The notes below the pieces were generated by a model that saw nothing but the letters and a program-made list of their open reading frames with translations, searched no databases and had not been told where the DNA came from. The position numbers were made by a program, and so were the translations under genes. Shown piece after piece: positions 1 through 64,000 of a stretch of DNA of 64,000 nt (position 1 is the stretch's first letter; each line of letters starts with the position of its first letter). This stretch comes from Erwinia psidii (GTDB lineage: Bacteria > Pseudomonadota > Gammaproteobacteria > Enterobacterales > Enterobacteriaceae), in NCBI RefSeq assembly GCF_003846135.1, contig NZ_RHHM01000010.1, positions 62,001 to 126,000 of the forward strand, in the 5' to 3' direction.

Positions 1-325
1 GCAGGCTTACCAGGGCGGCGGTCGGCAGATGGATAAAGACCTGATGCAGCAGTTGAAGCAGAGTGTGCTTGGCGATTTCGCACCGGATCTGACGCTCTAC
101 CTCGACGTAACGCCAGAAATTGGTTTACAGCGAGCCAGGTCGCGGGGTGAACTGGATCGTATTGAACGCGAGTCGCTGGCCTTTTTCACCCGAACGCGGG
201 AACGCTATCTGGCGCTGGCGGCCACGGATGCGCGGATCAGAACGATTGATGCCACTCAGCCCATCGATCGGGTTTCTGCGGCTATCGCAGATACCGTGCG
301 GCAGTGGTTGTGGGAACAGCAGTGA
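1..325 (+). CDS. tmk: Thymidylate kinase, C-terminal part (5' truncated by window edge)
   Basis: Last 107 codons of dTMP kinase, which phosphorylates dTMP to dTDP in the cytoplasm for DNA synthesis. The frame is open from base 2. The piece shows the family's [10 protein letters not shown] strand followed by the LID-region motif SRGELDRIE, and ends in the TIDATQP strand and terminal helix, closely matching enterobacterial Tmk. The stop codon TGA (323-325) overlaps the GTG start of holB, so the two are translationally coupled, as in E. coli. The N-terminal P-loop lies outside the window. Confidence 0.95.
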
Positions 326-1308
326 ACTGGTATCCGTGGCTGAATCAGCCCTACCGAGAGATTATCACGCAGCACCAGGCAGGACGTGCTCATCATGCCC
401 TGTTGCTGCATGGCCTGCATGGCCTTGGGGAGACATCTCTGGTCTGGGGTATTGGCCGCTGGCTGATGTGCCAACAGCGGGATGGTCTGAAAAGCTGCGG
501 TAAATGCCACGCCTGTCAACTGATGCAGGCAAACACACACCCTGACTGGTATCAGCTCAACGTGGAGAAAGGCAAAAGTTCACTGGGCATTGATGCGATT
601 CGTGCCGTGACAGAAAAACTTTATCATCACGCACAGCAGGGCGGCGCTAAAATCGTCTCTTTGCCAGACGCGTCATGGCTGACTGAAGCTGCCGCCAATG
701 CGTTACTGAAAACGCTGGAAGAACCACCGAAAAACTGCTGGTTTCTGTTTTTCTGCGAGCAACCTTCCCGGTTGCCCGCAACCCTGCGTAGTCGCTGTTT
801 CCGTTACCCTCTCGCGGTGCCGGATGAAAGACAAAGCCTGGGGTGGCTTCAGAAACAGATTTCCGTCTCGGAGCCAGATGCCATCACGGCTCTGCGTTTA
901 AGCGGTGGCGCACCGGTGGCCGCCCAATCATTATTAGAGGAAGCAAGCTGGTCAGCCCGCCAGGCATTCTGCCGTGTGCTGCCATCGGCGTTGCGCGGAG
1001 ATATCCTTGCCCTTAATAGCGTGCTTAATCATGACGATGTGCTACAGCGTACCGGCTGGCTTTGTGCATTGCTGGTGGATGCGCTTAAATGGCAACAGGG
1101 CGGTGGCCAGTTTATTTCCAATGTCGATCAGCAGGCGCTGGTGGCTGATATAGCGATGCTGGTATCCGCCAGCGTGCTGGATGAAAGCATCCGGTTGTGG
1201 ATGTACTGTCGTGAACGGCTCAGCGTGGTTGCCATTAACCGGGAACTGATACTGACCGACCAGCTACTGAGTTGGGAGCAGATACTGCATTCTCCGCTGG
1301 CCTGTTAA
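322..1308 (+). CDS. holB: DNA polymerase III subunit delta prime
   Basis: 328-residue delta prime subunit of the clamp-loader complex that opens the beta clamp. It begins [14 protein letters not shown], aligning with E. coli HolB (MRWYPWL), so the GTG at 322 is preferred over the GTG at 304. The zinc-module cysteines are visible ([14 protein letters not shown]), as is the AAA+ sensor region LLKTLEEPP and SRC motif TLRSRC. There is no Walker A lysine, as expected for delta prime. The start overlaps the tmk stop by 4 bases. Confidence 0.95.
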
Positions 1309-1327
1309 CCAAATTAGAGACTTATTT

Positions 1328-2119
1328 ATGTTTTTAGTGGATTCTCATTGCCATCTTGATGGTCTTGATTATGAAAACCTGCATCAGGATGTCAGTGATG
1401 TGCTGGCGAAAGCCGCAGCACGGGATGTCAAATTTATGCTGGCGGTGGCCACCACGCTGCCAGGTTATCTGGCCATGACCGGGCTGATCGGCGAGCGTGC
1501 CAACGTGGCTTATTCCTGCGGTGTCCATCCACTGAATCAGGATCAACCGTATGATTTTGCTGAACTACGTCGTCTGGCAGCCGACGAGCGCGTAGTGGCG
1601 ATGGGCGAAACAGGGCTTGATTATTACTATCAGAAGGAAACCAAAGCGCAACAGCAGGCTTCCTTTCGTGAACATATTCGTATTGGTCGTGACCTGAATA
1701 AACCGGTGATCGTTCATACCCGTGATGCACGCGAGGATACGCTGGCGATCCTGAAAGAGGAACAGGTCGAAGACTGTGGCGGCGTCCTGCACTGTTTTAC
1801 TGAAGATCGTGAAACCGCGAAGAAATTGCTCGACAGGGGAATGTATATCTCCTTTTCCGGTATTCTTACCTTTCGCAATGCGGACAGTATCCGTGACGCA
1901 GCACGTTATGTGCCGCTGGATCGCATTCTGGTGGAAACCGATTCGCCTTATCTGGCGCCTGTACCGCATCGCGGCAAGGAAAACCAACCTGCTTACACCC
2001 GCGATGTGGCGGAATATCTGGCGGTGCTGAAAGGGATAAATGTTGAGCAACTGGCCGGTGCTACCACAGAAAACTTCTCTCGTCTTTTTCATGTGCCGCT
2101 TTCGTCCCTGACCGAGTAA
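1328..2119 (+). CDS. ycfH: TatD-family metal-dependent hydrolase YcfH
   Basis: 263 residues, the usual size for TatD-type DNases and metallohydrolases of the TIM-barrel amidohydrolase fold. Metal-binding motifs are clear: DSHCHLD near the N-terminus, GETGLDYYY with the bridging Glu, then PVIVHTRDA, LHCFTE and the late ETDSPYL aspartate. It follows holB by 19 bases and probably belongs to the tmk-holB transcription unit. The in vivo substrate of YcfH is not established; 3'-5' DNase activity is known for the related TatD. Confidence 0.93.
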   Translation: MFLVDSHCHLDGLDYENLHQDVSDVLAKAAARDVKFMLAVATTLPGYLAMTGLIGERANVAYSCGVHPLNQDQPYDFAELRRLAADERVVAMGETGLDYYYQKETKAQQQASFREHIRIGRDLNKPVIVHTRDAREDTLAILKEEQVEDCGGVLHCFTEDRETAKKLLDRGMYISFSGILTFRNADSIRDAARYVPLDRILVETDSPYLAPVPHRGKENQPAYTRDVAEYLAVLKGINVEQLAGATTENFSRLFHVPLSSLTE

Positions 2120-2160
2120 AGACTTTATTTTTTAGCTCGTAATTAACTCGCCACAGACGT

Positions 2161-2196
2161 AAAGTACACCGCCCGAAACCGGGCGGTGTACTTTTT
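2161..2196 (+). terminator. Rho-independent terminator after ycfH
   Basis: A perfect 15-bp stem (2161-2175 with 2180-2194), loop AAAC, followed by a short T run on the plus strand. The A run on the left arm would also serve minus-strand transcripts. It separates the tmk-holB-ycfH unit from the ptsG promoter. Confidence 0.9.
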
Positions 2197-2260
2197 AATG
2201 GCCAATATAAATTTCCATGAAAAGCCAAATAACAGCACGATATTCTGATGTTTAACGAAA

Positions 2261-2276
2261 CGTGACAGTCATCAAA
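2261..2276 (+). promoter_or_regulatory. Possible CRP site upstream of ptsG
   Basis: CGTGA-N6-TCAAA resembles the CRP consensus TGTGA-N6-TCACA, about 30 bases upstream of the Mlc-type operator. In E. coli ptsG is CRP-activated from this neighbourhood. One half-site is good and the other weak. Confidence 0.4.
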
Positions 2277-2291
2277 CAAATATTTTGTGAT

Positions 2292-2315
2292 TTATTTTAC
2301 TGTTCGTAATAAATA
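2292..2315 (+). promoter_or_regulatory. Mlc operator overlapping the ptsG promoter
   Basis: The inverted halves TTATTTTAC and GTAATAAATA match the Mlc-binding site of E. coli ptsG in sequence and placement, shortly before the transcribed leader. Mlc represses ptsG until it is sequestered by dephosphorylated PtsG. Seen by eye; binding is inferred from similarity. Confidence 0.75.
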
Positions 2316-2378
2316 CCGAGAGCGCTTAAACGCTCCAGCATAACGGGTTCTCCCCTCGTTATGGCGCGCAACGCGCGT

Positions 2379-2405
2379 AAAAAAAAAAGCACCTTTACTC
2401 AGGAG
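2379..2405 (+). promoter_or_regulatory. SgrS small-RNA target and ribosome-binding site of ptsG
   Basis: The leader has an A run, AAAGCACC, then ACTCAGGAG just before the ATG. This is the block that in E. coli ptsG mRNA pairs with the small RNA SgrS during glucose-phosphate stress. AGGAG (2401-2405) is also the Shine-Dalgarno, so pairing would block translation. Two small hairpins lie upstream in the leader (2319-2335 and 2340-2362). Confidence 0.8.
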
Positions 2406-2414
2406 TTTAACACT

Positions 2415-3848
2415 ATGTTCAAAAATGCTTTTGCTAATCTGCAAAAGGTCGGCAAATCGCTAATGCTGCCGGTTTCGGTTCTGCCGATAGCCGGTATTTT
2501 GCTGGGCGTCGGTTCGGCAAATTTCAGTTGGTTACCCACTGTTGTTTCTCATGTGATGGCAGAAGCGGGAGGATCCGTTTTTGCCAATATGCCATTGATC
2601 TTTGCCATCGGTGTGGCATTGGGTTTTACCAATAATGATGGTGTTTCTGCGCTGGCAGCGGTCGTGGCATACGGCATTATGGTGAAAACCATGGCGGTGG
2701 TTGCGCCGCTGGTGTTACACCTGCCCGCCGCCGAAATCGAGGTGAAGCATCTGGCTGATACCGGGGTGCTGGGGGGGATCATTGCAGGTTCCATCGCTGC
2801 CTGGATGTTTAATCGCTTCTACCGCATACAGCTGCCGGAGTATCTTGGCTTCTTCGCCGGTAAACGCTTCGTGCCGATTATTTCCGGTTTTACCGCGATT
2901 TTTATTGGGGTGGTACTCTCTTTCATCTGGCCTCCGGTAGGAACTGCAATCCAGGACTTTTCGCAATGGGCCGCTTACCAGAATCCGGTACTGGCATTCG
3001 GCCTGTATGGGGTGGTTGAGCGTTCACTGGTGCCGTTTGGTCTGCACCATATCTGGAACGTACCTTTCCAGATGCAGATTGGCGAATTTACCAATGCAGC
3101 CGGTCAGGTATTCCACGGTGATATTCCCCGTTATATGGCGGGTGATCCAACGGCGGGCAAACTCTCCGGGGGCTTCCTGTTCAAAATGTATGGACTGCCT
3201 GCGGCAGCGATTGCTATCTGGCATTCTGCTAAACCAGAAAACAGAGCGAAAGTGGGCGGGATCATGATCTCCGCAGCGCTGACTTCGTTTCTCACCGGCA
3301 TTACCGAGCCGATTGAATTCTCCTTCATGTTTGTGGCGCCCATTCTGTACGGCATTCACATTCTGCTGGCCGGCCTGGCTTTCCCCATCTGTATCCTGCT
3401 TGGGATGCGCGATGGTACGAGTTTCTCACATGGCCTGATCGATTTCGTGGTGCTGAGCGGTAACAGCAGTAAAATCTGGCTGTTCCCGATCGTGGGTATC
3501 GTTTACGGTCTGGTTTACTACACCGTGTTCCGGTTACTTATCGCCAAACTGAATCTTAAAACGCCAGGCCGTGAAGAAAGCGGTGCCGAGCAGTCATCCG
3601 CGAACGCCAGCGAAATGGCTGGTAGTCTGGTCAGCGCCTTTGGGGGTAAAGAAAACATCACTAACCTTGATGCCTGCATTACCCGTCTGCGTGTCAGCGT
3701 GGCAGATGTGTCAAAAGTTGACCAGGCCGGACTGAAAAAGCTGGGGGCAGCAGGCGTGGTGATTGCTGGTTCAGGTGTTCAGGCTATTTTTGGGACTAAA
3801 TCAGATAACCTGAAAACCGACATGGATGATTATATCCGCAAGATGTAA
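2415..3848 (+). CDS. ptsG: Glucose-specific PTS permease IICB
   Basis: 477 residues, identical in length to E. coli PtsG. It imports glucose across the inner membrane while phosphorylating it. The N-terminal IIC domain has many hydrophobic segments and the [10 protein letters not shown] substrate motif. After a polar linker (around residues 385-405) the C-terminal IIB domain carries the phosphorylated cysteine in [10 protein letters not shown]. The ATG at 2415 has a strong AGGAG; the longer in-frame ATG at 2361 lies inside the conserved leader and is rejected. fhuE, which follows ptsG in E. coli, is absent here. Confidence 0.97.
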
Positions 3849-3896
3849 ACCGCTGAGGCAGTAAACAGGGGAGGTAGCTTCCCGGTGCCTGGTAAT

Positions 3897-3926
3897 AAAG
3901 TCCTGGTCGCATGGCCGGGACTTTTT
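3897..3926 (+). terminator. Rho-independent terminator after ptsG
   Basis: Inverted repeat AAAGTCCTGG / CCGGGACTTT with a short loop, ending in TTTTT. It lies 48 bases after the ptsG stop. Confidence 0.88.
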
Positions 3927-4033
3927 GTATCCAGGGGGTGGGCAGCGAAAAGAAAAATCGCCGGAAGGTTGAAAGAAAACAAATATCTCGCTCATACTGC
4001 GGTAAATTAATTTGCCTCTGAAGGAAAGGTGTA

Positions 4034-4384
4034 ATGGCTGAAGAAACCATTTTCAGTAAGATTATCCGCCGTGAAATCCCGGCTGACATCCTGTACCAGG
4101 ACGAACTGGTGACCGCGTTCCGTGATATCTCCCCGCAAGCGCCCACGCATATTTTGGTGGTGCCAAATATTCTTATTCCTACCGCCAACGACACGGTGCC
4201 AGGCCATGAAGCGGCACTGGGTCGGATGATGGTGGTGGCGGCAAAAATCGCTAAGCAGGAAGGCATTGCTAAAGAAGGCTATCGTCTGATTATGAACTGC
4301 AACCAGCATGGGGGGCAGGAAGTGTATCATATTCACCTGCATCTGGTGGGTGGTCGCCCTCTGGGGCCGATGCTGGTTCGCTGA
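4034..4384 (+). CDS. hinT: Purine nucleoside phosphoramidase HinT
   Basis: 116-residue HIT-family protein that hydrolyses adenosine 5'-phosphoramidates and aminoacyl-adenylates. The histidine triad HIHLHLVGG sits near the C-terminus, preceded by the conserved NxxQHGGQ stretch; the N-terminal [13 protein letters not shown] is typical of the family. A GGAAAGG Shine-Dalgarno precedes ATG 4034. It heads a tightly spaced operon hinT-ycfL-lpoB-thiK-nagZ-ycfP, the same order as in E. coli. Confidence 0.96.
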
Positions 4385-4386
4385 AG

Positions 4387-4776
4387 ATGAAGCCAATTAT
4401 CATGATGATGCGCACTATATTCAGCGCGCTGGTGCTGCTGGCAATGCTCAGTGGATGCAGTAATGACCATACCGCCATCAATACATCCCAGTCGCTGGTA
4501 ATGGCGTCGCCGGTTCTGTCGGCCGGTCTTACCACGGGTGAGCCGGTAATATCAGAACGTAACGGACAACAACGGGCGTCAACCGTGGTGATTAATCAGC
4601 AGGAACAGACGGTTAGCGTTCATTACCGTTTCTACTGGTATGATGACAGGGGGCTTGAAATCCTGCCTTTTGAGCAGCCGCGGACGGTTAGCGTTCCACC
4701 ACACGGCAAAGTTGAAATATCATCGCAAACGGGTAACCTGACGGCAAGTAAGGTCCGCTTGCACCTGTATCTTTAG
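4387..4776 (+). CDS. ycfL: YcfL family lipoprotein (DUF1425)
   Basis: 129 residues with a type II signal peptide and lipobox LSGC (Cys24), so a predicted lipoprotein. The mature domain (VVINQQEQTVSVHYRFYWYD) is the DUF1425/YcfL immunoglobulin-like fold. It starts 3 bases after the hinT stop. Function is unknown; genetic neighbourhood with lpoB suggests an envelope role. Several Met codons close together make the exact start (4387 or 4402-4408) uncertain. Confidence 0.88.
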   Translation: MKPIIMMMRTIFSALVLLAMLSGCSNDHTAINTSQSLVMASPVLSAGLTTGEPVISERNGQQRASTVVINQQEQTVSVHYRFYWYDDRGLEILPFEQPRTVSVPPHGKVEISSQTGNLTASKVRLHLYL

Positions 4777-4787
4777 GAGATCCCTGC

Positions 4788-5381
4788 ATGGAAAGGAAGA
4801 GTAAACTTTCTGGCGTCATGTTGCTGGCGCTGGTTCTGAGTGGTTGTGTTAATACGCCACAACAACAGCCTGTAAAAACCTCACCGGCTGAGCCGGCCCA
4901 GCCCGCTCAACCGCAGAAGGCTCCTCCTGTACAGCCGGGGGAGACGGTGCCGCAACCACCTAAAATGCAGACCATCAACTGGGATGCCAGCGTTACGCCG
5001 TTGGTGGCTCAGATGCTGAAAGCTGATGGCGTCACGCCGGGTAGTGTTTTGCTGGTGGACAGTGTGAAGAACAGCACCAATGGTAGCCTGCAGCGTTCGA
5101 AAGCAACCGCTGCTCTGAACAACGCACTGCAGAATAATAGCCAGTTTACCCTGGTGAAACCGGAGCAGTTAGCGACCGCCAGGCAAACGCTGGGGCTTTC
5201 CGCAGGCGACAGCCTGGGATCGCCCAGTAAAGCGGTTGGTCTGGCCCGTTATGTTGGGGCGCAGTATGTGCTTTACAGCAACGTCCAGGGTGATGTGAAA
5301 TCACCCATGTTACAAATGCAGCTGATGCTGGTGCAGACCGGTGAACTGATCTGGTCAGGCAGTGGTCTCGTACAGCACTGA
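4788..5381 (+). CDS. lpoB: Outer-membrane lipoprotein activator of PBP1B, LpoB
   Basis: 197 residues. The lipobox LSGC (Cys20) anchors it in the outer membrane. A disordered Pro/Gln-rich linker (about 24-60) spans the periplasm, and the globular C-terminal domain (LVDSVKNSTNG, LGLSAGDSLGSPSKAVGLAR, LMLVQTGELIWSG) contacts and activates the peptidoglycan synthase PBP1B. Slightly shorter than E. coli LpoB (213 residues), mostly in the linker. GGAG precedes ATG 4788. Its 3' end overlaps the thiK start by 20 bases. Confidence 0.95.
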   Translation: MERKSKLSGVMLLALVLSGCVNTPQQQPVKTSPAEPAQPAQPQKAPPVQPGETVPQPPKMQTINWDASVTPLVAQMLKADGVTPGSVLLVDSVKNSTNGSLQRSKATAALNNALQNNSQFTLVKPEQLATARQTLGLSAGDSLGSPSKAVGLARYVGAQYVLYSNVQGDVKSPMLQMQLMLVQTGELIWSGSGLVQH

Positions 5382-6210
5382 TCTTTCGCTTGAGCGGCTT
5401 ATTGCACAACAGTTTCCGGCGGAAAAAACCGCCGGTTCTTTTTTTCCACTGCAGGGATTATCGGGTAACAGCAGGAAAATAGTCCTGGAAAACGCCACGC
5501 TGGTGGCCCGTCATCAACACCCGGACCGGATGCTGCCTGGGGTGGATCGCCGCCGGGAATATACTCTGTTACGAAAGCTTTCTGTCTCCGGGCTGGCACC
5601 TGATGTGCTGGGCTGTGCTGATGGCTGGTTGTTACTAACCTGGCAGCCCGGAGAGGTGCTGTCAGCGGATAATTTTGCGCACTATCTGCTGCCGGTAACC
5701 GAGTGCATTGCGTTGCTACACCGACAGAGGTTAAGTGGTTATCGCCTGCACATGCTCAGATTGCTGGAGCAATACTGGCAGATTAGCCAGCCGCACAGGC
5801 GACACTGTGGCTGGCTGAAAGCATTACGCCGGTTACAGCGTCAGGGGGAGCCTAAGCCTCTGCGTTTGGGGCTGCTGCATATGGATATTCATGCCGGTAA
5901 TACTGTCCGGGGCGCTGACGGGATAAAATTCATTGACTGGGAGTATGCCAGCGATGGTGATGTTGCGCTGGAACTGGCCGCGGTGGTGATGAGCAATACG
6001 CTCTCTGCCCGCCAGGCGCAGAGACTGACTGAGGATTACGCCCGCCTGCAGAACATGGATGTCAGGGCGTTGCGTAGTCAAATGCGCCGCTGGCAGCCCT
6101 GGCTCAATTTGCTGGTCGCCAGCTGGTATGAAATGCGCTTTCAGCAAAGCGCTGAGATGGTTTTTAAAACGCTGGCAGCAGAGAGCTGGCAACGTGTGTT
6201 TTCAGAATAA
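5362..6210 (+). CDS. thiK: Thiamine kinase ThiK
   Basis: 282 residues of the aminoglycoside phosphotransferase/choline-kinase fold, converting thiamine to thiamine phosphate in salvage. The catalytic loop LLHMDIHAGN and the metal-binding FIDWEYAS are present (about residues 171-198). The N-terminal half is diverged from E. coli ThiK, but the RRW-PWL tail matches. The GTG start at 5362 overlaps lpoB; internal starts would cut into the N-terminal lobe, so this one is kept with some uncertainty. Confidence 0.9.
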   Translation: MVSYSTDLSLERLIAQQFPAEKTAGSFFPLQGLSGNSRKIVLENATLVARHQHPDRMLPGVDRRREYTLLRKLSVSGLAPDVLGCADGWLLLTWQPGEVLSADNFAHYLLPVTECIALLHRQRLSGYRLHMLRLLEQYWQISQPHRRHCGWLKALRRLQRQGEPKPLRLGLLHMDIHAGNTVRGADGIKFIDWEYASDGDVALELAAVVMSNTLSARQAQRLTEDYARLQNMDVRALRSQMRRWQPWLNLLVASWYEMRFQQSAEMVFKTLAAESWQRVFSE

Positions 6211-6219
6211 GAGGTGTTT

Positions 6220-7242
6220 GTGGGACCGGTAATGTTAGATGTGCACGGCTACGAGCTGGATGCGGAAGAACGTGAAATTTTACAGCATCCGCTGGTGGGT
6301 GGGCTGATCCTTTTCAGCCGTAATTATCATCATCCTGAGCAGCTTGCTGAACTGGTCAGACAGATCCGTGATGCCTCACGGCACCGTCTGGTGGTGGCGG
6401 TGGATCAGGAAGGGGGACGCGTGCAACGTTTCCGTGAAGGCTTCACCTGTCTTCCTGCCATGCAGGCCTTCGCGGCGCTGAACGGCGAAGCAGAGGCGGC
6501 GGCGCTGGCACGGCAGGCGGGCTGGCTGATGGCGGCAGAAATGCTGGCGATGGATATTGATATCAGCTTTGCACCCGTGCTGGATATTGGTCATCACAGT
6601 GCCGCAATCGGTGAGCGCAGTTTTCACCAGGACCCGGATGTGGCGTTGAAAATGGCGCGCGAGTTTATCCGTGGTATGCATGAGGTCGGAATGAAGGCCA
6701 CCGGTAAGCATTTCCCCGGTCACGGTGCGGTCAGCGCGGACTCTCATAAGGAGACGCCGCGGGACACGCGCAGCGAACAGGAAATTCGACAGCATGATAT
6801 GGCTATTTTCAAACAGCTGATTAGTGAAAAAGCGCTGGATGCAGTAATGCCAGCGCATGTTATCTACACTCAGGTTGATGATAATCCGGCCAGCGGCTCG
6901 TCCCACTGGCTGAAAAACATACTGCGAAAAGAGCTGGGCTTTGAGGGGGTTATCTTTTCTGATGACCTGTCAATGGAAGGGGCGGCAATCATGGGGAGCT
7001 ATGCCGAACGTGGACAGATATCCCTGGACGCTGGCTGCGATATGATTCTGGTATGCAATAACCGCCAGGGTGCGGTCAGTCTGCTGGATAATCTGTCACC
7101 GATCAATGCAGAGCGGGTCACCAGCCTGTATCATCGCCGATCGTTTACCCGCCAGCAGTTGCTGGCATCCCCTCGCTGGAAAGACGCTAACCGGGCGCTT
7201 ACCGCGTTGCATTCACGCTGGCAGGAGCACAGGAGCAACTGA
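6220..7242 (+). CDS. nagZ: Beta-N-acetylhexosaminidase NagZ
   Basis: 340-residue cytoplasmic GH3 glucosaminidase that removes GlcNAc from anhydro-muropeptides in cell-wall recycling. The GH3 loop [14 protein letters not shown] carries the His-Asp dyad and SDDLSMEGA carries the nucleophile Asp. The GTG at 6220 gives [17 protein letters not shown] in register with E. coli NagZ (MGPVMLD) and is about 7 bases from AAGAGG; the GTG at 6214 sits too close to that Shine-Dalgarno. Confidence 0.96.
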
Positions 7243-7268
7243 TCGGCGACAAGCTGAAGAGGATAGCA

Positions 7269-7814
7269 ATGATAATCTATCTGCATGGTTTTGATTCAAA
7301 CAGCCCTGGCAACCATGAAAAGGTGTTGCAATTGCAGTTTATCGATCCTGATGTACGGTTGCTCAGTTACAGCACGCTCCATCCGAAGCATGATATGCAG
7401 CATTTATTAAAGGAAACTGACAGGGTCCTGCGTGGCAGTGAGGATGACTGTCCACTGATTTGTGGCGTCGGGCTGGGGGGATTCTGGGCCGAGCGGATTG
7501 GCTTCCTCTGCAGCATTCCACAGGTTATTTTTAATCCTAACCTCTGGCCGCAGGAAAACATGTCGGGAAAAGTTGACAGGCCGGAAGAGTATGTTGACAT
7601 TGCCACCAAATGCATCAGTAATTTCCGCGAGAAAAACCGCGATCGCTGCCTGGTGGTACTCTCCCGTCATGACGACATCCTGGACAATCAGCGTTCCGCC
7701 CAGGCCTTACAGCCATACTATCCGATTATCTGGGATGAGGTTGAGGGACATAAATTCAAAAATATATCTCCTCATTTACAGCGTATTAAAACCTTCAAGT
7801 CACCACGTTTGTAA
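7269..7814 (+). CDS. ycfP: YcfP family alpha/beta-hydrolase-like protein
   Basis: 181 residues, full length for YcfP (UPF0227). It starts [18 protein letters not shown], and [13 protein letters not shown] takes the place of the usual nucleophile-elbow GxSxG (here GVGLGG, no serine), as in other YcfP proteins. Late SRHDDILDN and GHKF resemble the acid and His loops of the alpha/beta-hydrolase fold. Function unknown. It closes the hinT operon, 26 bases after nagZ, with GAAGAGG upstream. Confidence 0.92.
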
Positions 7815-8206
7815 ACAAAGACCCTATCCACCTCTTATCATTAATAGCCTGAATTCAGTCTGCTTAATGCTGATTTCAGGCCGGTATTGCCTTGTTTATT
7901 TGTCAGCGGTGCAGGCAGGTGACTTTATTTAATAAAAAGATTATTAAATAAAATTAATTAATAAATTCATTTGCAGGGAATTATTCCGGGTAAAAAAATG
8001 CTTAATAACATTATAAAGTATCGGGAATAAAAGGCGTTTTATTCAGACACGACCTGAAAAAGTTGACCTGTATCAATTTTTTCAGGACTGCCGAATTTCC
8101 TCATGTTATCCTGCCATCAGACAGTAATTACTACGCCAACCCTATGTTAATTAAGGATATTAACTTAACTTTTAATTAACGATTGGTTTACATTTTGAGG
8201 GGTCAT
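7815..8206. other. ycfP-ndh intergenic region
   Basis: 392 bases without a convincing gene. It holds a 12-bp imperfect inverted repeat at 7847-7858/7870-7881 (hairpin without a T run), an AT-rich middle part, and the FNR-type palindrome of ndh at 8053-8086. Confidence 0.7.
8063..8076 (+). promoter_or_regulatory. FNR-type site upstream of ndh
   Basis: TTGACCTGTATCAA differs by one base from the FNR consensus TTGAT-N4-ATCAA. It is centred in a longer near-perfect palindrome (CCTGAAAAA ... TTTTTTCAGG, 8053-8086). E. coli ndh is repressed by FNR without oxygen, so the site fits its gene. Confidence 0.75.
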
Positions 8207-9511
8207 TTGACTAAAGCCATGAAAAAAATTGTTATTATTGGCGGAGGCGCCGGTGGACTTGAACTGGCAACACAGCTGGGTCATAAATTAGGCCGCAGAA
8301 AAAAAGCGGAAATCATTCTGGTGGATCGTAATCACAGCCACCTGTGGAAACCGTTATTACATGAAGTTGCCACCGGTTCGCTGGATGAGGGAATTGATGC
8401 ACTGAGCTATCTGGCTCATGCACGGAACCATCATTTTCAGTTCCAGCTGGGGACGCTGACTGATATCGATCGCGAAAGCAAAAAATTACAGCTGGCCGAA
8501 ATCCGTGATGCCGGAGGCGATGTGCTGGTGCCCGCCCGTGAACTGGAGTATGACACGCTGGTTATGGCGTTAGGCAGTACCTCGAATGACTTTGGTACAC
8601 CGGGGGTGAAGGAGCACTGTATTTTTCTCGACAATCCACATCAGGCGCGTCGTTTCCATAATGAAATGCTTAACCTGTTCCTGAAGTTTTCTGCCAGCGC
8701 GGGCACACAGGAAAAAGTTAATATCGCTATCGTGGGTGGAGGGGCAACCGGCGTTGAGCTTTCCGCTGAACTGCACAATGCGGTGAAACAGCTGCACAGC
8801 TATGGTTATAAAGGGCTGGATAACAAGGCGCTGAACGTTACGTTGGTGGAGGCCGGTGAGCGTATTCTGCCAGCCCTGCCGCCACGTATCTCCAGTGCGG
8901 CGCATCAGGAGCTGACCAAGCTTGGCGTGCGGGTATTGACTCAGACCATGGTCACCAGCGCGGATGACAACGGTCTCAATACGAAATCCGGCGAGTTTAT
9001 TGACGCTGATTTGATGGTCTGGGCTGCCGGAATCAAAGCACCGGACTTTATGAAAGAGATCGGCGGACTGGAAACCAACCGTATTAATCAGCTGGTGGTA
9101 CAGCCGACGCTACAGACGACCAGGGATGCTGATATTTACGCCATTGGCGACTGTGCTTCCTGTCCGCTGCCCGCCGGAGGATTTGTGCCACCGCGCGCCC
9201 AGTCTGCCCACCAGATGGCGACCCTGGTGCTGAATAATATTCTCGCAGAGATGAAAGGGCACAAGATGAAATCCTACGTTTACCGGGATCATGGCTCGCT
9301 GGTATCACTTTCCCGTTTCAGTACCGTGGGGAGTCTGATGGGCAATCTGATGCGAGGCTCAATGATGGTTGAGGGGCGAATTGCCCGCATGGTGTATATA
9401 TCATTGTACCGTATGCATCAGGTTGCCCTGCATGGGTACTTTAAAACCGGCCTGATGATGCTGGTGGGTAGCCTTAACCGTGTGATCCGTCCCCGTCTGA
9501 AACTGCACTGA
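8207..9511 (+). CDS. ndh: NADH dehydrogenase II (NADH:quinone oxidoreductase)
   Basis: 434 residues, exactly the E. coli length. A membrane-associated, non-proton-pumping flavoprotein feeding electrons from NADH to quinone in aerobic respiration. The FAD-binding [10 protein letters not shown] is at the N-terminus, the NADH-binding [13 protein letters not shown] in the middle, and IYAIGDCAS later. The TTG at 8207 gives MTKAMKKIV aligned with E. coli MTTPLKKIV, with GAGGGG just upstream; ATG 8219 is a possible shorter start. FNR-type site upstream. Confidence 0.95.
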
Positions 9512-9554
9512 ATCTATTAACTCCTGATAAGCCGTGAAGACTGTGTAAACCTGG

Positions 9555-9579
9555 CTTATGTTGTCGCTGACAACATAAG
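9555..9579. repeat. Perfect 11-bp inverted repeat after ndh
   Basis: CTTATGTTGTC-GCT-GACAACATAAG. It lies 43 bases after the ndh stop and lacks a clear T run, so it could be a weak terminator, an mRNA 3'-end stabiliser or an operator. Confidence 0.6.
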
Positions 9580-9797
9580 TCACTTTCTGTTAGCGGTTAC
9601 CTGCCAGGAAGACTCTTAAAGACAGAGGGTTATTACTGTTAATACGCATTTCTTCCTGTTTTCTTATTGTCACATTTGACCTCTCTGCGCAAAATTCAAC
9701 GCAACCAGATACGGCGCTTCACGCACGCCAGGTAACAGTCTCCGCACAGTAACCAGCCGGGACTCTGATGCGTGATAACAATTTCGGAGGTCATCCT

Positions 9798-10337
9798 GTG
9801 AATAAATCAATGTTGGCAGGTGTGGGTATTGGTGTAGCAGCAGCGCTTGGTGTGGCTGCGGTGGCGAGTATGAACGTGTTTGACCGTAGCCCGCAATATG
9901 CGCAGGTATTGTCAGCCACGCCAATTAAAGAAATCAGCAAAAACCCTCGTCAGGATTGCCGTAACGTCACGTTAACGCACCGTCGACCGGTGCAGGATGA
10001 AAACCGCATTGCCGGATCGGTGCTCGGTGCGGTTGCCGGTGGCGTGCTCGGACACCAGTTCGGTGGTGGTCGTGGCCGCAGCGTGGCGACGGTGGCAGGT
10101 GCACTGGCGGGTGGCTATGGTGGTAATCAGGTACAGGGCGCATTGCAGGAGCGTGATACCTATACCACCACCGAACAGCGTTGTAAGACTGTCTATGACC
10201 GACAGGAGAAAATGATGGGTTACGATGTGACTTATAAAATCGGTAACCAGCAGGGAAAAATCCGTATGGATAACGATCCCGGCACCCGTATTCCGCTGGA
10301 CAGCAATGGTCATCTGGTTCTGAACAATCAGACTTAA
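9798..10337 (+). CDS. ycfJ: YcfJ family glycine-zipper protein
   Basis: 179 residues, same length as E. coli YcfJ. An N-terminal hydrophobic segment (LAGVGIGVAAALGVAAVASM) acts as signal or membrane anchor. A glycine-zipper 2TM motif (SVLGAVAGGVLGHQFGGG, VAGALAGGYGGNQVQG) lies mid-protein, followed by a conserved Cys-containing YTTTEQRCKTVYD domain. Envelope-located, function not established. The GTG at 9798 has GGAGG 7 bases upstream and matches the homologous start; the upstream ATG at 9768 is rejected. Confidence 0.92.
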   Translation: MNKSMLAGVGIGVAAALGVAAVASMNVFDRSPQYAQVLSATPIKEISKNPRQDCRNVTLTHRRPVQDENRIAGSVLGAVAGGVLGHQFGGGRGRSVATVAGALAGGYGGNQVQGALQERDTYTTTEQRCKTVYDRQEKMMGYDVTYKIGNQQGKIRMDNDPGTRIPLDSNGHLVLNNQT

Positions 10338-10351
10338 TCTGCGGTCATGGC

Positions 10352-10379
10352 AAAAAAAGCGGCATCAGCCGCTTTTTTT
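10352..10379 (+). terminator. Terminator between ycfJ and mfd (bidirectional)
   Basis: A7-GCGGC-ATCA-GCCGC-T7 gives a 12-bp stem with T runs in both directions. It can end ycfJ on the plus strand and mfd on the minus strand. Confidence 0.9.
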
Positions 10380-10464
10380 ATGCTCGCTATCCGGGTACAT
10401 GGTCAGCCTGAACGTTCATGTGTTGACAGCAGACTCACCGCCGGTGAAGCGCTGAGTCAGCAGG

Positions 10465-13400
10465 TCATGCAGCGTTCGCCAGCAGCTGATCCATCAATTC
10501 ACGTACCCATTTCATCCGTAGTTTGCGTTCGCTCAGATCGCGTATAAACCTGAGCTTTGTCGGGCCATCCAACCGCCAGTGCTGTGGCGCTTTTTGTAAC
10601 AGACCAATCATCCAGACGGGATCGACCTTGTTTTTCGCGCCAAACTCAATAAAGCCGCCTTTCTCGCTGGCTTCCACCCGGCGGATACCAATTTTTTGCG
10701 CGGTTAAACGTAGCGCGGCGATATCCAGCAGATTACGGGCCGCATCCGGTAACGAGCCAAAGCGGTCAATCAGTTCCACCTTGAGATCGTCGAGTTCACT
10801 TTCTTCCGCGCTGGCAATACGCTTGTAGAAGGACAGGCGGGTGTTAACATCCGGGATAAAGTCATCCGGTAACAGCGACGGTATGCGTAATTCGACCTCG
10901 GTCTGATTGCTGGTCAGATCCTCCAGCGAAGGCTCGCGCCCCTCTTTCAGGGCATCTACCGCATTTTCCAGCAGCTCCATATAGAGCGAAAAACCAATCG
11001 ACTCCATCTGCCCGCTCTGATCCTCTCCCAGCAGTTCGCCAGCGCCGCGAATTTCCAGATCGTGAGTGGCCAGGGCGAAACCGGCACCCAGATCCTCCAG
11101 CGAGGCAATCGCTTCAAGACGCTTGTGGGCATCGGTGGTCATTGCTTTTGGATGCGGTGTCAAAAGCCAGGCATAGGCCTGATGATGTGACCTGCCGACG
11201 CGACCACGAAGCTGGTGCAGCTGTGCCAGACCAAAGTGATCGGCACGCTCAATGATAATGGTGTTAGCGGTGGGAATATCGATGCCGGTTTCGATAATCG
11301 TGGTGCAGACCAGTACGTTAAAACGCTGATGGTGAAAATCGTTCATTACCCGTTCCAGCTCGCGCTCACGCATCTGACCGTGCCCGATGGCAATGCGAGC
11401 TTCAGGCACCAGTCCCGCCAGGCGGCTGGTGGCCTTGTCGATATTTTCCACATCGTTGTACAGGTAGTACACCTGGCCACCACGCAACACTTCACGCAAA
11501 ATAGCCTCACGCACCACCAAATCATCATATTCCCGGACAAAGGTTTTCACCGCCAGACGACGGGCCGGTGGCGTGGCGATAATTGACAGATCGCGCATAC
11601 CGCTCATTGCCATATTCAGCGTGCGCGGGATCGGGGTGGCGGTCAGCGTCAGAATATCCACATCAGCCCGCATCGCCTTGATACGCTCTTTATGCCGCAC
11701 GCCAAAGCGGTGTTCCTCATCAACGATCAGCAGCCCTAAATCGCGCCATTTAATATCGCCCTGCAACAGCTTATGGGTACCGATTAAAATATCCACTTTG
11801 CCTTCCTGGGCATCGTTCAGCACCTGAGTCTGTTCTTTGGCGGTACGAAAGCGGGAAAGCATTTCAATCCGCACTGGCCAGTTGGCAAAGCGATCGCGGA
11901 AGTTGTCGTAATGCTGCTGTGCCAGCAGGGTGGTCGGCACCAACACGGCAACCTGCTTGTTATTGTCCACCGCGAGGAAGGCCGCGCGCATTGCCACTTC
12001 GGTTTTACCGAAACCGACATCGCCACACACCAGCCGGTCCATGGCCAGCGGCTGGCACATATCACTTAACACCGCATTGATCGCCTGAGCCTGATCCGGG
12101 GTGGTCTGAAAGGGGAAACTCTGGCAGAACAGCTGATACTGTTCACGGCAGTGTTTAAAAGCAAAACCCGTTTTCAGGGCGCGTTGGGCATAAATATCCA
12201 ACAGTTCAGCCGCCACGTCGCGGACCTTTTCGGCTGCTTTCTGTCGGGCGCGGGTCCATGCGTCGCTGCCCAGTTTATGCAGCGGCGCATTTTCATCAGC
12301 GCCCCCGGCATAGCGGCTAATCAGATGCAGTGAGGAGACAGGCACATAGAGTTTTGCCTCGCCGGCATAGGCAAGCATCAGGTATTCCGCGGTAATGCCG
12401 CCGGTTGCAAGCGTGGTCAGGCCAATGTAGCGTCCAACACCGTGTTCAAGATGGACCACCGGCTGACCGGGATGCAGCTCTGCCAGATTGCGGATCAGCA
12501 CATCCGGGTTAATGGTTTTGCGGCTGTCCGAACGGCGGCGGCTAATCCGCTCACCCAACAAATCACTTTCACAAATCAAAGCGCGTTGACGCAGGCTGTC
12601 GATAAAGCCGTGCTCGCTGGCACCGATCATCAGATACTGGCCCGGCTGGTGTAACGCCTGCAGGCTGAGGATCGTCTTTGGGGCGATTTTGATTCGGGCC
12701 AACAGCTCCTGCAATGCTTCACGGCGGCCTTCACTCTCCACCGAAAACACGACCGGGCCGGAAAATGATTCAAGAAAATGGCGAAGGCCATCCAGTGGCG
12801 CTTTCGCCTGGGCCTGCACAGCCAGATCGGGCAGTGGCTGATAGCCGAGATTGGTATTGGCCGCTTTTTCAGGCAGCGTGTCATGATTAAGCCGGACACG
12901 CGGCCATTTTTTCATTTCGCTGAACAGTTGCTCAGTACGAAGCCACAACGTGTCTGGCGGCAGCAAAGGACGCATGGGATCGACCCTGCGGTTTTCGAAA
13001 CGCGCCATCACGTCCAGCCAGAAACGATCGGCACTGCTGTCGATGTCGCCATAGCTGAGTAGCAGGGCGTTGGCTGGCAGATAACTGAATAACGGTAGCA
13101 GCGGCTGATCGAAAAACAGCGGCTGCCAGTATTCAATCCCGGCAGGCAGGGTGCCTTTGCTCACCTGCTGATAAATATGCTCTGCTTCGCGCCGTACATC
13201 GAAATGTTCCCGCCATTGTGTACGAAACAGCTCAATGGCGGTTTTGTCGGTTGGGAACTCATGTGCTGGCAGCAAATTAATTACCGCAACCTCTTCCAGC
13301 GTGCGCTGGCTGTCAACGTCAAACAGACGCAGGCTGTCGATGTCCTCATCGAAAAAATCAATGCGGTAAGGCTGCACACTCCCCATCGGGAAGATGTCCA

Positions 13401-13905
13401 GCAGCGCACCGCGTGTGGCGTATTCGCCATGTTCCATCACCTGATCCACATGGCGGTAGCCAGCCTGTTCAAGCTGTGAACGTAAGGTATCACGGGACAG
13501 GCGCTGTCCTTTTTTCATTACCAGCGCATGGCCATGCAGGAAACTGTGTGGGCACACCCGTTGCATCAATGTATTCACCGGCAGGATCAGCACGCCGCGC
13601 TCCAGAGTGGGCAGGCTGTACAGCGTGGACAAACGCGAAGAAATTATGTCCTGGTGAGGAGAGAAACTGTCAAAGGGCAGGGTTTCCCAGTCGGCCAGGC
13701 TGAGAACCGTCTCGTTGCTGAATTGCTGGATCTCATCGTGCAAACGCAGGGCGTTTTGCATATCCGGGGCAATCAGCACTACCGGTCCTTGATGACGTGC
13801 AATAATTTCTGCGGCCTCAACGGCACATGCTGCACCGCTCAGTTGCCCCAGCTGGCGCTGGTCACCTGCTTTAATGGGCAGGGTGTATCGGTATTGTTCA
13901 GGCAT
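10465..13905 (-). CDS. mfd: Transcription-repair coupling factor Mfd
   Basis: 1146 residues (E. coli 1148). A DNA translocase that displaces RNA polymerase stalled at lesions and recruits UvrA. The N-terminal UvrB-like module is followed by the RNAP-interaction domain (PVVHLEHGVGRYIGL), then two RecA-like helicase domains with Walker A GDVGFGKTEVAM, DEEH box IVDEEHRFG, motif LTATPIPRTL and TRG motif (HQLRGRVGRSHHQAYAWLL), and the C-terminal D7 domain. Monocistronic and convergent with ycfJ. Confidence 0.97.
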   Translation of the reverse strand: MPEQYRYTLPIKAGDQRQLGQLSGAACAVEAAEIIARHQGPVVLIAPDMQNALRLHDEIQQFSNETVLSLADWETLPFDSFSPHQDIISSRLSTLYSLPTLERGVLILPVNTLMQRVCPHSFLHGHALVMKKGQRLSRDTLRSQLEQAGYRHVDQVMEHGEYATRGALLDIFPMGSVQPYRIDFFDEDIDSLRLFDVDSQRTLEEVAVINLLPAHEFPTDKTAIELFRTQWREHFDVRREAEHIYQQVSKGTLPAGIEYWQPLFFDQPLLPLFSYLPANALLLSYGDIDSSADRFWLDVMARFENRRVDPMRPLLPPDTLWLRTEQLFSEMKKWPRVRLNHDTLPEKAANTNLGYQPLPDLAVQAQAKAPLDGLRHFLESFSGPVVFSVESEGRREALQELLARIKIAPKTILSLQALHQPGQYLMIGASEHGFIDSLRQRALICESDLLGERISRRRSDSRKTINPDVLIRNLAELHPGQPVVHLEHGVGRYIGLTTLATGGITAEYLMLAYAGEAKLYVPVSSLHLISRYAGGADENAPLHKLGSDAWTRARQKAAEKVRDVAAELLDIYAQRALKTGFAFKHCREQYQLFCQSFPFQTTPDQAQAINAVLSDMCQPLAMDRLVCGDVGFGKTEVAMRAAFLAVDNNKQVAVLVPTTLLAQQHYDNFRDRFANWPVRIEMLSRFRTAKEQTQVLNDAQEGKVDILIGTHKLLQGDIKWRDLGLLIVDEEHRFGVRHKERIKAMRADVDILTLTATPIPRTLNMAMSGMRDLSIIATPPARRLAVKTFVREYDDLVVREAILREVLRGGQVYYLYNDVENIDKATSRLAGLVPEARIAIGHGQMRERELERVMNDFHHQRFNVLVCTTIIETGIDIPTANTIIIERADHFGLAQLHQLRGRVGRSHHQAYAWLLTPHPKAMTTDAHKRLEAIASLEDLGAGFALATHDLEIRGAGELLGEDQSGQMESIGFSLYMELLENAVDALKEGREPSLEDLTSNQTEVELRIPSLLPDDFIPDVNTRLSFYKRIASAEESELDDLKVELIDRFGSLPDAARNLLDIAALRLTAQKIGIRRVEASEKGGFIEFGAKNKVDPVWMIGLLQKAPQHWRLDGPTKLRFIRDLSERKLRMKWVRELMDQLLANAA

Positions 13906-13980
13906 AATCAGTCAGGCTGTCTCTTGACGATAAGGAGAGCAGGGAACCTCAGGTCCCCATTCGGCTAACGGAGTATACCT

Positions 13981-14190
13981 CTATTTTGACGATTGTTGCC
14001 TGTTGTGCACGCCGGGGTGGTCAATGTTTGCCCATATCAACTCTTTTTCACCGTGATAGCTGTGATTGCCGTCATCCCAGGTGATGTAATAGCCCGCTGC
14101 GCTATTATCCTGTTCGAAAACATTAAGCACCGTCCCTTTGATATTGCCGGTGGTGTGTCTGACAATACTGCCTTTGGGGTATCTGGACAT
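13981..14190 (-). CDS. Small conserved-looking hypothetical protein
   Basis: 69 residues beginning MSRYPKGSIVRHTTGNIKG. The beta-rich pattern KGSIVRHTTGNIKGTVLNVF plus YYITWDDGNHSYHGEKEL looks like an SH3/KOW-like barrel, but I do not recognise the family. ATG 14190 has GAGAG upstream; a GTG at 14205 is the alternative. It lies upstream of mfd on the same strand (75 bases apart) and divergent from lolC, where E. coli carries other genes. No function can be assigned. Confidence 0.65.
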   Translation of the reverse strand: MSRYPKGSIVRHTTGNIKGTVLNVFEQDNSAAGYYITWDDGNHSYHGEKELIWANIDHPGVHNRQQSSK

Positions 14191-14495
14191 TTTTATCACT
14201 CTCACATTCAGCGCCTGTCGTAGAGGCTGTTCTGTTGGTCAGCCCGGTGCGGGGCAGTACCGCGATGCTGCATGGCCTGTTGCGCGTCGGTAAAAACAGT
14301 GTATGCCGATGGCTGTCGAACAATGCCGCAGTTAATGGGTGTTTTTTGTCCGATATTGCGGCATTTACGCCGATCAAGGACAGGAAGACAAAACAATCGT
14401 GCATACTCTGCGGTCTGGAGGTTCCATAACGCCGGACTGTCCTTTATCATCCTCGATCACTTTTTTACTTTATCCATCGCCAAAAGACGGATTAC
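14191..14495. other. Gene-free stretch upstream of lolC
   Basis: About 305 bases between the divergent small gene and lolC. Open frames here read across without family resemblance or good ribosome-binding sites. It presumably holds both promoters, but I cannot place them confidently. Confidence 0.5.
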
Positions 14496-15695
14496 ATGTA
14501 TCAACCTGTCGCGTTATTTATCGGTCTGCGTTACATGCGTGGACGAGCATCCGACCGTTTCGGACGGTTTGTCTCCTGGCTTTCAGCCATTGGTATCACT
14601 CTGGGCGTGCTGGCCCTGGTCACCGTGCTGTCGGTGATGAATGGTTTTGAGCATGAACTGGAAAAAAGCACGCTCAACCTGATGCCCCAGGCGCTTATCA
14701 CCGGTGAAAAAGGTGCCATCGATCCGCAGCAAATTCCTGCTGCCTCCCTGAAACTACGCGGAGTGAACCGCATCACGCCGCTGACCACGGCCGATGTGGT
14801 ACTGCAAAGCGCCCACAGTGTTGGCGTGGGGGTGATGCTGGGGATTGCGCCTGATGAGCCCGACCCACTGACGCCTTATCTGAATAACGTCAGCCAGAGT
14901 GTGCTTCAGCCCGGGCAGTACAACGTGATTCTGGGGGAACAGCTGGCACAGCAGCTTGGGGTCAGCAAGGGCGATGCGTTGCGTTTGATGGTGCCCTCCG
15001 CCAGCCAGTTCACGCCGATGGGTCGCCTGCCCAGCCAGCGCCTGTTCACCGTGGTGGGCACCTTTGCTGCCAACAGCGAGGTGGATGGCTACCAGATTCT
15101 GGTGAACCAGCAGGACGCTTCGCGCCTGATGCGTTATCAGGCGGGTAACATCACCGGCTGGCGTCTGTGGCTTGACAAACCGCTGCAGGTTGATGCCCTG
15201 AGCCAGCAAACGCTGCCACAGGGACTGGTGTGGAAAGACTGGCGAGAGCGAAAGGGCGAACTGTTTCAGGCGGTCAGAATGGAGAAAAATATGATGGGTT
15301 TATTACTCAGTCTGATTGTCGCTGTTGCCGCCTTTAATATTATTACCTCGCTGGGTTTGCTGATCATGGAAAAACAGGGAGAAGTGGCGATACTGCAAAC
15401 CCAGGGGTTGACGCGTCGCCAGATTGTGATGGTGTTTATGGTGCAGGGCGCAACCGCCGGTATTGTCGGTTCGGTGCTGGGGGCGTTGCTTGGGGTACTG
15501 CTCGCAAGCCAGCTTAACAATCTGATGCCGCTGATTGGCGCATTCCTCGATGGCGCGGCGCTACCTGTCGACATTTCCCTGCCACAGGTGCTGACCATTG
15601 TGATCGTCGCAATGGTGCTGTCGCTGCTCTCCACCCTGTATCCTTCCTGGCGGGCTGCCGCCGTTCAACCCGCTGAGGCTTTACGTTATGAGTAA
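14496..15695 (+). CDS. lolC: Lipoprotein-releasing system permease LolC
   Basis: 399 residues, the E. coli length. With LolD and LolE it forms the inner-membrane ABC complex that hands outer-membrane lipoproteins to LolA. The MacB/FtsX-type layout is clear: one N-terminal transmembrane helix ([20 protein letters not shown]), a large periplasmic domain (about 50-260), and three C-terminal helices. The gene ends overlapping lolD by 8 bases. Confidence 0.96.
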
Positions 15696-16392
15696 TTCAT
15701 CCCTGTTACAGTGCGACAACCTTTGCAAGCGCTACCAGGAAGGGAGCGTACAAACCGATGTGCTGCGGAATGTCTCTTTCAGCGTTGCGCCCGGCGAGAT
15801 GATGGCGATTGTCGGTAGTTCCGGTTCCGGTAAAAGCACCCTGATGCACCTGCTTGGCGGGCTGGATACACCCACTTCCGGCGAAGTGGTGTTTGACGGC
15901 CAGTCACTCAACCGGATGTCCCCGACGGCCAGAGCCGGGTTACGTAATCGCGAACTGGGCTTTATTTATCAGTTCCACCATCTTTTGCCGGATTTCAACG
16001 CGCTGGAAAACGTCGTGATGCCGTTGCTGATTGGCAACGTCGCCAAAGGGGAAGCACAGGCAAAAGCACTCGATATGCTCAGCGCCGTTGGCCTGGAAAA
16101 ACGCGCGCATCACCGACCTTCTGAACTTTCTGGTGGAGAGCGCCAGCGCGTGGCGATTGCCCGTGCGCTGGTGAATAACCCGCGTCTGGTGCTGGCCGAT
16201 GAGCCAACCGGTAATCTGGATGCGCGCAATGCTGATGCCATTTTCGATCTGCTTGGTGAGCTGAACGTCAGGCAGGGAACCGCTTTCCTGGTGGTGACCC
16301 ACGATTTGCAACTGGCAAAACGCCTTAAACGGCAGATGGAAATGCGCGATGGTCAGTTGAGCGACACCCTGACCCTGGCAGGGCTGATGTAA
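15688..16392 (+). CDS. lolD: Lipoprotein-releasing system ATPase LolD
   Basis: 234-residue ABC ATPase powering lipoprotein release from the inner membrane. Walker [10 protein letters not shown], the LolD/MacB-type Q-loop [18 protein letters not shown], signature [15 protein letters not shown], Walker [13 protein letters not shown] and switch histidine VVTHD are all present. The start lies inside the end of lolC and the stop TAA shares a base with the lolE ATG, so the three genes are translationally coupled. Confidence 0.97.
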
Positions 16393-17636
16393 TGGCGAAC
16401 TCTCTCTCTCTTCTGCTGGGTCTGCGCTTCAGTCGTGGACGTCGTCGTGGCGGTATGGTGTCGCTGATTTCAGCGATCTCCACCCTGGGTATCGCGCTGG
16501 GGGTAGCGGTGTTAATCATTGGCCTCAGTGCGATGAACGGCTTTGAGCGTGAGCTGAACAACCGCATTCTCGCGGTGGTGCCGCACGGTGAGATCGAACC
16601 GGTGAAGCAGCCGTTTACCGGCTGGCAGTCGTTGTTGCCGCAGGTGGAGCAGGTCAAAGGCATTGCCGCTGCCGCGCCCTATATTAATTTCACCGGCCTG
16701 ATTGAAAGCGGCGTTAAGTTGCAGGCGATCCAGATTAAAGGGGTTGACCCGCAGCAGGAAATGAAATTAAGCGCGCTGCCCGCCTATGTGCAGGACCATG
16801 CCTGGCAGAGCTTTGGCGCCGATAAGCAGCAGATTATTCTGGGGCAGGGGGTGGCCAAAAGCCTTAACCTGAAGCAGGGTGACTGGCTGACGGTGTTGAT
16901 CCCCGACAGCAGCCAGGGACAGAAACTGTTACAGCCAAAGCGTGTACGCCTTCAGGTGAGTGGTATTCTGGCGCTCAGTGGTATGCTCGACCACAGTCTC
17001 GCACTGGTCCCGCTGGCCGACGCGCAACACTATCTCAATATGGGTGACAACGTCACGGGTATTGCACTGAAAATGTCTGACCCGTTTGCCGCACAGAAAC
17101 TGGTGCGCGATGCCGGTGAAGTGACCCATTCCTACGTGTACATTCGCAGCTGGATCGGCAGCTACGGCTATATGTACCGGGATATCCAGATGATCCGCGC
17201 CATTATGTATCTGGCGATGGTGCTGGTGATTGGCGTCGCCTGCTTTAACATTGTTTCCACGCTGGTGATGGCGGTAAAAGACAAGAGCAGCGATATTGCT
17301 GTGTTACGTACCCTTGGCGCAAGGGACGGGCTGATCCGTGCGATCTTTGTCTGGTATGGCCTGATGGCCGGGCTGCTGGGAAGCGTCAGTGGTGTGGTGG
17401 TCGGCGTGCTGGCGGCCCTGAACCTCACGACGATTATCCATGGCATTGAAACCCTCACCGGTTACCATTTCCTTTCTGGCGATATTTACTTTATCGACTT
17501 TCTGCCATCTGAAGTTCACTGGCTTGATGTGGTCACTGTGTTGCTGACGTCACTATTACTGAGCCTGATTGCCAGCTGGTATCCGGCCAGAAGAGCGAGT
17601 CGAATCGATCCTGCTCGCGTACTGAGTGGCCAGTAA
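16392..17636 (+). CDS. lolE: Lipoprotein-releasing system permease LolE
   Basis: 414 residues, the usual size. Paralogue of LolC with the same layout: N-terminal helix ([20 protein letters not shown]), periplasmic domain that binds the lipoprotein, and three C-terminal helices ending in the [17 protein letters not shown] motif. In E. coli nagK sits between lolE and cobB; here cobB follows after only 47 bases and nagK is missing. Confidence 0.96.
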
Positions 17637-17683
17637 GCACAGGCCCGCATTCCCTTTCCGGCACGTTAAGGAGTAAAGAAGTT

Positions 17684-18520
17684 ATGATGCGTACCCCCCG
17701 TCGCCGCCTGAGACTGGCACGTTACAAGAAAACCCGACGTCAGGTGCATCAGCGCTTTCGTCAGCGCATTTTTGAGCGCGACCGTAATATTGAAATTGCC
17801 CGTCATCCCCTGCCACGGGTGGTGGTGCTGACCGGCGCGGGGATCTCCGCTGAATCCGGTATCCGCACCTTCCGCGCCGATGAGGGGCTGTGGGAAGATC
17901 ACAGGGTGGAAGACGTGGCGACCCCGGAAGGATTCTCCCGCGATCCGCATAAGGTACAGGCGTTTTACAATGCCCGCCGTCGTCAGTTGCAGCAACCCGA
18001 TATCGCACCAAACCAGGCGCATCTGGCGCTGGCGGAGCTGGAAGCCGCGCTGGGCGACCATTTTCTGCTGGTGACGCAAAATATTGATAACCTGCATGAA
18101 CGCGCGGGTAGCCGCAATGTCATTCATATGCACGGTGAACTGTTAAAAGTACGCTGTGCCACCAGTGGGCAGGTGGTGCAGTGGCAGGAAGACCTTAATC
18201 CTGGCGATCGCTGCCACTGCTGTCAGTTCCCCTCCGTGTTGCGTCCACATATTGTCTGGTTCGGTGAGATGCCATTACAGATGGATGAAATTTACACGGC
18301 GCTGGCAAACGCTGATTATTTTGTGGCGATTGGCACATCCGGTCATGTTTATCCGGCGGCGGGCTTCGTTCACGAGGCAAAATTACAGGGGGCCTGGACG
18401 GTGGAGCTGAATCTACAACCCAGCCAGGTCGGCAGCGAATTTGAAGAGAAGGATTACGGGCCGGCCACTGAGGTGGTGCCGGGGTTTGTGCAACGCCTGC
18501 TGCATAAGATTCGCTGCTAA
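17684..18520 (+). CDS. cobB: NAD-dependent protein deacylase (sirtuin) CobB, long form
   Basis: 278-residue sirtuin removing acetyl and succinyl groups from lysines. NAD motif [26 protein letters not shown], catalytic His in HMHGEL, and zinc cysteines (RCATSG, CHCC) are seen. Tyr and Arg of AFYNARRR are the acyl-pocket residues linked to desuccinylation. A basic N-terminal extension of about 40 residues ([15 protein letters not shown]) matches the long CobB isoform. AAGGAG lies 10 bases before ATG 17684. Convergent with sitD. Confidence 0.95.
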
Positions 18521-18573
18521 GCGGATGCCGCGTACCGGAGGTGTTCGCGGCGACCCTGTAACGTTTTTCCTCG

Positions 18574-19419
18574 CTATCCCGGCAGGCTGATGTGGCGTTG
18601 TCTGGCCTTTACGCCTGTCAACACAAACACGATGACAAATACCAGCGAAAAAAGCACCACAATGGTTGGGGCAGGGGCGCTGTCGATAAAGAAAGACAAA
18701 TAAACGCCGCAGAAGGCAACCCCCACAGTGAGCACCGTCGCCACCAGCATCATACCGGCGAAGGTTCTAGTCAGTAGCAGGGCAATGGCGCCGGGGGCGA
18801 TCAACAGCGACAGCGACAGAATGATGCCGACCGCTTTCAGCGCCGCCACAATGGTAAGCGCGGTCATGCACAGCAGCCCGTAGTGCAACAGTGAGGTTTT
18901 CAGCCCGCAGGCGCTGGCCTGAACGGGATCAAAGGCATGAAGCAGAAAATCGCGCCATTTCATCAGGAAAATCAGCATAATCAGCAGCGCGATAAGCCCG
19001 GTCTGTATCAAATCGTCACCGTTGATCCCCAGCATATCCCCAAAGAGGATATGATCGAGATGGATTTCCGCCTTAACCGCAACGGACAGGATAAGCCCAA
19101 TCGCGAACATGGCCGAAAAGACAATGCCCATCAGCGCATCCTGCCTGATGCGGGTGTTTTCTTTTAAAAAACCCGTCGCCAGCGCACAGAACAGCCCGGC
19201 GAAAAAAGCACCAATGGCAAAAGGTAAACCGGCCAGGTAAGCCAGTACCACGCCCGGAAACACCGCATGGCTCATGGCATCGCCAAGCAATGCCCAGCCT
19301 TTCAGCACCAGCAGACAGGAAATTAACGCCGTTGGAACCGCCAGCAGAACGGCTACCAGTAGCGCATTGATCATAAAATCAAACTGAAAGGGTTGCAGCA
19401 TAAGTGTGAGCAGGCTCAT
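18574..19419 (-). CDS. sitD: Manganese/iron ABC transporter permease SitD
   Basis: 281-residue inner-membrane permease of the ABC-3 metal family, with around eight hydrophobic segments and the family's GDAMSHAVFPGVVLAYL and ALKAVGIILSLSLLIAPGA stretches. It forms the channel with SitC. Its ATG overlaps the sitC stop by 4 bases (ATGA), the last of three identical junctions in the operon. No clear terminator was seen between it and the convergent cobB. Confidence 0.94.
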   Translation of the reverse strand: MSLLTLMLQPFQFDFMINALLVAVLLAVPTALISCLLVLKGWALLGDAMSHAVFPGVVLAYLAGLPFAIGAFFAGLFCALATGFLKENTRIRQDALMGIVFSAMFAIGLILSVAVKAEIHLDHILFGDMLGINGDDLIQTGLIALLIMLIFLMKWRDFLLHAFDPVQASACGLKTSLLHYGLLCMTALTIVAALKAVGIILSLSLLIAPGAIALLLTRTFAGMMLVATVLTVGVAFCGVYLSFFIDSAPAPTIVVLFSLVFVIVFVLTGVKARQRHISLPG

Positions 19420-20285
19420 GGCGTTTCTCCTTCGCCGGTCAGTACCTCAACCGTCCGCCTGTGCCGTGTAAGCCAGCCATATTTCGGTGAAAACAGAAAG
19501 GCCAGCAGGAAGATCAGCGCCTGGGTTACCACGATAATGCCCCCCGTTGCGCCATCGAGAAAAAAGCTTATCCAGGCACCGAAAAAGCTGGTTACCACGC
19601 CAATGATAATCGCTATCACCAGCATCCTGGAAAAGCGGTCAGTCAGTAAATAGGCGGTGGCGCCGGGGGCGACTACCATACAAATCACCAGAAATGCGCC
19701 GACGGTTTGCAGCGCCGCTACCGTGGTGACGGAGAGCAGGACAAAGAATAGCGCCTTGAGACGGGATGGATTGAGTCCAACGGTGCGCGCATGTTGCTCG
19801 TCGAAAAAGGTGACCATCAGATCCTTCCATTTCAGCAATAAAACCATCAGACATACAACGCTGCTGATGGCTAACTGCCAGGTATCAGCCGGTGTGATGG
19901 CCAGAATATTGCCTGAAATGATGGTCTGAATATTTACCGAGGTTGGATTCAGCGACACCATAAACAGCCCAAAACCGAAAAACGATGAGAAGATAAGGCC
20001 GATGATGACGTCTTCACGCAGGCGGGTTCGCTGATGCAAAAACAGCATGGCTGCGGCCGCGAGACCACCGGAGAAAAAAGCGCCCAGAGAGAAGGGTAAT
20101 CCGAGCATCCAGGCCCCCGCCACGCCGGGAACGATGGCATGCGACAGCGCATCGCCAATCAGCGCCCAGCCCTTGAGTATCAGGTAGCAGGAGAGAAAGG
20201 CGCAAACGCCACCCACCAGTGCTGAAACCCACATGGCGTTGAGCATGTACTGATAGTTGAACGGTTCCAGCAGTGTGCCTGTCAT
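19416..20285 (-). CDS. sitC: Manganese/iron ABC transporter permease SitC
   Basis: 289-residue ABC-3 permease, paralogous to SitD. The family motif GDALSHAIVPGVAGAWM and the late TVGAFLVICMVVAPGATAYLL segment are visible among the hydrophobic helices. Coupled to sitB and sitD by ATGA overlaps. Similar to SitC/YfeC of enterobacterial Mn(II)/Fe(II) uptake systems. Confidence 0.94.
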   Translation of the reverse strand: MTGTLLEPFNYQYMLNAMWVSALVGGVCAFLSCYLILKGWALIGDALSHAIVPGVAGAWMLGLPFSLGAFFSGGLAAAAMLFLHQRTRLREDVIIGLIFSSFFGFGLFMVSLNPTSVNIQTIISGNILAITPADTWQLAISSVVCLMVLLLKWKDLMVTFFDEQHARTVGLNPSRLKALFFVLLSVTTVAALQTVGAFLVICMVVAPGATAYLLTDRFSRMLVIAIIIGVVTSFFGAWISFFLDGATGGIIVVTQALIFLLAFLFSPKYGWLTRHRRTVEVLTGEGETP

Positions 20286-21088
20286 CTTTTTTCCTTTAAG
20301 GGCAGCGGATCTTCACCCCTGTGCACCACATCATTCGACATCAGCGGATGTAAAATGCCATCAAAGGCTCTGCTCAGGTTCGACGCGGTGAAGATGTCGG
20401 CGGTCGGTCCACAGGCCAGTACCGTGCCTTTAACCAGCACGGTGTAATCGCAGAAGCTGTTGACCGTGGAAAGATTGTGGGTGGAGACCAGCAATGTGCA
20501 GCCCTCATCCCGCATCTGTTGCAACAGGGAAATAAGCTGTCGTTCGGTGTTGAGGTCAATGCCAGTGAACGGCTCGTCCAGCAGCACAATTTTTCCTCCC
20601 TGGGCGATGGCCCTGGCGAGAAAAATGCGTTTTTTCTGTCCGCCGGAAAGTTCACCAATTTGCCGGTGACGGAAATCACTCATCCCTACCCGGTCAAGTG
20701 CGGCTGCCACCGCATCATGGTCGGCTTTGCGCGGAATGCGCAACATGCCCATGTGACCATAGCGGCCCATCATTACCACATCTTCGGCCAGTACCGGGAA
20801 GTGCCAGTCAACGTCTTCCGACTGCGGAACATAAGCCACCTGGTTCTGCCGTAACGCGGTGCGGGTTGGTACGCCCATCAGGCTAATATCGCCCTCAGTC
20901 AGCGGCACAAACCCCATAATCGCTTTAAACAACGTGGACTTTCCAGAGCCATTGATCCCCAGCAGTGCGGCAAGGGTGCCTGTTGGTATACTCAGGCTGG
21001 CATCCCTCAGGGCGGTGTGACCATTGCGATAAGTCACGGTGACGCCTCGTGCACTGATCCCTGGACTGTCGGACAGGGCGCGTTTCAT
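20282..21088 (-). CDS. sitB: Manganese/iron ABC transporter ATPase SitB
   Basis: 268-residue cytoplasmic ATPase of the metal uptake system. Walker A GINGSGKST, Q-loop VAYVPQSEDVDW, signature ELSGGQKKRIFLARA, Walker B IVLLDEPFTGID and switch LLVSTHN are complete. Start and stop both overlap neighbouring sit genes by 4 bases. Confidence 0.95.
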   Translation of the reverse strand: MKRALSDSPGISARGVTVTYRNGHTALRDASLSIPTGTLAALLGINGSGKSTLFKAIMGFVPLTEGDISLMGVPTRTALRQNQVAYVPQSEDVDWHFPVLAEDVVMMGRYGHMGMLRIPRKADHDAVAAALDRVGMSDFRHRQIGELSGGQKKRIFLARAIAQGGKIVLLDEPFTGIDLNTERQLISLLQQMRDEGCTLLVSTHNLSTVNSFCDYTVLVKGTVLACGPTADIFTASNLSRAFDGILHPLMSNDVVHRGEDPLPLKEKR

Positions 21089-22008
21089 GGTTTCAGCCCC
21101 TCATTAATACCATCAACCACTGCCGCCGTGGTTACGTGCAGTAAATCGAGATAAGTCGGAACCGGTCCGTCGGCATTGCTGAGCGAGTCAACATAAAGCA
21201 CGCCGCCGTAATGTGCCCCGGTCTCTCTGGCAATCTGGCGGGCAGGTTTATCAGAGATGGTGCTTTCACTGAATATTGTCGGGATGGCGTGTTTTTTCAT
21301 CATATCAATGACCTGGCGTACCTGTTGCGGCGTGCCCTGTTGATCGGCATTGATTGGCCACAGGTAAAGTTCTTTCAGACCGAGATCGCGAGCCAGATAG
21401 GAGAACGCGCCTTCACTGGTCACCAGCCAGCGTTTATCCGCCGGGATTTGGTCGATCTCTGCACGCAGGGGCTGCAGCGTGTTGGCAATTTTTTGTTGAT
21501 AAATTTGCGCATTCTTACGGTAAATTGCTGCATTTTGCGGATCGTACTTCTCCAGCGCATTGCGGATGTTATCGACATAAATGCGCGCATTTTCCGGTGA
21601 CATCCAGGCGTGAGGATTGGGTTTCCCATTGTAAGGCCCCGCGGTGATCCCGAGTGGGACAATCCCTGAGGAGACTTCCACTTCTGGCACACCGGGTAAG
21701 TGTTGATAGAACTTTCTGAACCACAGCTCCAGATTAAGGCCATTGGAGAGGATCAGTTGCGCCCCCTGAGCGCGCCTTATATCGCCAGGCGTTGGCTGAT
21801 ACTCGTGGATCTCCGCGCCTGGCTTAGTGATGGATTCCACCACGGCTGCGTCTCCCGCCACGTTTCTTGCCATATCAGCAATCACCGTGAAGGTGGTGAT
21901 GACCCTGAATTTCTCCTGCGCCATCACGGCGGGTGCGTTGACTAGCAGAATCAGAACCAGTCCGTGCAGAAGGCGACGTTTCCCTGCATGTAGTAGCCAT
22001 TTTTTCAT
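21085..22008 (-). CDS. sitA: Manganese/iron periplasmic binding protein SitA
   Basis: 307 residues with a signal peptide (hydrophobic GLVLILLVNAPAVMA) and the cluster A-I metal-binding fold. Likely metal ligands are His in AEIHEYQPTPGD, His in KPNPHAWMSPEN, Glu in FSESTISDKPA and Asp in LYVDSLSNADGP, as in SitA/YfeA. First gene of sitABCD; MntR-type and Fur-type sites lie 40-85 bases upstream. Supplies Mn(II) and Fe(II), which matters under oxidative stress and in host tissue. Confidence 0.95.
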   Translation of the reverse strand: MKKWLLHAGKRRLLHGLVLILLVNAPAVMAQEKFRVITTFTVIADMARNVAGDAAVVESITKPGAEIHEYQPTPGDIRRAQGAQLILSNGLNLELWFRKFYQHLPGVPEVEVSSGIVPLGITAGPYNGKPNPHAWMSPENARIYVDNIRNALEKYDPQNAAIYRKNAQIYQQKIANTLQPLRAEIDQIPADKRWLVTSEGAFSYLARDLGLKELYLWPINADQQGTPQQVRQVIDMMKKHAIPTIFSESTISDKPARQIARETGAHYGGVLYVDSLSNADGPVPTYLDLLHVTTAAVVDGINEGLKP

Positions 22009-22047
22009 TATTGTTTCCCTGATTGCGCAAAATAGCGATGGCTATAA

Positions 22048-22067
22048 AACATAGCACTTGCTATATG
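22048..22067 (-). promoter_or_regulatory. MntR operator of sitABCD
   Basis: AACATAGC-ACTT-GCTATATG closely matches the enterobacterial MntR box AACATAGC-N4-GCTATGTT. It lies 40 bases upstream of the sitA start, where Mn-loaded MntR would block transcription. Confidence 0.8.
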
Positions 22068-22072
22068 CAAAT

Positions 22073-22091
22073 GGCAATGATTCTCATATGA
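22073..22091 (-). promoter_or_regulatory. Fur box of sitABCD
   Basis: Core AATGAT-TC-TCAT within a 19-base window agrees with the Fur consensus at 11 of 19 positions. It sits next to the MntR site, the same dual arrangement known for Salmonella sitA. Confidence 0.6.
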
Positions 22092-22155
22092 GAAATGTGA
22101 AAACGTTGCATCGGGTGGATGCTCACTGGATAGCGAGCAGCAGGGCGGCCCGGGC

Positions 22156-23346
22156 TTACTTTGCCGATATGCGACGCACGGGGAGTGAGAGCAGCAGATA
22201 AGCGATAATGCCCCCTGCCAGCCCCCAGAATGCAGCCCCAATGCCCAACAGTGTCAGGCCAGATATTGTTATCAGAAAGGTAATGATCGCTGCTTCACGC
22301 TGTTTCTCGTTCGCCAGTGCCTGTTGCAGGCTGCCGGCAATAGTGCCGAGCAGCGCCAGCCCGGCGATAGCGTGGATCAGGGAGGCGGGGAGAATGCTAA
22401 ACACCAGGCCAATCATGTCGCCAGACAGGCCGGCCAGCAGATAAAAAAGACCGGCACAGACGGTTCCCCAGTAGCGTCGCTGCGGGTCGGGATGTACTTC
22501 TTTTCCCATACAGATGGCCGCAGTAATTGCGGCGATGCACACAGAAAATCCACCAAAGGGAGCCAGCAGCAGAGAAGTAAGACCGGTTACGCTGATCAGA
22601 GGGGAAACCGGCACCTGCCAGCCGCCGGCTTTCAACGTCGCGATGCCTGGGGCATTCTGTGAAGCCATGGTGACGACAAAAAAAGGCATACCAATGCCCA
22701 GTAGCGTGCTGAGCGTAAAATGAGGGGCGACAAATTCCGGTAGTGCAAAAGAGTATGGTTGCGTTGAAAAGTGAATATCACCCTGAACGACAGCCACCGC
22801 CAGACCAGCCAGCAGCGCCGTCACAATGGCGTAACGTGGCAGACAGCGTATAGCTATCAGGTAACTCAGACACATACAGGCCGTCAGCACGAAATCAACC
22901 TTAAAAGAGGCAAAAGCATCGATGCCAAAACGCAATAAGATCCCGGCCAGCATGGCAGATGAAATCGCCTGCGGGATATAGTGCATCAGCCTGGCAAACA
23001 GCCCGGTAATGCCACAAAGAAAAATTAAACCGGAGGCAAAGACAAACACGCCGACCGCCTCCGCCAGGGAAGTACCCGGAAGCGAGGTGACCAGCAGGGC
23101 GGCACCGGGTGTTGACCATGCGGTAAGGATCGGGGCGCGATAGTACAGTGACAGCCCAACAGAGGTCAGCCCCATTGCCAGTCCCAGCATGCATAGCCAG
23201 CCGCCAGTCTGTACAGCAGAAGCGCCGGCTGCGCTGGCGGCCTGGAAAATGATGGCCGCAGAACTGGTATAACCCACCAGTACGGCAACAAAACCGGCCA
23301 TCAGGGCAGGAAATGTTATATAAGACAAGGATAAAGGAGCGCGCAT
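22156..23346 (-). CDS. ydcO: BenE-family transporter (YdcO-like)
   Basis: 396-residue integral membrane protein with about 12 hydrophobic segments, of the benzoate/H+ symporter (BenE) family. LYYRAPILTAWSTPGAALL and PFFVVTMASQNAPGIATLKAGG are characteristic BenE stretches. The ATG at 23346 (MRAPLSLSYITFPAL) is chosen; a longer open frame upstream crosses the operator region. Divergent from a regulator exactly as ydcO-ydcN in E. coli. The substrate is unproven; aromatic acids are only inferred from family naming. Confidence 0.88.
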   Translation of the reverse strand: MRAPLSLSYITFPALMAGFVAVLVGYTSSAAIIFQAASAAGASAVQTGGWLCMLGLAMGLTSVGLSLYYRAPILTAWSTPGAALLVTSLPGTSLAEAVGVFVFASGLIFLCGITGLFARLMHYIPQAISSAMLAGILLRFGIDAFASFKVDFVLTACMCLSYLIAIRCLPRYAIVTALLAGLAVAVVQGDIHFSTQPYSFALPEFVAPHFTLSTLLGIGMPFFVVTMASQNAPGIATLKAGGWQVPVSPLISVTGLTSLLLAPFGGFSVCIAAITAAICMGKEVHPDPQRRYWGTVCAGLFYLLAGLSGDMIGLVFSILPASLIHAIAGLALLGTIAGSLQQALANEKQREAAIITFLITISGLTLLGIGAAFWGLAGGIIAYLLLSLPVRRISAK

Positions 23347-23360
23347 AATGGCTACCCGTA

Positions 23361-23405
23361 TGTGCGTTATAACGTGCAGGCTAGCAGTGTGCGTCATAGC
23401 ATGCA
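23361..23405. promoter_or_regulatory. Pair of near-identical palindromic operators
   Basis: TGTGCGTTATAACGTGCA (23361-23378) and TGTGCGTCATAGCATGCA (23388-23405) share 15 of 18 bases in direct orientation, 27 bases apart. The first contains the perfect palindrome CGTTATAACG. They lie in the 93-base gap between the divergent transporter and XRE regulator, so they are the probable binding sites of that regulator. Confidence 0.7.
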
Positions 23406-23439
23406 AGTGATAGACTGACTTTCCCGACCAGGAGGTGAC

Positions 23440-24003
23440 ATGACAAATCCCAGTTTTCAAACCGGACTGACCCTGAAGTCTTTGCGTCTTTCCCGTGAGT
23501 GGAGTCTGACCCGCACCGCGAAAGAGACGGGCGTGAGTAAAGCCATGCTGGGGCAAATTGAACGAGGTGAATCCAGCCCGACAGTGGCGACGTTATGGAA
23601 AATTGCCACCGGCTTTAACGTCCCTTTTTCCCATTTTATTCCCGTATCTGAACCACAGGAGCCGGAACAGGTCATGCGAAGCGGGCAGGCTGTGCCACGT
23701 CGACAACGCACTGTGGCGATGCAGGCTACGCCGCTGTTTCCTTATGATACAGCGTTGCACTTTGATGTGCTGGCGGTGGAACTGATTGCCGGTGCAGTCA
23801 GTGAGTCATCAGCGCATGAAACCGGGGTGATTGAACATGTGGTGGTGACGGAAGGTGAGTTGCAACTGGCAGTAAACGGTAAATGGCATACCCTTAAAGC
23901 GGGTGAGGGGTTGCGTTTTCAGGCGGATTGCCCACACAGCTATCTTAACGTGAGTCTTAAGACGGTTAAATTCCTCAGTCTTATCCACTATCCACAGCAG
24001 TGA
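23440..24003 (+). CDS. ydcN: XRE-cupin transcriptional regulator (YdcN/SutR-like)
   Basis: 187 residues. The N-terminal helix-turn-helix (about 11-65: RTAKETGVSKAMLGQIERG, SSPTVATLWKIA) is joined to a C-terminal cupin domain (about 110-180: IEHVVVTEGELQLAVNG, LKAGEGLRFQADCPHSY) expected to bind a small ligand. GGAGG lies just before ATG 23440. Divergent from the BenE-type transporter; likely controls it and itself through the tandem palindromes between them. Confidence 0.88.
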   Translation: MTNPSFQTGLTLKSLRLSREWSLTRTAKETGVSKAMLGQIERGESSPTVATLWKIATGFNVPFSHFIPVSEPQEPEQVMRSGQAVPRRQRTVAMQATPLFPYDTALHFDVLAVELIAGAVSESSAHETGVIEHVVVTEGELQLAVNGKWHTLKAGEGLRFQADCPHSYLNVSLKTVKFLSLIHYPQQ

Positions 24004-24104
24004 GAACCGTGTTGAGAGATAAGCCAGCTGCTTAACTGACCTGAAGCAATAATTGCCCGGCAAAAGTTGCTGATAATGAAATCTGTCATTCAGAGGGAAG
24101 GAAG

Positions 24105-25340
24105 ATGAACAATTTACTCGATCGCTTTTTGCAATATGTCTCTTATGACACGCAATCAAGGAGCCATGTACGACAGATCCCCAGCACCGAAGGACAATTG
24201 CAGCTGGCTAAAGTGTTGTGCAGAGAGCTGACAGCGTTGGGTTTAAGTGATGTCACACTCAGTAAAAACGGCATTGTGATGGCGACGCTGCCTTCAAATG
24301 TGGCGTGGCCAGTGCCAACGATCGGTTTCATCTCTCATATAGATACCTCGCCCGATTACACCGCTAAAAATGTCACACCGCAAATCGTCGAAAATTATCG
24401 TGGCGGTGATATTGCGCTGGGTATCGGTGATGAGATCCTCTCACCGGTAATGTTCCCTGTGCTGCACAGCCTGATCGGGCATACGCTGATTACCACCGAT
24501 GGTAAAACGCTGTTGGGTGCTGACGACAAAGCGGGTATTGCGGAAATTGTCACGGCGATGGCCAGACTGAAAAAAGAAAATATTCCTCACGGTAACATCC
24601 GTATCGCCTTCACGCCGGATGAAGAAATAGGTAAAGGCACCAGCTGCTTTGATGTGGCGGCATTTGGTGCGGAATGGGGTTACACCGTGGATGGTGGCGG
24701 GGTGGGTGAGTTTGAATATGAAAACTTTAACGCCGCTTCAGCGACGGTGAAAATCACCGGTAACAATGTGCATCCCGGTACGGCAAAAGGCGTGATGGTT
24801 AATGCCCTTACGCTTGCGATGCGCTTTCATGCCGCGATGCCGGAAAAGGAAGTGCCTGAGCACACAGCTGGTTATGAAGGCTTTTATCATTTGCATGGCA
24901 TCAAAGGCGGCGTGGAGAAAGCTGAGCTTCATTATATCATCCGGGACTTTGACCGCGATCGCTTTGCGCAGCGTAAGAACGTAATGACGCGGATAGCTGC
25001 ACAACTGGCTGAAGATTTGCCTTCCTGTGCAGCCATTGAAGTGAATATTGACGATGGTTATTTCAATATGCGTGAAAAGGTTGAAGCCTGGCCACACATC
25101 ATTGAATATGCGCTTGAGGCGATGCGGGAGTGCGATATTGAACCAAACGTTAAACCTGTTCGCGGGGGAACCGATGGTGCAGCGCTTTCCTTTATGGGGC
25201 TGCCCTGCCCGAACCTGTTTACCGGTGGTTATAATTACCACGGCAGACATGAGTTTGCGTCGCTGGATAATATGGAGAAGGCGGTGGCGGTCATTATGCG
25301 TATTGCTGCATTGACTGCCAGAAAAGCGAAAACGTCTTAG
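24105..25340 (+). CDS. pepT: Peptidase T (aminotripeptidase)
   Basis: 411-residue M20 family zinc aminopeptidase removing N-terminal residues from tripeptides in the cytoplasm. Metal ligands and catalytic residues are in recognisable motifs: [40 protein letters not shown] and GRHEFAS. GGAAGG precedes ATG 24105. Followed by a strong terminator and convergent with roxA. Confidence 0.96.
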
Positions 25341-25384
25341 CCGGGGTCGCCAGACGGCACAATCTGTGGTTTGATAATCATCCC

Positions 25385-25411
25385 CGCCGCGCCGTTATGG
25401 CGCGGCGTTTT
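25385..25411 (+). terminator. Terminator between pepT and roxA
   Basis: Perfect 9-bp GC stem CGCCGCGCC / GGCGCGGCG with loop GTTAT and TTTT tail. Confidence 0.88.
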
Positions 25412-25445
25412 AGCAACGGGCAACAGCGTTTATCCCGCCTGCGTT

Positions 25446-26573
25446 TTACTCTTCTTCGCCAAAATACCAATAGCCGTTGTTAACCAGCCCGGTTAGCTGG
25501 GCAAGGAAGGCAGGATCGTCAAGTACCGCCGCGAAGTCCTCTCTCCCCAGCGAATACTGCCTGGCCAGCAACGTCAGTACCTGATGATGTGGCGATGTTA
25601 TCTGCTCACCATTAATAAATACCGTCTCACCCATCGACAGTACCCGCAGTCCACCGAGGCGTTTCAGGCGATCCCCCTGCTGCAGGGCATCATAAATTTC
25701 ATCCGGCTGATAAGGTGGCGCCGGAGGCGCAATATCCAGTTCATGGCGTGACTGGGAAATAAACTCGCCAAACCACTGGCTGAAATGGTCTGGTTGATTA
25801 ACAACGTCGAGGATCATCTTACGCATGCTCTCCAACTCCTGCGGCAGGATTTCAGCGCTGTTTTCCCGCGCGGCAACGTCAGGATCGCTGAAGCGATAGC
25901 TGCCGAGTTCGTGAGAAAGGACATAATCGGCAAAACCGCTCAACAGTTCACGCCCGTTTGGCGCACGGAATCCAACCGAGTAGCTGACCGCATTTTCCAG
26001 AGAGTAGCCTTCGTGGGGGAAACCCGGTGGAATATAGAGAATATCGCCCGCTTCGACCTCTTCATCGATAATCGCGTCGAAAGGCTCTACCTGCAACAGA
26101 TCGGGATGCGGACAGTGCTGTTTCATTGCCACTTTTTCGCCAACCCGCCAGCGGCGTCGCCCGGTTCCCTGGATAATAAACACGTCATACTGATCGAGAT
26201 GCGGACCGACACCACCCCCCGGCACAGAGAAGGAGATCATCAGGTCGTCAGTTCGCCAGTCAGGCAGATGGCGGAAAGGACGCATCAGCGCGGCAGAGGC
26301 TTCGTGCCAGTGGTCAACGGCCTGAACCAGCAGCGACCAGTTATTTTCACCGAGATGATCAAAGCTCGCGAATGGGCCGTGACTGACCTGCCATTTGCCG
26401 CCCTGATGACTGACCAGACGGCTGTCGACTTCGTTTTCCATTGCCAGACCGGCCAGCTCGTCCGGTGAGATTGGATCAACAAAGTTTTTGAAACCACCCT
26501 TTAACAGCACCGGCCGTTTTTGCCAGTAACGCTGTATAAAGTCGGGCCAGTTCAGTTCGATATGATACGTCAT
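25446..26573 (-). CDS. roxA: Ribosomal protein uL16 arginine 3-hydroxylase (JmjC oxygenase)
   Basis: 375-residue Fe(II)/2-oxoglutarate oxygenase, formerly YcfD, hydroxylating an arginine of ribosomal protein L16. The JmjC iron ligands are visible: His and Asp in GPHLDQYDVF and the distal His in PPGFPHEGYS. The C-terminal part holds the dimerisation and winged-helix segments. Last gene of the leftward train rluE to roxA, 90 bases after phoQ. Confidence 0.95.
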   Translation of the reverse strand: MTYHIELNWPDFIQRYWQKRPVLLKGGFKNFVDPISPDELAGLAMENEVDSRLVSHQGGKWQVSHGPFASFDHLGENNWSLLVQAVDHWHEASAALMRPFRHLPDWRTDDLMISFSVPGGGVGPHLDQYDVFIIQGTGRRRWRVGEKVAMKQHCPHPDLLQVEPFDAIIDEEVEAGDILYIPPGFPHEGYSLENAVSYSVGFRAPNGRELLSGFADYVLSHELGSYRFSDPDVAARENSAEILPQELESMRKMILDVVNQPDHFSQWFGEFISQSRHELDIAPPAPPYQPDEIYDALQQGDRLKRLGGLRVLSMGETVFINGEQITSPHHQVLTLLARQYSLGREDFAAVLDDPAFLAQLTGLVNNGYWYFGEEE

Positions 26574-26663
26574 GGACTGCTCCTGAGTCGCTGATTTTTA
26601 TCGATTATAACAGCGGTGGTAACATCGGTGTTAACCTATTCGCTGATGGAGCGGAAGAAGCCG

Positions 26664-28124
26664 CTACTCGTCGCCGTGGAGCACTTCCTGCCGCTGAAAA
26701 ATTACGTCCATTCGCGCGCCGCCCAGCTCGCTGGTGGTGGCGATAATATCTCCGGTGTATTGCTCCAGAATGTCCCTGGCAACAGCGAGTCCCAGGCCTT
26801 GTCCGGGGCGCAGCGTGTCGGCACGCTGTCCACGGATAAAAATCAGATCGCGTTTACTGACCGGAATACCGGGACCATCATCATCCACAATAAGATGCAG
26901 CTCGTTATCCGTCTGGCGCGCGGTGATCTCAACAAATTCCAGGCAATATTTGCAGGCGTTATCCAGCACATTGCCCATCACTTCCATAAAGTCGTTCTGT
27001 TCGCCAATAAAGGTCAGTTCCGGTGAGATATCCAGTGTCAGAGACACGCCCTTGCGCTGATAAACCTTATTGAGCGCCGAACAGAGACTGTCGAGCAGCG
27101 CAGGTACTGAATGCAATTCACGTTTCAGCACATTGTGATCGGCCTGCATACTGGCACGGTGCAGGTAATAGCCAATTTGCTGCGAAATACGGCTGATTTG
27201 CTCAAGCATAATCGGCTCGGCCTGTTCAATCGAGATAGTGCGGCCACCACGCAGCGAACGCAGGGTGCTCTGCAAAACCGCCAGCGGCGTTTTCAGGCTG
27301 TGAGTCAAATCGCTCAGCGTGGTCCGGTAGCGCGTGTAGCGCTGTCGCTCATTATCCAGCAGCAGGTTGAGGTTGCGAACCAGACTCCTCAGCTCCTGAG
27401 GCGGTTGCGGATCGAGGGTGTCACGGGTACCATTTTCCAGCTCCCGAACCTGACTGGCCAGCGATCCAATCGGGCCAAGGCTCCAGTGTGCGGCCAGCCA
27501 CAGCAGTGGTATCACCAGCAGCAGGTTAACCAGCAGAACGTAGCTAAACCATGACCAGACCACATCGGAATGTTGCAGCTCCTGCGGGATAGAGTCGACA
27601 ACCACCACGGTTAATGCGGGAAGGCTTGGCGTAGCATCGTAGCGATTTACCGCCACAGAGTGCGTAAAGGTATCGTTGTTGTCATCATCGTAAGCCGTCA
27701 GCTTGTTTTGAGCATCGGTGTCGTTCCCCAGTGCCTGGCGACTGGTGCTGTTATCGGTATTGATCTCATAAAAGCCGGAACGTTTCAGCCAGTCATGATT
27801 AATCTTTTCACGGATATCCGGCACGTCACGCAACTGCCACAGCAGCTTGCCTTTTTCATTGTAGATAAACACCAGCGTGGGGAAGTTAAGGGTGAGGCTC
27901 TCTGGCTGAACAATGCTCAGCCTGTTGTTCTGCCATTGCGCCAGAGTGAAAAACAGATTGCTCTCGCCCCGCATCACCCGGTAGGTATTTTTATCAAAGC
28001 TCACCACATAACCGACCACTGCCACCATACCGTAGGAGAGTGACAGGATCAGTACCACCACGGCGGTTGCCAGCAGGAATCGGGCGCGGAGGGAAAAGGG
28101 TGTCTGAGGCGTGAGTTTAAACAT
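26664..28124 (-). CDS. phoQ: Two-component sensor kinase/phosphatase PhoQ
   Basis: 486-residue inner-membrane sensor of low Mg2+, acid and cationic peptides. Two transmembrane helices flank a periplasmic PAS-like domain, followed by HAMP, the His box [14 protein letters not shown], and ATPase motifs [18 protein letters not shown] and [13 protein letters not shown]. The ATG at 28124 is 4 bases past the phoP stop. The periplasmic acidic stretch reads DDDNND where E. coli has EDDDDAE, so its metal-bridging patch is partly changed. Confidence 0.96.
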
Positions 28125-28128
28125 CAGA

Positions 28129-28797
28129 TCAGAGATCAAACCTGTAACCCTGACCACGCACGGTTGTGATCACATCGTTGCTGTAAAGTGCCTGAATTTT
28201 CTTACGCAGACGTCCCATCAGTACGTCAATGGTGTGGCTTTCGCGCAGTTCAGCATCGGGATAAAGCTGTAGCATCAACGAGTCTTTACTGACCACTTTA
28301 CCCGCGTTGCGGATCAGCGTTTCGATAATGGTATATTCGAAGGCGGTCAGTTTGATTTGTTGTTCATCAATGGTCAGTTCGCGGCGTGAAAAGTCCACCT
28401 GAAAAGGGGCAAGGGTGATAATCTGCGAGGCGAGGCCGCTGTTACGACGCATCAGCGCCTGCATGCGCGCGACCACCTCTTCGATATGAAACGGTTTGGT
28501 GACATAATCATCAGCCCCGGCTTCGAGCGCTTCCACTTTAGCCTGCCAGCCTTCGCGGGCGGTCAGTACCAGAATCGGCTGTTTAACGTCCTGACTGCGC
28601 CAGCGGCGGATCAGCGTCATGCCGTCTTCATCCGGCAGGCCCAAATCGACCAGGGTAATATCGGGTGTATGCTCATCCAGAAAATAATCTGCTTCTTTGG
28701 CATCTTCCGCCGCGTCGACCTGGTGGCCCATTTCACGAAGCTGTACGGCGAGATGATGGCGTAGCAGAGGGTTATCTTCCACAATCAATACACGCAT
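28129..28797 (-). CDS. phoP: Response regulator PhoP
   Basis: 222-residue OmpR-type regulator. The phospho-acceptor is Asp51 ([12 protein letters not shown]); conserved VEDN and K in [10 protein letters not shown] are present; the C-terminal winged helix ends [10 protein letters not shown]. Co-transcribed with phoQ. A PhoP box precedes its promoter, implying autoregulation. Controls Mg2+ transport, LPS modification and virulence traits in relatives. Confidence 0.97.
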
Positions 28798-28854
28798 GAT
28801 CTAATCCTTTCTGTCTGTTCAGGGGCCGCGAGGCAGTATAAGTTGACTTAAGAA

Positions 28855-28889
28855 AGTATAGGTGAACGCAGATAAACAGCAGGTTAACG
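28855..28889 (-). promoter_or_regulatory. PhoP box and -10 of the phoP promoter
   Basis: On the minus strand, GTTAA (28884-28888) and GTTTA (28873-28877) are spaced 11 bases start to start, the PhoP direct-repeat pattern. A TATACT -10 follows 12 bases downstream (28855-28860). That spacing is classic for PhoP-activated class II promoters. Confidence 0.8.
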
Positions 28890-28921
28890 CTGGCTGACTT
28901 GTGTCCGCCAGCGCAGGTGTG

Positions 28922-30956
<2,035 letters not shown>

Positions 30957-31019
30957 GGTAACTCCTGTATACACCTGTGTGCCACTGCAAATCCGGTACG
31001 TACCCTGCCTGGAAAAGGA

Positions 31020-32123
31020 TTAAAGCAGCGGCAGTCTTTGTTCTATGATGCCGCCACCGAGGCAAATTTCACCCAGATAGAATACGGCGGACTGGCCCGG
31101 AGTGACCGCTGCGACGGGCTCATCAAAACGCACTTCAAGGCGATCGTCGTTCAGCGGAGTGAGGGTGCAGGGGATATCCGACTGACGATAGCGCGTTTTA
31201 ACCGTACAACGCACTGGTGCCGTAAGGGCCTGACGATCCACCCAGTGTAGCTGCTGTGCAATCAACCCGGTTGACATCAGTCGTGGGTGGTCATGGCCCT
31301 GAGCCACCACCAGCCGGTTGTTTGCCACATCTTTATCCACCACATACCACGGATCTTCACTGCCTTCCCTGGTACCACCAATACCCAACCCTTTGCGTTG
31401 CCCCAGGGTGTGATACATCAGCCCCTGATGCTCACCGACGATATCGCCCCCGACGCTGACAATCACGCCAGGCTGCGCCGGAAGATAGCGGCCCAGAAAA
31501 TCGCGGAACTTACGTTCGCCAATAAAACAGATGCCGGTAGAGTCTTTTTTCTTCGCGGTCACCAGATCCAACTGTTCAGCGATGCGGCGCACTTCAGGTT
31601 TCGCCAACTCACCCACGGGAAACAGGCTGCGGGCAATCTGCTGGTGGCCCAGGGTATAAAGGAAGTAGCTCTGATCTTTATTATCATCAAGACCACGCAG
31701 AAGGCGACTTTTACCCTCTGCATCCTCACGGCGGACATAGTGACCGGTGGCAATAAAGTCGGCATTCAGGTCTTCGGCGGCAAATTCCAGAAAGGCTTTA
31801 AATTTAATTTCTTTGTTGCAGAGAATATCGGGATTTGGCGTGCGCCCCGCTTTGTATTCTGCCAGAAAGTGTTCAAAAACGTTGTCCCAGTATTCTGCGG
31901 CGAAGTTTATCGTGTGCAGAACGATACCCAACCTGTCGCATACCGCCTGAGCGTCCGCCAGGTCTTCCGCCGCCGTACAGTATTCCTCACCGTCATCCTC
32001 CTCCCAGTTTTTCATAAACAAACCTTCCACCTGATAGCCCTGCTGTTGCAGCAACCAGGCAGAAACGGAAGAATCCACGCCGCCGGACATACCGACGATG
32101 ACTTTTTTCTGACTTGATGACAT
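31020..32123 (-). CDS. mnmA: tRNA 2-thiouridylase MnmA
   Basis: 367-residue enzyme inserting sulfur at C2 of wobble U34 in tRNA Lys, Glu and Gln. PP-loop SGGVDSS is at residues 13-19, with catalytic cysteines in [12 protein letters not shown] (about 102) and [12 protein letters not shown] (about 199). Start [12 protein letters not shown] at 32123 fits homologues; the longer frame reaching 32207 is rejected. Confidence 0.96.
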
Positions 32124-32181
32124 GAGAAATACCTGACTTTGAGTGGCAGTTAAAGGCTGCCCTTTAAAATTGCGCAGTAGT

Positions 32182-32658
32182 CTACCATGCGCCCGGCGCG
32201 GGCGCATCCTCGCTAAATGGCCACTGAAACGCGCTCAGCATTTCCAGCGGGTATCGTTGGCCCTGCTGATAAATACGCAGGCTTTCAGCCACCAGCGGCG
32301 AACGCAGTTTTTTCGTCGTCAGGATGTCATCCAGTGGTAGCCACCAGCAGCGATCGATATCGCGATCCTGTGGCCATGTTGGCAACATTTTTGGTAAATC
32401 CAGCACGAAAAGGAAACGTAAAAAAGGCGTATTATCCGGGGCAATCCATTGATGCAGCCGTAAAAAAGCCTCGGGTACGCCTTCAAGGCCGGTTTCTTCA
32501 TAAAGTTCGCGAGAAGCCGCCTGTAACAGGGTTTCATTGGCTTCCAGGTGACCGGCTGGCTGATTCCATGTCGCCCGGCCTCGAACCATCTCCTCGACCA
32601 CCAGAAAATGCCCTTCAGCCTGCACCACGGTGGCAACGGTGACGTGCGGTTTAAACAT
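32182..32658 (-). CDS. nudJ: Nudix phosphatase NudJ
   Basis: 158-residue Nudix hydrolase; E. coli NudJ hydrolyses thiamine pyrophosphate precursors (HMP-PP) and nucleoside di/triphosphates. The Nudix box G-x5-E-x7-REUxEExGU is complete, from [10 protein letters not shown] to RELYEETGL. Start [12 protein letters not shown] at 32658 with AGGAG-like bases (AAGGAG) upstream. Located between rluE and mnmA in the conserved order. Confidence 0.94.
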
Positions 32659-32686
32659 GCCTGACTCCTTTTTCGCCAGTAATGGC

Positions 32687-33319
32687 TTAACGGGGAAATT
32701 CACTGGTGATATCGCGCCATTCACCTGGCGGTAAATCCTGCAACGTCACCTTACCTAACGCAAAACGGATGAGGCGTAGCGTCGGGAAACCAATGTGTGC
32801 GGTCATTCGCCGTACCTGACGATTACGTCCTTCCACCAGCGTGATTTTAAGCCAGCTGGTGGGGATGGACTTGCGTTCACGCACAGGCGGATTGCGTGGC
32901 CACAACCATTGCGGCTCGTTGACCAGTTCAACACCTGCGGGCCGGGTAGGGCCATCTTTAAGCAGAACGCCAGTTCGCAGTGGCACAATATCTTCCTCTG
33001 TCGGTACGCCCTCGACCTGGACATAGTAGATTTTGCCGGTGCCTTTGCCCGGCTGTGTCAGCGTGGCCTGTAATGCACCGTCGTTGGTCAGCACCATCAG
33101 TCCTTCACTGTCACGGTCAAGTCTGCCTGCGGCATATACCCCCGGCAGAAGAATAAAATCCTTCAGCGTGGCACGCCCGGCGTCATCGCTGAACTGCGGC
33201 AGTACGTCAAACGGTTTGTTAAAAGCGATTACCCGCCGTGGCCTGTGGGAAGCTTTGGCGGCAGCGGAGGATGGGCTGAACCGTTTAACGCGGTGATTCT
33301 TAACAGAAGATTTAAGCAT
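32687..33319 (-). CDS. rluE: 23S rRNA pseudouridine(2457) synthase RluE
   Basis: 210-residue RsuA-family pseudouridine synthase without an S4 domain. Catalytic Asp is in [15 protein letters not shown], with [11 protein letters not shown] before it and [10 protein letters not shown] after. The basic N-terminus is poorly conserved, so the start is uncertain: ATG 33319 is preferred because a TATAAT-like -10 sits at 33347-33352; ATG 33349 would overlap it. Divergent from icd. Confidence 0.9.
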
Positions 33320-33450
33320 AGTCTTTGCACTTGTTAACGATGAGCGCATTATAACGTAAACCGGTGAGGATTGGCGCGGGGGGAATATTGCAGTAGTATT
33401 GTCCCGTATCTTACAAGTCATTAACAAAAAAGCGCTCGAAGGAGAGGTTA

Positions 33451-34701
33451 ATGGAAAGCAAAGTAGTTGTTCCGGCGGAAGGTCAGAAAATCACCCTGGA
33501 AAACGGCAGGCTTAATGTGCCTGCCAACCCTGTCATCCCATTTATCGAAGGTGATGGTATTGGCGTCGATGTTTCTCCGGTGATGATCAAGGTTGTCGAT
33601 GCCGCCGTGCAGAAAGCTTATAACGGCGAGCGTAAAATTTCCTGGATGGAAATTTATACCGGTGAAAAATCGGTAGCGCTTTACGGCCAGGATGTATGGC
33701 TGCCGCAGGAAACCCTCGACCTCATTAAAGAGTATCGCGTGGCTATCAAAGGTCCACTGACCACCCCGGTCGGTGGCGGTATCCGTTCACTGAACGTGGC
33801 ACTGCGCCAGCAGCTCGATCTCTATATTTGTCTGCGTCCTGTACGCTACTACACAGGCACACCCAGCCCGGTAAAACGCCCGGAAGATACCGATATGGTT
33901 ATTTTCCGTGAGAACTCAGAAGACATTTATGCCGGTATCGAATGGAAAGCCGGTTCTGCTGAAGCCGACAAGGTGATTAAATTCCTGCGCGATGAGATGG
34001 GTGTGAAGAAAATTCGCTTCCCTGAACAGTGCGGTATCGGCGTTAAGCCGTGTTCCGAAGCGGGTACTAAACGTCTGGTCCGTGCGGCAATTGACTATGC
34101 GATCACTAACGACCGTGATTCTGTCACCCTGGTGCACAAAGGCAATATCATGAAGTTCACCGAAGGCGCTTTCAAAGACTGGGGCTACCAGCTGGCGAAA
34201 GATGAGTTCGGCGGCGAGCTGATTGATGGCGGCCCGTGGATGAAGATTAAGAACCCAAACAGCGGCAAAGAAATCGTCATCAAAGACGTTATTGCTGATG
34301 CATTTCTGCAACAGATCCTGCTGCGTCCGGCTGAGTATGACGTTATCGCCTGTATGAACCTGAACGGCGACTACATTTCAGATGCCCTGGCGGCACAGGT
34401 GGGCGGTATTGGTATTGCGCCAGGGGCGAACATCGGTGACGAATGTGCACTGTTTGAAGCGACCCACGGTACAGCACCGAAGTATGCGGGCCAGGATAAA
34501 GTGAACCCCGGTTCAGTGATCCTCTCCGCTGAAATGATGTTACGTCATATGGAATGGTTCGAAGCCGCCGACCTGATTGTTAAAGGGATGGAAGGGGCGA
34601 TTGCTGCCAAAACCGTCACCTATGACTTTGAACGTCTGATGGACGGCGCTAAGCTGCTGAAATCTTCAGAGTTTGGCGAAGCGATTATTAAGCATATGTA
34701 A
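33451..34701 (+). CDS. icd: Isocitrate dehydrogenase (NADP+)
   Basis: 416 residues, the E. coli length. TCA-cycle enzyme oxidising isocitrate to 2-oxoglutarate. The substrate-binding and AceK-phosphorylated serine is in [11 protein letters not shown]; metal-binding region [14 protein letters not shown] and NADP region [13 protein letters not shown] are clear. GGAGAGG precedes ATG 33451. The 3' end of icd is a known attachment site for lambdoid prophages (e14, phage 21), and prophage debris follows here. Confidence 0.98.
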
Positions 34702-34718
34702 TCGTTTTTTGTAACATC

Positions 34719-34755
34719 AAGCCAACATAATTTGTTAATTTTATGTTGGCTTTTT
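34719..34755 (+). terminator. Terminator after icd
   Basis: Inverted repeat GCCAACATAA / TTATGTTGGC around an AT loop, followed by TTTTT. Confidence 0.88.
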
Positions 34756-34768
34756 GATCTCCAAATCT

Positions 34769-34814
34769 TTCCCCAAAACTTCCCCAAAACTTCCCCAAAA
34801 CTCTTCCCCGAAAC
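34769..34814 (+). repeat. Tandem TTCCCCAAAAC repeats next to icd
   Basis: Three perfect 11-base copies (34769-34779, 34780-34790, 34791-34801) and one degenerate copy (TTCCCCGAAAC) follow. They start 14 bases after the icd terminator, at the edge of the prophage remnant. They could be integrase or excisionase arm sites, or simple slippage. Confidence 0.85.
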
Positions 34815-34956
34815 TGGTTAGAGAATAATCAGTTTTTGAGGTGTTTTTTGCTCATGATTCTGGCGTTTTCCCCAGCCCTGACGATGACTCTCCAGAGTCA
34901 TGTTTTTTATGTCGTCGCTGTGGATGATGATTTCCATTCAAAATGTCAACATCCCC

Positions 34957-35400
34957 TCAGACGGTTACCACTTTCCAGTCTTTTCCACGGTCATCATGAT
35001 ATTTTGCGGTCTGTTGAGGTGACTTGTGACCAGGCAAATTTTGCGTATTAATCCCCTGAGCCTTATATAATCTTCGGACAGTGAACGTTGTTCGTGAAAC
35101 GTTGGTGCTTTCCGTGGAGGCCATGACATTCCTGTTCTGTTTCTGGCCTTTTTGAATGTAGTGGTAATGGCGCTGGTGGAAACCTGGTCTCCCCTGGTTG
35201 CCAGAGATGTGCTGTGCCTGAAATGCACAAGGTAATTACTGACTACGGCATCCCGGCACTTACCGACAACTTCTCGTAGAGAAATGTCCAGCGCTTCACA
35301 ACGAAGTGATAAAGGGAGCGCCACTTTAGAGCCGGTTTTCTCCTGCTCAACGTGGAGCATGTCATCCCAGATAAAGTAACAGCCCGCTGACGCTGCAACG
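34957..35400 (-). pseudogene. Phage tyrosine integrase, C-terminal fragment with frameshift
   Basis: The minus strand encodes WDDMLHVEQEKTGSKVALPL and then TFHEQRSLS, the HxxR block of phage 21/e14-type integrases. Just after this the frame breaks: the normal continuation (RLYKAQGINTQNL, GHKS, then the catalytic-Tyr segment TAKYHDDRGKDW) is found in another frame, ending at TGA 34957-34959. The N-terminal half is gone; the fragment abuts Q sequence near 35400. Placed beside icd as expected for an icd-specific integrase, but inactive. Confidence 0.82.
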
Positions 35401-35657
35401 GAGCAGGCCGGGTGCGTGACCTTGCAGAATCAGCCCGGCAGGGTGCGCCCGTAGACAGGGAGTGTGAGCGCTGTTCAGGGCGGGGATTTAAACGAATGCC
35501 AGCCAGCAGGGCATTCCAGGCTAAGACTTTGCTTGAACCTGACCTGACGCAGGTTTCGTGCTCCCGCAACCGGAAGCCCTTTTTTGAAATGCTGGTGGCA
35601 AAATGTGAGATTGAAGAAAATTATGCTGACTCAGTATTTCGTGGGATGACCAGATAA
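35391..35657 (+). pseudogene. Lambdoid antitermination protein Q, C-terminal fragment
   Basis: Reads CNGAGRVRD, then VDRECERCSGRGFKRMP, then PDLTQVSCSRNRKPFFEMLV and ends VFRGMTR. This is the C-terminal half of a lambdoid Q protein, with the second CxxCxGxG zinc motif intact and only the tail of the first. The N-terminal half is missing, replaced by the integrase fragment on the other strand. Q normally antiterminates the late promoter; this remnant cannot be expected to work. Confidence 0.7.
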
Positions 35658-35676
35658 TCACAGAGTGACTGCTACT

Positions 35677-35701
35677 GCTACTGCCCTGACAAGGCAGTAG
35701 C
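35677..35701. repeat. Perfect 9-bp inverted repeat after the Q fragment
   Basis: GCTACTGCC / GGCAGTAGC with a 7-base loop, between the Q fragment and the hcp 3' end. No clear T run on either side, so terminator function is uncertain. Confidence 0.6.
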
Positions 35702-35712
35702 CTGTCTGAATG

Positions 35713-36195
35713 TTAACCTTCCCTGTTTTCTTTGATATTCCATGTTGACTGAGTTTCCGCGCCTTTGCTTCCTGCTGCTGACTGTTTCCAGTACTGAATT
35801 TTTACCTTTGCCGCCTGAAACTGATAAGTTATGCCAATCAGGTCACGCTGGGTTGCTCCGTTGAACAGGACGTTAGTGATAAGTACTTCCTCAAGTGTTA
35901 TGCGGCAATATTCAATCTGGCTTCCTCCCGCCTTACAGACTGATATTTCTACCTTGCTGATGTGTTTGCCGTTGGAGATATAACGCATCACTCCGGGCGT
36001 GGCTTTGTCAATTTTCGCCTGAACGTTAAGGTCCCGATACTGCACTTAACCCGCGCCACCACCACCGCCAGTAGCCATATTGCCGGGCTGTGTTGCGCCC
36101 CATGTGAATGAATCAACGCCGATCCAGCCCTTGTGATTCGCATCCTGCGATTCACCCGTGATCCCTTCAATTTTAAGGAATAAATCAGTGGACAT
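35713..36195 (-). pseudogene. hcp: Type VI secretion tube protein Hcp with one internal stop
   Basis: Full-length Hcp frame of 160 codons, starting MSTDLFLKIEGITGES, GWIGVDSFTWGATQPGNM, and ending WNIKENREG, very like E. coli Hcp. Hcp forms the hexameric ring tube of the T6SS. Codon 50 is TAA (36046-36048) in the GAG-K position, one substitution from the expected AAA/AAG. The rest has no other break, so decay is recent or the stop is read through or a sequencing error. No other T6SS structural genes are adjacent. Confidence 0.88.
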
Positions 36196-36276
36196 AGGGG
36201 ATGTTTCTCCTTTTCAGTACGCTCATAGTTTGATTAAATGCCCTAATGATTGTTATGTTCACACGAAGGGACGCAA

Positions 36277-37073
36277 ATGGACAACTATCTCGACCGAAAC
36301 AAAGACCGCAATTACTTTCTCACGATGGCAAATCTTGAGGCAGCAGCGCTGGCCTCCACTGCGAATTATGTTTCTAATATTCATCTGAAGGATGGATTTA
36401 CTCAGATGGCTTTTCAGGATGATGTGCAGCGCTTCATTGATGCACAATTGAGCACCATCCGGTCTTCCAGTTGAGACTCAGAATGCCAGCAATGCCTTAT
36501 TCACCTGCAAGAGGAACATAAAAACTTGTCCATACAGGATCAGATGCTGCGTTCCGGGCAGGCCGCTCTCCACGCCTCTGTTCAGTTCATCAAGAGTGAT
36601 AAAGTCTGTCACTATGTTATTAACGGTGTTGGCATTGTGCCTGGTAGCCTTCAGGTAATAGCAGGTGTCGGAGTTACAGAAGCATCTTTAGCCACAGGAA
36701 TGGTATTCGGCGCCGATTTGGTGCTTTATTAGTCGCTCATGGGGCTAACAGCGTCCAGGAGTCAGCATTAAATTTATATTACGGTGTAGATGACTCACAA
36801 GGCTTTATGAAGAAAGCATACATAGCTGGGGCAGAGTTTCTGGGGTTTGATCAGAAAACAGGTGAACTGGCTTATAGCATCATGGATTTAGGGCTTTCCG
36901 CATACGGAATGGGTAGGCTCATAATAAAACCAGAAAGCTGGCGTCTGTTCAGAGACCTACCAACTGATTATGTCAGGGGAATAAAAGAAATGAGTCGGTT
37001 TGATTTAGGCGTTGAAGTTTACAATGAGTCAATGACTATAAAATCACTATTGGAAAGCGATGATAAGAAGTGA
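36277..37073 (+). pseudogene. DUF4225-like protein, broken by a stop and a frameshift
   Basis: Three open pieces form one gene. Piece 1 starts MDNYLDRNKDRNYFLTMANL with AAGGG upstream and runs to TGA 36472-36474. The same frame continues (CLIHLQEEHKNLSIQDQMLRSG, VINGVGIVPGSLQVIAGVGV) to about 36715, where one base is lost. The frame FGALLVAHGANSVQES then resumes, reaching MKKAYIAGAEFLGFDQKTG and stop 37073. From memory this resembles DUF4225 proteins, of unknown function, often near type VI genes. Divergent from hcp by 81 bases. Confidence 0.65.
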
Positions 37074-37075
37074 CA

Positions 37076-37270
37076 TCAACGCATCCTTCTGTATTTAAAT
37101 GATTTAAAGCTTAACCTTATGGCACCAAACAGACAAACTATAGGAATTACCACCATCATGGTGATTGAATAAGTAATGATTGAACCTTTGTCTTCAAAAA
37201 TAATTATGTACGCCCATACACCCATAAAAAAAACAATTATTGCCATAATGAAAATGAACTGAGTGTGCAA
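37076..37270 (-). CDS. Small two-helix membrane protein
   Basis: Up to 64 residues with two hydrophobic segments (FIMAIIVFFMGVWAYIII and SITMMVVIPIVCLFGAI) and a basic tail KSFKYRRMR. The TTG at 37270 or the ATG at 37246 may be the start; neither has a good Shine-Dalgarno. Its end lies 2 bases from the stop of the convergent DUF4225-like gene. Family not recognised; an immunity-like role is only a guess from position. Confidence 0.4.
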   Translation of the reverse strand: MHTQFIFIMAIIVFFMGVWAYIIIFEDKGSIITYSITMMVVIPIVCLFGAIRLSFKSFKYRRMR

Positions 37271-37278
37271 AGCTTTTA

Positions 37279-37389
37279 TTAATGCTGGATACGTTTACCG
37301 TATTCAGTAAGTCTCTTACGCATTTCAGCCAGGTCTTTGCCAGTAAATCCATTGTTAGCCAGGTCTTCTTCTATCTTGATATTGTTCAT
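37279..37389 (-). CDS. 36-residue hypothetical ORF
   Basis: ATG 37389 to TAA 37279; begins MNNIKIEEDLANNGFTGKD and ends TEYGKRIQH. Charged and helical, with GGTAAGAA upstream as a weak ribosome-binding site. Ends 8 bases before the TTG of the small membrane protein, so the two could be co-translated. No family recognised. Confidence 0.35.
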   Translation of the reverse strand: MNNIKIEEDLANNGFTGKDLAEMRKRLTEYGKRIQH

Positions 37390-37548
37390 TTTTCTTACCA
37401 ATAATCATCCAATTCATTAGCCTTACCTTACATCAAATCATTTCAACCAAAAACTTATAAACTTTCTGAAATGAGTTGCTTTTGCATAAAACTGGCGTGT
37501 TCTACCCAGATAGTGAACATCGTATGTGTGCGACACTGAAAATTATAA

Positions 37549-37573
37549 ACCTCGTCTCTGACGGGGCTTTTTT
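37549..37573 (+). terminator. Rho-independent terminator-like hairpin
   Basis: CCTCGTC-TCT-GACGGGG (one T-G pair) followed by CTTTTTTG on the plus strand. Confidence 0.65.
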
Positions 37574-37654
37574 GCTTTCTGTGGTCAGATAAAAGTTGCT
37601 GGTTTAATGAGTCAGAGTTATTTGTGTGTCACTTGACGAGATACGGGAATAACC

Positions 37655-37864
37655 ATGTTAAAACAGACACCTGTAACAGAGAACGCAGAAGCAGTCCTGC
37701 ACTTCCTTCCTTCTGAATGGACAACCCCAGGCGATATTTCCCGGATAACGGGCATGGCTATGCCGTGTTGTCAGTTAATACTGACGCAGCTGCCAATGGC
37801 GGGGCTTGCGGAAGACAAGTCAGGGGAGGGTAACCAATTCAGACGCTGCGAATATTCGCGGTAA
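37655..37864 (+). CDS. Small phage-type protein, probable winged-helix
   Basis: 69 residues starting MLKQTPVTENAEAVLHFLP with GGGA upstream. EWTTPGDISRITGMAMPCCQLILTQLPMAGLAE reads like a helix-turn-helix of small lambdoid proteins. Family not firmly recognised. Followed within 10 bases by a long hairpin (37874-37925). Confidence 0.5.
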   Translation: MLKQTPVTENAEAVLHFLPSEWTTPGDISRITGMAMPCCQLILTQLPMAGLAEDKSGEGNQFRRCEYSR

Positions 37865-37873
37865 CATGCTGTG

Positions 37874-37925
37874 AAATGGGCGGCTGGTGGATGTTGGTAG
37901 CATCCGACCTGCCATTCACCCATTT
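37874..37925 (+). other. Long structured hairpin, possible RNA element
   Basis: Nested complementarity AAATGGG / CCCATTT outside and GGC-GGT-GGATG / CATCC-ACC-GCC inside, with a 7-base loop. Strong secondary structure in a non-coding gap of the prophage remnant. No T run, so not a standard terminator. Confidence 0.5.
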
Positions 37926-38051
37926 GAGAGGCCACGGGCGAACCACGGCCCACCGCTTAGTCGACAAGCGAGAATGAGCCTATCAGATCAGGCCCATGCT
38001 ACCCATGAAAAATACTGGTTATCCATCCAGTTTTAAGTTAGGTAACGCTGA

Positions 38052-38399
38052 CTCTCTTACTTACATCAAAACGATACCCGCGTAGCCATCAATGCTAACC
38101 AGTTTGTTATCGTCAGCGGAACGGGTGGAAATATCTATTCGCCATTCGTCGTTAAGGACGGGCAGACATTTATCAATCAGACGTTTATTGGGGATGGGTG
38201 GATCACCAATGCGATGATCGGGAGCTATATCCAGTCCAATAACTATGTGGCCGGTTCTGTTGGATGGCGCTGGGACAAGGCGGGTAACTTTGAAAATAAC
38301 GGCTCTGACAGCACTGGGCGAATGACAATGACCAACACCACAATCAGTGTTTACGATGCGAATGGCGTATTGCGTGTAAGAATGGGGAAACTCAGCTGA
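38052..38399 (+). pseudogene. Phage tail-tip host-specificity protein J, C-terminal fragment
   Basis: Frame from 38052 to TGA 38399 reads TRVAINANQFVIVSG, YSPFVVKDGQTFINQTFIGD, NAMIGSYIQSNNYVAGSVGW, then ISVYDANGVLRVRMGKLS. This is the conserved end of lambda-J-like central tail proteins. The roughly 1000 upstream residues are absent. Remnant of a siphophage tail module. Confidence 0.75.
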
Positions 38400-38400
38400 T

Positions 38401-38802
38401 GCAACGCTGAATTCAGGCAACGGTCAGAGAATATCTCTTGATGCGTCAACCGGGACGCCATATCTGTATTTTGTCAGGTTCGACCAGTCTGATGGCTGGG
38501 CCTGTCAGCAGGCCGTATCAGGCACACATGGTCTGGAAGTCGGGGCATTCAGTAGCCCAACGGTGAGCGGGACCATCTATGTTTTTGGTGCAGTAGTGCA
38601 AACGGTACCTGCATGGGGTATTCAGATAAATGACAGTACCGGTAAATGCATTCTGACCAATGAAACGCGGGTACTCAGGGGGATCAATATCGTCAGCCCG
38701 ACTGGCAACGCAGGTACGGCAGATTACCTTAATGAGACTGTGGCGGGTAAGAAAGCCATTATTCCGGCGCAGTGTGGTGCCGTTGTTTACTCTCAATATA
38801 AC
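38401..38802 (+). pseudogene. Phage tail-associated protein fragment downstream of J
   Basis: Open frame without a start: LNSGNGQRISLDASTGTPYL, FDQSDGWACQQAVSGTHGLE, then SGTIYVFGAVVQTV and CGAVVYSQYN. Resembles the small proteins encoded just after J in lambdoid phages. The N-terminus is lost (frame opens only at 38380), and after SQYN the frame runs on into unrelated AT-rich sequence until 38994, so the native stop is lost too. Confidence 0.5.
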
Positions 38803-39126
38803 TTATTCTTTTTGGGTATTATATTAAATAAGTGTTCCTGGTTGTGCTTCACTTTGTATCTGGCCTTGCCAAATAAGGCGTTGCTCATGACTGGCATGAA
38901 ATGCAGGCATACCAGGGCATTACATTCACTTGAACAAATCGGTCGATTTATAACCAGTTTGTTCAGGTTAGCGCTATCAGGAACCGTTATTTAATATCAG
39001 CGTATTTTTAAATGATATTTACGATATCGCCAGTTTGCTGCCAAAAGTTAGTGCCAGCACCACTCTGCCGGGCATTTGTAGATGAAAGGCCCGATGCCCC
39101 AGGCACCGGGAAGAGCTTCCCTGATG
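38803..39126. other. Gene-free stretch in the prophage remnant
   Basis: About 320 bases between the tail fragment and the repressor 3' end. No frame with family resemblance or good ribosome-binding site was seen. Confidence 0.5.
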
Positions 39127-39816
39127 CTATCCGTGACGACGACACTGCTGGGACTGACTCAGGATCACTCTGCCAGCAACATGCAACATTGCCATCTCAT
39201 CTTCTGAAATTGACCACTCTCTGTAGCGGGGATTATCTGAAATCACCAGCAGCTCTGACTTCACTTTTTGCAATCTTTTTACAAACATATCGCCATTGAA
39301 ATCGAAAACATAAATGCCATCGCCATCGAAAAATGACACATTTACATCGACGAAAATCAGATCGCCTGGTTCGATAGTCCCCTCCATGCTGTCCCCCCTC
39401 ACGTTAATCAACTTAACGCTGCCTTCAGGTTTATTGCCAAAAATTATGCTGGCTTCTTTACGGACATATTCTATGGAACGTATAACCTGAACCATTTCCC
39501 TGGCCGGAGAGCCCTGACCTGCACTGGCTGAAACATCAAGAAGATCAACACGAAACACATCATCTCTCCCCATCCCGGTTAATGAACTGGCACTGTATGG
39601 ATTTACAGTATCACTGGGTTCTCCTGATGAGAATAGCTCAGAAATTGGTACTGAGAGTGCATCGGCAATTTTTTGTAGCAGATTGTCACTGTAACCCTGC
39701 CTGCCACGCTCAAGGCGTGAAAGATTACCCACGTCGCTGTCAACCAGCAGCGCGAGTTCATTTAAAGTCAGGTGCTTCGCTTTACGAAGCTGTCTGATAC
39801 GTTCTCCAGGTTTCAT
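39127..39816 (-). CDS. CI-type phage repressor, S24 self-cleaving family
   Basis: 229 residues, apparently intact. N-terminal helix-turn-helix (LTLNELALLVDSDVGNLSRL, about 16-40), linker, then LexA-like peptidase with Ala-Gly cleavage site in SASAGQG, catalytic Ser in RGDSMEGTIEPGDLIFVD and Lys in GDMFVKRLQK. Such repressors self-cleave with RecA filaments, so SOS would release repression. Palindromic operators lie just upstream. Cro, excisionase and replication genes expected beside it are missing. Confidence 0.9.
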   Translation of the reverse strand: MKPGERIRQLRKAKHLTLNELALLVDSDVGNLSRLERGRQGYSDNLLQKIADALSVPISELFSSGEPSDTVNPYSASSLTGMGRDDVFRVDLLDVSASAGQGSPAREMVQVIRSIEYVRKEASIIFGNKPEGSVKLINVRGDSMEGTIEPGDLIFVDVNVSFFDGDGIYVFDFNGDMFVKRLQKVKSELLVISDNPRYREWSISEDEMAMLHVAGRVILSQSQQCRRHG

Positions 39817-39834
39817 TGGGTTGTTACACCTCTG

Positions 39835-39900
39835 TTATGCGTAATGCACAAAACTTCCTTGCGGTTTTTGATTATGATTACTAATATGCGTAATACGCAT
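39835..39900. promoter_or_regulatory. CI operators and divergent phage promoter
   Basis: A 15-base near-palindrome ATGCGTAATACGCAT (39886-39900) and a second copy with one good half, TATGCGTAATGCACA (39836-39850), lie between cI and the lysis cassette. A rightward promoter fits: TTGATT (39868-39873), 17-base spacer, TAATAC (39891-39896) inside the palindrome. Repressor on the operator would cover the -10. Confidence 0.7.
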
Positions 39901-40100
39901 TAAATGTCGTTCCTGCTTCAGTGGATGCTGACGTACTGGTGTTCAGGTTATTCAGCATCATGAAATAGCTGAATGAGTATACGCATATTTTGCGATTTTG
40001 TGCTGTTCGTTCTGGTCAGGTGTTCGTCTCCGGGCGTCACATCCTGATATCAGTCAGTCTCAGCGGGTTTACCTACCGCCTGCCACGTGGAGAGGATGCT

Positions 40101-40568
40101 ATGAGTCAAATCGTTGCGCTGTTGAAATTTGAAGAAGGTTATCGTGATGTGCCCTTTATCGACACGCAGGGCTATCCCACCGTAGGGTGCGGCATCAAAA
40201 TCGGACCGAAAGGTGCTCCGCTGACCAGTTATATCTTTCGTATGCCTGCCGTGGTTGGTGAGCTGTGGATGCAGACGCTGGTGATGAGCAAAATTTATGA
40301 TATGAAACAAAAGCCTCTGCTGGTGGAAGCGCTGACGCAGTGTAACCAGCCTCGCACCGACATTCTGTACAGCATGGCTTACCAGCTTGGGGTTGATGGC
40401 CTGGTAGCGTTCCGGCAAATGTTGGCTGCCGTCAGCCGGGGGGATTTTTCTTCTGCGGCTGACAATATGCTTAACAGTCTGTGGGCAAAACAGACGCCGG
40501 AAAGAGCAAAACGTCATGCTGCGGTAATGCGCAATGGCTGCTGGGACACTTATCGGGGGTTGCTATGA
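40101..40568 (+). CDS. Phage endolysin, T4-type lysozyme (GH24)
   Basis: 155 residues from ATG 40101, which has GGAGAGG upstream. The GH24 triad is visible: Glu11/12 in KFEEGYRD, Asp21 in FIDTQG, Thr27 in YPTVGCGIKIG. It cuts the NAM-NAG bond of peptidoglycan. No signal peptide, so it depends on the holin that follows with a 4-base overlap. Intact in an otherwise degraded prophage. Confidence 0.88.
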   Translation: MSQIVALLKFEEGYRDVPFIDTQGYPTVGCGIKIGPKGAPLTSYIFRMPAVVGELWMQTLVMSKIYDMKQKPLLVEALTQCNQPRTDILYSMAYQLGVDGLVAFRQMLAAVSRGDFSSAADNMLNSLWAKQTPERAKRHAAVMRNGCWDTYRGLL

Positions 40569-40924
40569 AATTTATTTTTTATCTCGGTGCAATTCTGTTG
40601 GCCATTATCGTTTTGATGTTGGTCAGACGATACAGTGCACTTGAATTTGTGCGACACGCAAATCTGCTGTTTAAAACATGGTCGGTATGGCTGGCTTCAC
40701 TGGGTTCCGCGCTCGGTGCCTGGGTAGGGTCGTTTCCTGATTCAGCCATGCGTGCCTGGCAACTGCTTCCTGCGGATGTGAAAGCGATTATTCCGCAACA
40801 TTATCTCGGCATGATCGGTGCATTTATGGTGGCTATGGCCGTGATCGCACAGTTTATCCGGCAGCCAGCCCTGGCAGAACAGCGGCAACAACTGGAACAG
40901 CCCGCCAACCTGAGCCGCCAGTAA
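40565..40924 (+). CDS. Phage holin
   Basis: 119 residues. An N-terminal transmembrane helix (FYLGAILLAIIVLMLVRR), a middle amphipathic or membrane region (WSVWLASLGSALGAWVGS) and a C-terminal helix (YLGMIGAFMVAMAVIAQFI), then a Gln-rich tail. Position between lysozyme and depolymerase and its topology indicate a holin. ATG 40565 overlaps the lysozyme stop (ATGA). Confidence 0.75.
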   Translation: MKFIFYLGAILLAIIVLMLVRRYSALEFVRHANLLFKTWSVWLASLGSALGAWVGSFPDSAMRAWQLLPADVKAIIPQHYLGMIGAFMVAMAVIAQFIRQPALAEQRQQLEQPANLSRQ

Positions 40925-41071
40925 AGCGTAATCATGTCGCGGCAGTCTGCCCGTACACGGATGCCAAATGGTTGTAGAGAATTTTTCCCTTTCAGAGCGT
41001 TTTGCATTCGCTTTGTCATAACAAGCCCACAAGGGCTAATCGCATCACCTGCTATCCATCTGGAGGTCATC

Positions 41072-42823
41072 ATGATCGAAGTAAATTGCTTTGCTGATTT
41101 GAGAACCACCGTACCAACCAAAGCGGGGGATATCGCTGCCCTCAAACGCTACTACGATAAAGATTCCAGTTTTCATGGTGGGGGCGACTTTGTTGGTTTC
41201 CTCGGTACGCCCACGCTGGCTGATGACAGCGGCACCATCGCGAAAGGCAGTGGCTTTTACTGGAAACGCATCATCAATGATACCGACCAGGTTAATCTTT
41301 ATCATTTTGGTGCCAGGGGGGATGGAACGACCGATGACAGCGATGCGTTCAAACGAATGCTTACGTGGTCACAGAGCTATGACAGCATTGCCAAAGATAT
41401 TGGTGTCCGCTTTCCGGCCGGTAAATTCCTTATTTTTCCGATGGATTTGAGCGCCAGTGAAATTCCCTGTTTTGCACTCTATGGCGATGATTCTCCTTAT
41501 GGCGTGTTGCCGCGCACAACCATCATCTCTGATAAATCTGCCAATACGGTATTCAAAGTGAATGCCCGGCGCAGTGTTATTCAGGGAATAGCCTGGAACG
41601 GTCAGGCGTCTGCCGACACCACAACCAATACCGGTGCGATTACCGCTGACATGCTGTCGAATGTTCAGCCATTCTTTGAAAATATCACCATCGAGGGAGA
41701 ATTTGTGCATGTCCACTGTTTCCGTGCGCAATACAATGGTGGCACTGTCATTAAGCTGTTGGACACACTGGATACGCGTTTCAATCAGATTTATACCCAG
41801 AACACCTATGCACGGGTTTTTGATGTCAACTGGTCAAACTCTCCCAATGGCGTCTGGGATCATGCCACGGCAATTGAGTTATCCAACGCCAATTTTCAGT
41901 ATGGCTATGGCGATGCAACGCTGATGATGCCCCGTCTGACGCAGGGGGTTATTCGGAATGTCTGGATAGAGCACACCCGCTTTCCCGGCGATCTGAGTAA
42001 CGGCCAGTGGATAGTTGACGCACTCAGCGTGGAAGACTGTGATAATGCCCTGTCAATGAATAACAGCCGGGTACTGATTCGCCAGCTTAATCTTCAGGCG
42101 GGTTCAACGGTAACTAATGACTCGACTGCCGATAGTTGGCTTTCCGGCTATGAACGTGGCTGGCGTCGTGACGAGAATTTTGGCACGGTGATGACGGGTT
42201 CAATGAAAGCGGGCTGGTACAGTGGCTTCAGGCTGAGCAACAGCTCAACAGCGGATAAATGGTTCCGCATCGGTAAATTCACCTTTCCCAAGGTAAACCA
42301 GCAGTGGACACTGGAAATCATCAGCAAACTGTCCACGGCCAGTCCATCAGGGGTCGCTGCTAACCCGTTACAGGCGGTTTCTTCCGGTGTGACTTATCTT
42401 AATCTGCAACGCTGTGCCAGTGCGGTGGCTGCCGATATGTTTCATCGTGGTCTGAGCGCCGTGGTGGATGTGAAGTATAAGCCCAGTTACTCAGATATTG
42501 TTGAAGTGTGGGTGAAGTTGAAAGCGGGAAGTGGTGACACCATGTTTAACGTCAGGTCAACCGGACCGACCCGTTTTGATGCCGGGTCCTGTTCTCTCTT
42601 TTCACCCGACCTGTCAGAAGTGAGCGATGAAACGACTATCGGTACTTCGACGCCTAATGCCCGGCTGAGTTTTCATAACGGCATTGCCGGTTTGGGGGCA
42701 AATGAAAAGGGCGTAGTCACTCTGGCAACCAGCGAGGCCGTGGCCCCTTCAGGCACTGTGCCATCAGGATATATCACCCTTAATGTTAACGGCACGGATC
42801 GTAAATTTCCATATTATACCTGA
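41072..42823 (+). CDS. Phage tailspike / exopolysaccharide depolymerase
   Basis: 583 residues; ATG 41072 with GGAGG upstream, longer frame from 40934 rejected. YHFGARGDGTTDDSDAF (about 78-93) is the entry motif of right-handed beta-helix pectate-lyase-like tailspikes; a beta-rich body follows, ending in GYITLNVNGTDRKFPYYT. The order lysozyme-holin-depolymerase is the same as in Erwinia amylovora phage phiEa1h, whose enzyme degrades amylovoran, so activity on the host's or a related EPS is likely. No tail-assembly genes remain. Confidence 0.78.
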   Translation: MIEVNCFADLRTTVPTKAGDIAALKRYYDKDSSFHGGGDFVGFLGTPTLADDSGTIAKGSGFYWKRIINDTDQVNLYHFGARGDGTTDDSDAFKRMLTWSQSYDSIAKDIGVRFPAGKFLIFPMDLSASEIPCFALYGDDSPYGVLPRTTIISDKSANTVFKVNARRSVIQGIAWNGQASADTTTNTGAITADMLSNVQPFFENITIEGEFVHVHCFRAQYNGGTVIKLLDTLDTRFNQIYTQNTYARVFDVNWSNSPNGVWDHATAIELSNANFQYGYGDATLMMPRLTQGVIRNVWIEHTRFPGDLSNGQWIVDALSVEDCDNALSMNNSRVLIRQLNLQAGSTVTNDSTADSWLSGYERGWRRDENFGTVMTGSMKAGWYSGFRLSNSSTADKWFRIGKFTFPKVNQQWTLEIISKLSTASPSGVAANPLQAVSSGVTYLNLQRCASAVAADMFHRGLSAVVDVKYKPSYSDIVEVWVKLKAGSGDTMFNVRSTGPTRFDAGSCSLFSPDLSEVSDETTIGTSTPNARLSFHNGIAGLGANEKGVVTLATSEAVAPSGTVPSGYITLNVNGTDRKFPYYT

Positions 42824-42841
42824 AGGATCCAGTGACTATTG

Positions 42842-42867
42842 ACCGCCCGTACAGGGCGGTTTTTTTG
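42842..42867 (+). terminator. Terminator after the depolymerase
   Basis: ACCGCCC-GTACA-GGGCGGT followed by a T run, 19 bases after the stop. It closes the lysozyme-holin-depolymerase unit. Confidence 0.9.
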
Positions 42868-42975
42868 TATCGCACGGCGTAAAAATCCACCTTTTACTGA
42901 GGTGACGCCGATGACAGATTTATCCTGTTACAGGAAAAAGAGTGATTTTTTAACAAATTAAGTAAGGAAGCCGGT

Positions 42976-43050
42976 ATGAAAAGAGGTAAGGTAACATTCT
43001 TTATTACGCTGTACTGTACGTTTAGCTGGCCGATTATGTCGTATACCTGA
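42976..43050 (+). other. Very short hydrophobic ORF, possibly frameshifted
   Basis: ATG 42976, with AAGGAA upstream, encodes 24 residues (KRGKVTFFITLYCTFSWPIM) before TGA 43048. Two bases fewer near 43046 would extend it in frame to a 37-residue basic-ended peptide ending at TAG 43089-43091. May be a small membrane peptide or chance. The remainder of the gap 42868-43168 shows no gene. Confidence 0.25.
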
Positions 43051-43168
43051 TGATTATTTGGTCGAATATGATTAAAGATATCAAACAGTAGCGACTGATA
43101 AGATCAGGGTTGAGATGCTAAGTCGTTGGTCCGTAAAATGGGCCATAAATGCAAATCAGGAGAATGCC

Positions 43169-43369
43169 GTGTCAGAAGCTGCGTCCGCTGGGAATCACCC
43201 CGACCGACTGGAAGAAGCAAAAAACATCGCCTTAGGATGGCGTATGATTGGCCAGATAACGCCTCATACGCTGGAAGATGCCGTTCAGCTGCTGCGGGAC
43301 AGCGCCGATCATGCGGCGACGGTTTACGAACTGCTGTGTACTGAAATCAGCGAAAAAGCCAGAAAATAG
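43169..43369 (+). CDS. Small hypothetical protein
   Basis: 66 residues from GTG 43169, with CAGGAG 6 bases upstream; an ATG at 43115 has no ribosome-binding site. Helical and acidic: DRLEEAKNIALGWRMIGQI, DAVQLLRDSADHAATVYELL. Family not recognised. Lies between the depolymerase and dinI, so probably of prophage or accessory origin. Confidence 0.5.
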   Translation: MSEAASAGNHPDRLEEAKNIALGWRMIGQITPHTLEDAVQLLRDSADHAATVYELLCTEISEKARK

Positions 43370-43693
43370 CCGCTGTCGCATAACTGCTACAGCCCCGGCG
43401 GCTCTGCACCATCCGCCATGGCGATTAAACAATGCTGATGCACGTGTGGGGAGGATATTTAACAGGTTGGGGGCTGACTGTACTGAACCGGGATGCTGCT
43501 ACATGTCTGAAGTACAGATGGGATAACGTCTCACTGCTTTTTGATGCGCACAGCCTGAGTAAAAAAATGCCCGCAAAAACGATAATACGGGCTAACACCA
43601 GGGAACTTGATAAGTGAGCCTCGCACAATGGCTGCGAAATGCAAAGCCTGGGCAAATTTTTTGAAATAAAATGCGTGTATTTTCTGAAACGGT
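43370..43693. other. Gene-free stretch before dinI
   Basis: About 324 bases. A weak hairpin GCCCG / CGGGC at 43569-43592 with a T run on the minus strand may terminate dinI. No supported gene. Confidence 0.45.
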
Positions 43694-43939
43694 TCAGAAT
43701 TCTTCTGCTGTCAGCCACTGATCGCTTTCATCAAACATCTCTTCAATCAACCTCAGCATGACAGATTTGTCACTTTTACTCGCGTCTGTCTTCACGCTGT
43801 TAGCCTGCATTGGCTTGACTTTCACCAGCGCATCGGGAAAAACGCGCGTTATTCGCTTTTCCAGTTCACGATGGATAAGCTGTTGCGCATTTGGCAATCC
43901 GGCAACGTTGCGTTTATCGTAAATCAGTTCAACAAACAT
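43694..43939 (-). CDS. dinI: DinI-family DNA-damage-inducible protein
   Basis: 81 residues starting MFVELIYDKRNVAGLPNAQQ, ending MFDESDQWLTAEEF: the DinI family, which modulates RecA filaments and LexA/CI cleavage. Prophages often carry such copies near one end, and the chromosomal dinI is elsewhere in E. coli, so this is probably the prophage version. A consensus LexA box lies 22 bases upstream. Confidence 0.88.
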   Translation of the reverse strand: MFVELIYDKRNVAGLPNAQQLIHRELEKRITRVFPDALVKVKPMQANSVKTDASKSDKSVMLRLIEEMFDESDQWLTAEEF

Positions 43940-43960
43940 ATCGGGGTCCTTTTATTTTAT

Positions 43961-43976
43961 CTGTATAAAAATACAG
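43961..43976 (-). promoter_or_regulatory. LexA box of dinI
   Basis: CTGTATAAAAATACAG is an almost perfectly symmetrical SOS box with both CTGT and ACAG cores. Confidence 0.92.
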
Positions 43977-44047
43977 TTATTCATAATGGCCTTCAATCAT
44001 TTTTTATTGGGTTACACTGTGTACTCAACTTATAACCAGGAGAAGTA

Positions 44048-44275
44048 ATGATGAAAAGCAGACTGATAATTGCATTGATAACCTTGGCTGGCACAGGGTT
44101 AACGGGCTGCGCCGACAACCATATCATGCATATGAAAAACGGTAATACCGTGGTGGTACAGGGTAAACCACATACTGACAAAGCCAGCGGTATGGTTATC
44201 TATACCGACGAAAACGGCACGCAGCAGGCGGTGAGCAAGGCGGATATAAAAGATATAAGCAATCTTAAAAACTGA
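44048..44275 (+). CDS. Small lipoprotein, YgdI/YgdR family (DUF903)
   Basis: 75 residues. Signal peptide with lipobox LTGC (Cys21) and the DUF903 core MKNGNTVVVQGKP followed by YTDENGTQQAVSKADIKDI, an SH3-like fold found in small envelope lipoproteins. CAGGAG precedes ATG 44048. Role unknown. First gene right of the prophage remnant. Confidence 0.85.
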   Translation: MMKSRLIIALITLAGTGLTGCADNHIMHMKNGNTVVVQGKPHTDKASGMVIYTDENGTQQAVSKADIKDISNLKN

Positions 44276-44371
44276 CACTCCAGGTTCAGTCTGATTGTCC
44301 CGGAGGCATAACGGCGGCAGGATCATCTGAATATCAATCAAATCAGAGAGAAAGCCCGGAGATTTTTGCCC

Positions 44372-44779
44372 ATGATGCCGACTGCCGTCACCGGTGTTCT
44401 GCTGGCCTGCATCACATTTGCAGCCTGTGGATCACAAACCACGCCGCCGGTGTTGAATACCGAATATCAAATTAACTGCCCCGGTCGTCCGACCATGACC
44501 GTTACCAATGCCCAGTTCGGGCTGACCACGGTCATGTGGGCAGGAGACAATTTTCAGATCGCCGTCGGGTCGCAACAATCTCACACCAGCGACGGAGTAA
44601 AGGTGGCGATTACCCTGTTTCGCAATGGCGACCAGATGATGGTGAACGAAACCAATCGTCAGACGTGGTTTTCCTGGAGCGGAGGTCAGAAACTGGTTGA
44701 GTGCAGTCGTAGCGGGGAACGTGAGAACAGCACCGTGACGCTGCAACATACTGATGATTCGCCCAGGGTGACATCCTGA
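44372..44779 (+). CDS. Hypothetical lipoprotein
   Basis: 135 residues; lipobox FAAC (Cys19) after a hydrophobic stretch. The mature part (YQINCPGRPTMTVTNAQFGL, WFSWSGGQKLVECS) looks beta-rich with two cysteines, possibly MliC-like, but I do not assign a family. ATG 44372 is 10 bases from GGAG; TTG 44366 is an alternative. Convergent with ldcA. Confidence 0.6.
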   Translation: MMPTAVTGVLLACITFAACGSQTTPPVLNTEYQINCPGRPTMTVTNAQFGLTTVMWAGDNFQIAVGSQQSHTSDGVKVAITLFRNGDQMMVNETNRQTWFSWSGGQKLVECSRSGERENSTVTLQHTDDSPRVTS

Positions 44780-44826
44780 AGCAGCGCTTTTTGCCACTGA
44801 ACCACACCCTGCGGGCTGTCAGCACA

Positions 44827-45750
44827 TTATGGTAACGTCGGATGCCCGGAGAGCGTCAGGGTGCTGTGACCCATATTGACCTGTAATCTGGCGTGTGCGC
44901 CCAGCGGTAACGTTACGGTATGCCAGTGATGACCAAATTTCAGACCGGTAACCAGTGGCAGCTCGGTGAGCTGACCAATCAGCGTCCAAACGCTGTCGAA
45001 ATCGTAGCCATGATCATACTCAGTCAGTGTTGCTCCGGTAAAACTCCCGGTTATGATGGCTTTTTGCCGCGCCAGCACGCCTGCCTGTGCCAGCTGCAAC
45101 AGCATTCGTTCAACCCGGAACGGATGTTCATTTACATCTTCAATCACCAGAATCCCATCACTGATATCTGGCATCCACGGGGTGCCTGCCAGCGACGCCA
45201 GCATCGTGAGATTACCTCCCCAAATCGTGCCATCAAGATCGATGGTCTGCTGCGTGTCGGCTGCCCATTCCAGGGTAAATTCCGGCGAGGTCAGGGCGTG
45301 CCAGAAGTGTTTAATGGTAAAGTCAGACAGTTTTTCGGCACCAAAATTACCGGCCAGCATCGGGCCGCTAAAGGTAATAGCCCCCTGCTGTAACAGGGCC
45401 ATTTGCAGTACCGTGAAGTCGCTGTGGCCGCATATCGCCAGCGGAGCAGCTTTCAGCCGTGCCGCCACGGCGTGTGCATTAAAATGGGGAAGCAGGCGAC
45501 CGGCACCATAACCCCCGCGAACCGCCAGCACGATATCCGGCTGGCAGTCAGGCTGGATTAACTGATGCAGATCCGCCAGACGTTCGCTGTCACTGCCAGC
45601 AAAGCGCTGTTCGCGGCGAGTGATAACCGCGGTATTTTCTACCTGATGACCCTGTGACCGAAGCCGTTCGACGGCAAGCGACGCGGCTTGCTGATTATGA
45701 CAATAGCCGGAAGGCGCAATCAGATGAAAAGAGCGGGGAATAACGGACAT
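44827..45750 (-). CDS. ldcA: Muramoyltetrapeptide L,D-carboxypeptidase LdcA
   Basis: 307 residues (E. coli 304). Cytoplasmic serine peptidase (S66) cutting the terminal D-Ala from recycled tetrapeptides. VRGGYGAGRLLP and nucleophile region CGHSDFTVLQ are present, with the Glu in IEDVNEHPFRVERML and the late His in GLKFGHHWHTVTLPLG. Start MSVIPRSFHLIAPSGY at 45750. Works in the same recycling pathway as nagZ at 6.2 kb. Confidence 0.94.
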   Translation of the reverse strand: MSVIPRSFHLIAPSGYCHNQQAASLAVERLRSQGHQVENTAVITRREQRFAGSDSERLADLHQLIQPDCQPDIVLAVRGGYGAGRLLPHFNAHAVAARLKAAPLAICGHSDFTVLQMALLQQGAITFSGPMLAGNFGAEKLSDFTIKHFWHALTSPEFTLEWAADTQQTIDLDGTIWGGNLTMLASLAGTPWMPDISDGILVIEDVNEHPFRVERMLLQLAQAGVLARQKAIITGSFTGATLTEYDHGYDFDSVWTLIGQLTELPLVTGLKFGHHWHTVTLPLGAHARLQVNMGHSTLTLSGHPTLP

Positions 45751-46033
45751 AATATTCACTTTTACCTTTAATGCTGCGCAAAAAATGACCATTTCTCAAT
45801 GAATTTAAGCCGCGCGTAAATAAAAAAGTCGCCTTTTATGGCAGATTGTGTGATTTTTATGCAGGTCTGGTGGACCCTTTTGTGTCACTGACGGTCCGGT
45901 GAACGTGATAATGACGAAAAGTCGGACTAAAGTCATCTGCGTTTGCCTTTAAATTCAGATTGACGGTAATTTTCATAACTCAGACAGCCGCTAAGATAAC
46001 ATTCGGGGTTAAAGCTCAGAGGAAGAATATAGC

Positions 46034-46669
46034 GTGAGAAGCGTGAATAAGGTTGCACTGCTGGGCGTGTTGCTGCTGGCGGGGTGTGCCAGTGAGCCAC
46101 ATAAGCAGACGATTATCCAGCAGCAGCAAACACCATTAACCAAAGCACCACCTGAAAAAGTGGCACAGGCCTGGTCACTGTTCACTGAGGATGCGGCCCA
46201 TAACTATGGCGTTGACCAGAAGCTGATTGATGCCATTATTTCGGTCGAATCGGGCGGCAATCCAACGGTAGTCAGCAAATCGAATGCCATTGGATTGATG
46301 CAGATTAAAGCTTCCACGGCAGGGCGTGAAGTCTATCGGGCGACAGGGCGTCGCGGTCAGCCGAGCAGTTCAGAACTGCGCGATCCGGTGAAAAATATTG
46401 ATATCGGCACCGCTTACCTGAAAATTTTGCAGGATCGTTCGCTGGCAGGCATTCGCAACCCGGAAACCCTGCGCTATGCCACCATCGTTTCTTATGCCAA
46501 TGGTGCCGGGGCGCTGTTGAGAACCTTTTCTTCCGACAGGGACCGTGCAATTGCGATGATCAACGCCATGTCGCCGGATGAATTTTATCAGCATGTGCAG
46601 AATAAACACCCGGCTGCTCAGGCACCACGTTATTTGTGGAAAGTCACCACCGCTTACCGCACTATCTGA
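46034..46669 (+). CDS. emtA: Membrane-bound lytic endotransglycosylase EmtA (MltE)
   Basis: 211 residues. Lipobox LAGC (Cys18) anchors it to the outer membrane; the SLT domain carries the catalytic Glu in ISVESGGNP and the GLMQIKAS motif, then YATIVSYANGAGAL. It cleaves glycan strands internally. Start GTG 46034 with GAGGAA upstream. Divergent from ldcA as in E. coli. Confidence 0.94.
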   Translation: MRSVNKVALLGVLLLAGCASEPHKQTIIQQQQTPLTKAPPEKVAQAWSLFTEDAAHNYGVDQKLIDAIISVESGGNPTVVSKSNAIGLMQIKASTAGREVYRATGRRGQPSSSELRDPVKNIDIGTAYLKILQDRSLAGIRNPETLRYATIVSYANGAGALLRTFSSDRDRAIAMINAMSPDEFYQHVQNKHPAAQAPRYLWKVTTAYRTI

Positions 46670-46814
46670 TCTTGCAGACTTTTCCTCACGGCCAGTAGTC
46701 AGTACCGGCCCAGGTTAAGGATATTCTGCGGTTCTCTGAACACTCAGGGAACCTGATTAGCACAGCGCCTGTTTTCTGCAAGAGCCAGGCCGAGTGATGA
46801 TACCTGAAGCGCGC

Positions 46815-47552
46815 TTACTGAAAACGGTTAGCCTTGTCGCGCGCCAGTTGCTCCAGCTGAAAGATCACCTGCTGTAACTGTCGTTCCTGTCCTGTGTTCA
46901 GTTTCTCAAAGCGGAAGCTCAGGCGGGGGGTGACCACGGTTTCATTTTTCGTGCTAACCACGCTGCGCTTGCCGATGTTAATAAGCTTTGCATCCACCTC
47001 AAAGCGACCATATTCGCCCAGTTCCACCCGCAGCTTTCTGAATTGTTCTCCACCTTTCAGGCCTTCCGGCAGAGCTGAATCCCCCAGCACCGCCAGTCCA
47101 CCGAGAGAGAGATCCTGCAGGCGCATCCGGCCTTCACCTGTGCCATCGGGCCACTGTACATAGCAGTAGAAAATGGGGTTAAGTGGGGCGGTGACGCGGA
47201 AAAACTCACGGCGCTGTATCATCCAGAGCAACTCTGGCAGGTCAGCAAAAAAGGCGGGGAGCCCCTGATGGCTACCCGGCTGTGGCGAGCCGAGAGCGAA
47301 TTCAACTTTTGCCCCATACGTCTCGGCCAGCAGGTAAAGCTCATCTGCTTCCAGCACTAGCTGGTTATCGTAATCGTTACTGCTGTAATCAATTACAATT
47401 CCATCGCGATCGGCAGCCAGCAGTTTGGTGATAAACTGCCCACGGGCGTACGAAACCAGCAGTGGGGTCTGATTTTTCAGCAGGTTTTTTAACACAGCCA
47501 GTACGGCCAGCGGACCCCGTTTCAGATACTTCTCTTTTTCTTCTTGTTTCAC
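46815..47552 (-). CDS. ycgR: c-di-GMP-responsive flagellar brake YcgR
   Basis: 245 residues (E. coli 244). N-terminal YcgR domain followed by PilZ domain with the c-di-GMP motifs RREFFRV (RxxxR) and DLSLGGLAV (DxSxxG). When bound to c-di-GMP it slows the flagellar motor. Start ATG 47552 with weak upstream signal. Confidence 0.94.
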   Translation of the reverse strand: MKQEEKEKYLKRGPLAVLAVLKNLLKNQTPLLVSYARGQFITKLLAADRDGIVIDYSSNDYDNQLVLEADELYLLAETYGAKVEFALGSPQPGSHQGLPAFFADLPELLWMIQRREFFRVTAPLNPIFYCYVQWPDGTGEGRMRLQDLSLGGLAVLGDSALPEGLKGGEQFRKLRVELGEYGRFEVDAKLINIGKRSVVSTKNETVVTPRLSFRFEKLNTGQERQLQQVIFQLEQLARDKANRFQ

Positions 47553-47725
47553 TTATAACTCCCGCTGAATGTCAAAAAACCTGCTGTCTGTGCTATCAGG
47601 TGAGAGTATCGGCACGACCGCGACGGCCTTTAGTCTGTGGTGAAAAAAGTCTGGATTTACATCAAAGTTTCAGGATCCTGGCTTATACTTAGAGCGTTTC
47701 AATAATCAGAACAAAGGGGCAGTAA

Positions 47726-47974
47726 ATGGGTATTTTGTCATGGATTATCTTCGGTTTGATTGCAGGGATTATTGCAAAATGGATTATGCCGGGCCGTGAT
47801 GGCGGTGGTTTTATTATCACGGTGATCCTCGGCATTGTCGGGGCCGTGGTGGGAGGCTGGATCAGCACTTTCTTTGGCTTTGGTCGGGTCGATGGTTTCA
47901 ACTTTGGCAGTTTTGTGGTGGCGATCATTGGTGCCATCGTTGTGCTTTGGATCTATCGTAAAGTCAGAAGCTGA
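47726..47974 (+). CDS. ymgE: GlsB/YeaQ/YmgE family membrane protein
   Basis: 82 residues, three hydrophobic segments with glycine-rich pattern (IIFGLIAGIIAKWIMPG, GFIITVILGIVGAVVGGWI, FVVAIIGAIVVLWIYRKV). Stress-related family often annotated transglycosylase-associated; biochemical function unknown. Neighbour of ycgR as in E. coli. Confidence 0.9.
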   Translation: MGILSWIIFGLIAGIIAKWIMPGRDGGGFIITVILGIVGAVVGGWISTFFGFGRVDGFNFGSFVVAIIGAIVVLWIYRKVRS

Positions 47975-48027
47975 CCGAGGCGTAATGGATGCACTGAAGT
48001 TGACGAGGTTTCCATTTTCGTTACGGC

Positions 48028-48056
48028 AAATCCCGGCCATCTGGTCGGGATTTTTG
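48028..48056 (+). terminator. Terminator after ymgE
   Basis: AAATCCCGGCC / GGTCGGGATTT (10 of 11 paired) followed by TTT. Confidence 0.88.
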
Positions 48057-48597
48057 CTTTGATAAAAATGTGCATAATCTTATTTATTATCAATAATTGT
48101 CTTCCATACTCCTATCACGGTTCTGAAGCATTAGCAGCGGCGTTTGCAGCCGTGCTTTATTTACAGCTGTCATTAGGATGGTGGTTTGGATGTTATTAAA
48201 AGGGATAATATGTCGGTTGTTATGATAATTATCTGGCACTGAAATCATTTAATAATAATGTCTTTTATGCTAAAAATAAGGTCCATTTTTTAATCTTACT
48301 CAAGATGGGTACTGTCAGTTAAAATGAGGAATGTCTCTTTGTTAATTGCGTTTATTATGATTGTTAGTTATAAATATAATTATCAGTTATGATGCATGAA
48401 TTGACCGAGGAAATTGTGCTGATGTTGATTTTTTGATATAAGAATCAATCATTATTATTATGAATTAGTGTGGTTAATTATAATCTCGCGATCCGTTTAT
48501 CTGATATTTATACTTGCCGCTTTCTGAGGGCGATTTTATTTCGTAGAATTAAATCCTGGTGTGCGATATGCACTTAATTTATCAACAGGGCTTAAAT
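48057..48597. other. AT-rich region upstream of the fimbrial operon
   Basis: About 540 bases, visibly much richer in A and T than the flanking core genes, without a supported gene. An inverted TTGATT / AATCAA pair lies at 48425-48448. Such regions often hold H-NS-silenced fimbrial promoters; no invertible switch with clear flanking repeats was seen. Confidence 0.5.
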
Positions 48598-49167
48598 ATG
48601 CTGCAAAGAAAAACGCTAATCACGCTTATTATGCTGGCCGGGATCGGAACCGTTTTTACCTCTGGCGCTAACGACGATGGCACTATTCATTTTATTGGCA
48701 CCGTTTCTGCGTCAGCCTGTTCCGTCGACTCCACTGCCGGAACGTCAGGACGCGCGGGGACTGTCAATTTCGGTGTGGTCAGTAGTAAAACGCTGGCAGC
48801 GGTAGGTAATTCCACAACCGCCGTGCCTTTTTCTATTGTATTAACTGACTGTGCGGTCTCGTCAGCACCTACCATTACGTTCAATGGCGAGTCGGTGAGT
48901 TCAGCCAGCGGAGACCTTTTTGCCACTCAGGTGACGGGCGTGGGTATACAAATTGAAGACGCCGACGCAACTTCAACGATCTACCGTCCCGGTATTGCTA
49001 CGGCAAACACAGGACTGAATGTGCTTAATATTAATGATGGTGAAGATCAGGTCCCTTCCGCAACGGCTGGATTTCGGGCCTATCTGGTCAGGGCAAGCGG
49101 CACGGGAACGGTAACCGGTGATATTGATACAGACGTTACTTTCACCATCAATTACACAGAATCCTGA
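48598..49167 (+). CDS. Fimbrial major subunit (pilin)
   Basis: 189 residues from ATG 48598, with AGGG upstream. Signal peptide (LITLIMLAGIGTVFTSG), then a pilin with the typical paired cysteines (ASACSVDS and LTDCAVSS), N-terminal donor strand region IHFIGTVSAS and C-terminal beta strand TDVTFTINYTES. First gene of a chaperone-usher operon. Confidence 0.88.
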   Translation: MLQRKTLITLIMLAGIGTVFTSGANDDGTIHFIGTVSASACSVDSTAGTSGRAGTVNFGVVSSKTLAAVGNSTTAVPFSIVLTDCAVSSAPTITFNGESVSSASGDLFATQVTGVGIQIEDADATSTIYRPGIATANTGLNVLNINDGEDQVPSATAGFRAYLVRASGTGTVTGDIDTDVTFTINYTES

Positions 49168-49216
49168 CGTTCTGCCTCATCGCCTGAATGTGCGGCATTA
49201 AACTGGTAACCTAATC

Positions 49217-49915
49217 ATGAAATTGTACAGCCCCAAAATATCATTCTGTATCATGTTACTTGCCGCTTCATTTTTTTCTTATGCCGGTGGATTAACTTTG
49301 GGCGCAACCCGGTTGATTTATCCCGCGGGGAACAGAGAAGCTACGGTACCATTATCCAATGGTTCAGAGAATACCCCCTATTTGATTCAATCCTGGGTAT
49401 CAGATCTGGAGCAAAAAACAGAAGATATTCCCTTTATCACCACACCACCGGTCTTTAAACTTCTGCAAAATAAGTCAACGGTGGTACGCGTGGTTAATTT
49501 ACCAGATGCCGCAAACGCGTTACCTCAGGATCGGGAAAGTGTATTTTTGCTGAATGTTCGTGCCATACCGGCAGTGGAAAAACAGGTTAATCCAACCCGG
49601 ATGACCGTGTCGACACAAAATATTATTAAGTTAATCTATCGTCCTCAGGGGTTAACTGCCAGAGCAGCGGGCAGTGTATGGGATAAGCAGCAAATTTCCG
49701 GCGGACAATATTATATTACCGTTGCCAATCCCACACCTTATGTGGTGACCTTAACCCGGCTGAAAATTAACGATGAAAGTATCGATAAGCCCGGTCTGGT
49801 TATGCCGTATTCAGAGAAAAAGATAGAGACGAAGATAAAAACACCTCGTTCAGTCACTTTCAGCATTATTGATGATTACGGCGGTCTTTCTCCGGCGAAA
49901 AGCATCAATATTTAA
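49217..49915 (+). CDS. Periplasmic fimbrial chaperone
   Basis: 232-residue PapD-type chaperone with signal peptide. Motifs: GATRLIYPAGNREATV, then VFLLNVRAIP (the chaperone signature on the G1/F1 side) and the second domain PTPYVVTLTRLKIND, PYSEKKIETK. It caps pilin subunits by donor-strand complementation and delivers them to the usher. Confidence 0.92.
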   Translation: MKLYSPKISFCIMLLAASFFSYAGGLTLGATRLIYPAGNREATVPLSNGSENTPYLIQSWVSDLEQKTEDIPFITTPPVFKLLQNKSTVVRVVNLPDAANALPQDRESVFLLNVRAIPAVEKQVNPTRMTVSTQNIIKLIYRPQGLTARAAGSVWDKQQISGGQYYITVANPTPYVVTLTRLKINDESIDKPGLVMPYSEKKIETKIKTPRSVTFSIIDDYGGLSPAKSINI

Positions 49916-49939
49916 ACATCCTGAATACGTTTATTTAAT

Positions 49940-52471
49940 ATGACTCTATTGCCTAATCAATGGTACAGGCTACGGCGTATTGCCGTGCCGGCCATTGTTT
50001 TGTTTTTGAGTGGTTCGGTTTCCGTCAGAGCCGAATTATATTTCAATACGCAATCTCTCAGACTTAATCAGCAGCAACGGGAACAGGCAGACCTTTCCAG
50101 ACTGGCCAGCGTGGATGCCCAGCTACCGGGAGAATATGACGTCAGTGTGAGGGTGAATATGACCAATATTGGCAAGCAAAAGCTACATTTTCTTCCCTGC
50201 GGAAATCAACTCTGTGCCATGCTGACGCCGGCACTGTTGCGCACATGGGGAGTGAAGCTGTCCGCCATCCCCGCACTCTCTTCTTTATCCGATGATGAGC
50301 CGCTTAACCATCCAGGTGACTATATTACCGACTTTCGTGAATCTTTTGATTTCGAACAGCAGCAGCTTAACATCACTTTCCCTCAGGCGGTGATGGATAA
50401 CAGCCACCGTGGTTATATTCCGCCCGCACGCTGGGAGAATGGGTTGCCAATGCTGTTCTCATCATACAGCTATACCGGTTCTCAAACGAAATATCGCGGG
50501 GAGGGTATGGGAAGCATCTGGATGCAGTATCTGAACCTGCGTAACGGGATTAACCTGGGAGCATGGCGAATTCGTAATTACAGTTATCTGGCACACAGCA
50601 ATACGGCAGGAACATCATGGAACAGTATGCAGACCTGGATTGAACGCGATCTGCCGGGGCTGCAATCCCGTCTGACCGTCGGTGAAGCCATCACGCCAGG
50701 GCTGGTTTTTGACAGTATGAGTTACCATGGTGTGTCTTTATCCTCTCAGGACGAAATGCGCCCTGACAGCATGAGGGGCTACGCGCCAGAAATCCGGGGT
50801 ATTGCACTGAGTAATGCAATGGTGGAAGTCTTGCAAAATGGTAATTTGCTTTATCAGACCTTTGTGACGCCCGGTAGTTTTGTGATCAACGATTTGTATG
50901 CCACTTCAACGTCAGGTGACTTACAGATACGGGTCCACGAAGAAGATGGCACCGTTCGGGAATTTACTCAGGCATTTGCCTCTCCGCCGGTTTCAGTCCG
51001 CAACGGCGTCACCCGCTTTTCCACCACGTTTGGGCAGTACAGCCCCGGATCTGCCCGCTCATCCGGCAAAACTCAGCGTTTCTGGCAGGGCGAGGTGTTG
51101 CATGGCATCTCCGGCAACACGTCGTTATACGGCGGTGCGATTTTAGCCGACAACTACCAGAGTGGATTACTGGGCGTAGGGCAGGGGCTGGGAGATTTAG
51201 GGGCGCTATCGCTGGATATCACACATGCCGTGACGACATTTGTTAATGAGAATCAGCAGAAAGGGCAATCTTTACGCCTGCGCTACAGCAAAAATTTCGA
51301 TTCCACCGGAACCAATGTCGCTGTCGCCGGCTATCGGTATTCCACGGGTGGGTACTACAGCTTTGATGAGGCCAGCGAAAATTATTTTTCCCAGGGTTAC
51401 AGCGGCAACCAGATAAAAAACAGGATCCAGATATCAATGAGCCAGAATGCGGGGCAGCTTGGCTCGCTATCCCTGTCTGCCTGGCAACAGCAATATCGCG
51501 GCAGGCATAGCCCCACGTCGCGATCGGTTGCCGGTAACTGGAGTAAAAACTTCAATGGCATTGCAGTTGGTCTGAGCCAGAGCCAGAATCGGTCTTCACG
51601 AAGCCGACAACTGGACAATGTTACCTCTGCAAGCATCAGCCTGCCTCTGGGCAGATGGCTGGGTGGTGAGAATACCTCATTGCGTCAGAGTAACCGCATC
51701 ACGCATTCCTCAAATGGTCTGACCAGCATGACCACCATGCTCAGTGGCAGCACGCTGGGGAAAAATAACCTCTCTTACTCACTGGCGCAAAGCCGTTCCC
51801 GGCAGAGCGGCAACCAGACCAGTGACGGTACCGCGCTGTCACTTAGCTGGCAGGGTGATAAGGGCACTTATAATGCCGGATACAGTAATTTTTATGGGCA
51901 AAATGAGCGGCTAACGTGGGGCGTGAATGGTTCGATGGTGGTCCATCCTTACGGGATTACGCTCGCTCAGTCACTGCCTGAGGGTAGCAGCTACGCCCTT
52001 GTGCGCGCACCGGGAGCACAGGATGTCAGAGTGCTTAACCGTTCTGGTGTGGCCACCGACAGTCGTGGCTATGCCGTGGTTCCCACTTTAACGCCTTACC
52101 GTGAGAATGAAATCAGTCTGGATACGGGCACGCTTTCTGACAATGTTGACCTGCTTAACCCTTCCCACAGTGCCGTACCGGTTCGTGAAGCGCTGGTTCT
52201 GACCGATTATCAGACCCTGATTGGTTATCGTCTCTTCATCAGGTTACAGCACGCGGGTAAACCTTTGCCTTTTGGCACGGTTGTCAGTGCCGGTCAAAGT
52301 AGTGGCATTGCCGATGAACATGGGCAGGTGTTTATTTCTGGCGTGCCGGATAAAACGGTACTCACCGCAGCGCTCTCTGACGGCAAATCCTGTAAAGCTG
52401 ATTTTGATACACGTGGTCCGGGCATCAGGACATCGGGCGGCCTGCTCATCGCCAGTCTGGAGTGTCAGTAA
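49940..52471 (+). CDS. Outer-membrane fimbrial usher
   Basis: 843-residue FimD/PapC family usher. Signal peptide, N-terminal chaperone-binding domain (LYFNTQSLRL), translocation barrel with plug, and C-terminal domains (LPFGTVVSA, GQVFISGVPDKTVL, ending CQ with the Cys pair SCKA/LEC). Conserved LRNGINLGAWRIRNYSYL and GEAITPGLVFDSMSYHGVSL are diagnostic. 24 bases after the chaperone. Confidence 0.94.
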   Translation: MTLLPNQWYRLRRIAVPAIVLFLSGSVSVRAELYFNTQSLRLNQQQREQADLSRLASVDAQLPGEYDVSVRVNMTNIGKQKLHFLPCGNQLCAMLTPALLRTWGVKLSAIPALSSLSDDEPLNHPGDYITDFRESFDFEQQQLNITFPQAVMDNSHRGYIPPARWENGLPMLFSSYSYTGSQTKYRGEGMGSIWMQYLNLRNGINLGAWRIRNYSYLAHSNTAGTSWNSMQTWIERDLPGLQSRLTVGEAITPGLVFDSMSYHGVSLSSQDEMRPDSMRGYAPEIRGIALSNAMVEVLQNGNLLYQTFVTPGSFVINDLYATSTSGDLQIRVHEEDGTVREFTQAFASPPVSVRNGVTRFSTTFGQYSPGSARSSGKTQRFWQGEVLHGISGNTSLYGGAILADNYQSGLLGVGQGLGDLGALSLDITHAVTTFVNENQQKGQSLRLRYSKNFDSTGTNVAVAGYRYSTGGYYSFDEASENYFSQGYSGNQIKNRIQISMSQNAGQLGSLSLSAWQQQYRGRHSPTSRSVAGNWSKNFNGIAVGLSQSQNRSSRSRQLDNVTSASISLPLGRWLGGENTSLRQSNRITHSSNGLTSMTTMLSGSTLGKNNLSYSLAQSRSRQSGNQTSDGTALSLSWQGDKGTYNAGYSNFYGQNERLTWGVNGSMVVHPYGITLAQSLPEGSSYALVRAPGAQDVRVLNRSGVATDSRGYAVVPTLTPYRENEISLDTGTLSDNVDLLNPSHSAVPVREALVLTDYQTLIGYRLFIRLQHAGKPLPFGTVVSAGQSSGIADEHGQVFISGVPDKTVLTAALSDGKSCKADFDTRGPGIRTSGGLLIASLECQ

Positions 52472-53484
52472 TGAAAAAAAAATTAGCGTTCACGTTCTTT
52501 GTCCTGTCAGTGTTTTGCTACTCCGGGTCAGCGCTGGCGACGGGTTATTGCACTTCAGCCGTGGATGCTCATACCATAGAGCTTGGCACTATCTATGTGC
52601 CAGTGCAGAGCACCACCGGTGACATCGTTAGCATGTCACAGAGAGATATTCAGGTGACCTGCGACGCTGATGTCTCTACCTATCTGCAACCGGGCGATCC
52701 TGATTTTGTCTGGGGATCGACGGGGGAAACGTTTATGACGCCGGAGGGGATAAGCTGTGCCATCGTTGACAGCGGATTTGCTCTGGAAGGGACAGGTCTG
52801 GGACTGGTCTGGATCCAAAGAAATTCAGGCTCGAATGGCTGGTCTTGCCTGAGTGGCGCACTAATCGGTGCAGGCAAAGTAAGAAGGGGACTGGTCAGAC
52901 GTGGTTTGACGACCCTGACGGATAAGTTCTATGTGGTCAGAACCTCATTGCCTCTGGTATACAAGAATGCCGGGAACATCACACAATCTATCGGCGTTGA
53001 TGAAGCCGATGAGAATCGCGTGGCGATTGGCCAGTTATATACGATCTATATTTCAGGCAATGTCATCATTGAAAGCGGCGGCTGCACTATTGAATCGAAC
53101 CCCGTCGTATCCATGGGAACCGTGTCGACATCAACGTTTAGGGGTATTGGCACTCGCGGAGCGAATGTGCCTTTTTATATCGATCTACAGAAATGCTACG
53201 GAGTGGAAAAAAAGATTGATATCGCTTTTCAACCTGTTTCAGGATTCCTTGATGAGGCAAATTCGGTGATTGCTCTCGAAGAGGGAAGCAATGCCGCCAG
53301 CGGGGTGGGTATCCAGCTGATGTTCAATGGTGAGAACATCCACACCGATGGATCTTACCATTCTTTTCCACTGCAACAGGGGCTGACCCGCCTGCCGTTT
53401 GTCGCACGTTATTACCAGGTGGCGAACACGGTCACGCCGGGTACGGTTGAATCCTCAGTGATTTTTTATGTTTACTATGAATAA
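52471..53484 (+). CDS. Fimbrial tip adhesin
   Basis: 337 residues from ATG 52471, which shares a base with the usher stop; GGAG lies 8 bases upstream. Signal peptide, then a unique N-terminal domain (to about 195; Cys-containing TGYCTSAVDA, SCAIVDSG, WSCLSG) expected to bind the receptor, then a pilin domain (GGCTIESNPVVSMGTV, DLQKCYG, ending FYVYYE). The receptor cannot be predicted. Confidence 0.82.
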   Translation: MKKKLAFTFFVLSVFCYSGSALATGYCTSAVDAHTIELGTIYVPVQSTTGDIVSMSQRDIQVTCDADVSTYLQPGDPDFVWGSTGETFMTPEGISCAIVDSGFALEGTGLGLVWIQRNSGSNGWSCLSGALIGAGKVRRGLVRRGLTTLTDKFYVVRTSLPLVYKNAGNITQSIGVDEADENRVAIGQLYTIYISGNVIIESGGCTIESNPVVSMGTVSTSTFRGIGTRGANVPFYIDLQKCYGVEKKIDIAFQPVSGFLDEANSVIALEEGSNAASGVGIQLMFNGENIHTDGSYHSFPLQQGLTRLPFVARYYQVANTVTPGTVESSVIFYVYYE

Positions 53485-53577
53485 AAAGCGCATATAAGCG
53501 CTCACCCGGTGCGAAAGCAAACGGTAATCGCCCGTGCGTTGTTCTGCCACGGGCGGCTTACTTACCGACCGATCAAA

Positions 53578-55695
53578 TTAAAAATCATAACCAACGGTGG
53601 CGATAAGAGTACGTTCAGCCCCCCAGTAGCAGAAGCCAGTACCGTAGCAGGCCGACACGTAATCACGGTCGGTCAGGTTATTGGCGTTCAGCTGCACAAA
53701 GGCGCCTTTCAGGCTGCTGTTCCATGCGCCCAGATCGGCGCGAACCGAGGCATCAAACAGGGTGGCAGAAGGCAAACGGGTGGTATTTTCGTTATCGGCC
53801 CACTGTTTGCCGATGTAGCGCACACCGGCGCCAACACTTATCCCATAATCAAACTGATACTTCGCCCACGCGGACGCCATTGAGTCCGGTGTGACATAAG
53901 GCGTATGCCCGTCATTACCGTCAACGGCATCTTTAAAACGTACATGGTTAAGGGTGTAGCTGGCAACGGTACTCAGACGCGGTGTCAGCTGATTATGGGC
54001 TTCCAGCTCAATACCCTGAGAATGTACTTTTCCTGCAGGCTCATAGTAGGACCCGACCACAACGCGGTTGCCCACATCTTTTTGCGTCAAATCGTACACT
54101 GCCAGCGAATAGAGGTCAGAAGTACCGTGCGGCTGATATTTCACCCCGGTTTCATACTGTTCAGAGGTGGTGGGCTTCAGCAGATTACCATCCGCACCAG
54201 ACAGGGATTGAGGCGTAATGGCCTGACTGTAGCTGACATAAGGTGAAATGCCATTATCAAAGGCATAGAGCAGTGCGGCGCGGCCGCTAACGTGGTCATC
54301 CTGTCGACGGTATTTGGTGCCATAGTCATAATTATCCGTCTGTGAGACAAGACGATCATATCGGCCAGACACGTTGAAATGCCATTTCTGCCACTGCATT
54401 TCATCCTGTAAATAGACACCAGCCTGAGAGTAACGACGTTGTGAATTATAGAACGTGTAGCTTCGTTGCGTGCCCACCGCTTCACCGGTCAGGGCATTGA
54501 GTTGGCTGGCATAGTCACCGGCATCGCTCAGGGCGTTTTTGTACTGATGATATTCAGCACCCAGCACCATCTTATGATTAACGTCACCGGTGGCAAAGTC
54601 GGCTTCCAGCTGGTTGTCAAGGGCGAACGCATCCAGCGATGAACGTGAACCGGAGTAGTAGCGATTCAGCAGGTCCGGGTTACTGCTGTCCCAGCCAATC
54701 TGATAGACCTGATCCAAATCAACATCGGAATGTGAGTAGCTGGCGGTGGAGCGAAAAGCCCAGGTGTCATTGAAACGGTGTGAAAATTGATAGCTGTAAA
54801 TCTGTTCGCGTCGCTTGAACTGATCCAGTGAACTGTCACCATCGTAAAAACCGCTGCTCAACTTGCGGCCATTGTGTTCGGTGATGCTGCCGTCACCGGG
54901 AACCGAACTGTGATAGCCGCCGGAGGGATCTTTCTGTAAATAAGCCCGCAGCAGAAGAGAGGTATCTTCGTCTGGCTGCCACAGCAGGGAAGGGGAGATA
55001 GCATATTTCTCTTCCCTTGTGTGATCGTACTGGGTGTTACTGTTACGGGTAATTCCGGTCAGGCGAAACGCCCATTGATCGTTAATCGCATTGGTATAGT
55101 CAAACGCCACGCTGTTGGTACTGTTGGTCCCGGTTGAGGCACGGAAGTGGCCTTCCTGAATAAACTGCGGTCGTTTGGCGCTTTCCATCACCAGGCCGCC
55201 AGGTACGGTCTGACCATACAGGGCAGAGGACGGGCCTTTAATCACGTCGATGCGGTCGAGAAACCATGGATCCACCTGCAACACATTGTAGCTGCCTGGA
55301 TCGCTCATCAGACGCAGGCCATCGAGGAAAATATTGTCCACGTCACCGCCATGAAAACCACGCAGTGAAACGGTATCGTAGCGGCTGGCAGCCCCGGCGA
55401 AATTAGTGAAAGCGCCAGCGGTGTAATTCAGCGCCTGATTGACATCCAACGCGCCCTGGTCCTCCATCTGCTGGCGGGTTACCACGGAGACAGACTGTGC
55501 GGTAGTAATCAAAGGCCGATCGGTTTTCATTGCGCCTGTGCTGGTTTTGGCGTTGTAACCGGTGGTCGGTGTGGTCGCTGTTTCATCGGGTTGTGCGGTA
55601 ACAATCATGTTATCCGCTGCGAAAGAGAGAACCGGAGAAATCAGTGCGATGGAACAAAGCAGGGCAGAACGCTTCAGAGTAAACGGCATTCTCAT
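53578..55695 (-). CDS. foxA: TonB-dependent ferrioxamine receptor FoxA
   Basis: 705-residue outer-membrane siderophore receptor. Signal peptide, TonB-box-like MIVTA, plug with SVVTRQQMEDQGALDVNQAL and RYDTVSLRGFHGGDVDNIF, QVDPWFLDRIDVIKGPSSAL, then a 22-strand barrel ending CYWGAERTLIATVGYDF. The plug and terminal blocks are nearly those of Yersinia FoxA/Erwinia FoxR, and also related to FhuA. Fur boxes lie upstream. Imports ferrioxamine-type hydroxamate siderophores. Confidence 0.88.
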   Translation of the reverse strand: MRMPFTLKRSALLCSIALISPVLSFAADNMIVTAQPDETATTPTTGYNAKTSTGAMKTDRPLITTAQSVSVVTRQQMEDQGALDVNQALNYTAGAFTNFAGAASRYDTVSLRGFHGGDVDNIFLDGLRLMSDPGSYNVLQVDPWFLDRIDVIKGPSSALYGQTVPGGLVMESAKRPQFIQEGHFRASTGTNSTNSVAFDYTNAINDQWAFRLTGITRNSNTQYDHTREEKYAISPSLLWQPDEDTSLLLRAYLQKDPSGGYHSSVPGDGSITEHNGRKLSSGFYDGDSSLDQFKRREQIYSYQFSHRFNDTWAFRSTASYSHSDVDLDQVYQIGWDSSNPDLLNRYYSGSRSSLDAFALDNQLEADFATGDVNHKMVLGAEYHQYKNALSDAGDYASQLNALTGEAVGTQRSYTFYNSQRRYSQAGVYLQDEMQWQKWHFNVSGRYDRLVSQTDNYDYGTKYRRQDDHVSGRAALLYAFDNGISPYVSYSQAITPQSLSGADGNLLKPTTSEQYETGVKYQPHGTSDLYSLAVYDLTQKDVGNRVVVGSYYEPAGKVHSQGIELEAHNQLTPRLSTVASYTLNHVRFKDAVDGNDGHTPYVTPDSMASAWAKYQFDYGISVGAGVRYIGKQWADNENTTRLPSATLFDASVRADLGAWNSSLKGAFVQLNANNLTDRDYVSACYGTGFCYWGAERTLIATVGYDF

Positions 55696-55781
55696 TGTCA
55701 GTTACCTTACAAAATGTGTGGCCGGTAGAATTGGCCTACGCCGACAGAAGTGGAAAGAGGCGTAGTGATAATAATGTAAAG

Positions 55782-55810
55782 ATTAATGATAATCTCAATG
55801 AGAATTATTA
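55782..55810 (-). promoter_or_regulatory. Overlapping Fur boxes upstream of foxA
   Basis: ATTAATGATAATCTCAATG (13 of 19 to the Fur consensus) runs into AATGAGAATTATTA, giving overlapping hexamer arrays about 90 bases upstream of foxA. Confidence 0.8.
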
Positions 55811-55877
55811 ACTTTTGTATTCGAAGATTCAAGTAATGATTTACATATCAATTACCTGTTAATGACATGGATTTAAC

Positions 55878-55899
55878 ACGTGGCACTTTCGTGCCACGT
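55878..55899 (-). terminator. Hairpin after treA, probable terminator
   Basis: Perfect 9-bp stem ACGTGGCAC / GTGCCACGT; read on the minus strand its loop is GAAA. It lies 5 bases past the treA stop. T run is short. Confidence 0.6.
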
Positions 55900-55903
55900 T
55901 GTG

Positions 55904-57571
55904 CTACTGCTTTTTGGTGATATCGCTGACGTTATTGCAAACAACATTTTCAGGGCAGTAAAGATCCATCAGCTTCAGCGTTACGCCATTGGTCCAGCCA
56001 AAACCATCCTGTAACGGATACTCTCCGCCGCCACCGCCGCCCAGCCCTTTACCGTCCACCACATATTTTTCCACCAGCTTGTGCTGTTTATCGTAAGTGG
56101 CCTGTACGTTATTAAGAAAGCGTATACCGATCTCTTTTGCCAGCGCCTGTTTGCCGTAGTTGTTCAGCCCCTCGACGGCGGCCCACTGTAGCGGCGCCCA
56201 GCCGTTTGGCGCATCCCACTGCTGGCCATTGTTAACCGTGGTGGTTACCAAACCGCCTTCTTTCAGCAGCTGTTTTTCCACGGCAGAAGCCGTTTTATCC
56301 GCCTGCTGCGGCGTTGCCACTTTCAGCCAGAGTGGGAACAGCGTGGCGGCGGTCAGCTGTGGGCGTACCGTGCCACTCTGCCAGCCATAATCGGCATACC
56401 AGCCCTGTTTTTCATCCCACATATAACGGTTAATGGCCTGCTGACGCTTTGTTGCCAGCTGCGTGAAATGCTGGCTGGCCTGCTCATCTTTAGTCAGATG
56501 AGTAGCATGGGCCAGCGTCATTTCAAGGTGGAAAAGCAGTGAGTTGAGGTCAACCGGAAGAATACGGGTAGTCTGAATGGTGGCTATTTCTCCGGGCCTT
56601 GCAAACCAGCGGGAGCTGAAATCCCAGCCGGAGGCGGCACCGGCACGCAGATCGCGGTACAGTTCGTTTTTGTTACGTCCGCCCGCTTTCTGCATGGTGG
56701 CGATATCGTCCATCCAGGATTCGGTGCGTGGTACGTCACGGGCGTCCCAGAAACGGTTAAGGACGGTGCCATTCTTCAGTCGCACTGCACGCTGGCTGGC
56801 CTCACCAGGTTTCAGCGCGTCAGCGCCAGCCATCCAGTAATCGTACTCTTTCCGAAGTTCTGGCAGATAGCGACGGTAAACTTCATCCCCCTGATGCTGT
56901 GCCAGCAGATCGACCATCATGCTGAAAAACGGTGGCTGTGAACGGCTGAGGTAATAGCTGCGGTTGCCATTGGGAATATGGCCATATTTATCCAGTAAAA
57001 AAGCGAAATTATTCACCATATTCTCTACGCGATCCCAGTGTCCGCTTTCTGCCAGGCCAAGCATAGTGAAGTAGCTGTCCCAGTAATAGACCTCGCGGAA
57101 GCGGCCACCGGGTACCACATAGGGTGCAGGCAGCGTCAGCAGCGAATCCCACGAACTGGCCTGATGGGCGGTACGGGTCAACACAGGCCAAAGCCCGTTG
57201 ATATGCTGACGCAAACTTTGTCCGGCGGGCGGCTGATATGCTTTTCCGTCGCCGGGCAGAATAAAATTAGCCGCCACAAAACGCTTCAGATCAAAACCAT
57301 GCTGGCTTTTTTGCATTTGCCAGTCGGCAACGATCAGGGAAGGATTGCTTTTGGCAACGGCATCAGCAAACGTTTTCTGATCGGAAAAGATTTTGGCCAC
57401 CTGTACTTCCTGAAACAGTGGCCCGAAGAGAATATCGGGCGGTTGTGGTGAAGCCGTCAGCATCCGCTGGGGGATATCCGCCGCTGTGGCATAGCCAGTC
57501 TGGGCCAGCGCCGCAACCAGCAAGGGTAGCACCAGCGCGGTTTTCCATTGATGTTTTTCGACTCTTTGCAT
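55904..57571 (-). CDS. treA: Periplasmic trehalase TreA
   Basis: 555-residue GH37 trehalase splitting trehalose into two glucose units in the periplasm, feeding the glucose PTS (ptsG). Signal peptide ([18 protein letters not shown]), trehalase signature 1 [15 protein letters not shown] and signature 2 [13 protein letters not shown], plus [19 protein letters not shown]. In E. coli treA is next to ymgE; here the fimbrial operon and foxA are inserted between. Confidence 0.95.
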
Positions 57572-58111
57572 TGGTTATTCTCCCTGAACGGATTCAGCGA
57601 TCCGTAACTTATTGACCGTAAAAAAACTTTAGACGATTTTTTACAGAACGTGACCAGGACAGCGGGAAGTGTGAAGCCGCCAGGGTTTTCAGAGATCGGC
57701 AGCAGAACGAGGTTAATCTCAGATGGAAAATTGCCAGATAGCCTGCTAATAAGCAGAAACGTTTTTGAATACCTTACCAATATGCCCGGTGAACAACAGG
57801 GCACAGCTGTTGTTCCGGCCTCAGGGGGGGGCTTTTAATATTTAATCTCTTCAGTTTTGATAATTAATAAAACCAATTACCTGGTGTTATTACGTCACGT
57901 TACTTTTCTGTTTATTTTAATTATTGGTGCCTTTATGTCAGCATCATTACGATTTTTTTAGTGATTGGTAGCCCTGAAGTTTATAATAAATTTTTATTTT
58001 ACTGATAAGGTGAAAAATAATTTAAATTAGAAAAAACAATGACTGAGTTTTTATCAGGCAGAAGATAGTATCGATAAAAATATAATTGGTTTATCACCTA
58101 AAAGGACTTGA
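57572..58111. other. AT-rich gene-free region between treA and the VasL-like gene
   Basis: About 540 bases, strongly AT-rich towards the right. No supported gene; it should hold the divergent promoters of treA and the type VI-related gene. Confidence 0.5.
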
Positions 58112-59293
58112 ATGATGACCACACCAACACAAAATATCCTGCATACGGGAAGCGATCCCCGCGCCGTAGCGGAATTTATCGAGCTTCGTCGTGAAACAGC
58201 AAAAATAAGTCATTCCACCCTCAAAGATATTGACTGGCAGCGGGTGGAGGAACTGTCAATCGCGTTGTTCCGATGTAATGGCATGGATTTGCAAAGCGTC
58301 GCATGGTACACCATGGCAAGGGCATGGCGCGCCGGTCTGGCGGGGCTGTGTGAGGGCCTTGAAATCGTCACGGCGATGATGAAGTATCAATGGCCTACGC
58401 TGTGGCCTCATCCTCTGTCTGCCCGGCTGGCGATTGTCACCTGGCTGAGTACCGGTATTCAGCAATTGATCCGTTCCCTGAACTTCAGCCAGCAGGATCT
58501 TCCTCTGCTGCTCAGGCTAAAATCCCAGCTTGATGAGAATGTCGACACCCTGGAAAGGCTGGCGCAAAAACATCTGTCACAGCTTGACTGGCTTAAAGTC
58601 CAGGTGAGTGATTTGATTGGCCGGTATGCGCCCCCCGGACATGAATTGCCGATGGACCGCCGCGATTTTCAGCAAAACGATGAGGCAAAAGGCGACGGAA
58701 CTGTTCCTCCTTCCCATACTGCCGATGTATACACGCCGCTGATCTACGTCCCACGCGATCTCACCTCGTCAACGGCGCTCAATGTTTCGTTGAGTTTCTG
58801 GGAGCGCAGTCGAGGTTTCATTGCCGGGATGATTGCGATGGTGCTGTTTGGCACAATGGTGATATGGGCCTGTGAACTGATGCAGCCTGTGCCCGGCAGG
58901 GCGCAGCGAATGACCATGCTTGCTCAGCAGATCACCCCGCAGCAGTTCAGACCGGATGTCAGCTGGCAGCAGAGCGCGGCGGCAATGGCCTTACCGGAGG
59001 AGCAGATGCAGTTGTGGCAGACAGCGCGATATCGCCTGCAAAAGCTCAACGAAGAACTTGACGCGATGGAACAGGCGAATCCGCAGTGCGTGATACTGCC
59101 TGAAGTAAAGGCAAGAGTGGTGACCATCCAGCAACCGGTTCAGGAGCTGATACCCACAGAAGAGCTACTGCGTAAGCTGGCAAAGAATAACACCTCACCG
59201 GTATTGCGCGGAAAAATTGAATTACGGCTAAAGCAGCTGCTTGCACGTTACGCGCTGATCCTGCGAGAGGATCAGCACGATGACGAGGTATAA
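58112..59293 (+). CDS. Orphan type VI secretion VasL/TssA-like protein
   Basis: 393 residues. N-terminal ImpA_N domain (about 10-125: DPRAVAEFIELRRETAKISH, VAWYTMARAWRAGLAGLCEG, YQWPTLWPHPLSARL), a single transmembrane helix (about 231-253: GFIAGMIAMVLFGTMVIWA), and a helical VasL-type C-terminus. AAAGGAC precedes ATG 58112. No other T6SS structural gene is adjacent. AT-rich upstream DNA suggests acquisition. Confidence 0.8.
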   Translation: MMTTPTQNILHTGSDPRAVAEFIELRRETAKISHSTLKDIDWQRVEELSIALFRCNGMDLQSVAWYTMARAWRAGLAGLCEGLEIVTAMMKYQWPTLWPHPLSARLAIVTWLSTGIQQLIRSLNFSQQDLPLLLRLKSQLDENVDTLERLAQKHLSQLDWLKVQVSDLIGRYAPPGHELPMDRRDFQQNDEAKGDGTVPPSHTADVYTPLIYVPRDLTSSTALNVSLSFWERSRGFIAGMIAMVLFGTMVIWACELMQPVPGRAQRMTMLAQQITPQQFRPDVSWQQSAAAMALPEEQMQLWQTARYRLQKLNEELDAMEQANPQCVILPEVKARVVTIQQPVQELIPTEELLRKLAKNNTSPVLRGKIELRLKQLLARYALILREDQHDDEV

Positions 59294-59332
59294 AAGTGCG
59301 CATCTCCACGTCTGTGACGTAATGCACAGGGT

Positions 59333-60826
59333 TCAGAACATCATTACCATCCACGGATAGGCAATCAGCATCATACCGCCGAGAAAGATTGCGCCAAAAA
59401 TAGTCCCCAGCCGCCAGTAATCTTTGGTTGGCAAATATCCACTGCCATAGTAAATAGGACTGGGGCCAGTACCGTAGGGAGTGATAATGCCCATTACGCC
59501 GAGCGAAGTGACCATCATCAGACAAAATACCGGCATATTGATACCCGGAATTGATGCGGCAATGGTCAGTGTGGCAGGCAGTAACGCGGTGGTATGTGCC
59601 GTTGTGCTGGCAAACAGATAGTGCAGCAGGAAAAAAGCTATCAACAGTACCACGGCAGAAACCTGTGGATCGTAGCCCTGCAAGAGCTGGCTCCCTTCTT
59701 TACCCAACCAGGCAATGAAGCCAACCCTGGCAAGGCCATCGGCCAGTGCCACCAGGGTGGCAAACCAGGCAAAGGTATTCCATGCTGGCTTATTGCTGGT
59801 GATATCATTCCAGCTCAGTACGCCAGTCCACAGCATCAGCACAACCACCAACAGCGCGGCCATGGCGGGTTCAATCCAGCTGGCCGCAAAAATCCACATC
59901 AGCAGTGCCGCACAGACAAAAACCAACAGCAGAATTTCATTGCGCGACAGTTTCCCCAGTTTTTCCAGTTCGCTGCTGGCCCAGCGTGGCACTTCATCGT
60001 TGACCTTCACTTCCGGTGGATAGAACCAGTATGCCAGCAAAGGCATGGTGAGGATCAGCAGCAGACCAAGCGGCAGAAAGGCGAGAAACCATGTTCCCCA
60101 GGTTATCTCAAATCCGGTAATGCTTTTAACCAGTGCCAGCGCCAACAGGTTTGGTGCCAGTGCCGATAAAAACATGGAGCTGGTGATACAGGCGGCGGTG
60201 ATGGCGACCCACATCAGATAAGAGCCGATTTTACGGGCGCTGGGGTCGTCAGGTTTGGAGCCATACAGCGGCGGTAAATTAGCGATAACAGGATAGATGG
60301 TGCCGCCGCTGCGTGCGGTATTGGAGGGCGTGAACGGTGCTAACAGCAGGTCGGCAAAGGTGATGGCATAGCCCAGCGTAAGGCTGCGTCGCCCGAGATA
60401 TTTCACCAGAATTAATGCCAGTCTGCGACCAAACCGGGTTTTGTCATAACCGGCTGCAAACATGAAAGCACCAAAAATCAGCCATACCGTTGAATTACCG
60501 AAGCCACTCACCGCCCATTTAAACGCCTCCGTGGGTATGTTAAACCGGGGATTTGCCATCTCCGTCGGACTGAACAGTAACCACTGGCTGAACAGCGCAA
60601 TCGCAACCACCCCGGTCAGACCGATAACCGCGCCCGGTAGTGGTTCAAAAATCAGGCCGATAATCACCCCGACAAACACGGCAAAAAAGTGCCACGCATA
60701 GGGTTCCAGCCCGGCGGGAACTGGCAACAGTAACAGCAGAATGGTCACCACCACGGGCAGTAACAGCATTATCAGGTGTTTCATCTGGCTCGCCGGAGCA
60801 GGAGCCGCACTCTGGGATTCACTCAT
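59333..60826 (-). CDS. DASS-family anion/dicarboxylate transporter
   Basis: 497 residues with about 12-14 hydrophobic helices; CitT/TtdT/YbhI group of the divalent anion:Na+ symporter family. The substrate motifs are duplicated: LLAPFTPSNTARSGGTIYPV and the second SNT-like ASTTAHTTALLP with ITPYGTGPSPIYYGSGY. Start MSESQSAAPAPASQ at 60826. Divergent from the fumarate-reductase-type gene, which suggests a C4-dicarboxylate or related acid as substrate. Confidence 0.88.
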   Translation of the reverse strand: MSESQSAAPAPASQMKHLIMLLLPVVVTILLLLLPVPAGLEPYAWHFFAVFVGVIIGLIFEPLPGAVIGLTGVVAIALFSQWLLFSPTEMANPRFNIPTEAFKWAVSGFGNSTVWLIFGAFMFAAGYDKTRFGRRLALILVKYLGRRSLTLGYAITFADLLLAPFTPSNTARSGGTIYPVIANLPPLYGSKPDDPSARKIGSYLMWVAITAACITSSMFLSALAPNLLALALVKSITGFEITWGTWFLAFLPLGLLLILTMPLLAYWFYPPEVKVNDEVPRWASSELEKLGKLSRNEILLLVFVCAALLMWIFAASWIEPAMAALLVVVLMLWTGVLSWNDITSNKPAWNTFAWFATLVALADGLARVGFIAWLGKEGSQLLQGYDPQVSAVVLLIAFFLLHYLFASTTAHTTALLPATLTIAASIPGINMPVFCLMMVTSLGVMGIITPYGTGPSPIYYGSGYLPTKDYWRLGTIFGAIFLGGMMLIAYPWMVMMF

Positions 60827-61545
60827 CGCAAATTGATTCCATTGTTTCCTGACCAGTTAATAACGCGGTGAAAAGCCAGGGCGGGGAGTGGGTCCTGTCG
60901 GGGCACCGTCCGCCGCTACTTTCGCCCGGAGTGGCGTCTCAGGGCGATGGTTTCATCGTGCTTTTTGGGGCCAGCATGGGGGTAATTACGCCAGCCAACA
61001 CTGGCACTGGATTGTGCCGTGCAACCGGCATGGTTATTTTCACTCTGTTTAAAAATGGCAGCAAAATAAATTAACCTGCTTAATTTTTTACATAAAAACA
61101 GATGCTGTGCCGGTAGCGAAAATAAGGAAAAGCCGTTTTTCAGAATAAAAACAGGACATTTTCTGGCCACGTTTTAGTGTGGCTTTCAGCGAGTCAGGAA
61201 TTAACACAGGCAATTGATATCCGTTACAACCATAAAGTCTGATACTGTAGAGTAAATTCCAGCAGATGCCAAATAATGTTGCTATCTTTATGATTTTGAT
61301 AGTTTTAATTTGTGGCGCTTTATGGTTGATTTTTGGAAATCAATAGTTGACACTTTATGGGTAAATAATATTTGCTGTTTATCAATCTGCCACTTTTGCA
61401 AGATGAAGATCATATTGCCGACGAACATTTGTCTGTCGAAAAGATACTATGTCTTTAATTGTAACAAATACCGGAGCGCTAATTCAGCCAACAATAAATT
61501 GTCCGCCAGAGCGTTTATAACCTCTACATATGGAGTTGCCCTGAC
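60827..61545. other. Gene-free region between transporter and reductase
   Basis: About 719 bases. Contains the palindrome TTGATTTTTGGAAATCAA (61326-61343) followed by TTGACA at 61347, suggesting an operator and promoter about 200 bases before the reductase. No supported gene. Confidence 0.5.
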
Positions 61546-64000
61546 ATGAATACGCTGACACCGATTCTGAATCCGCTTACCCTGCCCGGCGGGGCGGTAC
61601 TGAAAAACCGCCTTCTGATGGCTCCCATGACTACCTGTACCGGCTTTCATGATGGTTCTGTAACCAGTGAACTGGTGGAATATTACCGTGCCAGAGCGGG
61701 CAGCATCGGAACGGTTATTGTTGAATGCTGCTTTATCGACCCCAAAGGTCCTGCGTTTCCTGGGGCCATTGGCATTGACAGCGACAACAAAATTCCGGGC
61801 CTTGGCAGAATTGCTGAGGCGATTAAGTCAGAAGGGTCGACGGCCATCCTGCAAATTTATCACGGTGGCAGGATGGTGGAGCCGGAACTGATTGGTGGCA
61901 GAACGCCGGTTGCGCCGAGCGCCATCGCGGCTCCCCGTGACGGGGCCACCACGCCGCAGGCGCTGACGGCGGAAGAGGTCGAGGTGATGGTGACGAAATT
62001 TGGCGATGCGGTTAACCGTGCCATTAAGGCCGGCTTTGACGGCGTAGAAATTCACGGTGCCAATACTTACCTGATCCAGCAATTCTATTCGCCTAACTCC
62101 AACCAGCGCGAGGACAAATGGGGCGGCAGCCGTGAAAAACGCACCGCCTTTCCGCTGGCGGTGTTGGACATCACACAGAAAATGGCGGCACGTTTTGCCC
62201 ACGATGGTTTTATTATTGGCTATCGTTTTTCGCCGGAAGAACTTGAAGTTCCCGGCATTTGCTTTGAGGACACGCTCTTTCTGCTGGAGAAGCTTGCGGC
62301 GCAGGGACTGGACTATGTGCATTTTTCCGTGGGACAACTGTTGCGGTCTTCGATTGTGGATACTGACGATCCCACCCCGCTGATCGCCAGATTTCTGGCG
62401 ATGCGCTCGCCGGTGCTGGCGAAAGTGCCGGTGATCGGTGTCGGGGGCGTGGTGAATAAGGCGGATGCGGAAAACGCACTGAAGCAGGGCTTTGATCTGG
62501 TGGCGGTGGGTAAGGCCTGTATTGCTTATCCTGACTGGGCCGATCGTATTATCAACAATCACCACCTTGAATTGTTTATCGACAGCAATCAGCGTGAAGC
62601 TCTGAAAATACCGGAGCCGCTGTGGCGCTTCTCGCTGGTCGATGCGATGATCCGTGATACCAGCGTCAGCGGGCGAAAATACAAAGCGGGCGTCTGGCAG
62701 GAAAAGGTCGAATCCGAGGCGCTCAAGCTGAAAATCAACGTGACCCTGGACACCGATCGTATCACCGATATCAGCCTGGTGCCCGATGACTCACTTGACG
62801 TCGATTTCACCACCACCTTTGACAGCCTGCGTTCGCGCATCCTGGTAGCCAACAGCCCGCACGTCGATGCAATTACCGGGGCCACCACCCAGAGTGAGGC
62901 GCTGAAAAAAGCGGTCTCCCGCGCGCTGACCACCTCCAGTAAAGAGCATGTCATTGAAGAGGGCGGTAATCCGCAGGCGCCCCAGCGCTTTGATGTGGTG
63001 GTTATCGGCAGCGGCGGTGCCGGCCTTGCCGCGGCCATTCAGGCCCATGATGAGGGGGCGCATGTGGCGATCATTGAAAAAATGCCGACCATCGGTGGCA
63101 ACACCATCAAGGCGTCGGTGGGAATGAACGCGGCAGAAACCCGCTTCCAGCAACTAAAAGGCATTGAGGACAGTAAGGACCTGTTCTACAGCGAAACACT
63201 GAAAGGCGGAAAATTTAAAAATAACCCGGCGCTGTTGCAGACCTTTGTTGACCTTGCCCCGGACGCCGTGGAGTGGCTGGCGGCAAAAGGGATAGCACTG
63301 AACTCGCTGACTATCACTGGTGGTATGAGTATTGAGCGCACCCATCGTCCTGCTGACCACTCAGCGGTTGGTGGCTTTCTGATAAGCGGATTGGTGAAGA
63401 ATATTAACCAACGTAATATTGATGTGCTGCTGGAAACCTCAGTGGATGACATTCTGTTTGAAAATGGCGCGGTAAGCGGCGTTCGCGTGGTGGATGAATA
63501 CAACGACAGCCGGGTGCTGAATGCCAAAAGCGTGATCGTTGCCACCGGCGGATTCAGTGCCAACCGCGAGATGGTGGTCAGCTACCGGCCAGAGCTGGAA
63601 GGCTTTGTCACCACTAACCATAAAGGGGCGACCGGCAGCGGTATTGCCCTGCTACAAAAAATTGGCGCGGGTAGCGTGGACATGGCGGAGATCCAAATCC
63701 ATCCGACCGTTGAGCAAACCACTTCCTATCTGATTTCAGAGGCTATTCGTGGCGGAGGGGCGATTCTGGTCAGCCAGGCGGGCCTGCGCTTTTACAATGA
63801 AATGGAAACCCGCGACAAGGTTTCGGCGGCCATTATTGCGCTAGCGGAAAAAAGTGCCTGGGTTATTTTTGACGATGAAGTGCGGCGCAATAACAAAGCG
63901 GCTGATGAATATATCGCCAAAGGATTTGTGCTCAGCGCGCCGTCACCACAGGAACTGGCGGTGAAGCTCAATATGGATTTTCATGCATTACTGGCCTCAC
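61546..64000 (+). CDS. OYE-FMN_bind-FAD fusion reductase, NADH:fumarate reductase type (3' truncated)
   Basis: 818 codons, open to the window end. ATG 61546 with GGAG upstream. Residues 1-350: old-yellow-enzyme barrel (LKNRLLMAPMTT, GFDGVEIHGAN, VPVIGVGGV). About 375-460: FMN_bind domain with the ApbE flavinylation motif DAITGATTQS. From 485: FAD-binding flavoprotein (VVVIGSGGAGLAAAIQA, GGMSIERTHRP). This is the layout of the cytoplasmic NADH:fumarate reductase of Klebsiella; hydroxycinnamate or urocanate-like substrates are alternatives. Confidence 0.88.
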   Translation, partial: MNTLTPILNPLTLPGGAVLKNRLLMAPMTTCTGFHDGSVTSELVEYYRARAGSIGTVIVECCFIDPKGPAFPGAIGIDSDNKIPGLGRIAEAIKSEGSTAILQIYHGGRMVEPELIGGRTPVAPSAIAAPRDGATTPQALTAEEVEVMVTKFGDAVNRAIKAGFDGVEIHGANTYLIQQFYSPNSNQREDKWGGSREKRTAFPLAVLDITQKMAARFAHDGFIIGYRFSPEELEVPGICFEDTLFLLEKLAAQGLDYVHFSVGQLLRSSIVDTDDPTPLIARFLAMRSPVLAKVPVIGVGGVVNKADAENALKQGFDLVAVGKACIAYPDWADRIINNHHLELFIDSNQREALKIPEPLWRFSLVDAMIRDTSVSGRKYKAGVWQEKVESEALKLKINVTLDTDRITDISLVPDDSLDVDFTTTFDSLRSRILVANSPHVDAITGATTQSEALKKAVSRALTTSSKEHVIEEGGNPQAPQRFDVVVIGSGGAGLAAAIQAHDEGAHVAIIEKMPTIGGNTIKASVGMNAAETRFQQLKGIEDSKDLFYSETLKGGKFKNNPALLQTFVDLAPDAVEWLAAKGIALNSLTITGGMSIERTHRPADHSAVGGFLISGLVKNINQRNIDVLLETSVDDILFENGAVSGVRVVDEYNDSRVLNAKSVIVATGGFSANREMVVSYRPELEGFVTTNHKGATGSGIALLQKIGAGSVDMAEIQIHPTVEQTTSYLISEAIRGGGAILVSQAGLRFYNEMETRDKVSAAIIALAEKSAWVIFDDEVRRNNKAADEYIAKGFVLSAPSPQELAVKLNMDFHALLAS

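What the first reader, a model, noticed from the sequence alone, without database searches (positions are those of the whole stretch)
39127..42867. Reduced prophage in which an SOS-cleavable repressor may directly control a lysozyme-holin-depolymerase cassette
CI (39127-39816) keeps its HTH, Ala-Gly cleavage site and Ser/Lys pair. Its operators (39835-39900) and a promoter-like TTGATT-N17-TAATAC lie about 200 bp upstream of lysozyme (40101), holin and depolymerase, with no cro, replication or structural genes between, and a terminator closes the unit at 42842. These genes are intact while neighbouring phage genes are broken. A RecA-triggered release of lysozyme and an EPS-degrading enzyme from a sub-population would be a domesticated function.
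Basis: partly seen in the sequence, partly recalled or inferred. Interest (0 to 1): 0.75.

Follow-up and report, generated by a model that had tools for sequence, protein, structure and literature searches.

The report
Phage switch controlling lysis and depolymerase
In this Erwinia genome a phage repressor sits directly on the promoter of a small operon for cell bursting and for an enzyme that digests bacterial slime; the same unit, kept intact over long evolutionary times, recurs in related species, which suggests a bacterium reusing a phage switch.

Summary
A CI-type repressor with RecA-cleavage residues, two operators, one promoter, then lysozyme-holin-EPS depolymerase and a terminator-like stem lie at 39090-42861. 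The repressor-cassette junction recurs at the same site in 6 other Erwinia of 37 genomes searched: complete in 4, holin with a stop in 1, lysozyme debris in 1. The promoter/operator block is by far the best conserved stretch of the interval. Against the window, dN/dS is about 0.04-0.15 at dS above 1; most gene trees follow the hosts. A second cassette (repressor, N-like ORF, nut-like site, Q, lysozyme, holin, spanin-like ORF, depolymerase) is kept in 17 Erwinia genomes and one other genus. The window has a stripped form, without N and nut, so CI controls the output directly. Cautions: the cleavage site is altered in two type A genomes, the second cassette's repressor lacks the catalytic lysine, no spanin was found in type A, and three species keep only the depolymerase. 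The SOS trigger and release by lysis are inferred. It works like type 10 secretion or pyocin-type lysis, with an EPS depolymerase as cargo.

The parts
39090..39110 (-). terminator-like stem behind cI
39127..39816 (-). CI-type repressor, HTH plus S24 domain, Ala99-Gly100, Ser143, Lys180
39837..39851 (.). second, less perfect operator next to the cI start, seen as TGCGTannAcGCAAA in relatives
39859..39887 (+). conserved promoter TTGCGG-N17-TAATAT (PR-like; poor match to consensus)
   Evidence: TAATAT in 7 of 7 rows, CTTGC invariant, spacing 16-17; not listed by the scanner
39886..39900 (.). main operator ATGCGTAATACGCAT, overlapping the -10 hexamer
39895..40100 (+). leader of about 200 nt; inverted repeat ATTCAGC/GCTGAAT at 39950-39974; no boxA, unlike the type A relatives other than G011
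40101..40568 (+). GH24-type lysozyme (endolysin)
40565..40924 (+). holin (DUF7940; PHROG 1356), start overlaps the lysozyme stop (ATGA)
   Evidence: the scans used the frame from 40568
41072..42823 (+). 583-aa EPS depolymerase, no signal peptide seen by eye, WceF/tailspike-like
42841..42861 (+). terminator-like stem closing the unit

Best explanation
A phage immunity switch kept by the host as the regulator of a lysis-and-depolymerase operon. Shown by sequence: CI-type operators overlap the only conserved promoter in front of lysozyme-holin-depolymerase; the unit is closed by terminator-like stems, inherited with the host and under purifying selection. Inferred: CI holds the promoter shut; loss of CI (self-cleavage on RecA in species with an intact Ala-Gly/Ser/Lys set, such as this one) starts a transcript of about 3 kb; holin and lysozyme open the cell; the depolymerase, which has no visible export signal, is released and cuts the EPS around sister cells. 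Relatives add N-nut antitermination (other type A species) or N-nut plus Q (type B). In the window's lineage N and nut are both missing and PR reads straight into the lysis genes.
For: Same order and site in G011, G026, G007, G028, G029 (G017 with lysozyme debris). Operator block: 19 of 22 columns invariant against 36 of 269 in the rest of the interval; longest invariant run 12, reached in 0 of 20000 column shuffles (G028, identical to G029 here, was dropped). dN/dS against the window: cI 0.05-0.09 (6 pairs), lysozyme 0.06-0.10 (5), holin 0.11-0.15 (4; G011 left out for its stop), depolymerase 0.04-0.07 (3 of 9 pairs, the other 6 saturated); core ldcA 0.14-0.16, emtA 0.04-0.08. cI, lysozyme, depolymerase and emtA trees all split G000+G011 from the rest and group G026, G007 (and G017) apart from G028/G029; the 10 type A depolymerases form one clade, 99/99. 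Loci with a related cI and a cro-like gene (L042, L069, phage ENT47670) read cI-PR-cro-boxA, which shows what is missing here. N-like ORF and nut-like site occur together in 23 of 26 loci and are both missing in 3. Type B keeps the same output genes in 17 Erwinia genomes.
Against: Glu-Gly at the cleavage site in G028/G029, Thr-Gly in G014, Ala-Ala in G206; the type B repressor lacks the lysine. No spanin-like ORF beside the type A cassette; the genome has one Rz (PF03245), on another contig. Depolymerase alone persists in G019, G003, G004. The holin tree (no G011) disagrees with the others, joining G007 with G028/G029. dS is saturated for most depolymerase pairs. The promoter is a poor consensus match. 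No expression, binding or release data.
Confidence: 0.6

Rival explanations
1. Only the depolymerase is under lasting selection (EPS remodelling); the repressor and lysis genes are relics on their way out.
For: At this site the depolymerase stands alone in G019, G003, G004 and without intact lysozyme and holin in G017; at the type B site Q and depolymerase remain without lysozyme or holin in G016, G018, G032, G002. Its dN/dS is the lowest of the cassette in the 3 pairs that can be computed.
Against: Lysozyme and cI have dN/dS of 0.05-0.10 at dS above 1 and are open in 6 of 6 and 7 of 7 type A loci that carry them in full; type B lysozyme is open in 18 of 18 and holin in 17 of 18. The depolymerase has no visible export signal.
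Confidence: 0.25
2. Poison-antidote retention: CI is kept because losing it would switch on lysis; nothing useful is made.
For: At this site cI is present in each locus with an intact lysozyme and is missing in G019, G003, G004, G035 and G025, where lysozyme and holin are gone or broken. (G003 and G025 have a related cI elsewhere.)
Against: Does not explain purifying selection on lysozyme, holin and depolymerase themselves; G017 and G206 (L111) keep cI without intact lysis genes, and G014 keeps cI alone.
Confidence: 0.08
3. The unit is kept for superinfection immunity: CI represses incoming phages with the same operators.
For: Loci elsewhere in Erwinia with cro and N-like genes carry a cI 77-78% identical, with operators sharing the TGCG half-site.
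Against: Explains cI only, not lysozyme, holin, depolymerase or the conserved rightward promoter.
Confidence: 0.05

Closest known systems
Type 10 secretion (lytic cassette) of Serratia marcescens (ChiWXYZ) and Yersinia entomophaga (YenLC); PMC10847048, abstract and section 10 read
   Same: Holin plus endolysin genes coupled to a cytoplasmic cargo enzyme, lysis of some cells as the export route
   Different: Regulator here is a phage S24 repressor with its own operators, not ChiR or RoeA; no spanin matched in type A; cargo is an EPS depolymerase; release not shown
Pyocin-endolysin explosive cell lysis in Pseudomonas aeruginosa biofilms; PMC4834629, title and start of abstract seen in the listing
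   Same: Phage-derived endolysin and lysis of a sub-population (proposed here)
   Different: No phage-tail genes in the unit; a matrix-degrading enzyme is in the operon
WceF/AmsF EPS glycosidases (PDB 6tgf); PMC7949094, passages read
   Same: Homologous over query residues 4-582, E 1.5e-99
   Different: WceF has a Tat signal and an N-terminal part; the cassette enzyme starts at the equivalent of about WceF residue 167 and has neither
Lambdoid immunity region of Cronobacter phage ENT47670 and of Erwinia loci L042, L069
   Same: cI, OR/PR layout, operator half-sites
   Different: They continue PR-cro-boxA, ENT47670 on to replication genes; the window unit goes straight to lysis genes
EPS depolymerases of Erwinia phages phiEaP8 and Yoloswag
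   Same: Similar-length signal-less enzyme, 47-50% identical
   Different: No annotated lysis gene or repressor within 2.5 kb in the two records read

Membership tests
Type 10 secretion system | holin and peptidoglycan hydrolase in one operon | tested here: met
   co-transcription itself not measured
Type 10 secretion system | spanins | tested here: not met
   type B spanin-like ORF used as query: no match in the window or in L031-L036 beside the cassette (one 16-residue match at E 0.009 far from it in L033). Type B has an Rz-like spanin, so type B fits better
Type 10 secretion system | cargo co-regulated with the lysis genes | tested here: inconclusive
   same strand, one conserved promoter, terminator-like stem after the depolymerase; no transcript data
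Type 10 secretion system | cargo release depends on the lysis genes | not testable with these tools
   needs deletion and release assays
RecA-inducible CI/LexA-type (S24) repressor | HTH, Ala-Gly or Cys-Gly site, Ser/Lys pair | tested here: met
   window protein; Ala-Gly kept in 7 of 10 rows of A3
RecA-inducible CI/LexA-type (S24) repressor | cleavage on RecA activation | not testable with these tools
   no experiment
Functional lambdoid prophage | integrase, replication and structural genes present | tested here: not met
   between icd and cI, the 4 ORFs scanned there match only parts of their families and the other ORFs are short; from 43115 on the genes also occur in genomes without the cassette
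WceF/AmsF EPS enzymes | sequence homology over the beta-helix part | tested here: met
WceF/AmsF EPS enzymes | Tat signal peptide | tested here: not met
   by eye: starts MIEVNCFADLRTT; the AmsF-like protein of the same genome (L116) has MKRRELITGFSSILAALSVSSFSSQA near its N terminus. No signal predictor was run
Domesticated prophage gene set | vertical inheritance and purifying selection without phage functions | tested here: met
   the holin tree is the exception

The most novel reading that the evidence does not exclude
Many Erwinia species run one or two gutted lambdoid circuits (repressor, N and nut, in one case Q) as chromosomal switches whose only output is self-lysis with release of a soluble EPS depolymerase: a costly public good that loosens the slime around sister cells for dispersal, or strips the EPS that EPS-dependent phages need as a receptor. 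The window shows an end state in which antitermination has been dropped and the repressor controls the output directly.
Probability: 0.35. Interest if true: 0.85.

Novelty: new variant of a known kind. Interest (0 to 1): 0.7.

Why it matters
Lytic release of enzymes and toxins by former phage genes is known from a few systems run by host regulators. Here the phage's own decision circuit appears to have been kept, in two versions at two sites, across much of a genus whose biology depends on exopolysaccharide. It gives a testable case of how a phage switch is pared down to a host switch: N and nut seem to have been lost together twice. It also joins two subjects, EPS turnover and altruistic lysis, in bacteria that are easy to grow.

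Tried and rejected
Rejected: dinI (43694) and the ORF at 43115 as part of the unit, because both occur in genomes without the cassette. Rejected: the short form of the depolymerase as proof of domestication; phages phiEaP8 and Yoloswag carry a similar short form. Rejected: the PF16931/PF05449 holins left of cI as cassette members; they occur in cassette-less genomes too, and the PF16931 one has no match in the window genome. IQ-TREE codon runs gave trees, but no omega was among the lines printed, so dN/dS is from NG86 pairs only. No structure prediction was run: homology to 6tgf already suggests the fold.

Literature: searches (13 of 13 papers listed; 15 of 15; 1 of 1; 20 of 44 listed; 5 of 5; 6 of 24; 10 of 95) showed no paper describing such a cassette in Erwinia. 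The likeliest one (PMC7317114, passages read) deals with temperate phages and virion-associated depolymerases; PMC13217557 (passages read) uses a phage-derived enzyme. Most subscription journals are not in that library.

Limits: one genome per species, so no strain-level test. The boxA consensus used is recalled. Weak points of the N/nut count: by boxA score alone G026 (8 of 12) cannot be told from the N-less G015 (8 of 12; G000 and G011 7 of 12); its GCTCTTTA plus hairpin, and the degenerate G017 site, were read by eye. The type A N-like ORFs match no PHROG family (two of them scanned); the name rests on their arginine-rich sequence, operator and position, and the query came from one of the loci counted (L111). 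Spurious-looking N hits in G011 (E 1e-4) and G028 (0.009), far from cI, were not counted; G014 (cI only, no N-like hit) was left out of the 26.
Full report
What is there. The window lies in an Erwinia genome (G000); among the type A loci its closest relative in the trees is G011, E. mallotivora by contig. Between terminator-like stems at 39110-39090 and 42841-42861 lie, leftward, a CI-type repressor with helix-turn-helix and S24 domains, and, rightward, lysozyme, holin and a 583-residue EPS depolymerase. The holin ATG (40565) overlaps the lysozyme stop. I see no other gene between the operators and lysozyme.

Control region. Aligned over 7 genomes, the cI-lysozyme interval is poorly alignable, but CTAATATGCGTA..RCGCATTA at 39881-39902 is nearly invariant and holds a -10 hexamer overlapping a palindrome. 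After dropping one of two identical rows, 19 of 22 columns of this block are invariant against 36 of 269 in the rest; the run of 12 was not reached in 20000 shuffles. An invariant CTTGC gives a -35 some 16-17 bases upstream of TAATAT. As a consensus match the promoter is poor, and the scanner did not list it. The 18-base operator pattern matches the genome exactly once; two further sites have 2 mismatches, against 7 for the reversed control pattern.

Conservation. A DNA search of 37 genomes of the genus, followed by protein mapping, shows cI-lysozyme-holin-depolymerase at the same chromosomal site in G000, G026, G007, G028 and G029; with a stop in the holin in G011; with lysozyme debris and no holin in G017. 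Depolymerase alone remains in G019, G003 and G004; cI alone in G014; broken pieces in G035 and G025. In 8 examined genomes the site is empty, with 248-561 bp between the left holin pair and the gene equivalent to 43115. The holin pair flanks the unit in 5 of the 6 relatives and was not found in G011's locus or the window. In G206, a genome of another genus of the family, a 51-53% identical cI stands, with the same operator and promoter, directly before a 68% identical depolymerase, without lysis genes. In the family-wide search of 198 genomes, 6 including the window's own passed E 1e-50; of the 5 others, G206, G056 and G181 had relatives of 57% identity or more, the other two 34-38%.

Selection and descent. 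NG86 dN/dS against the window is 0.05-0.09 for cI, 0.06-0.10 for lysozyme, 0.11-0.15 for holin and 0.04-0.07 for the depolymerase in the 3 of 9 pairs where dS could be computed; ldcA gives 0.14-0.16 and emtA 0.04-0.08. dS is above 1 or saturated for the cassette, so absolute values are rough. Codon trees of cI, lysozyme, depolymerase and emtA split G000 and G011 from the rest and keep G026, G007 and, where present, G017 together apart from G028/G029; dinI, icd and ldcA differ only inside the G026/G007/G017 group; the holin tree, without G011, disagrees, joining G007 with G028/G029. The 10 type A depolymerases form one clade (99/99). With the fixed site, this points to descent with the host rather than circulation as a phage.

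A second cassette. In 17 Erwinia genomes and in G206 a related unit (type B) reads: repressor, divergent Q (PF06530, 149 bits), lysozyme, holin, Rz-like spanin, depolymerase, in most an ORF of 87 residues or more (missing in G015 and G001), then a convergent MASE1-GGDEF gene. Open frames for repressor, Q, lysozyme and depolymerase were found in 18 of 18, for holin and the spanin-like ORF in 17 of 18 (G025 lacks both). Median dN/dS over pairs with pS 0.15-0.7 is 0.085 for the repressor (133 of 153 pairs), 0.122 for Q (42 of 153), 0.14 for lysozyme (56 of 153), 0.235 for holin (86 of 136), 0.31 for the spanin-like ORF (119 of 136) and 0.118 for the depolymerase (103 of 153). Four genomes (G016, G018, G032, G002) keep Q, depolymerase and MASE1-GGDEF at that site without repressor, lysozyme or holin matches. 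The window genome shows no second cassette: one DNA match and one lysozyme match. Counting both types, 17 of 37 genomes hold at least one complete repressor-lysozyme-holin-depolymerase unit (16 of type B plus the window).

Antitermination parts. In loci with a related cI and a cro-like gene (L042, L069, phage ENT47670) the order is cI, PR, cro, boxA-like site. Type A genomes other than G000 and G011 keep a boxA-like sequence and hairpin in the leader, and left of cI a further operator followed by a small arginine-rich ORF; G206 (L111) has the same. In type B a boxA-hairpin block is the main conserved part of the repressor-Q interval, and an N-like ORF lies beyond the repressor (PHROG 271: 9e-7 for G007, 0.0055 for G020). 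Over 26 loci (8 type A or G206, 18 type B) N-like ORF and nut-like site occur together in 23 and are both missing in 3: type A of G000 and G011, and type B of G015. G026 and G017 of type A have weak boxA scores and were counted by eye. On the trees this is two separate joint losses, which suggests that the pair works. In the window lineage PR would therefore read directly into lysozyme.

How it probably works. Repression by CI at the overlapping operator is well supported by layout. Ala99-Gly100, Ser143 and Lys180 are present in the window CI, so RecA-stimulated self-cleavage is likely here, but it is not a constant of the system: Glu-Gly in G028/G029, Thr-Gly in G014, Ala-Ala in G206, and Tyr for the lysine in the type B repressor in 18 of 18, with the serine kept. 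The depolymerase is homologous to WceF (PDB 6tgf, E 1.5e-99), an EPS-cleaving enzyme with a Tat signal; its authors argue that such enzymes are most probably inactive in the cytosol (PMC7949094, passages read). The cassette enzyme has no visible signal, so cell opening by holin and lysozyme is the simplest way out. No spanin was matched beside type A, while T10SS lysis uses spanins (PMC10847048, section 10); the genome has one Rz elsewhere.

Against the reading. Lineages that keep the depolymerase without lysis genes show that the enzyme persists without them. No expression, binding or release was measured. The closest phage enzyme listed (phiEaP8, 49.8%) has a similar short form, so the short form is no mark of domestication by itself. 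Literature, some with cut lists, showed nothing describing this cassette, within an open-access library.

Verdict.

Noticed in passing
L048 3794-10792 and equivalents in L041, L049-L060, L062, L063, L076, L112: Type B cassette: repressor, N-like ORF, nut-like site, Q, lysozyme, holin, Rz-like spanin, depolymerase, a small ORF, then a convergent MASE1-GGDEF (diguanylate cyclase) gene that stays linked to it; G015, G001 and G025 lack some parts.
   Followed up: partly
L032 7795-8446, L033 7433-8084, L097 7782-8433 and others: A pair of phage-type holins (PF16931, PF05449) found at the icd-dinI locus in many Erwinia genomes, also where the cassette is missing; not found in the window or in L031.
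   Followed up: partly
L111 2843-6329: In another genus the same cI-operator-depolymerase unit sits beside what look like glycosyltransferase (gtr-like) genes, by eye, and has no lysis genes.
   Followed up: partly
L060, L062, L063 holin genes: Holin frames of the type B cassette in three genomes run on to 173, 260 and 514 aa, with long Pro/Ala/Ser/Thr-rich C-terminal stretches.
   Followed up: no
L061, L113, L115: A third arrangement: an S24-like repressor on the same strand about 1 kb before lysozyme-holin-spanin-like-depolymerase; L061 has an integrase-like gene downstream, and in L115 the depolymerase is in two pieces.
   Followed up: no
L071-L074, L114: Further, more distant depolymerases (53-56% identical); a Q-like gene or Q fragment was matched nearby in L071-L074, not in L114.
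   Followed up: no
window 35713-36045 and 36807-37073: Fragments of a T6SS Hcp and of a DUF4225 protein between icd and cI, not obviously phage.
   Followed up: no
L068 6162-6842: A lone intact cI (62% identical, Thr-Gly at the cleavage site) at the same site, with no other cassette gene matched.
   Followed up: no
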